NCBI GenBank assembly: GCA_015065505.1 | Contig: SVQE01000016.1 | Location: 1-42,988 of the forward strand | Length of the DNA stretch: 42,988 nucleotides | Direction: 5' to 3' | Source: Oscillospiraceae bacterium | GTDB lineage: Bacteria > Bacillota > Clostridia > Oscillospirales > Acutalibacteraceae | Part shown: positions 1 to 42,988 of the stretch, one piece after another | Numbering within the stretch: the first letter of the stretch is position 1 | Layout: every line of letters begins with the position of its first letter | Position numbers and translations under genes: made by a program | Notes under the pieces: model-generated | Seen by the model: only the letters and a program-made list of their open reading frames with translations | Database searches by the model: none | Told to the model about the DNA's origin: nothing

Positions 1-579
1 AAGCATTGCGCCGTCGGGAATGCCAAGCTCTTTTCTTGCCTCTTCCCTGTTTTTAGCAAGGATTTCGCCTCTTACGGGAAGCCCCGTTATAACAGGCTCA
101 TTTTTGCATTCGATATGCTTTTTTGCATCCTCAACGGTTAACATAACTCTGTCAACCTTTTTTGCAAGCTGTTTATTGGTTATACCCGGATATGCATTCT
201 GCTCGTGAATACAGCAGGGCACGCCGAGCTTAACTGCCTCGTCAAGAACGGGACCCGAAACATATCCGCCAAAGCCGATAACAACATCGGGCTTGAAAGC
301 CTTAATTATTTTTTTGCTTTCCTTCTCTGATTTTAAAACTCTGAAAACGGTTTTAACATTATGCACGCACGCAGATGGGGAAAGCGAGCGTCTGAAGCCG
401 TTTATTTCAATGGTTTTAAAATCAAAGCCTGCAGCAGGAACAAGCCTTGCTTCCATATGGTCCGCTGTTCCGATAAAAAGGAACTCTGAATCGGGATAAG
501 TTTCTCTGATATACTGTGCTGCAGCAAGAGCAGGATTGATATGACCTGCTGTTCCGCCCGTTGCAAATAAAAATTTCAT
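1..579 (-). CDS. murG: MurG, lipid II-forming GlcNAc transferase (N-terminal part)
   Basis: The last gene of the dcw operon here, cut by the window edge, so only the first 193 residues are visible. MurG is the membrane-associated GT28 enzyme that transfers GlcNAc from UDP-GlcNAc to lipid I, making lipid II. The visible part has the family hallmarks in order: the N-terminal glycine loop ATGGTAGHINPA at residues 6-17, a GFGGYVSGP loop, and HEQNAYPG, which together line the lipid I-binding N-terminal Rossmann domain. The ATG at 579 follows an AAAGG Shine-Dalgarno. It is separated from ftsW by a heptanucleotide array and its core. The C-terminal UDP-GlcNAc-binding domain lies outside the window. 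Confidence 0.95.
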   Translation of the reverse strand, partial: MKFLFATGGTAGHINPALAAAQYIRETYPDSEFLFIGTADHMEARLVPAAGFDFKTIEINGFRRSLSPSACVHNVKTVFRVLKSEKESKKIIKAFKPDVVIGFGGYVSGPVLDEAVKLGVPCCIHEQNAYPGITNKQLAKKVDRVMLTVEDAKKHIECKNEPVITGLPVRGEILAKNREEARKELGIPDGAML

Positions 580-603
580 AGCTTTTACCTTTATAAAAAT
601 ATA

Positions 604-665
604 CATTATAATCAGCGTGCGCAGCACCAATAAACTGACCACTGTCCACTGACCACTGACCACTA
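604..665. repeat. Heptanucleotide array with core, ftsW-murG gap
   Basis: Positions 634-665 are ACTGACC-type units in exact seven-base register (ACTGACC, ACTGTCC, ACTGACC, ACTGACC, ACTA). They start 3 bases after the ftsW stop codon in the direction of transcription. The murG-proximal side (604-630) holds a GATTATAAT-containing stretch that resembles the core of the other elements in this window. No opposite inverted array is visible. I see it as one member of a dispersed family. Confidence 0.7.
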
Positions 666-668
666 AAA

Positions 669-1901
669 TTATACTTTTTTCTGATTTGATTTTCTTGATA
701 TTGAAAGCACAACGCCCATTTCAAACAGCAGCATTAAAATTGCCGTACCGCCGTATGAGAAGAACGGAAGCGCAATTCCCGTATTCGGGATTGTGTCTGT
801 TACAACCATAATATTCAGTATTGTCTGCACCGCAACCTGCGATACTATACCAATAACGATGAACGATGCAAATCTGTCCTTGCACTTGATTGCAATCTGA
901 ATACCTCTGATGAAGAGCAAAGCAAACAGAAGAATTATAACTGCTGCGCCTATAAAGCCGAGCTCCTCGCAAACTATCGAAAAAATAAAGTCATTCTGAG
1001 GCTCTGAAACATATAAGAACTTCTGCTTTGAATTGCCAAGCCCTACTCCGAAGAGTCCTCCCGAGCCTATTGCATAAAGCGAGTTATTTGTCTGCCATCT
1101 CATATCCTGGGGTGAAAAATCTTTATTAAGCCACGCTTCAACTCGGTTTCCTGCATAGTCCATAAGAACCTGCGGATAAAAGATAACAACCAAAATAACC
1201 GCGACTATTATTCCCAGTCCGACAATATAAAGCCTCATATCGCTTCCTGCGCAGAACATAATTGTTGCTCCTATGCAGAAAACAAGAATTGTGCATGAAA
1301 GATGGTGCTCTAAGAATATCAGTCCGCAGAAAGCAGCAATCATTATCAACGGATAAACGATGCCGTCGATGAAGTTTTTCATTTTTTTATAATTCTTAGC
1401 GCAGTAATACGACATTGCAAGAATCAGTGTGAATTTTGCTATATCCGAAGGCTGAAGGGTTATGGGGCCTATCGGAATCCATCTTTTGAAGTCGCCGTTA
1501 TTTGTGTGATAAAACAGCACGACTATCAAAAGCAGAATTGTTACAACAAAAAGCGGATTAAGTATCAGCTTGAGCAGCTTATAATTAAGTTTTGATACAA
1601 CAAGCATTACAACAACGCCTGCAACTGCAAACAAAAGCTGACGGTTGAAGAAATAGTATGAATCGCTTTTATGCTGAAGTGCATATGGATATGATGCAGA
1701 GAAAAGCATCACAAGTCCGATTGTAAGCAGCGCAATTGTTAGCGCAAAAAACGGAATATCCATTCCACCGAGAGTGAATATATCAGATTTATTGAAGGAA
1801 AATGCTCTGTTCTTTTTAATTATTTTGCTTTCGCCCTTCGGTTTTGCTTCAGGAGCTTCATTCCTATAGCTTCTCTTCGGGGGCTCAAGTTTGTCTGACA
1901 T
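669..1901 (-). CDS. ftsW: FtsW/RodA-family lipid II polymerase
   Basis: A SEDS-family polytopic membrane protein of 410 residues. SEDS proteins polymerise lipid II glycan strands together with a class B PBP, and the position between mraY and murG identifies this one as the divisome FtsW. The start at 1901 (MSDKLEPPKRS) is chosen because it follows AGAGGTGAT. A longer in-frame extension would read through a decayed repeat element and is rejected. A basic cytoplasmic N-terminus of about 45 residues is followed by roughly ten TM segments. The conserved periplasmic and C-terminal SEDS motifs (NDFIFSIVCEELGFIGA, then PFFSYGGTAILMLL) are present. An alternative SpoVE role cannot be excluded from sequence alone. 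Confidence 0.93.
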   Translation of the reverse strand: MSDKLEPPKRSYRNEAPEAKPKGESKIIKKNRAFSFNKSDIFTLGGMDIPFFALTIALLTIGLVMLFSASYPYALQHKSDSYYFFNRQLLFAVAGVVVMLVVSKLNYKLLKLILNPLFVVTILLLIVVLFYHTNNGDFKRWIPIGPITLQPSDIAKFTLILAMSYYCAKNYKKMKNFIDGIVYPLIMIAAFCGLIFLEHHLSCTILVFCIGATIMFCAGSDMRLYIVGLGIIVAVILVVIFYPQVLMDYAGNRVEAWLNKDFSPQDMRWQTNNSLYAIGSGGLFGVGLGNSKQKFLYVSEPQNDFIFSIVCEELGFIGAAVIILLFALLFIRGIQIAIKCKDRFASFIVIGIVSQVAVQTILNIMVVTDTIPNTGIALPFFSYGGTAILMLLFEMGVVLSISRKSNQKKV

Positions 1902-1936
1902 ATTTATCACCTCTTTTAAATTAGTTTTAAATCCGG

Positions 1937-2018
1937 ATGTTGAGTTTGAAGTTAAGGTTAATCGCTTCGCTCGGACAAATAATCTATAATGCCGTGCGCG
2001 CCACCATAAACTCAACAT
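1937..2018. repeat. Decayed inverted-repeat element, mraY-ftsW gap
   Basis: Ends are an 11-bp perfect inverted repeat: ATGTTGAGTTT (1937-1947) and AAACTCAACAT (2008-2018). Between them is a stretch including CGCTTCGCTCGGACAA and a TATAATGCCG block, which matches the layout of the core at 25376-25430 (CGCCTCGGACAA, then TATAATCGCCG). It lies 10 bases after the mraY stop, where murD normally sits in dcw clusters. It looks like an older member of the same family as the heptad-array elements, with the seven-base periodicity mostly lost. Confidence 0.55.
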
Positions 2019-2028
2019 TCCGCTCTAT

Positions 2029-3078
2029 TTAATAGCCGTAGGCTACAAGCAGCACGCCGATTGCGCAGCCGATTGCGTTAACAAGCGAGAATATAACACA
2101 GATTTTCTTTTCCTTCCATCCGCACATCTCAAAATGATGATGAATGGGTGCCATTTTGAAAACTCTTTTGCCATGAGTCAGTTTGAAATAGCCAATCTGA
2201 ATAACATCGCTCATTGTTTCGCAAACATAAACAATTCCCATCGGAAGAAGCAGAATCGGGCATTTAATTGCATAGCCGAGAGCTGCAATCATACCTCCGA
2301 GGAAGAGCGAGCCTGTGTCGCCCATAAAGGTTTTTGCAGGGTTCCAGTTCCAGCAAAGGAAGCCGAAAACACCGCCGAGAAGTGCGCCTGCAAGTATTTC
2401 AAGACCTGCATATTTTAAGAGTGAACCGCAGATTATAAATGCTATTGCAGCGGTTGCGGTTACGCTTGAACAAAGTCCGTCGATACCGTCGGTTAAATTA
2501 ACCGAGTTAACCGTTCCGTAGATAATGAAAATTGAAACAAGCCAGAAAATAACGCCTGTGAAAATGTTTTTTTCAAAATTAACATTTCCTAAAAATGGAA
2601 TGGTCCAGGTTGTGTTATGAGAAAGCCAGAGGGTTAAAACATAACCAACGGTCATAAGGAGCTGACCTGCGGTTTTCTGCTTTGCGGACAAGCCTTCATT
2701 TCTCTTAAGCTTAATCTTGATAAAATCATCGGTGAAGCCAACAATTCCGCATCCAAGAGCGAGGCAAAGCCCTGCAATAAGAAGAACTAAATCGCTTTTA
2801 TTTGCTTTATTGAGCGGATTTGTGTAAACACCCTCAAGATTGCCGCCGCTGAAGTGAAAAATTACAGCAGTGATTATGAAGGATGAAATTATGCCGATAA
2901 TAAACATAATTCCGCCCATATTGGGTGTTCCCTGCTTAGATTTATGCCATGAAGGACCGATGTCGAGAATCGTCTGTCCGAACTTAAGCTTTCTGAGCCA
3001 CGGAATAATAATAAATCCTAGACCTGCCGTTATACCAAAGGCAATTACAATACTTATTATAACCATAATACTTTCCAT
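2029..3078 (-). CDS. mraY: MraY, phospho-MurNAc-pentapeptide transferase
   Basis: Integral membrane enzyme of 349 residues that transfers phospho-MurNAc-pentapeptide from UDP to undecaprenyl phosphate, giving lipid I. Visible signatures are GFTDDFIKIK (the metal-binding Asp pair), NLTDGIDGL, the MGDTGSLFLGG loop, and the HHHFEMCGWKEKKI histidine motif near the C-terminus. About ten TM helices fit the family. The start at 3078 has AAGGATGG eight bases upstream. It follows murE after 47 bp, with no murF between them. Confidence 0.96.
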   Translation of the reverse strand: MESIMVIISIVIAFGITAGLGFIIIPWLRKLKFGQTILDIGPSWHKSKQGTPNMGGIMFIIGIISSFIITAVIFHFSGGNLEGVYTNPLNKANKSDLVLLIAGLCLALGCGIVGFTDDFIKIKLKRNEGLSAKQKTAGQLLMTVGYVLTLWLSHNTTWTIPFLGNVNFEKNIFTGVIFWLVSIFIIYGTVNSVNLTDGIDGLCSSVTATAAIAFIICGSLLKYAGLEILAGALLGGVFGFLCWNWNPAKTFMGDTGSLFLGGMIAALGYAIKCPILLLPMGIVYVCETMSDVIQIGYFKLTHGKRVFKMAPIHHHFEMCGWKEKKICVIFSLVNAIGCAIGVLLVAYGY

Positions 3079-3125
3079 AATTTATCCATCCTTTTTATTA
3101 TCGGAAATTCTGAACAAGCTTCAAT

Positions 3126-4553
3126 CTATTTATTGAAATATTCCGAAACTACTTCCCTTTCATCAAAATGAATTGTTCCGTCATTTAAAATCTGATAGGT
3201 TTCGTGTCCCTTGCCTGCAAGAAGAATGATATCATTTTCCCTTGCATTTTCAAGCGCCCATTCAATAGCTTCTTTTCTGTTTTCAATAACCTTGTAGGGA
3301 GTCTTTGTGTTTTTCATACCCTCAAGAATATCGTTAATAATATCGGCAGGCTTTTCGCTTCTCGGGTTATCCGATGTTACAACGCAGAAATCCGAAAGCC
3401 TTGCGGCAATTTCGCCCATAAGCGGACGCTTTGTTCTGTCTCTGTCGCCGCCGCAGCCGAAAAGAGTAACAATTCTTCCCTTTGAGATTTCTCTGAGTGA
3501 AGAAATAATATTTTCAAGTCCGTCGGGTGAATGTGCGTAATCTATAATAACGGTGTAATCGGTTTCTGTCGGAACAACCTCAATGCGTCCCTTAACGCCC
3601 GAGCACTTTGCAACCGCTCTTAAAACATCTTCAAAATCAAAGCCGAGAGCTATTGCAACCGAAACGGCGCAGAGTGAATTATAAACCGAAAATCTTCCCG
3701 GAATCGGGCATTGAACTCTGCCTATTCTGTCTGTTACAAGCTCATATTTAACGCCGTCCGACGAGAAGCAAACATTTCTTGCGGTGAAATCGGAATTATT
3801 GTTATCAACCGAATAGGTTTTAACCTTGCAGGGCAAGCCCTCAACAATTCTGAGTCCGTTTTTATCGTCGATATTAGTTATTGCAATATCGCAGTTTTCA
3901 AACAGAATGCGTTTTGAACCAAAGTAGTTTTCCCAGGTTTTATGGTAATCAAGATGGTCCTGAGTTAAATTTGTGAATGCTGCAAGCTCGAAATGAATTC
4001 CTGCAACTCTGCCCTGTGCAAGCGCCTGCGAGGAAACCTCCATAACACAGTATTCACAGCCTGCATCAACCATTTTTCTGAAAAGCGACTGCAATTCATA
4101 CGGGTCGGGTGTTGTGTAGTGGGCAGGATATATTTCGCTGCCAACCATATTCTGAACAGTTCCTATAAGACCAACCTTTTTGCCGAGGTTTTCAAGAATC
4201 TGCTTGATTATAAAGGTTGTTGTTGTTTTTCCGTTTGTTCCCGTTAAGCCTATAAGCTTAAGGCTGTTTGCAGGATTGCCGAAAAAGTTTGCACATATGG
4301 GGGAATAAACTGCCCTTGTGTCATCAACAATAATCTGATTTTCAAGTCCTAAATCTCTTTCGCAAACAACTGCCGCAGCGCCCTTTTCAAGCATTTTTTC
4401 AGCAACGCTGTGTCCGTCGAAGGAAGCGCCCTTTATGCAAACATAAAGGAAACCTTCTTCAACAAGACGGGAATCAGAGGTTACATTAATCACCTCTTTA
4501 TCAGAATATTCATTTTTCACATCTATATTTGCAAGTATTTCCTTTAACTTCAT
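3126..4553 (-). CDS. murE: MurE, UDP-MurNAc-tripeptide synthetase (meso-DAP type)
   Basis: Cytoplasmic Mur ligase of 475 residues that adds the third stem-peptide residue to UDP-MurNAc-L-Ala-D-Glu using ATP. The P-loop GTNGKTTTT is at residues 105-113, the carbamylated-lysine region and the HSPDGLENI motif follow, and DNPR is at 395-398. In this family DNPR marks meso-diaminopimelate specificity, whereas L-Lys enzymes carry a different tetrapeptide. So the cell wall is predicted to be the DAP type. The RBS is CGGAGG. Confidence 0.95.
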   Translation of the reverse strand: MKLKEILANIDVKNEYSDKEVINVTSDSRLVEEGFLYVCIKGASFDGHSVAEKMLEKGAAAVVCERDLGLENQIIVDDTRAVYSPICANFFGNPANSLKLIGLTGTNGKTTTTFIIKQILENLGKKVGLIGTVQNMVGSEIYPAHYTTPDPYELQSLFRKMVDAGCEYCVMEVSSQALAQGRVAGIHFELAAFTNLTQDHLDYHKTWENYFGSKRILFENCDIAITNIDDKNGLRIVEGLPCKVKTYSVDNNNSDFTARNVCFSSDGVKYELVTDRIGRVQCPIPGRFSVYNSLCAVSVAIALGFDFEDVLRAVAKCSGVKGRIEVVPTETDYTVIIDYAHSPDGLENIISSLREISKGRIVTLFGCGGDRDRTKRPLMGEIAARLSDFCVVTSDNPRSEKPADIINDILEGMKNTKTPYKVIENRKEAIEWALENARENDIILLAGKGHETYQILNDGTIHFDEREVVSEYFNK

Positions 4554-4593
4554 AATGTGCCTCCGTTATTTTCAATTATACAGTAACGCGTAA

Positions 4594-6813
4594 TTAATCG
4601 AGCACTGAATTTGTGTTTTTAAACGAAACGGTTATAACCGAGCCCATATCAACCTTTGAGCCGTCGTCTATCGACTGACGGTATGCCATAACGCTTGATA
4701 TTGAAAGGTTGTTTCCGTTGATTTCGATATTCAGATTTGATTCAGCGGCAAGCCGATTCGCTTCGCTGATGGTAAGACCTGTGAAATCGGGAACCTTAAC
4801 CGTTTTCTTATCTCCCTTTTCGGTGTATAAAACAACCATTCCCTTTGCAGGAACATTAACATTTGAGCTTGGCGACTGGTTAATAACCTTATCTCCCTCG
4901 CCAACAACCTTATATCTGAGACCTTTATCCTCAAGGGTTTTGGTTGCAGCTGAAACATTTTTTCCGATAACATTGGGTGTCTGGAATGAAAGGTTTTTCA
5001 TTTCATCTTCATCATATTTAGGCTCAACATTCAATACGGGAAGTGCCTGCTCAATAACCTGAGCAGCTATGGGTGCGCAAAGTGCGCCGCCGCCCAAATC
5101 CTCGTTGGGCTCATCCATAATTATAAGCATTGCAATTCTCGGGTCGTCTGCAGGAGCTATTGCGGCAAATGAAACGATGTATTTCGTTCTTTCGCCCTCT
5201 TTTGATTCACCGAGCTTTGTTGATGTTCCCGTTTTACCGCCGACTCTGTAGCCTGCAACATAACCGTTTTTACCCGTACCTTCATCAACAACGGCTTTCA
5301 TCATTGTTCTGACCTTTTCAGAGGTTTCTTCGCTGATAACTCTTCTAACTTCTGTTTTTTGAGTCTTCTTAACAGTGTTGCCGTTTGCATCCTTGATTTC
5401 GGATACAACATAGGGCTTAAGAAGCGTTCCGCCGTTTGCAATCGCGCTGAGTCCGCAAACAACCTGAATCGGAGTTATTGAGTTGGTCTGACCGAAGGAT
5501 GCAGAGGAAAGCTCAACTATTCCGTACTGCTCCTCGCGGTAATACTGCGACATTGCTTCGCCCGGCAAATCAACGCCCGTTTTCTGTGTGAATCCAAAGG
5601 CATCGAAGTATTTGAAATATGTGTGCACGCCCATTTTCTGACCGATTGTGATGAAAAACGGGTTGCAGGAATTTTCAAGTCCCTGAGTTAAATTCTGTGT
5701 TCCGTGACCGGGATGATAATGGCAGTGCATTCTGTAATTCTTAACCTGAATTGAGCCCGTGCAGTTATACGATGTGTCGAGCGTTACAATGTTTTCTTCA
5801 AGCGCTGCGCTTGCCATAAAGGTTTTGAAAACCGAACCCGGAACATAGGTATCTGAAACGGTGAAATTTCTCCACTGATTCTGAATTGCAAGGCTCTGTG
5901 CCTCGGCTTTTTCATCCTTATCCTTGATTTTATTTAATTCTTTTTTGGTTTTCTTGTATGTGATTGCATAGGGGTCGTTGCAATCGAAATCGGGCATTGA
6001 GCTCATTGCAAGAATTGCGCCAGTGTTGCAATCCATAACAATTCCGTATGCGCCCTTTGCCTTATATTCCTCCATCGTTGTTCTCAGACCCTTTTCAAGA
6101 TAATACTGAACAGTCTGATTGATTGTTAAAACAAGCGAGTTGCCGTCCATTGCTTCAATAGAGGTTTCATAGTCAGTAGGCAGCTTGTTTGAATTAGCGT
6201 CCTTAACGGTTACAATTCTTCCGTTTGTTCCCTTGAGTTCCTCCTCATAATAGCTTTCAACACCCATTAAGCCCTGATTATCGCTTCCAGTAAAGCCGAT
6301 AACCGCGGATGCAAGCGAATTATGCGGATAATATCTTCTCGTTGTCTGCTCAAAGCCGATAACATCCGTTTCCTTATTCTCTGCGGAAAACTTTGCAACG
6401 GCTTCCTTTATATCATTTTCAACCTTTTTGCCGATAACAACATATCTTGATTCTTTTTTGGAGTTCTCATAGAGCTCCTCTTTTTGTTTTTCATCGAATT
6501 TCAGAAGCTCTGCAAGATTATCAACAATAAGATTTCTCTCTTTTTCATCATCTATATTCTTCGGGTCGATAAAGATATTCCAAACAGTTGCGGACTGTGC
6601 AAGAACATTGCCCTCGCTGTCATAAATAGTTCCTCTCATTGCGGTTACTTCGGTATCTGAAAGCTGCTGCGACTGCGCCTTCTCTGCAAGCTCATCAGCT
6701 CGGAAGGTCTGAAGGTATAAAACTCTTCCGCCGTCCACGCAAAACAAAAAGACAACAGCTAAAGCAAAAATCAGTATTCTTTTTAGCATACCCTTTTTAA
6801 ACTTCTTTTCCAT
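4594..6813 (-). CDS. Class B penicillin-binding protein with two PASTA domains (SpoVD/FtsI)
   Basis: A 739-residue D,D-transpeptidase in the ftsI/spoVD position of the dcw operon. The start at 6813 (MEKKFKKGML) is chosen because AGGGGTG lies just upstream. A longer in-frame extension would be encoded by a remnant of a repeat element and is rejected. Order: short cytoplasmic tail, one TM helix (about residues 9-27), PBP dimerisation domain, then a transpeptidase domain with SVFK (S327), SCN (382-384) and KTG (527-529). Two PASTA domains follow, from about residue 613 and from about 674. All catalytic residues are present. PASTA-tailed class B PBPs in Clostridia include both FtsI and the sporulation paralogue SpoVD; the window does not decide between them. 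Confidence 0.92.
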   Translation of the reverse strand: MEKKFKKGMLKRILIFALAVVFLFCVDGGRVLYLQTFRADELAEKAQSQQLSDTEVTAMRGTIYDSEGNVLAQSATVWNIFIDPKNIDDEKERNLIVDNLAELLKFDEKQKEELYENSKKESRYVVIGKKVENDIKEAVAKFSAENKETDVIGFEQTTRRYYPHNSLASAVIGFTGSDNQGLMGVESYYEEELKGTNGRIVTVKDANSNKLPTDYETSIEAMDGNSLVLTINQTVQYYLEKGLRTTMEEYKAKGAYGIVMDCNTGAILAMSSMPDFDCNDPYAITYKKTKKELNKIKDKDEKAEAQSLAIQNQWRNFTVSDTYVPGSVFKTFMASAALEENIVTLDTSYNCTGSIQVKNYRMHCHYHPGHGTQNLTQGLENSCNPFFITIGQKMGVHTYFKYFDAFGFTQKTGVDLPGEAMSQYYREEQYGIVELSSASFGQTNSITPIQVVCGLSAIANGGTLLKPYVVSEIKDANGNTVKKTQKTEVRRVISEETSEKVRTMMKAVVDEGTGKNGYVAGYRVGGKTGTSTKLGESKEGERTKYIVSFAAIAPADDPRIAMLIIMDEPNEDLGGGALCAPIAAQVIEQALPVLNVEPKYDEDEMKNLSFQTPNVIGKNVSAATKTLEDKGLRYKVVGEGDKVINQSPSSNVNVPAKGMVVLYTEKGDKKTVKVPDFTGLTISEANRLAAESNLNIEINGNNLSISSVMAYRQSIDDGSKVDMGSVITVSFKNTNSVLD

Positions 6814-6837
6814 ACTGTCACCCCTTTGAATACTTTT

Positions 6838-6872
6838 TCTAACACCTTCCCATCGAGGGGAAGCTGTGAGGC
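6838..6872. repeat. Remnant end of the 7498-7699 repeat element
   Basis: Read on the minus strand, this shares CTTCCCCTC and GGGAAGGTGTTAGAA with the right end of the 202-bp element at 7498-7699. Only about 35 bp remain, in the gap between ftsL and the PBP gene. It creates a spurious N-terminal extension of the PBP reading frame. Confidence 0.6.
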
Positions 6873-6940
6873 TTTTAATTTCTTGCCATATAAACAGTTT
6901 TAGAGACTTCGTGAGAAGTCTCATAAAATGTTACGATTTA

Positions 6941-7459
6941 TTATTTGTTATTATTACTTTTTGTTTGGTTTTGTTCGTTTTCCTTCGCATTTTTATATTC
7001 TTCGACATTTATATACTTAATCTGATTTGATTTAACCTTGGTCATATTAAGCTCTTCAACCGCGTATTTATCAATCGTGCTGATTGAAACAAGTGCATCA
7101 AGCTGACTCTGAAGGCTAATATTTTCGCTGTTTGCATTAGCAATATTTGTTTGTGTTGACTGAATCTGACGGGTTAATTCGTTTTTCACAGCAAACGAAT
7201 GAAGTGCAAGTCCTATCATAAGCAGGCTGATAACGGCAACTGAAACAACAATAATCATTTTTCTTAATGATGCCTTCTGTTCTGCCTTTAACTGCGATTT
7301 ATTCTTAAGCTTTGCACCGCCCTCGTGAACCTTTAAGCCTTCGTCCTCTTTCGGTCTGAGTTTGGGAGCGTGGGAAGCTTTGCTGTAGCTGAACGATTCT
7401 ATCAGATACGAAGTGTCGTTTCTGAAGGAATACTGTCTGAAATCATTTGTATTTGTCAC
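6941..7459 (-). CDS. ftsL: FtsL-like septum protein
   Basis: A bitopic protein of 172 residues between rsmH and the PBP gene, the usual place of ftsL. FtsL family sequences are poorly conserved, so the call rests on position and architecture: a charged cytoplasmic tail, one TM helix (about residues 68-90), then a heptad-like coiled coil rich in Asn/Gln/Ser and a short C-terminal tail. The start is a GTG at 7459: GGAGGTG lies six bases upstream, while the ATG eight codons earlier would overlap that Shine-Dalgarno and has none of its own. Confidence 0.75.
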   Translation of the reverse strand: MTNTNDFRQYSFRNDTSYLIESFSYSKASHAPKLRPKEDEGLKVHEGGAKLKNKSQLKAEQKASLRKMIIVVSVAVISLLMIGLALHSFAVKNELTRQIQSTQTNIANANSENISLQSQLDALVSISTIDKYAVEELNMTKVKSNQIKYINVEEYKNAKENEQNQTKSNNNK

Positions 7460-7497
7460 CGATATCACCTCCAATAAAATCATTTAAACCTATTAAG

Positions 7498-7699
7498 CCT
7501 TCCCCTTGAGGCACTCCCTGTTAGGGAGATGTCAGCGTAGCTGACAGAGGGTCTGGCGCCCGCTCCAAGGGAAGGTGTCTGCGAATACTTGGAGCAGACG
7601 GATGAGGTGGCTTTATGTTTTGACTGCTTACGGCGTTTTGTCGTAAAAACAACACACCTCATCCACCGCAAGCGGTCCCCCTTCCCCTCAAGGGGAAGG
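7498..7699. mobile_element. MITE-like 202-bp palindromic element inside the dcw operon
   Basis: The ends are a perfect 14-bp terminal inverted repeat (CCTTCCCCTTGAGG at 7498-7511; its complement at 7686-7699). Inside are nested inverted repeats: TGTCAGC/GCTGACA, GGATGAGGTG (7600-7609) with CACCTCATCC (7655-7664), and a further small stem. It has no convincing reading frame. This is the structure of a miniature inverted-repeat element. It sits between rsmH and ftsL and is transcribed with them, so the RNA would fold into a large branched hairpin. No transposase is present in the window. Confidence 0.75.
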
Positions 7700-7708
7700 T
7701 GTTAGAAT

Positions 7709-8623
7709 TTAATACTTTTCAAAAGTTCTGAGCCTCGAGCTTCTCGCTCTCGGGTTTTCTTTCAATTCTGCTTCGCTCGGCGATTTTGATTTGAAAACTC
7801 TTTTTCCGAGCGGTTTATTTCCGCACACACATACCGGAAATTCCTTCGGGCATGTGCAGGGGTTTTCCCATTCTGCAAAGCGCTCTTTAACAATTCTGTC
7901 CTCGAGCGAGTGGAAGGTTATAACCGAAATTCTTCCGCCGCTGCCGAGGCATTCAAGCGCATCGTCAAGAGTTTTTGAAAGCCTTTCAAGCTCTGCGTTA
8001 ACCTCAATCCTTATTGCCTGAAAGGTTTTTCGCGCAGGGTGCGCGTCCCTCATAGCCTTCTGAGGATAGGATTTTTTAATTATTTCAACAAGCTCAAAGG
8101 TTGTTTCAATCGGTTTTGTTTCTCTTGCTTCAACAATGTTTTTTGCAATTTTTCTTGCAAATTTTTCTTCGCCGTATCTGAAAAGAATATCTGCAAGGGC
8201 TTCTTCGCTGTAGGTGTTAACAACATCCTTAGCCGAAAGTCCGCTTTTGCTCATTCTCATATCAAGCTCGGCATCCTGGTGGAAGGAAAAGCCTCTCTCA
8301 GCCGTATCTAGCTGAAACGAGCTTACGCCGAGGTCGAGAAGAACGCCGTCAATCCTTTCGATACCAAGCTCATAAACAATCTCTTTGATATTTTCAAAAT
8401 TGTTTTGAACAATTTTAACATTCTCAAGCTTGCCGAGCCTTTCGTTTAAAACCGAAATTGCATCGGGGTCCTGGTCAACCGCAATCAGAAGCTTTGCTTT
8501 CTTTGCTATTTCGGAGGAATGTCCCCCGCCGCCTGCGGTTCCGTCGAGAATTATTTTATTTTCGTCTATGTTAAGCGATTCGATTGCTTCATCGAATAAA
8601 ACACTTTTGTGATTAAATTCCAT
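7709..8623 (-). CDS. rsmH: RsmH (MraW), 16S rRNA C1402 N4-methyltransferase
   Basis: S-adenosylmethionine-dependent methyltransferase of 304 residues that modifies C1402 of 16S rRNA in the decoding centre. MEFNHKSVLFDEAI is the standard N-terminus and LDGTAGGGGHSSEI is the SAM-binding loop. GRISVITFHSLEDRIVK and the C-terminal SKSPSEAELKENPRARSSRLR complete the family pattern. The start at 8623 overlaps the end of mraZ by 11 bp. A much longer open frame upstream only runs through mraZ in another frame and is rejected. Confidence 0.96.
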   Translation of the reverse strand: MEFNHKSVLFDEAIESLNIDENKIILDGTAGGGGHSSEIAKKAKLLIAVDQDPDAISVLNERLGKLENVKIVQNNFENIKEIVYELGIERIDGVLLDLGVSSFQLDTAERGFSFHQDAELDMRMSKSGLSAKDVVNTYSEEALADILFRYGEEKFARKIAKNIVEARETKPIETTFELVEIIKKSYPQKAMRDAHPARKTFQAIRIEVNAELERLSKTLDDALECLGSGGRISVITFHSLEDRIVKERFAEWENPCTCPKEFPVCVCGNKPLGKRVFKSKSPSEAELKENPRARSSRLRTFEKY

Positions 8624-9050
8624 ATTTATCAAGAATGCTTTCAACATCAGCTTCGTTGATTGCATTAAGCTGCTGAGCAAAGAGCTCGCTGTTCCAGATT
8701 TCAATTCTTCTGTTGTTTCCGAAAACCTCTGCTTTATCTTCATCGATAAGAGCTGCCTGGCGTCTGAGGTTTTCATTAAGAAGAAGTCTGCCCTGACCGT
8801 CGAGGCTGAGCTTTTCCGCATTTGCAAGGAAGAAGAATTCAAGCTGCTTTCTGTCACTCTGGCTTACATCGTCGTGTATTCTCTGCAAAAAAGCGTTCCA
8901 TTCTTCAAGAGGAAAGAGAGCAATACATTTTCCGAATCCGCGGGAAGCAATAAATTCCTGTCCCAAGCCTGCACGCATATTTGCAGGGATTGAGATTCTT
9001 CCCTTGTTGTCTATCTTATGAATTTTATGTCCAACAAAATAATCTTCCAT
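8613..9050 (-). CDS. mraZ: MraZ, transcriptional regulator of the dcw operon
   Basis: First gene of the dcw operon, 145 residues, the usual length. MraZ is a ring-forming AbrB-like DNA-binding protein that binds repeats just upstream of its own gene and represses the operon. Two MraZ/SpoVT-AbrB half-domains are visible: DNKGRISIPANMRAGLG, then LDGQGRLLLNENLRRQA. The start at 9050 (MEDYFVGHKIHKID) follows AAAGGAGG. The in-frame upstream extension lacks a ribosome binding site and covers the leader. Confidence 0.95.
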   Translation of the reverse strand: MEDYFVGHKIHKIDNKGRISIPANMRAGLGQEFIASRGFGKCIALFPLEEWNAFLQRIHDDVSQSDRKQLEFFFLANAEKLSLDGQGRLLLNENLRRQAALIDEDKAEVFGNNRRIEIWNSELFAQQLNAINEADVESILDKYGI

Positions 9051-9108
9051 GCTCTCGCCTCCTTTCAAAAATGGGTAAAAAGCAGAATATAACCTAAACC
9101 CCATATCT

Positions 9109-9142
9109 TTTTATGGGATTTTGGTTGAATTTTATGGGATTT
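9109..9142. promoter_or_regulatory. Candidate MraZ operator (direct repeats)
   Basis: TTTTATGGGATTT occurs twice, at 9109-9121 and 9130-9142, exactly 21 bp apart (two helical turns), between the dcw promoter and mraZ. Further GGG-containing words lie nearby (9071-9076, 9099-9104). MraZ is known to bind closely spaced G-rich direct repeats in this position. The operator role is inferred. Confidence 0.5.
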
Positions 9143-9158
9143 CTCACCACTTGCTTAT

Positions 9159-9187
9159 ATTATATAGGGCAAAAACCCCATTGTCAA
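9159..9187 (-). promoter_or_regulatory. Consensus sigma-A promoter of the dcw operon
   Basis: On the minus strand: TTGACA (9187-9182), a 17-bp spacer and TATAAT (9164-9159). Both hexamers are perfect consensus with ideal spacing, pointing at mraZ 109 bp downstream. Such a strong promoter fits a gene set that is held in check by its own repressor. Confidence 0.85.
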
Positions 9188-9250
9188 GACTTTTATAGGC
9201 TTGAGGGGAATTGTAATAGAATTGTAATTTCTTACTTTTTTATGCTTTTG

Positions 9251-9279
9251 TTGTATATTGGCGCACAATATGATATTAT
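9251..9279 (+). promoter_or_regulatory. Promoter of the GPH symporter gene
   Basis: TTGTAT (9251-9256), 17-bp spacer, TATTAT (9274-9279), about 32 bp before the ATG at 9311. The RBS AAAGGA is at 9297-9302. Confidence 0.55.
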
Positions 9280-9310
9280 GTAATTAATCTATATATAAAG
9301 GAAAAAGAAT

Positions 9311-10708
9311 ATGGAACAAAAAACAACCTGGAGCCAAAAAATCGGCTACGGAATAGGAGCCATCGGGCTTGATTTGAGCTACGGACTCTTTTATTCATTT
9401 CTGAGCTACTATCTTTCAAGCGTTTTAGGACTTAAGGAAGCATTTCTGCTTTTGCTCACACCCATTGCCAGAATATGGGACGGAATCAACGACCCGATGA
9501 TGGGAACTATTGTTGACAACACAAAAACAAAGCACGGCAAATACCGCCCGTGGATAATAATAGGCGCAATCTGTAACGCCGCGGTTCTGTTTTTGCTATT
9601 CACATCCTTTGGTATGGCTTTAAAAAAGCTCTATATCTATATCGCGGTTATGTATATTCTCTGGGGTATGACGAACACAATGGCTGATATTCCCTACTGG
9701 AGTATGATTCCCTCGTTTACCTCCGACCCCGACGACAGAAATATTGTCTCCACCGTTGCACGAACCTTCTCGGGTCTCGGTCAGGGAATTATTACCGTTT
9801 TAACTCCAAAAATCCTTCCGCTACTTTCAGACGGCGTCAATAAAACCGATAAAGGCTACAGCGCAAGCGGTTTTTCCCGTTGGGCAGGTATATGTGCGAT
9901 TGCGCTTGTATTGTTCTCAACAATCTGCGTTTTATCAACAAAGGAAAAGAAAACGAACAATAATAAAAAGTCGAAATTCTCATTCACCAAAATCTTTAAG
10001 GTACTCAAGAATAACGACCAGCTTGTTATCTTTATGCTATTTGCAATGCTTTCAAATGCTGGTTGGTACTTAACCTCAGGTACTGCCGTTTACTATTTCA
10101 ACGATGTTATCGGCGACGGCGAAGCGCAATCCACCTTCCAGCTAATCGGCGCGGTTGGTTCCGTTTTGGGACTCCTTGTTATCCCGATTCTTTCAAAATG
10201 GCTTGATAAAAAGAGAATATATCAGATTTCGCTTTCGGCAACAATTCTCGGATATATTCTTATGTTTATCTTCGGACCTGTTTTAAAGATAACAATAGCG
10301 CTTGATATTGCATATATTGTTTCGTCAACGGGTATTGCTTCAATGTTCGTTTCGCAAACGGTTTTCCTTGCAGATATAGTTGACTACGGCGAATACAAAA
10401 ACGGTGAAAGAAACGAAAGTATAACCTTCTCTATGAAGGGCTTCCTTCAGAAGATGGCATACACAATTCAGACGATAATTCTCTTTGGCGGACTCGGACT
10501 TGTTAACTACAACGAGCAGATAACAAGCGCATCAAAGCAGATAAATGAAACAACAAAAAACGCCATCGGCTTTATAGCCTTCGGCGCTCCTGCAATACTT
10601 ATTGCGATTTCACTTATTATTTTCTCAACAAAATTCAAGCTCCACGGCGAGCTTGCAGACAGAGTTCACGAATTTATAGTTAATAAAAATGAAGAAGAAA
10701 AAAGCTAA
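9311..10708 (+). CDS. GPH-family (MelB-like) sugar:cation symporter
   Basis: A 465-residue major-facilitator-type membrane protein with about 12 TM helices. The family hallmark RIWDGINDPMMGTIVDNTK, followed by KHGKYRPWI, in the first cytoplasmic loop assigns it to the glycoside-pentoside-hexuronide:cation symporters. The second half carries DIVDYGEYKNGERNES, also typical. The substrate cannot be read from sequence. It stands alone on the plus strand next to a surface protein, with no glycosidase in the same operon. Its stop codon (10706-10708) lies inside a heptanucleotide array. Confidence 0.9.
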   Translation: MEQKTTWSQKIGYGIGAIGLDLSYGLFYSFLSYYLSSVLGLKEAFLLLLTPIARIWDGINDPMMGTIVDNTKTKHGKYRPWIIIGAICNAAVLFLLFTSFGMALKKLYIYIAVMYILWGMTNTMADIPYWSMIPSFTSDPDDRNIVSTVARTFSGLGQGIITVLTPKILPLLSDGVNKTDKGYSASGFSRWAGICAIALVLFSTICVLSTKEKKTNNNKKSKFSFTKIFKVLKNNDQLVIFMLFAMLSNAGWYLTSGTAVYYFNDVIGDGEAQSTFQLIGAVGSVLGLLVIPILSKWLDKKRIYQISLSATILGYILMFIFGPVLKITIALDIAYIVSSTGIASMFVSQTVFLADIVDYGEYKNGERNESITFSMKGFLQKMAYTIQTIILFGGLGLVNYNEQITSASKQINETTKNAIGFIAFGAPAILIAISLIIFSTKFKLHGELADRVHEFIVNKNEEEKS

Positions 10709-10724
10709 CTGCTAACTGCTAAAA
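10704..10724. repeat. Heptanucleotide array at the symporter stop codon
   Basis: GCTAACT, GCTAACT, GCTAAAA: three units in seven-base register. The symporter's TAA stop is inside the first unit. The array is followed directly by a terminator and no shared core is visible here. Confidence 0.6.
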
Positions 10725-10780
10725 AAGGCTTCGGATTTGCCCTTCCGTCCTTCAGGACGGTCGCGCTTCTCCGAAGCCTT
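10725..10780. terminator. Bidirectional terminator between symporter and BspA-like gene
   Basis: Stem AAGGCTTCGGA (10725-10735) with TCCGAAGCCTT (10770-10780), flanked by A-rich and T-rich tracts on both sides. A second small hairpin (CCGTCC TTCA GGACGG, 10745-10760) lies in the loop. It can serve the symporter on the plus strand and the converging BspA-like gene on the minus strand. Confidence 0.75.
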
Positions 10781-10784
10781 TTGT

Positions 10785-12293
10785 TTATTTTGTTTTATAT
10801 GTTTTGTACGAGCTCCATGATGAATAATATCTCATTGAATCTTTAACCTTATATGTTCTTATGCGAACAAAGTATTTTGTTTTCGATTTAAGACCCGTAA
10901 CCGTTTTGCTTGCCGTTTTATACGATGAAACACTTACGGTTTTAAGATTGCTTGTAAATGAAGAATTTGTTGCAAGCTGAATTTCATAGCCCGTTGTCTG
11001 AGTTGTTTTCTTATTCCATTCAACCTTAAGCTGCTTTGATTTCGGGCTTGTTATTTTTTTAATGCTTGTTCCCTTCGGATTAATTCTGAACAGTCTGATT
11101 ACCTTGCCCGAATAATTGCCGATACCTGTTATTGTTACAACCACAGTTCCGACATTCTTGTTGTTTGAATATGAAACCTTATAGTCGGTTCCTTTTTTAA
11201 GAGTTACGCCGTCTTTTTCAACATTTATTGTTTTATAGATGCTTTTGCCCGTATAGGTTCTGTTGCCCAGCTTATTAACATCGGAGGTGCCTATTGAGTT
11301 ATACTTAACATTTTCAACTTTACCGATTACATCATCGAGGATTTCGATTTTTTTCCAATCACTTTTTTCACTTGCATAATAAACTGTTTTAACATTTTTG
11401 CTTGAAGTGAACGAGTCATTAATATCGATAACACTTGCAGGAATTGAAACGCTCTTAAGGTTTTTGCATAAGCCAAATGAGTAATATCCTAAATACTCAA
11501 CGCCTTCGGGAATATCTATATGCTTAATACCTGCTCCGATAAATGTAGTACCCGACATCATTTCAAGCCCCTCGGGAAGCTCAACATATTCAAGTTTTTC
11601 GCAGCTGTTAAAAGCACTTGCATAAATAATCTTAACTCCATTAGGGATTTTTATATATTTAAGTGAATTTAATCTGTAGAAAGCATATTCTTCAATTATT
11701 TGAACAGTATTCGGAATAATTGTGTTTTTGCAGCCTGTAGTAAGCGCATCATCGCTTTTTCTAATAATTGCGTTGCAGTCGTTTCTGCTGTCAAAATATT
11801 CATTTTGAAGAGAAACTCTGATGCTTGCAAGCGAATTACAATATCCGAACGGATTTTGACTTATTTCCGAAACGTTCTTAGGGATGTAAAGACTTGTAAG
11901 CTTACCCGCCTTAGTGAAAGCTTCCCACCCGATGGAAGTAAGACTCGACGGAAGAGTTACGCTTGCAAGATTAACATTTCCGCACAGAAGATAGTTTCCT
12001 ATTCTCGTAACGCCTTCTTTTACGACAACCTTTTTTATTCCCTTGATAGCCGAAAGCGGAGATTCCGAAATATAAAGACCGCCGTCTGCATCATAATCAT
12101 AATTATAGGTGCTGCCGCTTCCTGAAATAGTTACTGTTCCTGTTTTTTCCGAATAACTCCAGCTGACACTTTTTCCGCACTTTCCGGATTTTTCAAGCTT
12201 CTTTGAGTAATCCTCCGCTCCCGAAGCCTCAAACCCCGAAAACATACAGAAAATCATTGCAACAGCCAATAATATACTAAATGCCTTTTTCAT
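10785..12293 (-). CDS. BspA-type leucine-rich-repeat surface protein with Fn3 domain
   Basis: A secreted protein of 502 residues. Signal peptide about 1-26 (MKK, hydrophobic stretch, ASGAE). A short N-terminal beta region with CGKSVSWSYSEKTGTVTISGSG is followed by LRR_5/TpLRR repeats (about 90-330, pattern LxxVxLPxxLxxIxxxAFxxC). Next is a YTGK...ITGIGNYSGK beta-domain (about 345-405) and a fibronectin type III domain to the end. BspA-like proteins bind host matrix or other cells in several gut and oral bacteria; the ligand here is unknown. The same architecture recurs at 33893 and 37389, but this copy is the most diverged of the three. No LPXTG anchor is present. Confidence 0.88.
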   Translation of the reverse strand: MKKAFSILLAVAMIFCMFSGFEASGAEDYSKKLEKSGKCGKSVSWSYSEKTGTVTISGSGSTYNYDYDADGGLYISESPLSAIKGIKKVVVKEGVTRIGNYLLCGNVNLASVTLPSSLTSIGWEAFTKAGKLTSLYIPKNVSEISQNPFGYCNSLASIRVSLQNEYFDSRNDCNAIIRKSDDALTTGCKNTIIPNTVQIIEEYAFYRLNSLKYIKIPNGVKIIYASAFNSCEKLEYVELPEGLEMMSGTTFIGAGIKHIDIPEGVEYLGYYSFGLCKNLKSVSIPASVIDINDSFTSSKNVKTVYYASEKSDWKKIEILDDVIGKVENVKYNSIGTSDVNKLGNRTYTGKSIYKTINVEKDGVTLKKGTDYKVSYSNNKNVGTVVVTITGIGNYSGKVIRLFRINPKGTSIKKITSPKSKQLKVEWNKKTTQTTGYEIQLATNSSFTSNLKTVSVSSYKTASKTVTGLKSKTKYFVRIRTYKVKDSMRYYSSWSSYKTYKTK

Positions 12294-12318
12294 AAAAACT
12301 ACTCCTTTTTAAATTATA

Positions 12319-12333
12319 GTTATAATAATTATA
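12319..12333 (-). promoter_or_regulatory. Extended -10 promoter of the BspA-like gene
   Basis: On the minus strand, TGTTATAAT (a TGn extended -10, hexamer at 12333-12328) lies about 35 bp before the ATG. No good -35 is visible. AAAAAGGAG is the RBS. Confidence 0.45.
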
Positions 12334-12386
12334 ACATACAAAGATAGCTTATACATCAGCCAAAAGAATGATTTTTTATCGTACAA

Positions 12387-12418
12387 AAAACTGCTTCAGA
12401 TTTCTCCGAAGCAGTTTT
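12387..12418 (-). terminator. Terminator of the alcohol dehydrogenase gene
   Basis: An 11-bp stem AAAACTGCTTC/GAAGCAGTTTT with a 10-base loop, followed on the minus strand by a run of T. It begins about 10 bp after the ADH stop. Confidence 0.8.
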
Positions 12419-12428
12419 ATTATTAAGA

Positions 12429-13640
12429 TTAAGCCATAAAGCTTCTTATTACGCTTTCGCAATCCTGTGCATTCATAATCTTTGGAACGGGATAACCGGG
12501 GTTACCTTCCTTAAGAGCACGGGAAACAAGGGTTTGCATATCCTCTTCCTTGATGAAATCAAATTTATCGGGGATATTCATCGCCTTGTTCATTCTTCTT
12601 ATCTCTGCTATAAACACCTTGCCTTTTTCTTCAACGGACATAGCATCGTTTGTGATGCCGATAATATCCGCAAGCTTTGCAAGCTGAGGATAAGCAGCGT
12701 CGCCGTACCAATCAAGCACGTAGGGAAGAATTACTGCATTTGCAAGACCGTGGGGCGTTCCGTAAAGACCGCCGAGGTTATGAGCTATTGCGTGAACATA
12801 GCCAACGAATGCACGGGTAAACGCACATCCTGCAAGGTATGAACCCTTAAGCATATTGCCCCTTGCTTCAACATCCTTTCCGTCTGCGTAAGCCTTTTCA
12901 AGATTATCGTAGATAAGCTTGGTTGCCTCCTCCGCATAGCGTATAGTAGATTTTGTGTTGCTCTTACCGATATATGCCTCAACTGCGTGAGTTAATGCAT
13001 CCATACCTGTTGTCGATGTAATGTGCGGCGGCAAACCTACGGTTAAAGCCGGGTCAAGCACCGCGTATTTCGGACGAAGGCAGATATCATTGATAGCATT
13101 TTTCTCATGAGTTTCGGGATCGGTTACAACAGCAGCAACGGTTGTTTCCGAGCCTGTTCCTGCGGTGGTCGGCACTGCAAAGAACGGCGGAAGCTTTTTG
13201 AGAACCTTAAGGTAGCCGCGCATTTCACGAACTGACTGATTGGGCTTAACAACTCTTGCACCTGCAGCCTTTGCACAGTCCATTGAAGAACCGCCGCCGA
13301 ATGCAATTATTCCCTGACAGCCGTTTTCGATATACATATCCTTGCAATCCTCAATGTTCGGAATTGTCGGGTTAGGCTGAACGCCGTCGTAAACAACATA
13401 GTCAACGCCAACCTCTTCAAGCTTTGCGAACATCGGGTCAAGAAGATGCAATCCCATAAGCCCTTTATCGGTTACAACAAGCACCTTTTCAATTCCCTTG
13501 TTTTTAATAAACGCGGGAAGCTCAAGCACGCTGTCTGCACCTTCAAGAAGCTCGGGCTCACTCCAGTCCATGAAGCACATAGCAACCTTAAAAACATTTT
13601 GATAAATTCTGTACCAAACTTTTTTTAAAGTCCAGAGCAT
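12429..13640 (-). CDS. Iron-containing (group III) alcohol dehydrogenase
   Basis: A cytoplasmic NAD(P)-dependent dehydrogenase of 403 residues. The N-terminal Rossmann-like domain carries FGGGSSMDCAKAAG. The helical metal-binding domain follows, with TTAGTGSETT, MDALTHAVEAY (Asp/His ligands) and YVHAIAHNLGGLYGTPHGLANA (the two further His ligands), so the iron site is complete. Substrate is unknown; lactaldehyde reductase or butanol/1,3-propanediol dehydrogenase are possible. The RBS AAAGGAGG is strong. The first ~25 residues are an unusual aromatic and basic extension before the common ADH core. Monocistronic, with its own promoter and terminator. Confidence 0.9.
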   Translation of the reverse strand: MLWTLKKVWYRIYQNVFKVAMCFMDWSEPELLEGADSVLELPAFIKNKGIEKVLVVTDKGLMGLHLLDPMFAKLEEVGVDYVVYDGVQPNPTIPNIEDCKDMYIENGCQGIIAFGGGSSMDCAKAAGARVVKPNQSVREMRGYLKVLKKLPPFFAVPTTAGTGSETTVAAVVTDPETHEKNAINDICLRPKYAVLDPALTVGLPPHITSTTGMDALTHAVEAYIGKSNTKSTIRYAEEATKLIYDNLEKAYADGKDVEARGNMLKGSYLAGCAFTRAFVGYVHAIAHNLGGLYGTPHGLANAVILPYVLDWYGDAAYPQLAKLADIIGITNDAMSVEEKGKVFIAEIRRMNKAMNIPDKFDFIKEEDMQTLVSRALKEGNPGYPVPKIMNAQDCESVIRSFMA

Positions 13641-13672
13641 CGCTTATCCTCCTTTACTTATTTTTCAATATT

Positions 13673-13701
13673 ATTTTACTCTAAATCTCTTTTATTTTCA
13701 A
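13673..13701 (-). promoter_or_regulatory. Promoter of the alcohol dehydrogenase gene
   Basis: On the minus strand: TTGAAA (13701-13696), 17-bp spacer, TAAAAT (13678-13673), about 32 bp before the ATG at 13640. Confidence 0.6.
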
Positions 13702-13709
13702 TATCTTTT

Positions 13710-13718
13710 TGCTATAAT
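13710..13718 (+). promoter_or_regulatory. Extended -10 promoter of the four-helix-bundle gene
   Basis: TGCTATAAT, a TGn extended -10 with a perfect TATAAT at 13713-13718. Transcription would start near 13725, so the left heptad array (13728-13762) would be at the very 5' end of the RNA and could pair with the right array. Confidence 0.6.
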
Positions 13719-13727
13719 TATAAAAGA

Positions 13728-13762
13728 GTTGATAGTGGATAGTGGGTAGTGGGTAGTTTTTA
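13728..13762 (+). repeat. Left inverted heptad array of the four-helix-bundle unit
   Basis: Units in seven-base register: GTTGATA, GTGGATA, GTGGGTA, GTGGGTA, GTTTTTA. The inner 16 bases (13747-13762) are a perfect inverted match to 14140-14155. The array ends exactly where the ribosome binding site AAAGGAG (13762-13768) begins. Confidence 0.85.
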
Positions 13763-13773
13763 AAGGAGATATT

Positions 13774-14142
13774 ATGGCTGTACAAAGTTATAAAGATTTG
13801 ATTGTCTGGCAAAAATCAATGAAACTGGTTACAGATGTTTATTCATTAACCAAGCAACTGCCTAAAGAAGAGATATATGCCCTTTCAACTCAAATGAGAC
13901 GCGCAGTAATATCCATCCCTTCAAACATTGCAGAGGGTCAAAAAAGAAAATCACCAAAAGAATTCTGCAACTTTTTATCTATTGCAAGAGGCTCTTTGGG
14001 AGAATTGGAGACCCAATTATTAATATGTGTTCAATTAAACTATTTATCTGAACAGCAAATTAATAATGCCACAAACCTTTGTGAAGAAATATCTAAAATG
14101 CTGAATGCATTGATTGAAAAAATCAGCGAAAAAGAATCATAA
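13774..14142 (+). CDS. Four-helix-bundle protein (S23/IVP, bAvd-like family)
   Basis: A 122-residue all-helical protein. YKDLIVWQKSM at the N-terminus, QMRRAVISIPSNIAEGQ in the middle and RGSLGELETQL in the third helix are the hallmarks of the four-helix-bundle family. That family includes proteins encoded in 23S rRNA intervening sequences and the Avd accessory protein of diversity-generating retroelements. Members form basic pentameric barrels thought to bind nucleic acid. No reverse transcriptase or template/variable repeat is nearby, so it is not a retroelement Avd here. It has its own promoter and RBS and is enclosed by inverted seven-base arrays; its stop codon is inside the right inverted repeat. 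Function unknown. Confidence 0.88.
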   Translation: MAVQSYKDLIVWQKSMKLVTDVYSLTKQLPKEEIYALSTQMRRAVISIPSNIAEGQKRKSPKEFCNFLSIARGSLGELETQLLICVQLNYLSEQQINNATNLCEEISKMLNALIEKISEKES

Positions 14143-14176
14143 AAACTACCCACTATCCACTAACCACTACCCACTA
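14140..14176 (+). repeat. Right inverted heptad array of the four-helix-bundle unit
   Basis: ACTACCC, ACTATCC, ACTAACC, ACTACCC, ACTA from 14145, in exact seven-base register. TAAAAACTACCCACTA (14140-14155) is the reverse complement of 13747-13762, and the match continues with three mismatches over the next two units. The TAA stop of the four-helix-bundle gene is the first three bases of the repeat. Confidence 0.85.
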
Positions 14177-14197
14177 AATAAGAACGGAGTGAACGAT

Positions 14198-15463
14198 ATG
14201 CAAAAGACCTGCCTTTTCGGCGAAGAATCGGTTTACAGAATCCCTTCTCTTGTTAACACAGGCAAGGAGCTTGTTGCTGTTTGTAACAGGGAAACAAACG
14301 ATAACGATTACGGATATATGGAGCTTGTTTGCCGTAGGAGCGAGGACGGAGGAAAAACCTGGAGCGAGGTTCAGCTTATTGCCTGCCCTCCTGCAAGGGA
14401 AATCAGCAAGGATTACAATAATTCAAAAACCGCATTCTTTATCGACCCCGTTATGTGTGTTGCTCAGAACGGCGATATAGTTCTTCTTGCCACCTTCTTC
14501 CCCGAATGCAAAGGAATTATGGATAAGAAATATCTTGAAAAGAAAGCAGCGTTTTCGGGCTTTGATTCAAAGATTTATCCCGTTGTTTACGACCGCGACG
14601 GCAATTACTACATAGTTCTTGATAACGGCAAAATTATCGACTCAAAAAAAGCAAAAACGCCCTACCGTATTGAAGGGTTGGGCGAGCTTTACAAAGGCGA
14701 GGAATATGTTGGCAACATATATTTAAACGGCGCTATGGGCAAATCCGACAGCGATATGGCAACAACCTTCGGCGCTCCGCTTAAAGCACCTAAAAGAAGC
14801 TATGTATATCTTTTCAAATCCTCGGACGGCGGCAAAACCTGGAGCGAGGGCAAGGATATAACAAGGGATATTTATTTCGACGATGACGGTTATTTTCTCG
14901 GAATTGCACCGGGCAGCGCGCTTGTTACCAAAAAAGGAAGAATAATTGTTCCGCTTTACACACTTAAAAACACCGTTTGTATTTATTCCGACGATAACGG
15001 CGAAACCTGGCAGAGAAACAGGCGTTTGCCGTACACCGAGAACATTGATGAATGGACAGCGGTTGAAAGCGAGGATGAAATCATTTTTGCATTCGGCAGA
15101 GCTAAGAAATTCGGCAAAACACCCGTTAGTGCTTCGGGCGATAACGGCATAACCTGGATTAAAGAAAAGAAAGCCGCATTCAAAGCACCCAAATGCCAGA
15201 AAAACGCAATAAGCGTTGGAAACAGAATATTTGTTTCCCATCCGTCGGGCAAAAAAAGAGAAAACGGTGTTATTTCCGTCGGCGAGTTTATTTACGATAA
15301 ATACGGTAATATTAAGAAGATTAAATGGCAGAAGGAAGATATTAAAATCAACGAAGGCTTCTTCGCATATTCCTGCCTTACTAAGCTTGACGATAACACG
15401 CTCGGCATTCTCTATGAGGACGCACCGAGCGCACACATTGTTTTTGAAACGATTGAAATATAA
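14198..15463 (+). CDS. Sialidase (GH33-like, BNR/Asp-box repeats)
   Basis: A 421-residue six-bladed beta-propeller glycosidase. YRIP at residues 13-16 is the conserved RIP motif containing one of the three catalytic arginines. At least four Asp boxes are seen: SEDGGKTW (48-55), SSDGGKTW, SDDNGETW and a SGDNGITW variant. The start at 14198 follows CGGAGTGA; an upstream in-frame extension would translate the heptad array and is rejected. There is no signal peptide or anchor, so it is probably cytoplasmic or exported by an unusual route. No sialic acid catabolism genes are in the window. It lies downstream of the four-helix-bundle unit on the same strand. Confidence 0.85.
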   Translation: MQKTCLFGEESVYRIPSLVNTGKELVAVCNRETNDNDYGYMELVCRRSEDGGKTWSEVQLIACPPAREISKDYNNSKTAFFIDPVMCVAQNGDIVLLATFFPECKGIMDKKYLEKKAAFSGFDSKIYPVVYDRDGNYYIVLDNGKIIDSKKAKTPYRIEGLGELYKGEEYVGNIYLNGAMGKSDSDMATTFGAPLKAPKRSYVYLFKSSDGGKTWSEGKDITRDIYFDDDGYFLGIAPGSALVTKKGRIIVPLYTLKNTVCIYSDDNGETWQRNRRLPYTENIDEWTAVESEDEIIFAFGRAKKFGKTPVSASGDNGITWIKEKKAAFKAPKCQKNAISVGNRIFVSHPSGKKRENGVISVGEFIYDKYGNIKKIKWQKEDIKINEGFFAYSCLTKLDDNTLGILYEDAPSAHIVFETIEI

Positions 15464-15466
15464 TAC

Positions 15467-15501
15467 AAATCCGCCGAGGACTAAATGTCCTCGGCGGATT
15501 T
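15467..15501. terminator. Strong hairpin between sialidase and ABC ATPase genes
   Basis: A perfect 15-bp stem (AAATCCGCCGAGGAC with its complement) and a 5-base loop. It starts 3 bp after the sialidase stop and 20 bp after the converging ATPase stop, so it can serve both. The T tracts are short. Confidence 0.7.
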
Positions 15502-15521
15502 ATTAATAACTGTAGCTTTAT

Positions 15522-16295
15522 TTATTTTTTCTTGACTTTTTCGTCGTAAATATCTGCAACAACATTAACATCGCCCTGAGCAATTATTTTGCCCTTTTCA
15601 AGCAATATTGCCTTATTGCAGATTGCTTTAATCTGCTCGATATTGTGCGAAACGAAGAGCACTGTTACGCCCTTATCGAACATTGACTGAACCTTGGCAA
15701 GGCTCTTTTTTCTGAACTTGGCGTCGCCAACCGAAAGAACCTCATCAAGAATCAGAACATCGGGGTCAACCGCTGTTGCGATTGAGAAGCCGAGTCTTGC
15801 TCTCATACCCGAGGAATAATTCTTAACGGGAACTTCAATGAAGTGACCGAGCTCTGAAAACGAAATAATCTCTTCAAGCTTGCTTTCAATATACTCGTGT
15901 GAATAACCGAGTATTGCGCCGTAAAGATAAATGTTTTCCCTGCCTGTGTAGTTGGGGTCAAAGCCTGCGCCGAGCTCAAGCAGCGGAGCTATAACGCCCC
16001 TTTTATAAACCGTTCCTTCCGTTGGCTTATAAACGCCGACAATGGTTTTTAAAAGGGTGCTCTTTCCTGCGCCGTTAAAGCCGAGAATTGCAAGCCTGTC
16101 ACCCTGCTTGATTTCAAAACTGATATCATCCAGGGCAACGAATTTTTCGTATTCAATCTTGCCCTTAACAAGCCTTATCATATATTCTTTAAGATTATCA
16201 ACCTTTTCCTTATTAAGATTGAATTTCATTGAAACATGGTCAACCTTAATAATGGTTTGTCTTTCATCCATAATCTCTTGTTTGTTCTCTTCCAT
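15522..16295 (-). CDS. Wzt/TagH-type polysaccharide or teichoic acid export ATPase
   Basis: A 257-residue ABC ATPase. Walker A GFNGAGKST is at 72-80, signature YSSGMRAR at 160-167 and Walker B LILDE at 181-185. The segment LLELGAGFDPNYTGRENIYLYG is diagnostic of the ATPases that export O-antigen or teichoic acid. It lacks the C-terminal carbohydrate-binding extension of some Wzt proteins. No TagG/Wzm-type permease is adjacent; the next gene upstream encodes an unrecognised four-TM protein. It is probably co-transcribed with that gene (38-bp gap). The TagF/TarIJ set at 39-43 kb is a plausible functional partner. Confidence 0.85.
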   Translation of the reverse strand: MEENKQEIMDERQTIIKVDHVSMKFNLNKEKVDNLKEYMIRLVKGKIEYEKFVALDDISFEIKQGDRLAILGFNGAGKSTLLKTIVGVYKPTEGTVYKRGVIAPLLELGAGFDPNYTGRENIYLYGAILGYSHEYIESKLEEIISFSELGHFIEVPVKNYSSGMRARLGFSIATAVDPDVLILDEVLSVGDAKFRKKSLAKVQSMFDKGVTVLFVSHNIEQIKAICNKAILLEKGKIIAQGDVNVVADIYDEKVKKK

Positions 16296-16333
16296 AATGA
16301 TAAACCTCTGTATAAGATTATATACTGTTAAAA

Positions 16334-17353
16334 CTAATCGTTATTGCGTTTCATTTTCCATGCAAGGGTTGAAAGAATAACGCCTATCAAAAACAGGCAG
16401 AAGCCTTCAAAGAAAAATGTTGAAACGCACGACTTAACATAGCCCATTATTGCATCGCAAAGATAGCTTGGATAAACAAGCAAATCCTTGAATATTGCAA
16501 CTATTCCAACAAAGATTACTAAGAATAAATGCAGGATTGACGCTGCAAAAATCGAACAGCAAACTGCTCTTACAGACCTGTATTTCTTCTCTGAAAATGA
16601 AATTGTTAACAGCAGGAATGCAACCGTGAAAATTGCAAATAATACAATTCCGACATCGAGCACCTTATTTCCAACATTTGTTATGCTGATAATATCGGAA
16701 AGATAGTTAAATTCAACCTTCTTGGTTAAATACTCCGTTATTTCATTCGAAAGCTTTTTCATTCCGTCGGACTTCTGGCTTTCGTCAACAGTAATATTGT
16801 TTTCTTTTATCGTTGATTTAACCGCGTTAACAATATCTTCATTAAGGTCTTTAATCATATCAACATATCTCGATTCGGAATACATCTCGTCGAGTCCTAA
16901 AACACCGTAAGTATATGCATTCTGAATTTCGCTTATGTTTGAATATGATATAACATCCTTTATTCTGCTGTCGGGGATACCGCATTTCAGGCACTGGTCC
17001 TGAGAAAATTCAAGCACATCGTTATACAGCGCGCTGACATATTCAACGCTTGTGAAGGTCTGAGCAATTTTTTCTTCATTTAAAACAGAAACCTTAAAGC
17101 CTGCAAAAACGGATGTAACCGCTATTGAAAGGAATAAAAGGAATGAGAAAACCGTTCTCAGCTTGTCGTATGATTTGGTTTTGCTTCTTTTCTTCTTTCT
17201 TGAGGAGCTTGAATGATGCGATGATGAATGATGCGAAGAAGAGTGATGCGAGTAGCTCGAGGAGCCATGCGAATGGTGCGGAGAAGAGCGGTGAGAGGAA
17301 TGAGTGTGTGATGATGTATTCTGGGAAGTATTAACCTTTGTTTCCTGTTCCAT
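16334..17353 (-). CDS. Unrecognised four-TM protein with His/Ser-rich N-terminus
   Basis: Not recognised. 339 residues: a cytoplasmic low-complexity tail of alternating His and Ser (about 14-51), a basic patch (52-60) and TM1 (66-88). An outward domain of about 145 residues follows, with a CLKC motif at 121-124. TM2 (232-254), TM3 (264-288) and TM4 (312-332) then complete it. One TM, a large outside domain, then three TMs is the topology of FtsX/MacB-like subunits, but I see no sequence signature for them. It follows the sortase-like gene with 2 bp between and precedes the ATPase gene. It could be a membrane partner of either; this is inference. Confidence 0.6.
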   Translation of the reverse strand: MEQETKVNTSQNTSSHTHSSHRSSPHHSHGSSSYSHHSSSHHSSSHHSSSSRKKKRSKTKSYDKLRTVFSFLLFLSIAVTSVFAGFKVSVLNEEKIAQTFTSVEYVSALYNDVLEFSQDQCLKCGIPDSRIKDVISYSNISEIQNAYTYGVLGLDEMYSESRYVDMIKDLNEDIVNAVKSTIKENNITVDESQKSDGMKKLSNEITEYLTKKVEFNYLSDIISITNVGNKVLDVGIVLFAIFTVAFLLLTISFSEKKYRSVRAVCCSIFAASILHLFLVIFVGIVAIFKDLLVYPSYLCDAIMGYVKSCVSTFFFEGFCLFLIGVILSTLAWKMKRNND

Positions 17354-17355
17354 AC

Positions 17356-18093
17356 TTATTCCCCTTTCCCGGCTTTCACCGAACTGAACTCAGCAACAAC
17401 ATATCTCTTTTCACTGCTGTAAGCCGAAAAAGCCTTAGAGTTTACATCGCTTGAAAGAATCAAAACTCCCGATGAGCCCTGCTCTGCAGGTACAGCGCCG
17501 ACTTCGTTGCTGATAACCGAATATTCATAAACCTTATCGGTTGTTTCAAAGCTGATGGTGTCGCCTGCTTCAACATTGTTCAAGCCCTTAAACGCCTTGG
17601 TTGAATAACCTGCAATGCTCAGCGATGAACTGTTTCCATCGAAAACACTTTCGGTTGAAATACCAACGCCATCCCTCATCGAAACTCTGTTAACACCGTA
17701 ATAAACATCGCTTTTGATGCCGACATTACTTATTGTTAAAACGCCGACCTTCTCGCACAAACCGATTTTGCCAGCTTCGTAAGTAACGGATTTACTGTCA
17801 AATCGGTCAGTGTTTGTTTCTCTGTCGTTATAGTCAATAACAAGTGTTTCCTGAACCTTGTGCACCAAATTAACGGCATTGCCTGTAAAAGCGAGAAAAA
17901 TCGGAAGCACAACAATGAGCGAAATCAGCGCAAAAACCAAAGGAGTGGTTATGTAGGGAACAACTCCCCTTTCCTTTTTCTTAACCACCTTTTTATGTGA
18001 TGAATGCTTTGATTTGCTGCCTGATGAGCTGCTTTTACCCGAATGATGATGGGTGCTTGAATGGGACTTTTCTTCTTTTATGTTCTTATCCAT
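17356..18093 (-). CDS. Sortase-fold membrane protein lacking catalytic residues
   Basis: 245 residues: a His/Ser/Lys-rich cytoplasmic tail (10-40), one TM helix (about 51-70), then an extracellular domain that reads like a class D-type sortase. GVLTISNVGIKSDVYYG (117-133), DGVG (141-144), LSIAGYSTKAFKGL (158-171), VEAGDTISFET, KVYEYSV and a final KRYVV align in order with sortase motifs. The catalytic His of the AGH motif is Tyr163, and the TC cysteine position is Ser215. Only the Arg (R230) remains. So it is predicted not to be a transpeptidase. It starts 3 bp after ilvD and is 2 bp from the next gene. Its tail resembles that of the neighbouring protein. Confidence 0.65.
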   Translation of the reverse strand: MDKNIKEEKSHSSTHHHSGKSSSSGSKSKHSSHKKVVKKKERGVVPYITTPLVFALISLIVVLPIFLAFTGNAVNLVHKVQETLVIDYNDRETNTDRFDSKSVTYEAGKIGLCEKVGVLTISNVGIKSDVYYGVNRVSMRDGVGISTESVFDGNSSSLSIAGYSTKAFKGLNNVEAGDTISFETTDKVYEYSVISNEVGAVPAEQGSSGVLILSSDVNSKAFSAYSSEKRYVVAEFSSVKAGKGE

Positions 18094-18096
18094 TTA

Positions 18097-19761
18097 TTAA
18101 TCATCCTCAAAAACTGCGCCTTTTGAACCTGATGTAACATGCTGTGCATATCTCTTAAGATAGCCTGTAAGCTCAAGCGGCTTTGGCTGCCACTTAGCTC
18201 TTCTTTCTGCAAGAACTTCATCGCTTACATTAACTCTGAGAACTCTTGCAGGAATATCAATTTCTATTTCATCGCCGTTTTCAACAAGAGCGATAGTACC
18301 GCCAACTGCTGCTTCGGGGCTGACATGACCGATTGAAGCGCCCCTTGTTGCACCCGAAAATCTTCCGTCTGTTAAAAGTGCAACAGATGAGCCGAGGCCC
18401 ATACCGATGATTGCAGATGTGGGAGAAAGCATTTCTCTCATACCGGGACCGCCCTTGGGTCCTTCATAGCGGATAACAACAACGTCACCTTCAACAATCT
18501 TGCCCGAGGTGATAGCTTCAATTGCCTCTTCCTCGGAATCATAGCATTTTGCAGGACCCTTGTGCTGCATCATTTCGGGAGCAACAGCACCCTTCTTAAC
18601 AACAGCGCCCTCTTCTGCAAGATTGCCCTTAAGAACTGCAATACCGCCGTCCTTTGAGAAAGGATTATCAAGCTTTCTGATAACATCGCCGTCTGCCTCT
18701 CGCGCAGCATCAATTCTTTCCTGAACAGTTCCGTTAACTGTTAATGCGTCCGTATGAATAAGTCCGCCGTTTGCAAGCTCTTTAATAACGCTCTGCATTC
18801 CGCCAACATCGTTAAGGTCGGTAATAAACACTGATGATGCAGGATTGAGCTTGCAAATCTGAGGTGTTGTGTTGCCCATTGCGTTGAGGTCATCAAGATT
18901 GATATCGTGGCCTGCTGCGTGAGCAACAGCAGTGAGATGAAGAATTGTGTTTGTTGAACAGCCGATTGCCATATCGCATCTCATTGCATTTTCAATAGCC
19001 TTTTCGGTGATGATATCCGAAGGCTTAATATCCTCTTTAAGCAAATCCATAACTCTTTCGCCTGCCATTTTTGCAAGACGAAGACGAGCCGAATAAACTG
19101 CGGGAACGGTTCCCGAACCGGGAAGCGACATACCGATTGACTCGGTGAGGCAGTTCATTGAATTTGCAGTATACATACCTGAGCATGAACCGCAGGTGGG
19201 GCAAGCTGTGAAAGCAGTTGCCTCAAGGTTTTCAACGCTCATCTTGCCGACAGCGTTTGAGCCGACATATTCAAACTGCTCTGAAAGTCCGATATGATTC
19301 TTTGTTTCGGTGCTCTTACCGGGAAGCATCGGACCGCCGCTTATAAAAATACAAGGGAGGTTGAGTCTGCATGCTGCAAGAAGCATACCGGGAACGATTT
19401 TATCGCAGTTGGGAATAAAAACGATTGCATCAAGCGGATGCGCTGTGAGCATAACCTCAATGCTGTCTGCAATAAGCTCTCTTGAGCAAAGAGAATATTT
19501 CATTCCTCTGTGGTTCATTGCAATACCGTCGCAAACGCCGATTGTGTTGAATTCAAACGGAACACCGCCTGCATTTCTGATACCTGCTTTAACCTGCTCT
19601 GCAATTTTATCTAAATGCATATGACCGGGGATGTAGTCGCTCTTTGAGTTAACAACTGCAACAAACGGTCTTTTCATTTCAAGTTCATCAATTCCGAGTG
19701 CTCTTAAAAGTGAACGATGTGGAGCACGGGAAGGTCCTTCTTTAATTAAATCTGAACGCAT
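18097..19761 (-). CDS. ilvD: Dihydroxy-acid dehydratase
   Basis: A 554-residue cytoplasmic Fe-S enzyme of branched-chain amino acid synthesis, converting 2,3-dihydroxy acids to 2-keto acids. Cluster-binding cysteines are in GVCDGIAM (C77), CDKIVPGM (C119) and [14 protein letters not shown] (187-193). The C-terminal [23 protein letters not shown] motif is present. Length is standard. RBS GAAAGGAG. No other ilv/leu genes are nearby. It is preceded by a heptad-array element and lysS, and followed with only 3 bp by the sortase-like gene, so these unrelated functions seem to share a transcript. Confidence 0.96.
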
Positions 19762-19782
19762 AATTTATCTCCTTTCGTCGAT

Positions 19783-19879
19783 AATTACGAATTACGAATT
19801 ACGAATTTTGGGGCGCAAGCGCCGATTATAATCGCCGTCTGCAAGACCCTTGAACTCGGAACTCGGAGCTCGCAACTAA
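19783..19879. repeat. Heptad-array element with core, lysS-ilvD gap
   Basis: Left array: AATTACG at 19783, 19790 and 19797, then AATTTTG. Core: GGCGCAAGCGCC hairpin, GATTATAATC palindrome (TATAAT at 19827-19832), then CGCCGTCTGCAAGACCC. Right array: GAACTCG at 19852 and 19859, GAGCTCG at 19866, CAACTAA at 19873, the last containing the lysS stop codon. The right array reversed (CGAGTTC) resembles the left unit (CGAATTA), so the arrays are inverted relatives. Nearly the same element occurs at 21725-21835. Confidence 0.85.
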
Positions 19880-21708
19880 TCTATTGGTTTCATTGTCGGG
19901 AAGAGTAATACATCCCTGATTGAATAGCTGTCTGTAAGCAGCATAACAAGTCTGTCGATTCCGATTCCCAGACCGCCTGTGGGAGGCATACCGTATTCAA
20001 GTGCGGTTACGAAATCGCTGTCTATCATATTAGCCTCGTCGTCGCCTGCTTCTCTGAGCTTCATCTGAGCTCTGAAACGCTCCATCTGGTCAATCGGGTC
20101 GTTAAGCTCTGAATAAGCATTGCCGTACTCTGTGCCGAGAATGAAGAGCTCAAAACGCTCGGTAAGTGCAGGGCAAGAGGGCTTTTTCTTTGTAAGCGGG
20201 CTAACCTCAACGGGATAATCGATAATAAAGGTTGGCTGAACGAGCTTATCCTCAACAAATTCCTCAAAGAAGGAATTGAGAATATCGCCCCAGGTTGCCT
20301 TGCCGTTTTCAATTTCAATATCCTTTTCCCCGGCAATTTCTATTGCCTTTTCGTTATCGCCCATAAAGGATGCAAAATCAACGCCGCTGTACTGCTTAAC
20401 GGCATCCATCATTGAAAGTCTCTTGAAAGGAGTTTCAAGGTCTATTTCAACGCCGTTGAAGGTTATATGAAGGTCGTCGCAAACTGCTTTAGCAGCATTT
20501 CTTATTATGTTTTCGGCAATATCCATCATACCGTGGTAATCGGTGAATGCCTGATAAAGCTCTATTGTTGTAAACTCGGGATTATGGCGAACATCCATAC
20601 CCTCGTTTCTGAATATTCTGCCGATTTCATAAACTCGCTCCATACCGCCGACAATGAGTCTTTTAAGATAGAGCTCGGTTGCGATACGAAGATACATATC
20701 CATATCGAGTGTGTTATGGTGAGTTATGAACGGTCTTGCCGAAGCACCTCCGGGGATGAGGTTAAGCATAGGAGTTTCAACCTCGATAAATCCGAGAGAA
20801 TCAAGATAATTTCTGATTGTTGTTATTATCTTTGAACGCTTGATAAAGGTTTCCTTAACATTAGGATTCATTATCATATCAAGGCAGCGCTTACGGTATC
20901 TTGTATCTGTGTCGGTTAAACCGTGGAATTTTTCGGGAAGCGGAAGAAGGGACTTGGATATAAGTCTTATTTCCTTTGCGTGAACGGAAATTTCACCCGT
21001 TCTTGTTTTGAAAACAAATCCCTTGATTTCAACAATATCGCCGATATCCCAGGTTTTGAATGCCTTGAAAACATCCTCGCCTACATCATTCATACGAACA
21101 TACGCCTGAATTCTGCCGTTTCTGTCCTGAATATCAATGAAATTAGCCTTGCCCATATCGCGCCAGGTCATAATTCTTCCTGCGATAACAACCTCTTTTT
21201 CCTCAAGCTCATCAAAGTTTGCCTTGATTTCATCGCTGTGGTGGGTCTGCTCGGCAAGAGTTATTTCAAACGGGTCGTTGCCTTCTGCCTGAAGAGCCTT
21301 GAGCTTATCTATTCTGATTTGCTTTTGCTCGTTTTCAGAGAGAACAACCTCTGCCATTGCCATCTGTGCAGCGGCAGCATTGTTGCCGATAGCTTCAATA
21401 GCCTCAAGCGCTTCCTGCTCGCTGTCTGCCTCGCCTTCAAGAGCAACTGCGCCTGTTTGAAGGAAGAGGGTATATTTAACCTTGTCGCCGCAATTTTCAA
21501 CAAGGTATTTCGGGTTTGTTTTTTCTTCATCACCTGCAATAGCGTTCTGAACCTTCATTCTGCTGTTCTTCTTAACAGCCTTAACGCCTCTCTTGCAAGC
21601 ATCTTCTTTATCGAACACCGGCGACTTTCCGAGAACCTTTTCATCAACCATGAATTCAAAGGAGAATTCAGTGTCGCTGTGCTTTGTTATTTCAAACTTT
21701 CCTGCCAT
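19876..21708 (-). CDS. lysS: Lysyl-tRNA synthetase (class II) with N-terminal DUF1508-like extension
   Basis: 610 residues against about 490-500 for bacterial LysS. The synthetase starts near residue 124 (LSENEQKQIRIDKLKALQAEGNDPF). It has the OB-fold anticodon-binding domain, class II motif 2 (GRIFRNEGMDVRHNPEFTTIELYQAF) and motif 3 (GLGIGIDRLVMLL). The first ~115 residues look like two DUF1508/YegP-type repeats: GKFEITKH...GVKAVKKN (3-48), and NPKYLVEN...ALEAIEAIGNN (65-110). The start at 21708 has GGAAAGG upstream. The internal Met at 116 or 118 has no Shine-Dalgarno, so the extension is probably translated. It follows greA, the common Clostridia order. Confidence 0.92.
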   Translation of the reverse strand: MAGKFEITKHSDTEFSFEFMVDEKVLGKSPVFDKEDACKRGVKAVKKNSRMKVQNAIAGDEEKTNPKYLVENCGDKVKYTLFLQTGAVALEGEADSEQEALEAIEAIGNNAAAAQMAMAEVVLSENEQKQIRIDKLKALQAEGNDPFEITLAEQTHHSDEIKANFDELEEKEVVIAGRIMTWRDMGKANFIDIQDRNGRIQAYVRMNDVGEDVFKAFKTWDIGDIVEIKGFVFKTRTGEISVHAKEIRLISKSLLPLPEKFHGLTDTDTRYRKRCLDMIMNPNVKETFIKRSKIITTIRNYLDSLGFIEVETPMLNLIPGGASARPFITHHNTLDMDMYLRIATELYLKRLIVGGMERVYEIGRIFRNEGMDVRHNPEFTTIELYQAFTDYHGMMDIAENIIRNAAKAVCDDLHITFNGVEIDLETPFKRLSMMDAVKQYSGVDFASFMGDNEKAIEIAGEKDIEIENGKATWGDILNSFFEEFVEDKLVQPTFIIDYPVEVSPLTKKKPSCPALTERFELFILGTEYGNAYSELNDPIDQMERFRAQMKLREAGDDEANMIDSDFVTALEYGMPPTGGLGIGIDRLVMLLTDSYSIRDVLLFPTMKPID

Positions 21709-21724
21709 AGTATTGCCTTTCCGA

Positions 21725-21835
21725 AATTACGAATTACGAATTACGAATTACGAATTTAGGGGCGCAAGCGCCGATTATAATTGCCGTCTGCAAGCCCCTT
21801 GAACTCAGAACTCGAAGCTCGGAACTCGCAGCTTA
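21725..21835. repeat. Heptad-array element with core, greA-lysS gap
   Basis: Left array: AATTACG four times (21725-21752), then AATTTAG. Core: GGGGCGCAAGCGCC, GATTATAATTGCCG, TCTGCAAGCCCC. Right array: GAACTCA, GAACTCG, AAGCTCG, GAACTCG, CAGCTTA (21801-21835), the last containing the greA stop codon. This is the sister copy of 19783-19879 and matches it across the core with few differences. Confidence 0.85.
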
Positions 21836-22318
21836 TTTTACGTCCTTAATCTTAAATTCAATATTACCGATGGGTGCTTCAACAACAACGGTGTCGCCCT
21901 TCTTTGCGCCCATAAGAGCTGTTCCTACAGGGCTTTCATCTGAAATCTTGCCCTCTGAGGGATTGCTCTGTGAGAAGCCAACTATTTCGTAAACGATTTC
22001 TTTTTTATCTGTTTTTCTTACAACGGTTACCTTTGAACCCATTGTTATAACGTTCTTTTTTGATGTTCCGCCTGCTTCACCTGCATCGATGATAACTGCG
22101 TGGTCAAGCTGATATCTGAGCTCGTTGATTCTTGCCTCAATCTTAGCCTGCTCTGATTTTGCTTCATCATATTCGCTGTTTTCTGAAAGGTCGCCGTATG
22201 AACGCGCAACCTTAAGCTTTTCAGCTATATCGTTTCTGCCGACTGTTTCAAGCTGCTCAAGTTCTGCAAGAAGCTCCTCCTTGCCCTGAGTTGTCATTTT
22301 AAATACTTTTGCTGCCAT
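21833..22318 (-). CDS. greA: Transcript cleavage factor GreA
   Basis: 161 residues, standard length. GreA enters the RNA polymerase secondary channel and stimulates cleavage of backtracked RNA. The N-terminal coiled coil carries the tip DLSENSEYDEAK, with the acidic residues that coordinate the catalytic metal. The C-terminal FKBP-like domain has SPVGTALMGAKKGDTVVVEAP. RBS AAAGGAG. It has its own promoter and leads into lysS, a known pairing. Confidence 0.96.
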   Translation of the reverse strand: MAAKVFKMTTQGKEELLAELEQLETVGRNDIAEKLKVARSYGDLSENSEYDEAKSEQAKIEARINELRYQLDHAVIIDAGEAGGTSKKNVITMGSKVTVVRKTDKKEIVYEIVGFSQSNPSEGKISDESPVGTALMGAKKGDTVVVEAPIGNIEFKIKDVK

Positions 22319-22356
22319 ATCGAAAAAACTCCTTTTAATGCTTTTTTAACCCCTTA

Positions 22357-22385
22357 ATTATATTATATATAATATACAAAGTCAA
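22357..22385 (-). promoter_or_regulatory. Promoter of greA-lysS
   Basis: On the minus strand: TTGACT (22385-22380), 17-bp spacer, TATAAT (22362-22357), 39 bp before the greA ATG. Confidence 0.7.
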
Positions 22386-22407
22386 TTAATTTTTTAATTT
22401 ATAAATA

Positions 22408-22441
22408 AGCGCTCGGTTTTGCAAAAGCAAAACCGAGCGCT
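22408..22441 (-). terminator. Terminator of the zinc-ribbon gene
   Basis: A perfect 15-bp stem (AGCGCTCGGTTTTGC with its complement) and an AAAA loop, starting about 10 bp after the stop of the zinc-ribbon gene. The T tract is interrupted. Confidence 0.7.
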
Positions 22442-22450
22442 ATAATTTCA

Positions 22451-23176
22451 TTAATTATATGTTGGCGGCTGCTGATAAGGCGGCTGCTGATAGGGGCTGG
22501 TTCCCGGAGCGGGAACATTTTTTGTGAAAATACTGTTTCTGAGATATGCATCAGAGCCCATATATACATACACTCTGAGTGATTTAACAAAGTAGAGATT
22601 CCAAAGAACAAATACAACTATGCTAATTACAAGCGATGGAATTGCTGTGCCAAGCTTTCCTGCAATTCCTGTGCCCTGAATAAGATTTATAATAAAACCA
22701 ATGCCTATCTGAATAGGTAAGAACATCTGATAGAATTTCAGAAAACCCGCATCTCTTTTTTCGAGCTTGCTGCCAACATTCAATAAAATGAAGATTCCGA
22801 AGGCTGTATCTGCGACACCCAAAATCAGTACAATAATCGTCTTAACCAAATAAGAATATGTATTTATATATCTGAGTATCTTCATAATTGAGTAGATGCT
22901 TGTTCCAAGCGTCACTAACAAGGATATTCCCATAAGAATAGGACCAACAATCTTTAATAAGATTACAACAGCCTTAAGAAATCCGCCTAAAATTCTGTAA
23001 TCATCAGCCGGGTTGTAGTAAACGGGCTGCTGAGGCGGCATCCCTGGTGATACCGGAGGAGGTGCCTGGGGCGGTGTTTGCGCCTGGGGCTGAGGCTGTG
23101 CCTCAACGGGAGCTCCGCATACGGGGCAGAAGCTGCTGTCATCACTAATCTGATTTTTACATTGTTTGCAAATCAT
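22451..23176 (-). CDS. Zinc-ribbon membrane protein of unknown function
   Basis: 241 residues, not recognised as a named family. A zinc ribbon at the N-terminus (CKQC at 3-6, CPVC at 18-21) is followed by a Pro/Gln-rich linker (26-55), about four TM helices (about 65-215) and a Pro/Gln/Tyr-rich tail with repeated PYQQPP. Zinc ribbon plus Pro-rich linker plus a small membrane domain is common in Firmicutes proteins with no assigned role. Monocistronic, with its own promoter and terminator. Confidence 0.7.
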   Translation of the reverse strand: MICKQCKNQISDDSSFCPVCGAPVEAQPQPQAQTPPQAPPPVSPGMPPQQPVYYNPADDYRILGGFLKAVVILLKIVGPILMGISLLVTLGTSIYSIMKILRYINTYSYLVKTIIVLILGVADTAFGIFILLNVGSKLEKRDAGFLKFYQMFLPIQIGIGFIINLIQGTGIAGKLGTAIPSLVISIVVFVLWNLYFVKSLRVYVYMGSDAYLRNSIFTKNVPAPGTSPYQQPPYQQPPTYN

Positions 23177-23209
23177 AACAATTCTCCTTTATTTAATGTT
23201 TTCAAGAGC

Positions 23210-23238
23210 ATTATAACATACATCTGTCTTAAATTCAA
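23210..23238 (-). promoter_or_regulatory. Promoter of the zinc-ribbon gene
   Basis: On the minus strand: TTGAAT (23238-23233), 17-bp spacer, TATAAT (23215-23210) with a TGT extended -10. It lies 33 bp before the ATG. Confidence 0.65.
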
Positions 23239-23272
23239 CAAAAACTGAACGAAGCCCGATATAACTGCATTA

Positions 23273-23294
23273 AAAAAAGCCCATATGGGCTTTT

Positions 23295-23296
<2 letters not shown>
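23273..23296 (-). terminator. Terminator of groES-groEL
   Basis: A 24-bp perfect palindrome, AAAAAAGCCC ATAT GGGCTTTTTT, overlapping the groEL stop codon. Confidence 0.8.
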
Positions 23297-24950
<1,654 letters not shown>

Positions 24951-24962
24951 TTAGCTATGCAC

Positions 24963-25235
24963 TTATTCTACTACTGCAAGAACATCTTTGATTTCGGAAA
25001 TTGTGTATTCAACACCGTCAAGCTTAACCTGAGTTCCCGAATACTTGCTGATGATAACCTTATCGCCTACTTTAACGGTCATCGGATTTTTCTCTGTTCC
25101 GGGACCAACTGCGATAACCTCTGAAATTTCGGGCTTTTCCTGCGCGGAAGCAGCAAGAATAAGTCCGCTTTCGGTTGTTTCCTGTGCGTCAACAGCTTTG
25201 AGTAAAACTCTGTCTGCAAGTGGTTTAATATTCAT
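24963..25235 (-). CDS. groES: Co-chaperonin GroES
   Basis: 90 residues, heptameric lid of GroEL. MNIKPLADRVLLK and the mobile-loop region TTESGLILAAS are typical. The start at 25235 is chosen because GAGGTG is correctly spaced before it; a GTG three codons earlier lies inside that Shine-Dalgarno. Cotranscribed with groEL. No CIRCE element is found upstream. Confidence 0.95.
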   Translation of the reverse strand: MNIKPLADRVLLKAVDAQETTESGLILAASAQEKPEISEVIAVGPGTEKNPMTVKVGDKVIISKYSGTQVKLDGVEYTISEIKDVLAVVE

Positions 25236-25268
25236 AAAATTCACCTCGTGTTATTAATTCGATTAATT

Positions 25269-25297
25269 ATTATAGTTATTATGCCTGTAAATTGCAA
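25269..25297 (-). promoter_or_regulatory. Promoter of groES-groEL
   Basis: On the minus strand: TTGCAA (25297-25292), 17-bp spacer, TATAAT (25274-25269), 34 bp before the groES ATG. A sigma-A-type promoter. Confidence 0.65.
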
Positions 25298-25302
25298 GCA
25301 TA

Positions 25303-25338
25303 AATTATGATTTATCGCTGAGGCGATAAATCATAATT
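25303..25338. promoter_or_regulatory. 16-bp perfect dyad upstream of the groESL promoter
   Basis: AATTATGATTTATCGC, loop TGAG, then its exact complement. It ends 5 bp upstream of the -35 box. It could be an operator of an unknown regulator, a read-through attenuator for the upstream transcript, or the end of another repeat. It is not CIRCE, whose half-site is TTAGCACTC. Confidence 0.4.
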
Positions 25339-25340
25339 CA

Positions 25341-25472
25341 GTGAAGAGTGAAGAATGAAGAGTGAAAAGTGTTGGTTACTCGGCGCTTTGCGCCTCGGAC
25401 AATAAAATATAATCGCCGGCTGCAAGCCCCTCAACTCTTCACTCTTACCTCTTAACTCTTAACTTCAAACTT
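25341..25472. repeat. Heptad-array element with core, cyclophilin-groES gap
   Basis: Left array: GTGAAGA, GTGAAGA, ATGAAGA, GTGAAAA (25341-25368). Core: CGGCGCTTTGCGCC hairpin, TCGGACAA, TATAATCGCCG (TATAAT 25408-25413), CTGCAAGCCCC. Right array: TCAACTC, TTCACTC, TTACCTC, TTAACTC, TTAACTT (25431-25465). Left and right are clear inverted relatives (GAAGAGTGAAGA against TCTTCACTCTT). Confidence 0.85.
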
Positions 25473-25490
25473 TGCTCGACAAATCACAAT

Positions 25491-26075
25491 TTATTCTTCA
25501 ATCTCTATTGTTTCAATAACAACATCATAAACCGGCTTATCGCTCATGCCTGTTTTCACAGCTGCAATATCTTCAAGAACATCTGCGCCGTCAATCAGCT
25601 GACCGAAAACAGTGTGCTTGAAATCAAGCCAGGGTGTGCCGCCAACTCTTTTATAGTTATCAATGCACTCCCTCGGATAGCCGTTATCGGTGAGTTCCTC
25701 CATCTGCTCAAGAAGCTGCTGAGGAACGCTTTTAGCCTGAACAATGAAGAACTGAGAGCCGTTTGTGTTCGGTCCTGCATTAGCCATTGAAAGCGCACCG
25801 TAATAGTTTCTTGCATCGATTGAGGGTTCATCCTCAAAGGGCACGCCCCATATGGATTCTCCGCCCGTTCCCGTGCCGTTCGGGTCGCCGCCCTGAATCA
25901 TAAAATCCTTTATAACTCTGTGAAAAATCAAGCCGTCGTAGTAGCCGTTTTTCGCATGAGTTGTGAAGTTTTCAACTGCCTTCGGTGCTGCCTCGGGAAG
26001 AAGAATAAAGGTCATATCCCCTCTGTTTGTTTTTATTGTTGCTTTAATGCCGTCTTTTAATTCTAACTGATTCAT
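25491..26075 (-). CDS. Cyclophilin-type peptidyl-prolyl isomerase
   Basis: 194 residues, cytoplasmic (no signal peptide). It catalyses cis/trans isomerisation of peptidyl-proline bonds. [15 protein letters not shown] carries the catalytic Arg, and [18 protein letters not shown] and [10 protein letters not shown] complete the active site. A ~25-residue insertion ([23 protein letters not shown]) precedes the HTVFG strand. RBS AAAGGAA. Neighbours groESL downstream suggest a folding theme, but an element separates them. Confidence 0.93.
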
Positions 26076-26089
26076 AATAATTCCTTTCT

Positions 26090-26160
26090 ATAAAATCGCC
26101 GTCTGCAAGACCCGATAACTATGCACTATGCCTTATGCACTATGCACTCAATAATGCACT
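26090..26160. repeat. Half heptad-array element, GH2-cyclophilin gap
   Basis: Only one side survives: core ATAAAATCGCCGTCTGCAAG followed by ACCC, then AACTATG, CACTATG, CCTTATG, CACTATG and a degenerate continuation to 26160. The GH2 stop codon (26148-26150) and its last residues lie within the array. The opposite array is missing next to the cyclophilin RBS. Confidence 0.75.
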
Positions 26161-27842
26161 CTACTGTTAATTTCCTGCAGCACTTCCTTGTCTATTTTCA
26201 AAACCTCTCTATCGTAGGTCATAAGTCCGTTGAGCTCATCCTCAACATCAGAAACCTCGGTATAAACCGTCCCTGAAAGACCTGTTTTAATCTGAGGAAT
26301 TATAACCTTTTCATAGAGCTTTTTATATGCCTTGGTTAAACTCTTCTCAGATTTATATATTCTGTAGCCGAACATTTTATCACTGAAGGTGTGTCCTTCA
26401 AGCTTATAGCCGTAGCCTCCGAACTCGGATAAAACCCAGGGGCGCTCGCCTGCTTTAACCTTTATGGGCGTGAAATAAATATGCTTTGAAATAACATCGC
26501 TTTCGCCCTGGTCGTGCCAGCCCGATGCCGAATCAACAAGCCTTGTTTTATCCCACTGCTTTATAATTTCATAAGCCTTATTGCTGTCGAACTGACCCCA
26601 GCCCTCGTTAAACGGAACCCACATAGCAATGCACGGGCAGTTATAAAGCGCGTCAATCATTTCTTTAAGCTCTTTATAATAAAGCGCCCTTGCTTCTTCG
26701 TTTGTTCTGCTGAAGCGCTTATAATCCGAGTCGTTGAGATTGATATTTAAAAACGGAATTGCGCTGACTTCAAGCCCGTATTTACCGCCGCCGTTTATCA
26801 TATCCTGCCAAACGATTATGCCGTGTTTATCGCAGTAATGATACCACAGAAGGGGCTCGATTTTAATATGCTTTCTCAGCATATTAAAGCCGCATTCCTT
26901 CATTGTTTTTACATCGTTTTCAAGTGCTTCATTGCTTGGGGGCGTTAAAAATCCGTCGGGATAATAGCCCTGGTCAAGAAGCCCGTTATGGAAATACGGC
27001 TCATTGTTTAAAAACAGTCTCGGTATTCCGTTTTCATCATTGCCGACAGAAAACTTCCTCATTCCGAAATAGGATTTAACCCTGTCTTTTCCGAATTTGA
27101 AAACAACATCGTATAAAAACGGACTTTCTGGCGACCACGCCTTGAAATTCGGAATTTTTATTGTTTTATCCGTTGTATCGGCGATAAGCTCGCCGCCGTC
27201 GTAAATCAGAATTTCAACGCCTTCAGCATTTTCAAATTCAAAGCTTACCTGCTCGTTATCAAAATCGGGCGTTATTCTGAAGGATTTAATATATTCCTTT
27301 GGCGTTGATTCAAGCCATACGCTCTGCCAGATTCCGCTTTGCTTTGTGTACCATATTCCGCCGCGATTTGTTTTCTGCTTGCCCCTTGAATACTCGTTTT
27401 CCTCGCATTTATCCTCGGCAATAACATTTAAAATGTTTTCGCCCTGCTTAATAAAATCGGTTATTTCAAAGGAAAACGGGGTGTATCCCCCGTGATGACA
27501 GCCGATAAAGCTGCCGTTTAAATAAACCTCGGCAATCTGGTCTACAGCGCCGAAATTAATAAAGACTCTGCCCTTATTAAAGCCTTTTTCAATTTCAAAG
27601 ACCTTTTTGTAAATAAGATATTCATCATTTTCAAGAGTTCTTCCAACCTTTGAAAGCGGAGCCTCGGGTGAAAACGGAACAATTATTTCAAATTCAAAAT
27701 TCCTGTTAATGCTTTTTTCTTTGGAAAAAGCAAGCCCCCATTTTCCGTTTAATGAAAGATAGCTCTCTCTTACAAATTGCGGACGCGGATACTCCGAAAG
27801 CGGAGTTTCCGATAAATTTTTACCCCACCTTGTTAAAAGCAT
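26148..27842 (-). CDS. Glycoside hydrolase family 2 (beta-galactosidase/glucuronidase-like)
   Basis: A 564-residue retaining exo-glycosidase. A jelly-roll sugar-binding domain comes first (LNGKWGLAF at 31-39, EVYLNGSFIGCHHGGYTPF at 105-123). An immunoglobulin-like domain follows (about 180-265), then the TIM barrel. E413 in FNEGWGQ is the expected acid/base and E473 in SEFGG the nucleophile. There is no signal peptide, so it acts in the cytoplasm on imported oligosaccharide. Substrate unknown. The ATG overlaps the stop of the ABC exporter gene by one base (TGATG), so the two are translationally coupled. The last codons are made of degenerate heptad repeat, which suggests that array growth altered the C-terminus. 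Confidence 0.88.
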   Translation of the reverse strand: MLLTRWGKNLSETPLSEYPRPQFVRESYLSLNGKWGLAFSKEKSINRNFEFEIIVPFSPEAPLSKVGRTLENDEYLIYKKVFEIEKGFNKGRVFINFGAVDQIAEVYLNGSFIGCHHGGYTPFSFEITDFIKQGENILNVIAEDKCEENEYSRGKQKTNRGGIWYTKQSGIWQSVWLESTPKEYIKSFRITPDFDNEQVSFEFENAEGVEILIYDGGELIADTTDKTIKIPNFKAWSPESPFLYDVVFKFGKDRVKSYFGMRKFSVGNDENGIPRLFLNNEPYFHNGLLDQGYYPDGFLTPPSNEALENDVKTMKECGFNMLRKHIKIEPLLWYHYCDKHGIIVWQDMINGGGKYGLEVSAIPFLNINLNDSDYKRFSRTNEEARALYYKELKEMIDALYNCPCIAMWVPFNEGWGQFDSNKAYEIIKQWDKTRLVDSASGWHDQGESDVISKHIYFTPIKVKAGERPWVLSEFGGYGYKLEGHTFSDKMFGYRIYKSEKSLTKAYKKLYEKVIIPQIKTGLSGTVYTEVSDVEDELNGLMTYDREVLKIDKEVLQEINSRVHY

Positions 27843-29542
27843 CAGTTTTCCTCCACAACAATTTTTGAATCAATAATCTGAACATGCTTATTGCAGATTT
27901 CAAGCGCAGCCTTCTTGTGTGAAACAATAACACAGGTTTTATTATCAAGCTGCTTTAAATTTGTTAAAAAGCGTTTTTCGGTTTCTTCATCAAGCGCAGA
28001 GGTTGCCTCGTCAAGAAGAATAACGGGTGCTTTTGAAAGCAGTGAACGCGCAATGGCAAGTCGCTGCAGCTGCCCCTCCGAAAGACCTATTCCTCTTTCG
28101 CCGATAACGGTTTCAATACCGTCGGGAAGGTCGTTTATGAACGAATCCGAGCACGATATATTGATTGCCTGAGCAATTTCATCCTCGGTTACTTCGTCAT
28201 TAATGAAGGTTAAGTTTTCTCTGATTGTTCCCGAAAGCAGGAAATTGCCCTGCGGAACATAAGAAAACAGCCTTCTTGTTTTATTGTCAACCTCGATATT
28301 TTCGTTTTCAAGTTCAAGCTCAATATTTCCGTCGTTTACCTTGAAAACACCGAGAAGAAGTTTAAGCAGGGTGCTTTTTCCGATTCCGGAAATACCCATT
28401 ATCGCAACAAAATCGCCCTTATCAATCTTAAGCGAGGTATTATCAAGAATAACATCCCTGTCGTAAGCAAAGGAAATACTATTGAAGTTAATACTTTTCA
28501 GATTATTGTAAACTTCCTGCGGATTTTCTATTGCCGAATTATCGCTTGTTTCCTCGGGAAGTGAATCTATTTCAATAAGTCTTTCCGCAGATGCGATAAG
28601 CGCAAAATATTTGGGCATAACTCCCGAAAGCGCTGCAAACGGGGACTGAATCTGGTTTACAAGCTGAAGCATAGCCGTAACCGTTCCGTAAGTTACTATA
28701 TCGTTAACAAGCATATATGCACCATAGGATATTGCAAAAATATAACCGAGGCTGAAAACAAAGGTTATTCCTGCATTTGCAGCAATTCCGAAAAACCTTC
28801 TTTTCATCTTTGCTTTATAGTTCACACCCTGCAGCTCGTCGGCTTCATCGGCGATTTTCTTCTCAACCGAAAATGATTTAACAACAAGCAGGCTTGTTAC
28901 TGCCTCCTGAATAAACGAACGGGTTTTTCCTTCGGTTTCCTGAACGCTCTTATGCAGCCTCTTGAGTGTTTTTCTGAAAAGCTGAGTGCAGAGGAAAACT
29001 GCAATTCCGCCGACAAAAAACGCAAGTGCAAATATTCTGTCTATAACAACAAGATATGTGAATGCGCTGAACAGCCTTACAAGGAAAAACAGCACGCTGG
29101 GCAGAATTGTTGTAAAGCCTTCCGAAATAACGGTTACATCGTTGAACATTCTGTTCTGAAGCTCACCCGTGTGGTATTTGCTTACGCTTGCATATTCTTT
29201 TTTCATAATGCTTTTTAGCATATACTGCTTTAAATGCCATTCAATTTTCGCCTTGCATCTTTCCGAGGTGCTTCTGCTGAGAAGGCTTAAGCACATCTGA
29301 AAAATCAGAACGCCGAGGAACATCAAAGCATAATAAACAACCTTTTCAAACGATTTATCAACGGTTGCAGCGTCGATAATCTTCTTTGAAAAGCCTGCAA
29401 AAACAACGGTTAAAACGCCGTGAATAATATTTGTAACAATAAGAAGATAAACCTTAAAGCGTTCACTTCTGCAAATAGAATAAATCCACTTTAAAGTTTG
29501 CATATCACTTTTTTTGATTTTTCTTCTTTCTTTATTTTCCAC
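27842..29542 (-). CDS. ABC exporter (TM domain fused to ATPase)
   Basis: 566 residues: a six-TM exporter domain (about 25-310), then an ATPase with Walker A MGISGIGKST, signature LSEGQLQRLAIARS and Walker B VILLDEATSALD. It probably works as a homodimer, as no partner half-transporter is adjacent. It starts with GTG directly after the TAA of the S26-peptidase gene (no gap), with GGAAAGGG upstream. Peptide or lipid export is plausible from the adjacent peptidase. There is no C39 peptidase domain at the N-terminus. Confidence 0.88.
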   Translation of the reverse strand: MENKERRKIKKSDMQTLKWIYSICRSERFKVYLLIVTNIIHGVLTVVFAGFSKKIIDAATVDKSFEKVVYYALMFLGVLIFQMCLSLLSRSTSERCKAKIEWHLKQYMLKSIMKKEYASVSKYHTGELQNRMFNDVTVISEGFTTILPSVLFFLVRLFSAFTYLVVIDRIFALAFFVGGIAVFLCTQLFRKTLKRLHKSVQETEGKTRSFIQEAVTSLLVVKSFSVEKKIADEADELQGVNYKAKMKRRFFGIAANAGITFVFSLGYIFAISYGAYMLVNDIVTYGTVTAMLQLVNQIQSPFAALSGVMPKYFALIASAERLIEIDSLPEETSDNSAIENPQEVYNNLKSINFNSISFAYDRDVILDNTSLKIDKGDFVAIMGISGIGKSTLLKLLLGVFKVNDGNIELELENENIEVDNKTRRLFSYVPQGNFLLSGTIRENLTFINDEVTEDEIAQAINISCSDSFINDLPDGIETVIGERGIGLSEGQLQRLAIARSLLSKAPVILLDEATSALDEETEKRFLTNLKQLDNKTCVIVSHKKAALEICNKHVQIIDSKIVVEEN

Positions 29543-30007
29543 TTATTTTCCCTTTCCGAATAACTTTTTAACCCTTCTTTTTATCGCACCAAGAATACTG
29601 CGAACATAGAAGTATGCAGGTTTAAACGGAATAACCGCAACGATAAGATGTGAATAAAGCTTATACAGCTTTGAATTTTCGCAGTCGATATATCTTTTGC
29701 CGTTTTTATAAAAGCCGATAAGCTTTCCGCAAATCATTTCATCAGGGATGTATTCCTTTTTCATAAGGTTATCGCCCATAATAACATAATGGTCGCTTTC
29801 AACCTTGATAACCCTGTGCATAATGTATTTTCCTTTAGGGGTTACATAAAGGGCAACATCGTATTTTTTAAGCCTGCCCTCGGGCTTCACAACAATGATA
29901 TTATCCCTTTGCTCGTGAAGCAGAGGTTTCATTGAAATGCCTGAGGTAAGCCCCGTATACATTCCCGTTTTATCGAGAATTTCTTTTATTGATGTATATT
30001 CAGTCAT
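29543..30007 (-). CDS. S24/S26-type peptidase with Ser/His dyad
   Basis: 154 residues, signal-peptidase-like fold. SGISMKP (S25) is the nucleophile motif. MHRVI (H64) stands where classical bacterial type I signal peptidases have Lys, as in the SipW/ER-type Ser/His enzymes. GDN at 78-80 is the third family motif. There is no N-terminal TM helix; a hydrophobic stretch near 115-135 may attach it to the membrane. It is directly upstream of, and coupled to, the ABC exporter, so a role in processing an exported peptide is likely, but no small precursor gene is visible next to it. Confidence 0.8.
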   Translation of the reverse strand: MTEYTSIKEILDKTGMYTGLTSGISMKPLLHEQRDNIIVVKPEGRLKKYDVALYVTPKGKYIMHRVIKVESDHYVIMGDNLMKKEYIPDEMICGKLIGFYKNGKRYIDCENSKLYKLYSHLIVAVIPFKPAYFYVRSILGAIKRRVKKLFGKGK

Positions 30008-30043
30008 TTGAACATTCCCGTTTTCGTTAAATAATAATATAAT

Positions 30044-30072
30044 ATTATATCATATGGTAACTATAAAGTAAA
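30044..30072 (-). promoter_or_regulatory. Promoter of the S26 peptidase-ABC-GH2 operon
   Basis: On the minus strand: TTTACT (30072-30067), 17-bp spacer, TATAAT (30049-30044) with TGA extended -10, 37 bp before the ATG. The -10 context ATATGATATAATATT is nearly the same as at the TagF promoter (42849-42877). Confidence 0.65.
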
Positions 30073-30090
30073 TTACTTTTTTAGGTGCTG

Positions 30091-30786
30091 CTAAAACCTG
30101 TTAACCAACTGATTATGGCAGAGGTTTTCAAGCTCATCATCAAGCTTCATAAGGTTTTCGCAGTCGAGTGCTCTTTTTATTATTTCGTCTGCAAGAAGCG
30201 GATTTTTAGGAAGAACAGCACCGTGAGCATAGGTTGCAAAGGTGTTTTTATATATCATCCCTTCGCATCCGTCCTCACCGTTGTTGCCATAGCCGCTAAT
30301 CACTCTGCCAAGCGGCTTCAAGTTATCGGGTAAATAGGTTTTTCCGCTGTGGTTTTCAAAGCCTGCAACCTTGCCGAAGGGCGAATCAAAAACCATATTT
30401 CCAATCATTCTTTTTTCGCCTGCAACAGTGTAAAAATCAAGCGCACCGCTGAGCTTCAGCTCCCTTCCCTGCTGATTTATATAATATTTTCCGAGAAGCT
30501 GAAAGCCTGCACAAACGGCAAAAACCGTTTTACCGCAGTTCACGCAGTAGGAAAGCATATCGGCTTTTCGTTTGAGGTCGGAAGAGATAATGTTCATTTC
30601 CCTGTCCTGTCCGCCGCCGATAACAAGAATATCGAAATCCCCTATTCTGTCGCCGATTTCTATATTTTCGATTTCGGCTGTGCAGCCTCTTTTAATCAAG
30701 CGGTAGTATAGGCATAAAACATTTCCGATATCGCCGTAAAGGTTAAGCTCGTTGGGATATAAATGTGCAATTTTTATTCTTTTCAT
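30091..30786 (-). CDS. gatD: GatD, glutaminase subunit of lipid II isoglutaminyl synthase
   Basis: 231 residues, a CobB/CobQ-like class I glutamine amidotransferase. It releases ammonia from glutamine for MurT, which amidates the D-Glu of lipid II. LVIGGGQDRE precedes VFAVCAGFQLLG with nucleophile C92; YAHG gives the catalytic H188. These positions match known GatD proteins. The ATG overlaps the murT stop by four bases (ATGA), so the subunits are coupled. Confidence 0.93.
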   Translation of the reverse strand: MKRIKIAHLYPNELNLYGDIGNVLCLYYRLIKRGCTAEIENIEIGDRIGDFDILVIGGGQDREMNIISSDLKRKADMLSYCVNCGKTVFAVCAGFQLLGKYYINQQGRELKLSGALDFYTVAGEKRMIGNMVFDSPFGKVAGFENHSGKTYLPDNLKPLGRVISGYGNNGEDGCEGMIYKNTFATYAHGAVLPKNPLLADEIIKRALDCENLMKLDDELENLCHNQLVNRF

Positions 30787-32114
30787 TCCCAGAACTCCTT
30801 TCCGCCGAAGGAGCGAACAAAATACTTTCTCATATTCATCATTGCGGTGTAGTTTGCAAAAATAACGGTGTTTCTTTTGCTTTTATTAATCATTGAAATA
30901 AGACTTTCATAGTCCTCGCCGTCAATAATGCTGTCAACATCTATTCCGTCGTATTTCAGCCTTAAAGCCATATCATAGGCGCGTATTCCGACGGTAATAA
31001 AGGACGCTGTGCTGCTTTTAATCTTAACAAACGAGGAATCCCATATCCAGCTTACATCCGTTGAATCCGCCTCGTTATCGTTAAGCGCAAAAACCATATT
31101 AACATCATTATTCATTTCGCAGGCATAATTTATGCAGTTTGAAAGCCCGACGGGATTTTTAACCAGAAGCATTAACACCTCGAAGCCCTTGCCGAAAAAG
31201 CGTTCCATTCTTCCGAACGCACCCGAAAACGAATTAAGCGATTTATAATCAATGCCAAGTGTTTTCAGTATTGCAACGGCACAGCAATAATTATAGACAT
31301 TGTATATTCCGCCGAGCGAAATTGAACAGCTCATTCTGCCGTTTTTAGTATTGATAAGAAACGATGAGCCGCCGTTTTCCAAAGCCGTTATTTCTTCGGC
31401 GCAAACATCGGGATAAACCCTTTTATAAGCGCATCCCGGGCAGAAATAGTCACCGAGCTGAGCATATATTTTTGTTTTATAAATCAGCTCCCTTTTGCAA
31501 AGCGGACAAAAGCGGTTATCATCGGCATATTTCAGCTTATAATTCGCATTTATACCGAAGGTTTTTACGAGGTTTTCGCATTTTTCACTTATAGAATAAG
31601 TCAGCGGACAGTCCGCATTAAGAATCAAAACAGCATCGGGCATATTGTTTATTGCGTTTAATACAGTATTCAGCGTTGTTTCGGTTTCGCCGTATCTGTC
31701 GAGCTGGTCGCGGAAGATATTTGTTACCGCAACAATTTTTGCATCAAGATATCTTGATATTTCAGGGAAGCTGTTTTCATCACATTCAAGTATTGCATAT
31801 TCCTTTTTGCACCTGCCGAAAACGGTGCAGTTTTCTATAAACGAAGTAGCAACGCCGCTAATCATATTGGCACCGCTTTTGTTGATGAAATACGAGCAGC
31901 CCTCTGCATTTAAGGCGTGTTCAACAAGCGCGCAGGTTGTTGTTTTGCCGTTTGTTCCCGTTATGCAGATTATTTCAACGCCCTGCGAAAGCTTGTTGAG
32001 AATATTATATTTCATTTTAAGCGCAATCCTGCCCGGAAGGGTTGTTGCGCCGAGCCCGAAAAACCTTAAAATCCTGAATATCAGCTTTGCAGTTATAAGA
32101 GTTAAAAATACCAT
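30783..32114 (-). CDS. murT: MurT, ligase subunit of lipid II isoglutaminyl synthase
   Basis: 443 residues, a Mur-ligase homologue. P-loop ITGTNGKTTT at 51-60; the inserted zinc ribbon with CPLC (203-206) and CPGC (225-228) typical of MurT; the C-terminal DUF1727 region. With GatD it converts D-Glu to D-isoglutamine in the stem peptide. This matches the DAP-type MurE and the PASTA-PBP of the same window. A TATAAT lies only 5 bp before the ATG and no Shine-Dalgarno is visible, so translation may be leaderless. Confidence 0.93.
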   Translation of the reverse strand: MVFLTLITAKLIFRILRFFGLGATTLPGRIALKMKYNILNKLSQGVEIICITGTNGKTTTCALVEHALNAEGCSYFINKSGANMISGVATSFIENCTVFGRCKKEYAILECDENSFPEISRYLDAKIVAVTNIFRDQLDRYGETETTLNTVLNAINNMPDAVLILNADCPLTYSISEKCENLVKTFGINANYKLKYADDNRFCPLCKRELIYKTKIYAQLGDYFCPGCAYKRVYPDVCAEEITALENGGSSFLINTKNGRMSCSISLGGIYNVYNYCCAVAILKTLGIDYKSLNSFSGAFGRMERFFGKGFEVLMLLVKNPVGLSNCINYACEMNNDVNMVFALNDNEADSTDVSWIWDSSFVKIKSSTASFITVGIRAYDMALRLKYDGIDVDSIIDGEDYESLISMINKSKRNTVIFANYTAMMNMRKYFVRSFGGKEFWE

Positions 32115-32119
32115 ACTAA

Positions 32120-32125
32120 ATTATA
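32120..32125 (-). promoter_or_regulatory. -10 box very close to the murT start
   Basis: TATAAT on the minus strand at 32125-32120, with the ATG at 32114. Transcription would start at or within one base of the ATG. The -35 region is poor. Confidence 0.4.
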
Positions 32126-32153
32126 TTGAAAAATATTAGGTTTATGATAGAAT
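32126..32153 (+). promoter_or_regulatory. Promoter of the inositol monophosphatase-radical SAM pair
   Basis: TTGAAA (32126-32131), 16-bp spacer, TAGAAT (32148-32153) with TGA extended -10. It overlaps the divergent murT promoter. Confidence 0.5.
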
Positions 32154-32179
32154 ATAACAAAGCGGAAAAGGGGTGCACT

Positions 32180-32944
32180 ATGTTAGAAAAAATTGTAAAT
32201 GCCGTTTTGCAGGCAGGCGAAATATATAAAAGTGCAGGAAACGACCTTGAGGTTATTGAAAAGGGCTCAAATGTTAATCTTGTTACAAAATACGATAAGC
32301 TGATTCAGGATTTTCTTGTTGCAGAGCTTACAAAAATCATTCCCGACGCACATTTTATGTGCGAAGAGGGCGACGGTAAAAAAGAGGTTTCGGACGGCTA
32401 CTGCTTTATTATTGACCCGATTGACGGCACAACAAATTTCATAAAAGGCTTTCAGCACAGTGCAATTAGTGTTGGCTTAACAAAGGATAAAGAGCTCTTC
32501 CTCGGCGTTGTTTTAGACCCCGACAGAAATAATATCTACTATGCGCAAAAGGGCTGCGGTGCGTTTCTTAACGGAAAGCCGATTCACGCATCGAACGAGG
32601 ATATGGAAAACAGCCTTGTTCTTTTCGGCACCTGCCCCTATGAGCATGAATTTGCGCACCAAACCTTTGAGCTTGCAGAACAGCTGTTTTTAAGAAGCAT
32701 TGAAGTAAGGCGCGGCGGCTCTGCGGCGCTTGATATATGCTTTGTTGCCGCAGGCAAGGCTGATTTTTACTATGAACTCATACTGCGTCCGTGGGACTGG
32801 GTTGGCGCAACCGTTATTCTTGAAGAGGCAGGCGGAATTGCAAAAACTGCCGACGGAGAAGATGTTGACCCGTCAAAGATTCAGTCATATATCTGCGGAA
32901 ACGCAAAAAACATTAAGGAGTTTTATGAACTATACAAGTCTTAA
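32180..32944 (+). CDS. Inositol monophosphatase family protein
   Basis: 254 residues, Mg-dependent phosphatase of the IMPase/SuhB family. CEEGDG (metal-binding Glu), DPIDGTTNF (motif with Asp ligands) and RPWDWVGATVILEEAGG are all present. Substrate could be inositol phosphate, a nucleotide such as PAP, or another sugar phosphate. The start at 32180 follows AAAAGGGG; 18 codons of upstream open frame lack an RBS and lie over the promoter. The 3' end overlaps the radical SAM gene by 20 bp. Confidence 0.9.
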   Translation: MLEKIVNAVLQAGEIYKSAGNDLEVIEKGSNVNLVTKYDKLIQDFLVAELTKIIPDAHFMCEEGDGKKEVSDGYCFIIDPIDGTTNFIKGFQHSAISVGLTKDKELFLGVVLDPDRNNIYYAQKGCGAFLNGKPIHASNEDMENSLVLFGTCPYEHEFAHQTFELAEQLFLRSIEVRRGGSAALDICFVAAGKADFYYELILRPWDWVGATVILEEAGGIAKTADGEDVDPSKIQSYICGNAKNIKEFYELYKS

Positions 32945-33800
32945 TTCATATCTGAAAGAGCGCTTCGGCTGTAAAGTATATAAGCTTGCCATAGACGGCG
33001 GCTTCACCTGCCCAAACCGCGACGGAACTCTTGACACAAGGGGCTGCGTTTTCTGCTCAAAGGGCGGCAGCGGAGAGTTTGCAGGAAGCAGAAAGCTCAG
33101 CATAACCGAGCAGATTGAGCAGGGCAAGCGTCTTGTTGAAAAGAAGATAAAAGACGGCAAATATATTGCATATTTTCAGGCATTTACAAATACATATGCA
33201 CCGATTGACGAGCTGAAAGAGAAATACTATCAGGCGATTAATCATCCCGACATTGTTGCTCTTTCAATAGCAACACGCCCCGATTGCCTCGGGGACGATG
33301 TTCTGAATTTGCTTGATGAAATAAACAAAATAAAGCCCGTTTTCGTTGAACTCGGACTTCAGACAATTCACGAAAAAACCGCCGAGTATATCAGGCGCGG
33401 TTATCCCCTTTCGGTTTATGATGAAGCTATTGAAAAGCTTCACGGTATCGGCATAAATGTTGTTACTCACCTGATTATCGGTCTGCCAGGTGAAACGACA
33501 GAGGATATACTTGAAAGCGTTTCTTATGTTTGCGAAAAAACCGACGGAATAAAGCTTCAGCTGCTTCATATTATTAAAGGCACAGACCTTGAAAAGGAAT
33601 ATAACGCAGGCAAAATCAGCGTGCTATTCCTCGATGAATACGCCGAAATTATTAAGCGGTGCGTTAATATTATTCCTAAAAATGTTGTTGTTCACCGCCT
33701 AACAGGCGACGGCGCAAAAAAAGACTTAATCGCTCCCCTCTGGAGCGCGGATAAAAAGAAGGTTTTGAATACAATAAACAAAAAACTATCAGATTTATAA
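32925..33800 (+). CDS. Radical SAM protein, TIGR01212/YhcC family
   Basis: 291 residues. The start at 32925 (MNYTSLNSYLKERFG) follows AAGGAG and lies inside the end of the phosphatase gene. FTCPNRDGTLDTRGCVFC carries the three cluster cysteines C29, C41 and C44 in the spacing of the YhcC family (C-x11-C-x2-C). The radical SAM barrel contains ELGLQTIHEKTAEYIRRG and THLIIGLPGETTEDI. The function of this family is not established; RNA modification has been suggested because of its relation to Elp3-like enzymes. Confidence 0.9.
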   Translation: MNYTSLNSYLKERFGCKVYKLAIDGGFTCPNRDGTLDTRGCVFCSKGGSGEFAGSRKLSITEQIEQGKRLVEKKIKDGKYIAYFQAFTNTYAPIDELKEKYYQAINHPDIVALSIATRPDCLGDDVLNLLDEINKIKPVFVELGLQTIHEKTAEYIRRGYPLSVYDEAIEKLHGIGINVVTHLIIGLPGETTEDILESVSYVCEKTDGIKLQLLHIIKGTDLEKEYNAGKISVLFLDEYAEIIKRCVNIIPKNVVVHRLTGDGAKKDLIAPLWSADKKKVLNTINKKLSDL

Positions 33801-33803
33801 AAA

Positions 33804-34202
33804 ATAAAATTCCGATTTCGGCATTTTCACCAGTAATTAAACATCAAAAAAGCCTGATGTGAGCGATGTCACATCAGGCTTTTTTTAATTGATTATTTCT
33901 TTGTTGTAACTGTTTTCTTTGCACTCCATGATGAATACTGCTTTTTGCCGTTAATTGTTTTATAAGCCCTTATGCGGACAAAATATTTTTTATTCGCTTT
34001 GAGCTTTTTTATTGTTCTTGCGCCTGTTTTGTATGAGGTTATCGATACTGTTTTTGCGTTCTTGAAATCTTTGTATGTGCTGTACTGTATCTGATAACCT
34101 GATGTTTGCGTTGCATTCTTTTTCCAGTATGCTTTAAAGCTCTTTGAGCCTGATGTCAGTTTTGTTAATTCTGTCGGCTTGGGGTTAATCTTAAAGGTCT
34201 TT
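33804..34202. repeat. 399-bp direct repeat, copy 1
   Basis: Identical by eye to 37300-37698. It covers the downstream flank, the terminator and the 3' end (Fn3 domain) of the BspA-like gene. Identity drops outside it, though the next ~200 bp of coding sequence remain similar. Confidence 0.85.
33846..33885. terminator. Bidirectional terminator after radical SAM and BspA-like genes
   Basis: A 17-bp perfect stem (AAAAAAGCCTGATGTGA with its complement), loop GCGATG, T run on both strands. It serves the radical SAM gene on plus and the BspA-like gene on minus. Confidence 0.85.
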
Positions 34203-35434
34203 GTTATTGTTCCTTTATATGTTCCCTTGCCTGTTAAGGTTACTTTTGCCGTGCCGACCTTAGTGTTATTTGAATACTTAACCGTGTAGTCGGTATCTTT
34301 TTTGAGCGTTGTTCCTGCAAGCTTAACCGTTACATCGGGCTTTATAGCTTTACCTGTGTATGCTTTTGAACCAAGTCCGCTGACACTTGCATTCTTTACA
34401 TCATACATATCAACAAAGGTAAAACCGTTATTTTTGCAGTATTCGGTTAGCACATTAAATTTTTTACCGTAAATCTTAAAACCTTCAATTGCATATGGAA
34501 TATCATATTTTCCTTCTTTTACAAGTTTATAGCCTAATGCTAACCTCCCGATTCTTTTAACCTCATAAGGCATTTTTAACTCAAGATTTGGGCAGCCGGC
34601 AAATGCCTTATCACTAATATATTTTACACTCTTAGGAAGGGTTATTTCTTTTAGTGAGGTACATTTTGTAAAGCCGCCAACAGTTTGAACACCTTCCGAA
34701 ATTACAACATCTGTTAATGATTTGCAATTAGTAAAATAATTCGGGGGGATTATTTTCATGCTGGAGGGAATAGTTACTTTCTTTAGATTATCGCAACTTT
34801 GAAAGGCATAGTCCTCATCCACATAGTACTCCTCTTCATCACTTTCAAATTTAATTGTATAACCTTCTTCAAATACCACTTCGCTAATACTATCACAATT
34901 CTTAAATGCATAGTATCTTACAAGAGTATCCTTTGGTATAAATAGTGTTCCGGTTGCAGATGTGCAATTATCAAATGCGGCAGGCCATATTGAAGTAACA
35001 CTTTTCGGTATTATTATCTTTTTTAATGAGTAACAACGCGCAAATGCTCCTCCGCTTATATATTTAATATTGCTCGGCAAATCAGCCTTTTCAAGCTTTT
35101 CGCATTCCGCAAAAATATGATGAGGAACATACTCCAAACTTTCGGGCAAATATGCCTCTTTTAGGTTTTCACAATTAGCAAATGCATATCGGCATGTTAT
35201 TTCTGTTATTCCTTCACTTATTATTACTTTTTTAATAGAATTATACAAAGATAGGCTTTTCCATGGGCATTCATTAACGACTCCGGAACCTGAAACTGTT
35301 AACACATTATCTTTGAATTGCCATTCTGCATTTTTACCGCACGAGCCCGAGGTTTCTTCAGCTGAAGCAGATAATGGCGCAAATGCGCTGATTAGCATTA
35401 AGATTAATAGAATTACTGATAAAGTCTTTTTCAT
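33893..35434 (-). CDS. BspA-type LRR surface protein with Fn3 domain (cassette copy 1)
   Basis: 513 residues. Signal peptide 1-27 (ends SASAEE); N-terminal SGSCGKNAEWQFKDNVLTVSG; LRR_5 repeats (about 60-310); then a YTGK...LTGKGTYKGT beta-domain and a C-terminal Fn3. The last ~105 codons are nearly identical to those of the gene at 37389, while the LRR part has diverged, the pattern expected after duplication with variation in the binding region. It follows the NlpC/P60 gene with an 18-bp gap and is probably co-transcribed with it. RBS AAAGGGGGG. Confidence 0.88.
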   Translation of the reverse strand: MKKTLSVILLILMLISAFAPLSASAEETSGSCGKNAEWQFKDNVLTVSGSGVVNECPWKSLSLYNSIKKVIISEGITEITCRYAFANCENLKEAYLPESLEYVPHHIFAECEKLEKADLPSNIKYISGGAFARCYSLKKIIIPKSVTSIWPAAFDNCTSATGTLFIPKDTLVRYYAFKNCDSISEVVFEEGYTIKFESDEEEYYVDEDYAFQSCDNLKKVTIPSSMKIIPPNYFTNCKSLTDVVISEGVQTVGGFTKCTSLKEITLPKSVKYISDKAFAGCPNLELKMPYEVKRIGRLALGYKLVKEGKYDIPYAIEGFKIYGKKFNVLTEYCKNNGFTFVDMYDVKNASVSGLGSKAYTGKAIKPDVTVKLAGTTLKKDTDYTVKYSNNTKVGTAKVTLTGKGTYKGTITKTFKINPKPTELTKLTSGSKSFKAYWKKNATQTSGYQIQYSTYKDFKNAKTVSITSYKTGARTIKKLKANKKYFVRIRAYKTINGKKQYSSWSAKKTVTTKK

Positions 35435-35452
35435 TTGTATTTACCCCCCTTT

Positions 35453-37039
35453 TTAGTAATCTAAATCGTAGTCATATGAAATATCGTCATAAACATATTC
35501 TTTATACTCTTGTTGCAATACTTCCCGCGGATTTGGAGCATTTTCTCTGTATATCTCTTTTGTTGCTGTATTAATCCTTAACCAGTTATTGTATCCTGAA
35601 TACTCCTTCCTTCCGTCTTCGTGATAAACAAATGCCCTCATTTTAATATAATATGTTTCACCTCTTTTTAAATTCTTAAGAGAACAATTGTTTATATGCG
35701 GATTGTTAAACACAAGCGTTTTAGCGTCTGAAAAACTCACATTTGTTGCATACACTAATTCGTAGCCATTACAATACTCCGATTTTTGTTCATTCCAATT
35801 AATATCAATTTCACTGTCGGTTATAACAATTGGAACAAACCCTGTTACAAGTGTGGCAAGATTGTCTTTACACCTAAACGGAAGATAAAAGGTTTTAGAG
35901 CCTGAATTATTTTGTCCGGCAAGATGATAGAAATTATAATAATTATATTCAACTCCAGGATATTGTTGAGAATTATATTTCCCTCCACTGTAAGCAACAT
36001 ACCAAGTTGTATCATAAAACTTTTTGGATTCTAATGAATATGCCGTGTTGGTACAATGCTTTTTTGAAGAAGTTTGCTCTGTTACAACAACATAGCTTTT
36101 ATACGGATTAATTGAGTTATCGTTATTTCGCTCAATAACTACCTTCTCTATAATCCTTGCATGTGTTTTTTCTTCGGTATACTGAACAAGAAGATCCCCC
36201 GGTTTCATATATACATAAACATTGGAATAGATATTTGTTCCCATCATCCCAATATTAACATCAGTATATGAACTTCCTGGAGTATAGTTTCCAACATAAT
36301 CAACATAGTTGCCATATCCTTGTACATTGTTAAAACTATCATCATATCCATCCTTTACAATCTTTGCACATGTATAAGTATAGCAAAATTGATTGCTATG
36401 TTGTAATGTTGACATTAATACTCCGCATGTTCTATTATTACAACCTGTTGCTGCCCTCCACGCATAACAAACGGACGACGAACAGTCAGTCCCTTGAACA
36501 CTGCGTCTTAGTGATAAAGTTTCGTCCTCATTAGCACCTGGTAACGGTTTTGAAAGCATAATACTTATTGCGCTTTCAACAGCTGTATCCGAATTGAGCC
36601 AATGCTCCCTACTCGCTTCTTGCATATCTTGATAATTTGCTACCTTTTGCTCATACAATATCCCTCGATATTGTTGAATGGTTGTATGTTGTTCATCATT
36701 CCAATGATAAAGATATATTTTATTAGGAGTTGAAGATCCGTATTTTGGATAATAATAAGTCTGGGTTTGACCGGGATATGTCCATCTTAGAAGAGCTTTT
36801 TGTCTCATCTGGTCAACAGCTTTTCCTTCATCAGTTGTATGGGCATAACTATTAATCGTAACACCGTTATCAACAACTTCATAAACTCCGTTTGTATCAG
36901 TTGCATTCGTTTCATAAGATACAAGAGCAAAAGCGTTAAATGGATTTAAACATACTATAACACACAAAACAATAACTGTAATAATCATTATATCATATAA
37001 TGCAGTTTTAATAATTGATTTTTTTAACATATATTTCAC
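35453..37039 (-). CDS. Secreted NlpC/P60-like cysteine peptidase with Fn3 domain
   Basis: 528 residues, exported (TM or signal segment about 13-38). The middle reads as a papain-like NlpC/P60 fold: GTDCSSSVCYAW with Cys186 as nucleophile, KPGDLLVQYTEEKTHARII with His293, and a polar third position at 321-322 (TEQT). An Fn3-like domain (about 405-495) follows, then an acidic Tyr/Asp-rich tail. The target may be peptidoglycan or a protein. Two long N-terminal stretches (about 45-180) are not recognised. The base composition is noticeably more AT-rich than the dcw or groEL genes, which hints at acquisition. First gene of the cassette with the LRR protein; a deleted second copy is at 39014-39106. 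Confidence 0.7.
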   Translation of the reverse strand: MKYMLKKSIIKTALYDIMIITVIVLCVIVCLNPFNAFALVSYETNATDTNGVYEVVDNGVTINSYAHTTDEGKAVDQMRQKALLRWTYPGQTQTYYYPKYGSSTPNKIYLYHWNDEQHTTIQQYRGILYEQKVANYQDMQEASREHWLNSDTAVESAISIMLSKPLPGANEDETLSLRRSVQGTDCSSSVCYAWRAATGCNNRTCGVLMSTLQHSNQFCYTYTCAKIVKDGYDDSFNNVQGYGNYVDYVGNYTPGSSYTDVNIGMMGTNIYSNVYVYMKPGDLLVQYTEEKTHARIIEKVVIERNNDNSINPYKSYVVVTEQTSSKKHCTNTAYSLESKKFYDTTWYVAYSGGKYNSQQYPGVEYNYYNFYHLAGQNNSGSKTFYLPFRCKDNLATLVTGFVPIVITDSEIDINWNEQKSEYCNGYELVYATNVSFSDAKTLVFNNPHINNCSLKNLKRGETYYIKMRAFVYHEDGRKEYSGYNNWLRINTATKEIYRENAPNPREVLQQEYKEYVYDDISYDYDLDY

Positions 37040-37118
37040 CTTTCATATTAAAAAAATTCTGTTAGTTTTAACCTCCTGAATAAAACAATCAACCACCACT
37101 ATAAAAACTCCTATTTTT

Positions 37119-37147
37119 AGCATACCAAAAATTAAAGGGCTTGTAAA
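37119..37147 (-). promoter_or_regulatory. Candidate promoter of the NlpC/P60-LRR cassette
   Basis: On the minus strand: TTTACA (37147-37142), 17-bp spacer, TATGCT (37124-37119). It leaves a leader of about 75 bases containing an AGGAGGTT not used by the gene; the gene's own RBS is AAAGGTG. Confidence 0.45.
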
Positions 37148-37171
37148 ACAAAATGCAAAAAAACACAATAA

Positions 37172-37200
37172 TTGACAAAAAAAGTATATTTAATTATAAA
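37172..37200 (+). promoter_or_regulatory. Strong plus-strand promoter in the gap between cassettes
   Basis: TTGACA (37172-37177), exactly 17 bp, TATAAA (37195-37200). No protein-coding gene follows on this strand; transcription would run about 175 bases to the hairpin at 37342-37381. This accounts for part of the 350-bp gene-free stretch 37040-37388. Confidence 0.6.
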
Positions 37201-37206
37201 AAGGTG

Positions 37207-37388
37207 TTGACAAACGCTAATTTGCTTGTTCTTTCTAAATAGGTTAATTGTATTAATATCATCTTATAAACACAATTTGCCTATTTATATCAGTCCCTGA
37301 TAAAATTCCGATTTCGGCATTTTCACCAGTAATTAAACATCAAAAAAGCCTGATGTGAGCGATGTCACATCAGGCTTTTTTTAATTGA
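37207..37388 (+). ncRNA. Candidate small RNA
   Basis: Predicted from a near-consensus promoter (37172-37200) and a strong terminator (37342-37381) with no convincing reading frame between. It contains a small CCGATTTCGG hairpin before the terminator. The 3' ~80 bases are identical to 33804-33888, so the RNA's 3' part is shared with the region after the radical SAM gene. The terminator stem is complementary to the ends of both BspA-like mRNAs. Expression is not shown. Confidence 0.4.
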
Positions 37389-37698
37389 TTATTTCTTTGT
37401 TGTAACTGTTTTCTTTGCACTCCATGATGAATACTGCTTTTTGCCGTTAATTGTTTTATAAGCCCTTATGCGGACAAAATATTTTTTATTCGCTTTGAGC
37501 TTTTTTATTGTTCTTGCGCCTGTTTTGTATGAGGTTATCGATACTGTTTTTGCGTTCTTGAAATCTTTGTATGTGCTGTACTGTATCTGATAACCTGATG
37601 TTTGCGTTGCATTCTTTTTCCAGTATGCTTTAAAGCTCTTTGAGCCTGATGTCAGTTTTGTTAATTCTGTCGGCTTGGGGTTAATCTTAAAGGTCTTT
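37300..37698. repeat. 399-bp direct repeat, copy 2
   Basis: Identical by eye to 33804-34202, in the same orientation and 3496 bp away. Recombination between the copies would delete one LRR gene and the NlpC/P60 gene. Confidence 0.85.
37342..37381. terminator. Bidirectional terminator, second copy
   Basis: Same 17-bp stem and GCGATG loop as 33846-33885. It ends the BspA-like gene on minus and the candidate small RNA on plus. Confidence 0.85.
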
Positions 37699-38972
37699 TC
37701 AAGTGTGCCTTTATATGTTCCTTTGCCTGTAATCGTTACTTTTGCCGTGCCGACCTTAGTGTTATTTGAATACTTAACCGTGTAGTCAGTATCTTTTTTG
37801 AGTGTTATTCCTGCAAGCTTAACGGTGAAGTCCGGCTTTATTGCTTTGCCTGTGTATGTCTTCAATGATAAGCCGCTTACCGTTGCATTCTTTACATCAT
37901 ACATATCAATGAACTTAAAACCGTTTTCCTTGCAATAGTCGGTTAACGCTTTACACTTTTTACCGTAGATTTTGAAACCTTTTACCGGAGCATAAGTATT
38001 ATTGTCATCACGGTAAAACCACATATAGCCAAGCGGCTTTTGAGGATAAAACTCATCAACACGTTCCACACCGTATGGAAATTTCAGTGATTTTAGTGAG
38101 GGACAGTTCAAAAAGGCTCCGGCTTCAATCATTTCTATTTTGCTTTGTATTTTAACGCTTTTAAGCTTTTCGCATTCGTAAAATGCATTCCGTTCTAACA
38201 CCTTCACACTTTTAGGAAGAGTAACGCTTCTGAGCGATTTGCAGCCTGAAAATCCACTGATTGATTCAATTCCTTCAGAAAGCGTGAGGTTATCAAGTGA
38301 ATAGCAAGAGCTAAAATATTCACGAGGAATTTGTTTTACACTTCCTGGAATATAAATACTCTTAACGCTTTCGCAATGTGAAAAGTATGTATAAGTGTTA
38401 ATGCTTTCGGGGATAGTGAATCCGTCTTCAAAATATAACTCAGTTAAACTTTCACAATAGTTAAAAGCATACGGATGAACAGTACATCCGCTCGGTATTA
38501 TTAGCTTACCCGAAGCAGAGCTGCAAGCACCAAATGCAGCCTGATGTATGTCCTTCATACTTTTGGGAATTTCGATTTTCTTTAAAGATAAGCAGAATTT
38601 GAATGCACAAACACCAACATATTTAAGATTGCGTGGTAAATCGGCTTTTTCAAGCTTTTCACAATCGCGAAATGCATATTTATGTATACCCGTCAAACTT
38701 TCAGGAAAACAAACCTCTTTAATGTTTTTGCAATTTTCAAAGCCTGAATCTCCTATTTCGGTTATTCCTTCATTGATTATAACCTTAGTTATGTCACTTC
38801 TTTGCCTAAAGCCTCCGCAAACGCCTGTTCCTGAAATAGTCAGAACGCCATCAATAAGCTTCCATGAAATATTATCCTGAGTTCCCGAGCTGTTCTCTGC
38901 ATATACAAAAAACGGTGTTATTACACTAACAAACATTATAGCAGATAAGAATAAAGATATTACCTTTTTCAT
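37389..38972 (-). CDS. BspA-type LRR surface protein with Fn3 domain (cassette copy 2)
   Basis: 527 residues. Signal peptide 1-25 (ends VYAEN); an SWKLIDGVLTISGTG segment; LRR_5 repeats (about 60-320); YTGK...ITGKGTYKGT domain; Fn3. The C-terminal third is nearly identical to the product of 33893, while the LRR part differs in sequence and has small insertions. RBS AAGGTGATT. The partner peptidase gene expected upstream is reduced to the scar at 39014-39106. Confidence 0.88.
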   Translation of the reverse strand: MKKVISLFLSAIMFVSVITPFFVYAENSSGTQDNISWKLIDGVLTISGTGVCGGFRQRSDITKVIINEGITEIGDSGFENCKNIKEVCFPESLTGIHKYAFRDCEKLEKADLPRNLKYVGVCAFKFCLSLKKIEIPKSMKDIHQAAFGACSSASGKLIIPSGCTVHPYAFNYCESLTELYFEDGFTIPESINTYTYFSHCESVKSIYIPGSVKQIPREYFSSCYSLDNLTLSEGIESISGFSGCKSLRSVTLPKSVKVLERNAFYECEKLKSVKIQSKIEMIEAGAFLNCPSLKSLKFPYGVERVDEFYPQKPLGYMWFYRDDNNTYAPVKGFKIYGKKCKALTDYCKENGFKFIDMYDVKNATVSGLSLKTYTGKAIKPDFTVKLAGITLKKDTDYTVKYSNNTKVGTAKVTITGKGTYKGTLEKTFKINPKPTELTKLTSGSKSFKAYWKKNATQTSGYQIQYSTYKDFKNAKTVSITSYKTGARTIKKLKANKKYFVRIRAYKTINGKKQYSSWSAKKTVTTKK

Positions 38973-39013
38973 GGAATCACCTTAGTATTTAGATATCATC
39001 GCTTGTTTAGTTA

Positions 39014-39106
39014 TCATATGAAATATCGTCATAAACATACTATAACACACAAAACAATAACTGTAATAATCATTATATCATATAATGCAGTTTTAATAAT
39101 TGATTT
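39014..39106 (-). pseudogene. Deletion scar of a second NlpC/P60 gene
   Basis: Positions 39014-39039 match the 3' end of the peptidase gene (35472-35497) and 39033-39106 match its 5' part (36948-37021). The two meet at the 7-bp word AAACATA, which occurs at both ends in the intact gene, the signature of a deletion between short direct repeats. About 1457 bp are missing, not a multiple of three, and the start codon region is also lost. The remnant still holds TGATATAAT (39080-39072), a possible extended -10 for the LRR gene downstream. Confidence 0.85.
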
Positions 39107-39166
39107 CGTGAAGTAATTTCACTGCGTGAAATCGTGAAGTAAATTTGCTTCGCAAATTCGTGATTA
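39107..39166. repeat. Palindrome-rich repeat at the scar end
   Basis: Several small overlapping inverted repeats: GTGAA/TTCAC, TTTCAC TGC GTGAAA, and AATTTGC TTC GCAAATT. They begin exactly where similarity to the peptidase gene stops, so an insertion of a palindromic repeat may have replaced the start of the lost copy. It may also help end the tarJ transcript. Confidence 0.5.
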
Positions 39167-40192
39167 TTATAATTCCCACTTCATAATAACTTTTCCAAAG
39201 TGCTTTCTTGTATCTTTTTCAAAGGCTTCCTTTAAGTCCTTGGTTGTGCGAACAGTGTTAACGCTGAACACAAGGTTTCCGAGATAGTCTATGATTTCGG
39301 GATGGTTTTCATACATTTCAACGGTTTTCTTGAAATCCTCTGCGCCGCTTCTTGATGAGCCGAAAACGCGCAGACCCTTTTCAAGAATCATTCTTGTGTT
39401 AACGGATACGGGGTATTCGCTTACGCCGAGGATTGAAATAGTTCCCTCGGGCTTGATGAGACCGATAATCTGCTCTATGGCAATGGGGCTTCCGTTACCG
39501 CCGACGCATTCAAACGCGTGGTCCATAGTAAAGCCTTCGGGCACTTCGTGAACAAGGCAGGTTTCATCAACAAAGGTGAAATCGGCAAGCTTTTCTCTCT
39601 GTGTTCCGAAAACAACAATCTTTGATTCGGGGAAGGTATATTTCAAAAACAGCGAGGTTATATAGCCGAGATTGCCGTCGCCCCATACGCCGATAACTTC
39701 CCTTCTTGAATGAGCAATTTTATCAAATCTTGAAATTGCGTGAACAGAAACCGAAACAATCTCGGTGAAGGCTGCAACATTTCTGTCTATATCAGCAGGA
39801 AGCTTAACAAGCCTTTTGGGTGAAATTTCTACATACTCCTGCAAAAAGCCGTCCATTGATGAACCGCAGAATTTTGATGAACGAAGATAGTTTTCGCCGA
39901 TATATTCATCGGTTTCTGTTGGCATATTCGGAACCATAACAACCAAATCGCCTGCTTTGAAGTTGTTTGTCGGGTCGAAAACAACCTCGCCGATGCCCTC
40001 GTGAATAAGCGCCATGGGAAGCTTTTCGGCAAGCACCTTTGCATCCCTTGTTCCGAGATAATAGCGCATATCGGCATTGCAGATTGAAAGATTAGTCGGA
40101 CGAACTATAGCATTGCCCGAAAACATATCAATATCTTCAAACGCAACCTCAAAGCGCCTCGGAGATACTAAACGAAAAACTGTATTAATCAT
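39167..40192 (-). CDS. tarJ: TarJ-like ribulose-5-phosphate reductase
   Basis: 341 residues, zinc-type medium-chain dehydrogenase. With TarI it supplies CDP-ribitol: it reduces ribulose 5-phosphate to ribitol 5-phosphate with NADPH. Zinc-site region NLSICNADMRYYLG, then GEVV.....GDLVVMVPN, and the nucleotide fold VIGVWGDGNLGYITSLF are visible. The start at 40192 overlaps the tarI stop by 8 bp, with GGAGGACCAAGAGG upstream; the longer in-frame extension runs back into tarI and is rejected. The pairing with tarI is what makes the name likely. Confidence 0.85.
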   Translation of the reverse strand: MINTVFRLVSPRRFEVAFEDIDMFSGNAIVRPTNLSICNADMRYYLGTRDAKVLAEKLPMALIHEGIGEVVFDPTNNFKAGDLVVMVPNMPTETDEYIGENYLRSSKFCGSSMDGFLQEYVEISPKRLVKLPADIDRNVAAFTEIVSVSVHAISRFDKIAHSRREVIGVWGDGNLGYITSLFLKYTFPESKIVVFGTQREKLADFTFVDETCLVHEVPEGFTMDHAFECVGGNGSPIAIEQIIGLIKPEGTISILGVSEYPVSVNTRMILEKGLRVFGSSRSGAEDFKKTVEMYENHPEIIDYLGNLVFSVNTVRTTKDLKEAFEKDTRKHFGKVIMKWEL

Positions 40193-40898
40193 CCTCTTGG
40201 TCCTCCAGGAACGACTTTGCAACACGCAAGTCATAGGGGTAAGTTATTTTAACATTATAGGTTTCGCCGTCTACAAGGGCAACCTTCTCGCCCTTGATAA
40301 CGAAAATCTTTGCAGCGTCGGTTAAAATGTCTTTTTCCTCATCGGTTAAAGAATCATACATTCTTTTGAGCTTCATTGCGTTGAAGGACTGCGGAGTCTG
40401 ACCCTGATACATCTTGCTTCTGTCGGGGATATCGCTGATAACGGTGTTATCAAGCGCTTCAACTATTGTATCGGTTGCAGGAACAACGGTGTCGCATGCG
40501 CCGTATTCTTTTGCAGCGGCAATGTTTTCCTTGATAATTCTGTGTGTTACGAAGGGACGAACGCTGTCGTGGGTTACAATAATTGTTTCCTCATCAAGCT
40601 TGCCTTCGCCGTCTATGAATTTAATTGCATTCATAATTGTTTCGTTTCTTGTTGTTCCGCCTTCGATAACAACAACCCTGTCTTTAACAGGGGCAATATG
40701 CTTTTCTATAAGATTCTTTGTGTGCTCAACCCACTGATTCGGGCAAAGAACAATAATCTTTTCGAAATCGGGAACGGAAAAGAACTTTTCGATTGTGTAG
40801 ATAATAATCGGTTTTTCCTTAACCTCAAGATACTGCTTTGGCTTATCGCCGCCCATTCTTGAGCCGATTCCGCCTGCTAAAACAACTCCGTATACCAT
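40185..40898 (-). CDS. tarI: TarI/IspD-family cytidylyltransferase
   Basis: 237 residues. VLAGGIGSRMGGDKPKQYLEV is the CTP-binding loop; THDSVRPFV and the C-terminal KITYPYDLRVAK fit the IspD/TarI family. IspD (isoprenoid synthesis) and TarI (CDP-ribitol synthesis) are hard to separate by motif. The coupled tarJ and the upstream glycerophosphotransferase favour TarI. It follows the polymerase gene after 21 bp. Confidence 0.88.
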   Translation of the reverse strand: MVYGVVLAGGIGSRMGGDKPKQYLEVKEKPIIIYTIEKFFSVPDFEKIIVLCPNQWVEHTKNLIEKHIAPVKDRVVVIEGGTTRNETIMNAIKFIDGEGKLDEETIIVTHDSVRPFVTHRIIKENIAAAKEYGACDTVVPATDTIVEALDNTVISDIPDRSKMYQGQTPQSFNAMKLKRMYDSLTDEEKDILTDAAKIFVIKGEKVALVDGETYNVKITYPYDLRVAKSFLEDQEDD

Positions 40899-40919
40899 AA
40901 TATAATCCTCCTTCGGATA

Positions 40920-42818
40920 TTAAATATCTAATTGACTAACTATTAAATCGGCAACCCTCTGCGACGATTTGCCGTCAAGGGAGTCGAAGAATTTATTTTT
41001 AAATCCGTCAACCTTTTCTTTTTCAAAATCCTTTGCCTTTATGCTGTTGATAAGCTCGCTTTCAGAGAAAACAATCTTGCCCGGAACAAAGCCTTCAAAA
41101 TCGTAGTAGAAATCACGGCTTGAAATATATTCGTATAAATCATAAGCGTAAAACAGCATCGGAATATCAAGCAGCGATGCTTCAAAAATAACGCTTGAAT
41201 AATCTGTTATAAGTAAATCCGTTACGAAAAGCAAATCGTTAAGCTCGTCCTCTTCGGATAAATCAATGATGAAATCCTTGTATTTTTCATCAATAACAAA
41301 TCTTTCCTTGCAAAACGGATGAAGCTTGATGATTATTGCGTATTCGCCGCCGAGGCTTTCATAAAGCTGAGCAGGATTGAATGCCTCAATCGGATAAAAC
41401 GCACTCATCTGACCGTTTCCGCGGAAGGTTGGTGCGAAAAGAACAATCTTTTTATCCTTGAGCTGCGGACGCTTTTCATAAAACGCTTCTTTAACGGATT
41501 TTGCGTACTGCTCGTCCATAAAGATATCCGTTCTCGGAATACCCGTTGCAACAACATTTTCATCGCTGAGACCGAAGCCCTCTGCATAATGCTTTTCGAT
41601 TTCCTTAGAGCTTACTATTGCATAGTCGTACATTCTGTGGTTAACATCGTCCTGCTTAGGACCGCCCTTCTTGCCGAGCCTTGTAAAGCCGAAGGTTTTA
41701 AACGCACCGCACGCATGCCAGAGCTGGAAAAGCTTAACCCCTTCCCTCTTGTCAACAGTATTCAGAAGTCTGAAATAATCATCAACTATAACAACCTTGC
41801 TCGTTGCGTATAAATGCATAAATTCCCTGATGTTTTTCAGCTTGCTGTGACCGTTGGGGTCTGAAAACAGAAGGAACTTAAATTCAATATCCTCTCTGTC
41901 CTTAATCAAATCATAAACATATTCGGGGTTGCCGCCCATTTCATCCCTTCTGCCCGACATAAATGCAATTCTGTTCGGAACTATCTGGTGATGGTCGCAA
42001 AGAACTCTGTAATACCATTTGAAGAACGCTAAAATCGGTTTTCTGAGATTATCAACAACCCTCGCCCTCATAAAGCTTGTTTTAAGGAAGGAGGAGAAAT
42101 TGATTTTAATCTGAACAAAAACATTCTTTGCAAGACCTTCAATGGGCTTGGTTCTGCGTTTGGGCAGCACGCCGAGCGCTGCAAAGAATCCGTCAAGAAC
42201 AAAATACGGCGCGAGCACTATTGAAAGAATTATTCTGACAATGAAGAAAACAAATCTGATAAGAGCCCCTATTGGATTTATACGCCTTCTTTTTCTTGCC
42301 TTTTCGGTTTTTCTTAAAATAATTCTGTTGTTTTCAAAATCAAAATCAACGGCATATTTATCGAAATATTTACCGGAGCTTCTTTCAAACTCTGACTCGG
42401 AATCAAAAACGGCAGCGCCGTCGAAACATTCGTATTCAATATGCTCGTCTGATACTTCAAGCTCGGGGTTTTCAAGCAGAACATTCGACGAAATATTAAA
42501 CGCAACGCCTGTGCATTCATTTTCACCGTAGTAAAAATCAATTCTGATTTTTATATCCTCGTCGCTGTCTTCCGAGAAAAACAGCTTATCAATTAAAAAC
42601 GAATAGTTACAAACAACAACACAGCTTTCGCTTTGCTTCTGACGGAAATAATTAGTCACAAGCAGCGGCAGCCTTCTTGTTTTTTCGCCGCGCTGAAAAA
42701 CAATCTTGGCTTTGGGCGATGTAACATCAATATCATAATCACAGTTGAAGGCAACCGAAAGATTTAACCTGTTTTCTTCAACCGTTATTCTGTTTATTAT
42801 CATTTTGCAATCAAACAT
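40920..42818 (-). CDS. TagF/TarL-like polyol-phosphate polymerase
   Basis: 632 residues. The C-terminal two thirds are a CDP-glycerol glycerophosphotransferase domain (PF04464 type): LWHACGAFKTFGFTRLGKKGG, GIPRTDIFMD, IVLFAPTFRGNG, IIIKLHPF, and LLITDYSSVIFEASLLDIPMLFY. The conserved His in WHACG and in KLHPF are present. A hydrophobic or amphipathic segment (about 185-215) probably attaches it to the membrane. The N-terminal ~170 residues are beta-rich and not recognised. With tarI and tarJ, it probably polymerises ribitol phosphate or adds polyol phosphate to a wall polymer. First gene of the operon. Confidence 0.88.
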   Translation of the reverse strand: MFDCKMIINRITVEENRLNLSVAFNCDYDIDVTSPKAKIVFQRGEKTRRLPLLVTNYFRQKQSESCVVVCNYSFLIDKLFFSEDSDEDIKIRIDFYYGENECTGVAFNISSNVLLENPELEVSDEHIEYECFDGAAVFDSESEFERSSGKYFDKYAVDFDFENNRIILRKTEKARKRRRINPIGALIRFVFFIVRIILSIVLAPYFVLDGFFAALGVLPKRRTKPIEGLAKNVFVQIKINFSSFLKTSFMRARVVDNLRKPILAFFKWYYRVLCDHHQIVPNRIAFMSGRRDEMGGNPEYVYDLIKDREDIEFKFLLFSDPNGHSKLKNIREFMHLYATSKVVIVDDYFRLLNTVDKREGVKLFQLWHACGAFKTFGFTRLGKKGGPKQDDVNHRMYDYAIVSSKEIEKHYAEGFGLSDENVVATGIPRTDIFMDEQYAKSVKEAFYEKRPQLKDKKIVLFAPTFRGNGQMSAFYPIEAFNPAQLYESLGGEYAIIIKLHPFCKERFVIDEKYKDFIIDLSEEDELNDLLFVTDLLITDYSSVIFEASLLDIPMLFYAYDLYEYISSRDFYYDFEGFVPGKIVFSESELINSIKAKDFEKEKVDGFKNKFFDSLDGKSSQRVADLIVSQLDI

Positions 42819-42848
42819 AATTTTACCCTGCTGAAAATTATTTTAAAT

Positions 42849-42877
42849 ATTATATCATATAGTTATTACGAAATCAA
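42849..42877 (-). promoter_or_regulatory. Promoter of the TagF-like-tarI-tarJ operon
   Basis: On the minus strand: TTGATT (42877-42872), 17-bp spacer, TATAAT (42854-42849) with TGA extended -10, 30 bp before the ATG at 42818. Confidence 0.7.
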
Positions 42878-42883
42878 TATATC

Positions 42884-42932
42884 TGTTAGGTATCGGGTTT
42901 CAGGTTTCAGGGGTTAGGCATTAGGGATTCGA
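42884..42932. repeat. Seven-unit heptanucleotide array
   Basis: TGTTAGG, TATCGGG, TTTCAGG, TTTCAGG, GGTTAGG, CATTAGG, GATTCGA: 49 bp in seven-base register, just upstream of the TagF-like promoter. The remaining ~55 bp to the window end hold no recognised gene or core. Confidence 0.7.
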
Positions 42933-42988
42933 ACCAAGCAAGGTTTTGCCCGTCCCTTTTTCACAAATACTGTGTTAAAGCGTCTTGT

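Follow-up and report, generated by a model that had tools for sequence, protein, structure and literature searches.

A four-helix-bundle S23 gene closed by inverted heptad arrays: a probable mobile, IVS-like element in bacterial transcripts

An S23 gene enclosed by two inverted arrays of a seven-base repeat was found in a 42,988-nt stretch of DNA from an Oscillospiraceae bacterium (contig SVQE01000016.1; the whole stretch is called the window here). We consider it probable (about 0.65) that gene and arrays form a mobile element which resembles the intervening sequences (IVSs) of 23S rRNA, resides in host transcripts and is closed by a terminal RNA stem, with the S23 protein as its probable mobility determinant. 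The first-pass annotation, which had proposed a candidate autonomous element, is partly supported as a whole. The features of the locus are as follows.

12429..13640, minus strand: host flank, iron-containing alcohol dehydrogenase (ADH; PF00465/PF25137), the same neighbour as in relatives.
13710..13718, plus strand: extended -10, TGCTATAAT (TG-N-TATAAT), a putative promoter that most likely belongs to the host BNR/sialidase gene and is used by the element.
13727..13762, plus strand: left arm, a period-7 array of AGTGGRT units and terminal inverted repeat, which pairs with the right arm in the RNA fold.
13762..13768, plus strand: AAAGGAG, resembling a Shine-Dalgarno sequence for the S23 gene, where the left arm ends on its inner side; read from the sequence.
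13774..14142, plus strand: S23/23S_rRNA_IVP four-helix-bundle gene, 122 aa (PF05635, TIGR02436, 2gsc, 2rld).
14140..14175, minus strand: right arm, the reverse-complement period-7 array, starting at the S23 stop codon.
14198..15463, plus strand: host flank, BNR-repeat sialidase-like gene (PF13088), which adjoins the ADH gene in relatives; its start is put at the ATG behind a GGAG.

The two arms are 36 nt each, 89% complementary and spaced by 377 nt, and they were classed as period 7 by Tandem Repeats Finder (13727-13757 and 14145-14176). An S23-like gene between inverted heptad arrays had thus been correctly described, and the size of about 450 bp given for the unit agrees with the 449 nt measured between the outer arm ends. 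The perfect inversion reported for the inner 16 bases was confirmed (13747-13762 against 14140-14155), as was the placement of the array ends at the first A of AAAGGAG (13762) and at the TAA stop codon (14140-14142). With up to three mismatches, TAGTGGGTAGTGGGTA matched the window seven times, always at the arms, where 0.09 matches were expected. In the predicted RNA, the arms pair in both the minimum-energy and the centroid fold (z = -6.3; none of 100 shuffles was as low). The S23 protein matched PF05635 over the whole domain (E = 1.9e-44, 150.7 bits against a cut-off of 33.8) and TIGR02436 (E = 6e-42, 142.3 bits against 24); PF05635 and bAvd were the only matches in the Pfam search. Solved structures related by sequence are the four-helix bundles 2gsc (XCC0516; E 3.3e-24) and 2rld.

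The claim that the S23 gene has its own extended -10 was not supported. The same position reads TGTTATAAT in genome G038 and TGATATAAT in G006, two relatives that lack the S23 gene, and TGATTTAAT in G051. Since a -10 stands at this place in two relatives without the gene, it most likely serves the BNR/sialidase gene downstream, and a promoter owned by the element was rejected. When 60 genomes of the genus were searched at the DNA level, 57 gave matches. The empty ADH-sialidase sites that the annotation had proposed to look for were found in G038 and G051, where ADH lies beside BNR with a short intergene and neither S23 gene nor array; further empty junctions were found on plasmids (below). All that the intergene of G006 holds is a small inverted pair without the gene, AGTGGACA...TGTCCACT; its right edge is roughly as far from the start of the sialidase gene as that of the window element. 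The relatives' intergenes thus place the S23 gene and its arms between the host promoter and the ribosome-binding site of the host gene.

A census of S23 flanks combined 34 loci listed of 132 PF05635 matches (98 genomes, 53 with a match) with 80 named loci, the best 80 of 584 relatives as ranked by protein similarity; of these 114 loci, 112 had enough flank and two were dropped. Each locus was scored by the best ungapped inverted match between its 200-nt flanks, with the 99th percentile of mismatched pairs as threshold. This threshold was exceeded at 60/112 S23 loci against 3/161 control ORFs of the same loci (Fisher p 3e-25) and missed by 52/112; direct matches exceeded it at 12/112. Within the window's subfamily, a tandem array was detected on at least one side at 84/95 loci (51/157 control ORFs) and on both sides at 56/95 (10/157), while 11/95 had no tandem array above threshold. 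The period was 7 in 64/70 upstream and 62/70 downstream arrays, and period 8 made up most of the remainder; at L101, L119 and L122, words of the AGGCACAA and AGGCAACA type replace period 7. The heptad word differs from locus to locus, and AG occurs within 68/75 heptads read in the upstream sense, against a mean of 37.3 and a maximum of 50 in 2000 for shuffled heptads. Represented among the 80 named loci are Bacillota, Bacteroidota, Spirochaetota, Pseudomonadota, Chloroflexota, Planctomycetes, Acidobacteria and records from candidate phyla. The comparison of homologue flanks suggested by the annotation yielded inverted period-7 flanks in many phyla. That the gene and its two repeats came together by chance can practically be dismissed on these counts, together with the seven matches against 0.09 expected in the window.

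Other S23 subfamilies are flanked differently. Many B-type genes (SGTSIGAN subfamily) are flanked by mini-hairpin arrays instead. At L004, L045, L053, L172, L177, L194 and L336, the flanking arrays consist of mini-hairpins that vary in sequence, with a constant 7-9 nt word such as ATTTCATA or AATTCATG between them.

Filled and empty states of the same junction were compared on named cyanobacterial plasmids. A tblastn search with S23 against plasmids gave 31 records; near relatives lacking S23 were found for four filled loci, and fourteen regions were read. Five junctions are filled in some plasmids and empty in others, with flanks 84.6-99.7% identical over the pairs compared (L347 and L348 were read only and stand outside this comparison). 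The first, upstream of a TrbI/VirB10 operon gene, is filled in Trichormus (NC_007412) and Scytonema (AP018264) and empty in Tolypothrix (NZ_CP064880) and Nostoc carneum (AP018182), with flanks 98.6/97.4% and 98.8/96.4% identical. Here the inserted segment begins directly after a stop codon and has GTAA on either side; at this junction, Brasilonema carries a hairpin with the same type of heptad but without the gene, and Nostoc C052 an apparently decayed remnant. At the second, S23 lies between cas10 and cmr3 in Picosynechococcus PCC 7003, and plasmid pAQ6 of PCC 7002 is empty (flanks 84.6/94.3%). The third is filled between an integrase and the next gene in Calothrix brevissima; the plasmids of three relatives are empty, with 3 bases there. 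The fourth is filled in a Nostoc plasmid and empty in three relatives, and one plasmid has a broken S23 (L350). The fifth, a neighbouring junction filled in Nostoc NZ_CP046706, holds a different S23 with different arms; its relatives have an overlapping TAATG at this place. The plasmid insertions are placed at stop/start junctions of neighbouring genes. Target duplications are short and not uniform (GTAA at the first site and ATG at the fifth, with no clear duplication at the others).

The arms are missing from the empty sites and are therefore part of the unit that is present or absent; on sequence comparison, gene and arms come and go together. The filled state may be the derived one, a gain rather than a precise loss. 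General insertion into pre-existing arrays was rejected because the empty sites read carry none. S23 genes were also found inside cas operons of type I-D (L208, NC_019429) and type III-B (L211, NZ_CP016476), the latter absent in PCC 7002. No S23 match was obtained in the phage collection. In a flank check of viral and plasmid loci, 11 of 27 usable loci (20 of 21 viral and seven plasmid, two near-copies) scored above the null.

S23 genes are strongly co-oriented with their neighbours. Among named loci (best 80 of 584), S23 lies in the same direction as the same-strand neighbour pair that spans it in 51/55 cases (p 2e-11); of the other 16 named pairs, 12 are convergent and 4 divergent. Co-orientation was found in 39/39 of the genus/order set, where both neighbours had to lie within 400 nt. 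Adjacent pairs that do not span S23 lie on the same strand in 165/215 cases. Based on the co-orientation, the element seems to ride on host transcription.

At one shared locus, S23 lies directly behind the same gene in four genomes (L003, L166, L173, L182). From its C-terminus we take this gene to be glmS; the place behind glmS is also used by Tn7. Five S23 rows of this locus group in the tree (91/85), but three heptads are present despite the grouped proteins: CCGAGTT (two genomes), GCGTTAC and CCGTGGA. Own-pair arm scores are 38, 27, 41 and 18. The clearest case is L182, whose arms match each other at 18 and those of all other glmS-like loci at 9 or less; an inner hairpin is common to the other three, whose cross-pairs therefore reach 42 and give no clean control. 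At a locus shared by Flavobacteriia (7 loci), own arms scored 12.6 against 10.5 for cross-pairs. Heptads followed protein kinship only weakly (Mantel r = 0.18, p 0.0005), a correlation confounded with host kinship.

Such observations would also fit arms that are a selected cis-acting structure for RNA processing or insulation, with S23 a cellular gene spread by ordinary horizontal transfer and homologous recombination. The operon co-orientation and stop/start placement agree with a role at the RNA level, and different heptads with matching arms at a single glmS-like locus, as well as the weak tracking of protein kinship (r 0.18), also speak for this explanation. We nevertheless regard this explanation as unlikely. 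A precise unit at unrelated junctions is a hallmark of mobile elements, and gene-less derivatives stand at the same junctions; moreover, G051 carries two pairs of S23 copies that are nearly identical (98%) although their outer flanks are unrelated.

Elements without the gene were identified in the window by Tandem Repeats Finder and reading.

19783..19878, no strand: gene-less composite, (AATTACG)n - hairpin GGCGCAAGCGCC - GATTATAAT - CCGTCTGCAAGACC - inverted (GAACTCG)n, a layout repeated at other G000 sites.
21725..21833, no strand: gene-less composite with a centre near-identical to that of 19783-19878.
25340..25464, no strand: gene-less composite, (AGTGAAG)n - hairpin - centre - inverted (AACTCTT)n.

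Their layout is an array, a hairpin, an AT-rich centre, a second hairpin and an inverted array of a second heptad. By eye, at least 7 of 20 AATTACG sites read are gene-less composites of this kind (L280, L281, L283, L284, L288, L292, L293). At L217 and L351, gene-less elements occupy junctions where relatives carry the gene, in support of the annotation's suggestion that gene-less arrays resemble non-autonomous copies. The first two composites of the window bracket a gene on the minus strand (19876-21708), each with AATTACG in one arm and a GAACTCG-type word in the other. Period-7 arrays are also seen in the window at 634-664 (ACTGACC) and 26118-26148 (ACTATGC), beside the hairpin-like GTGCGCAGCAC and GCCGTCTGCAAGACC. 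A separate palindromic repeat containing GGACCGCTTGCGGTGGATGAGGTGTG was observed beside or in place of heptad arrays at L007 and L012 of G000 and at L298 of G038.

Heptad arrays also occur alone. In the window's own genome (G000), the array TAGTGGRTAGTGGRTAGT is present elsewhere at 10 sites exactly, at 17 with up to one mismatch and at 24 with up to two. Across the 60 genus genomes, TAGTGGR arrays number 50 in G000, 18 in G033, 3 in G057 and 1-2 in four genomes, with none in 53. The AGTGG-armed S23 genes found in the genus are in G000 and G033, which still rank first and second (45 and 7) when matches at their S23 loci are subtracted. AGGTGTT arrays were counted in G006 (90), G049 (21), G005 (15), G000 (5) and G059 (1), with none in 55/60, and S23 genes with such arms are in G006 and G049. 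AATTACG arrays are spread more widely (G000 148, G051 143, G049 90, G038 28, G015 26, G006 12, six more 1-4), and S23 genes armed with this word are in G051 and G049 only. Among the S23 matches listed for the genus, none with AATTACG arms belongs to G000 (assembly 89%), G038 or G015, and none with AGGTGTT arms to G005 (assembly 73%); the prediction of matching S23 genes in G005 (AGGTGTT) and G015 (AATTACG) thus failed. For GCGTTRC, G051 ranks first, with all but one site on the S23 contig, where a backwards control also matches (9). On these counts per genome, the link between array abundance and S23 arms is strong for AGTGG and AGGTGTT, partial for AATTACG and uninformative for GCGTTRC.

An intrinsic terminator precedes solo AGTGG arrays at 9/10 sites, these being all exact-match sites outside the window, against 16/400 random positions. 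The corresponding values are 5/20 against 54/800 for AGGTGTT (p 0.01) and 2/20 against 34/800 for AATTACG (p 0.22), where each set of 20 was drawn from a longer list of sites and the random points are not limited to intergenic DNA. Adjacency to a terminator is thus strong for AGTGG arrays alone. At two such terminators, arrays of other heptads are present in some relatives and none in others.

The terminators directly ahead of solo AGTGG arrays (9 of 10 sites), and the lack of a matching S23 in the array-bearing G000, G038, G015 and G005, may be taken to mean that the arrays arise independently, by slippage or another factor, and that S23 genes insert into or are captured by them. Heptad arrays are also reported to be common in bacteria (PMC4679880; PMC4692102). 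This explanation appears improbable to us: no array is present at the empty sites read, arms match in inverted rather than direct orientation (60 against 12 of 112), and at the two terminators genomes differ in the heptad or have no array.

Movement by reverse transcription was considered as well, in which an Avd-like S23 protein would aid, in trans, a reverse transcriptase resident in the cell, with template slippage extending the arrays. Arrays behind the T-runs of terminators recall group IIC introns, and the window protein shows a weak kinship with bAvd/Avd (PF22296 39.2 bits, cut-off 40; DivGenRetAVD 43.8, cut-off 80). No PF00078 match was found in G000 (89% complete), and in the genus only one of the 8 genomes with A-type S23 has one (G051; G038 has a fragment only), against 15/52 others; the evidence therefore does not require a reverse transcriptase, and we regard this route as disfavoured and very improbable.

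In the mobile-element reading that we prefer, the unit would be a discrete selfish element of about 430-450 bp, consisting of one S23 gene closed by terminal inverted heptad arrays. It would insert into transcribed spacers, often at stop/start junctions, in the direction of transcription; the window copy would have entered the sialidase gene's 5' region, behind the promoter and ahead of the start codon, and would owe its transcription to the host promoter. At the RNA level, the arms are predicted to form a stem of about 30 bp with the S23 reading frame in the loop, the S23 ribosome-binding site lying just inside the stem and that of the host gene just outside. The stem is probably a substrate of RNase III, as in rRNA IVSs, and by this analogy the element may be excised from the transcript without ligation, so that an insertion would do the operon almost no harm. 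Arm-hairpin-arm copies that lack the gene would be non-autonomous derivatives, and S23 may act in trans on solo arrays.

To our knowledge, S23 has no known catalytic domain. The polar residues Q40, N51, E54 and E77 are invariant in 151/151 full-length S23 proteins, and S47 (99%) and R43 (95%) are nearly so. Because S23 is the sole gene of the unit and has these invariant residues, it is probably the element's own mobility determinant, and movement driven by S23 is what we infer from the sequences. Against this stands the suggestion, made for Coxiella, that its S23 protein is not made in vivo (PMC4990558). A broader proposal is made tentatively, at somewhat below an even chance: S23 may be the catalytic or essential factor of an unrecognised class of mobile elements in many phyla, with locus-specific inverted heptad ends, which seeds solo arrays and would explain many dispersed heptads, the rRNA IVSs being the special case known best.

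No literature joining S23 genes with heptad arrays was found in a search that left out preprints and most subscription journals. If true, our reading ties the abundant heptanucleotide arrays of bacteria to an abundant four-helix-bundle protein family without known function. If many S23 genes are free-standing elements of the same build, the IVS is a special case of a large family, and mobility becomes testable in cultivable bacteria at filled/empty pairs such as Picosynechococcus PCC 7003/7002; the roughly 30-year-old puzzle of the ribosomal RNA insertions may thereby become testable. An S23 gene in a cas operon might be an insertion and not an immunity gene.

Several known systems share parts of this organization. 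REPIN/RAYT and MITE systems combine dispersed short repeats, gene-less inverted derivatives and one small trans-acting gene. The S23 system likewise has dispersed repeats, gene-less inverted derivatives and a small candidate trans-acting gene, but by Pfam S23 is not a Y1 or DDE transposase, and the ends vary by locus. The Y1-type transposase of REPIN/RAYT is absent from the unit, whose protein matches PF05635 and, by sequence, four-helix-bundle structures. As to IS elements and MITEs, S23 stands alone in the unit, with PF05635 and bAvd as its Pfam matches and no transposase of known fold, and a fixed terminal inverted repeat is lacking, as the heptad varies (three at the glmS-like site). Avd of diversity-generating retroelements belongs to a related four-helix-bundle family, both of whose profiles fall below their cut-offs for the window S23; the genome carrying the window, as far as its 89% assembly goes, lacks the reverse transcriptase of such retroelements.

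A 2008 work by Elhai reportedly deals with small dispersed repeats. Dispersed heptads have been described as TAACTGA in Beggiatoaceae (PMC4679880) and as GGGAATC/GGGGAYT in Xanthomonas/Nostoc (PMC4692102); they are tandem and intergenic like the arrays presented here. Most arrays of Beggiatoaceae precede start codons in a single orientation, whereas ours are the inverted ends of an S23 element; the same 2015 paper speculates that a repeat-binding protein may be the mobile element (PMC4679880). S23 has no occurrence in the main texts of PMC4679880 and PMC4692102. The 23S_rRNA_IVP genes of cas loci belong to the same family: in PMC3936711, 23S_rRNA_IVP is listed among CRISPR-Cas-associated functions, and the motif GxxRxxxSxxxNxxE given there agrees with R43, S47, N51 and E54; the cas10-cmr3 case described here is a segment absent from PCC 7002.

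The closest parallel is the IVS of 23S rRNA. Such sequences were already known around 1990; RNase III excises them, and they are still called unclear in functionality and origin (PMC4990558). The Coxiella IVS is 428 nt long, with a 28-bp closing stem and an S23 ORF in the loop (PMC4990558); it is built like our unit, and the analogy drawn by the annotation, that of a free-standing equivalent, holds. IVSs (Coxiella, Leptospira, Salmonella) and the window unit share a long terminal stem (here 36-nt arms, 89% complementary and paired in the fold) whose loop holds an S23 ORF, a similar size (428 and 449 nt), a position inside a host transcript, a sporadic presence, here with empty sites, and a suspected mobility. 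Unlike an IVS, the window unit lies in an mRNA spacer between Fe-ADH and BNR and not in a 23S rRNA gene (no Rfam match at the gathering threshold in the window), and heptad-array arms with a locus-specific word, gene-less derivatives and solo arrays are features found here. The rRNA IVS is thus the nearest known kind, and what is new is the location, the heptad-built ends and the dispersed gene-less forms.
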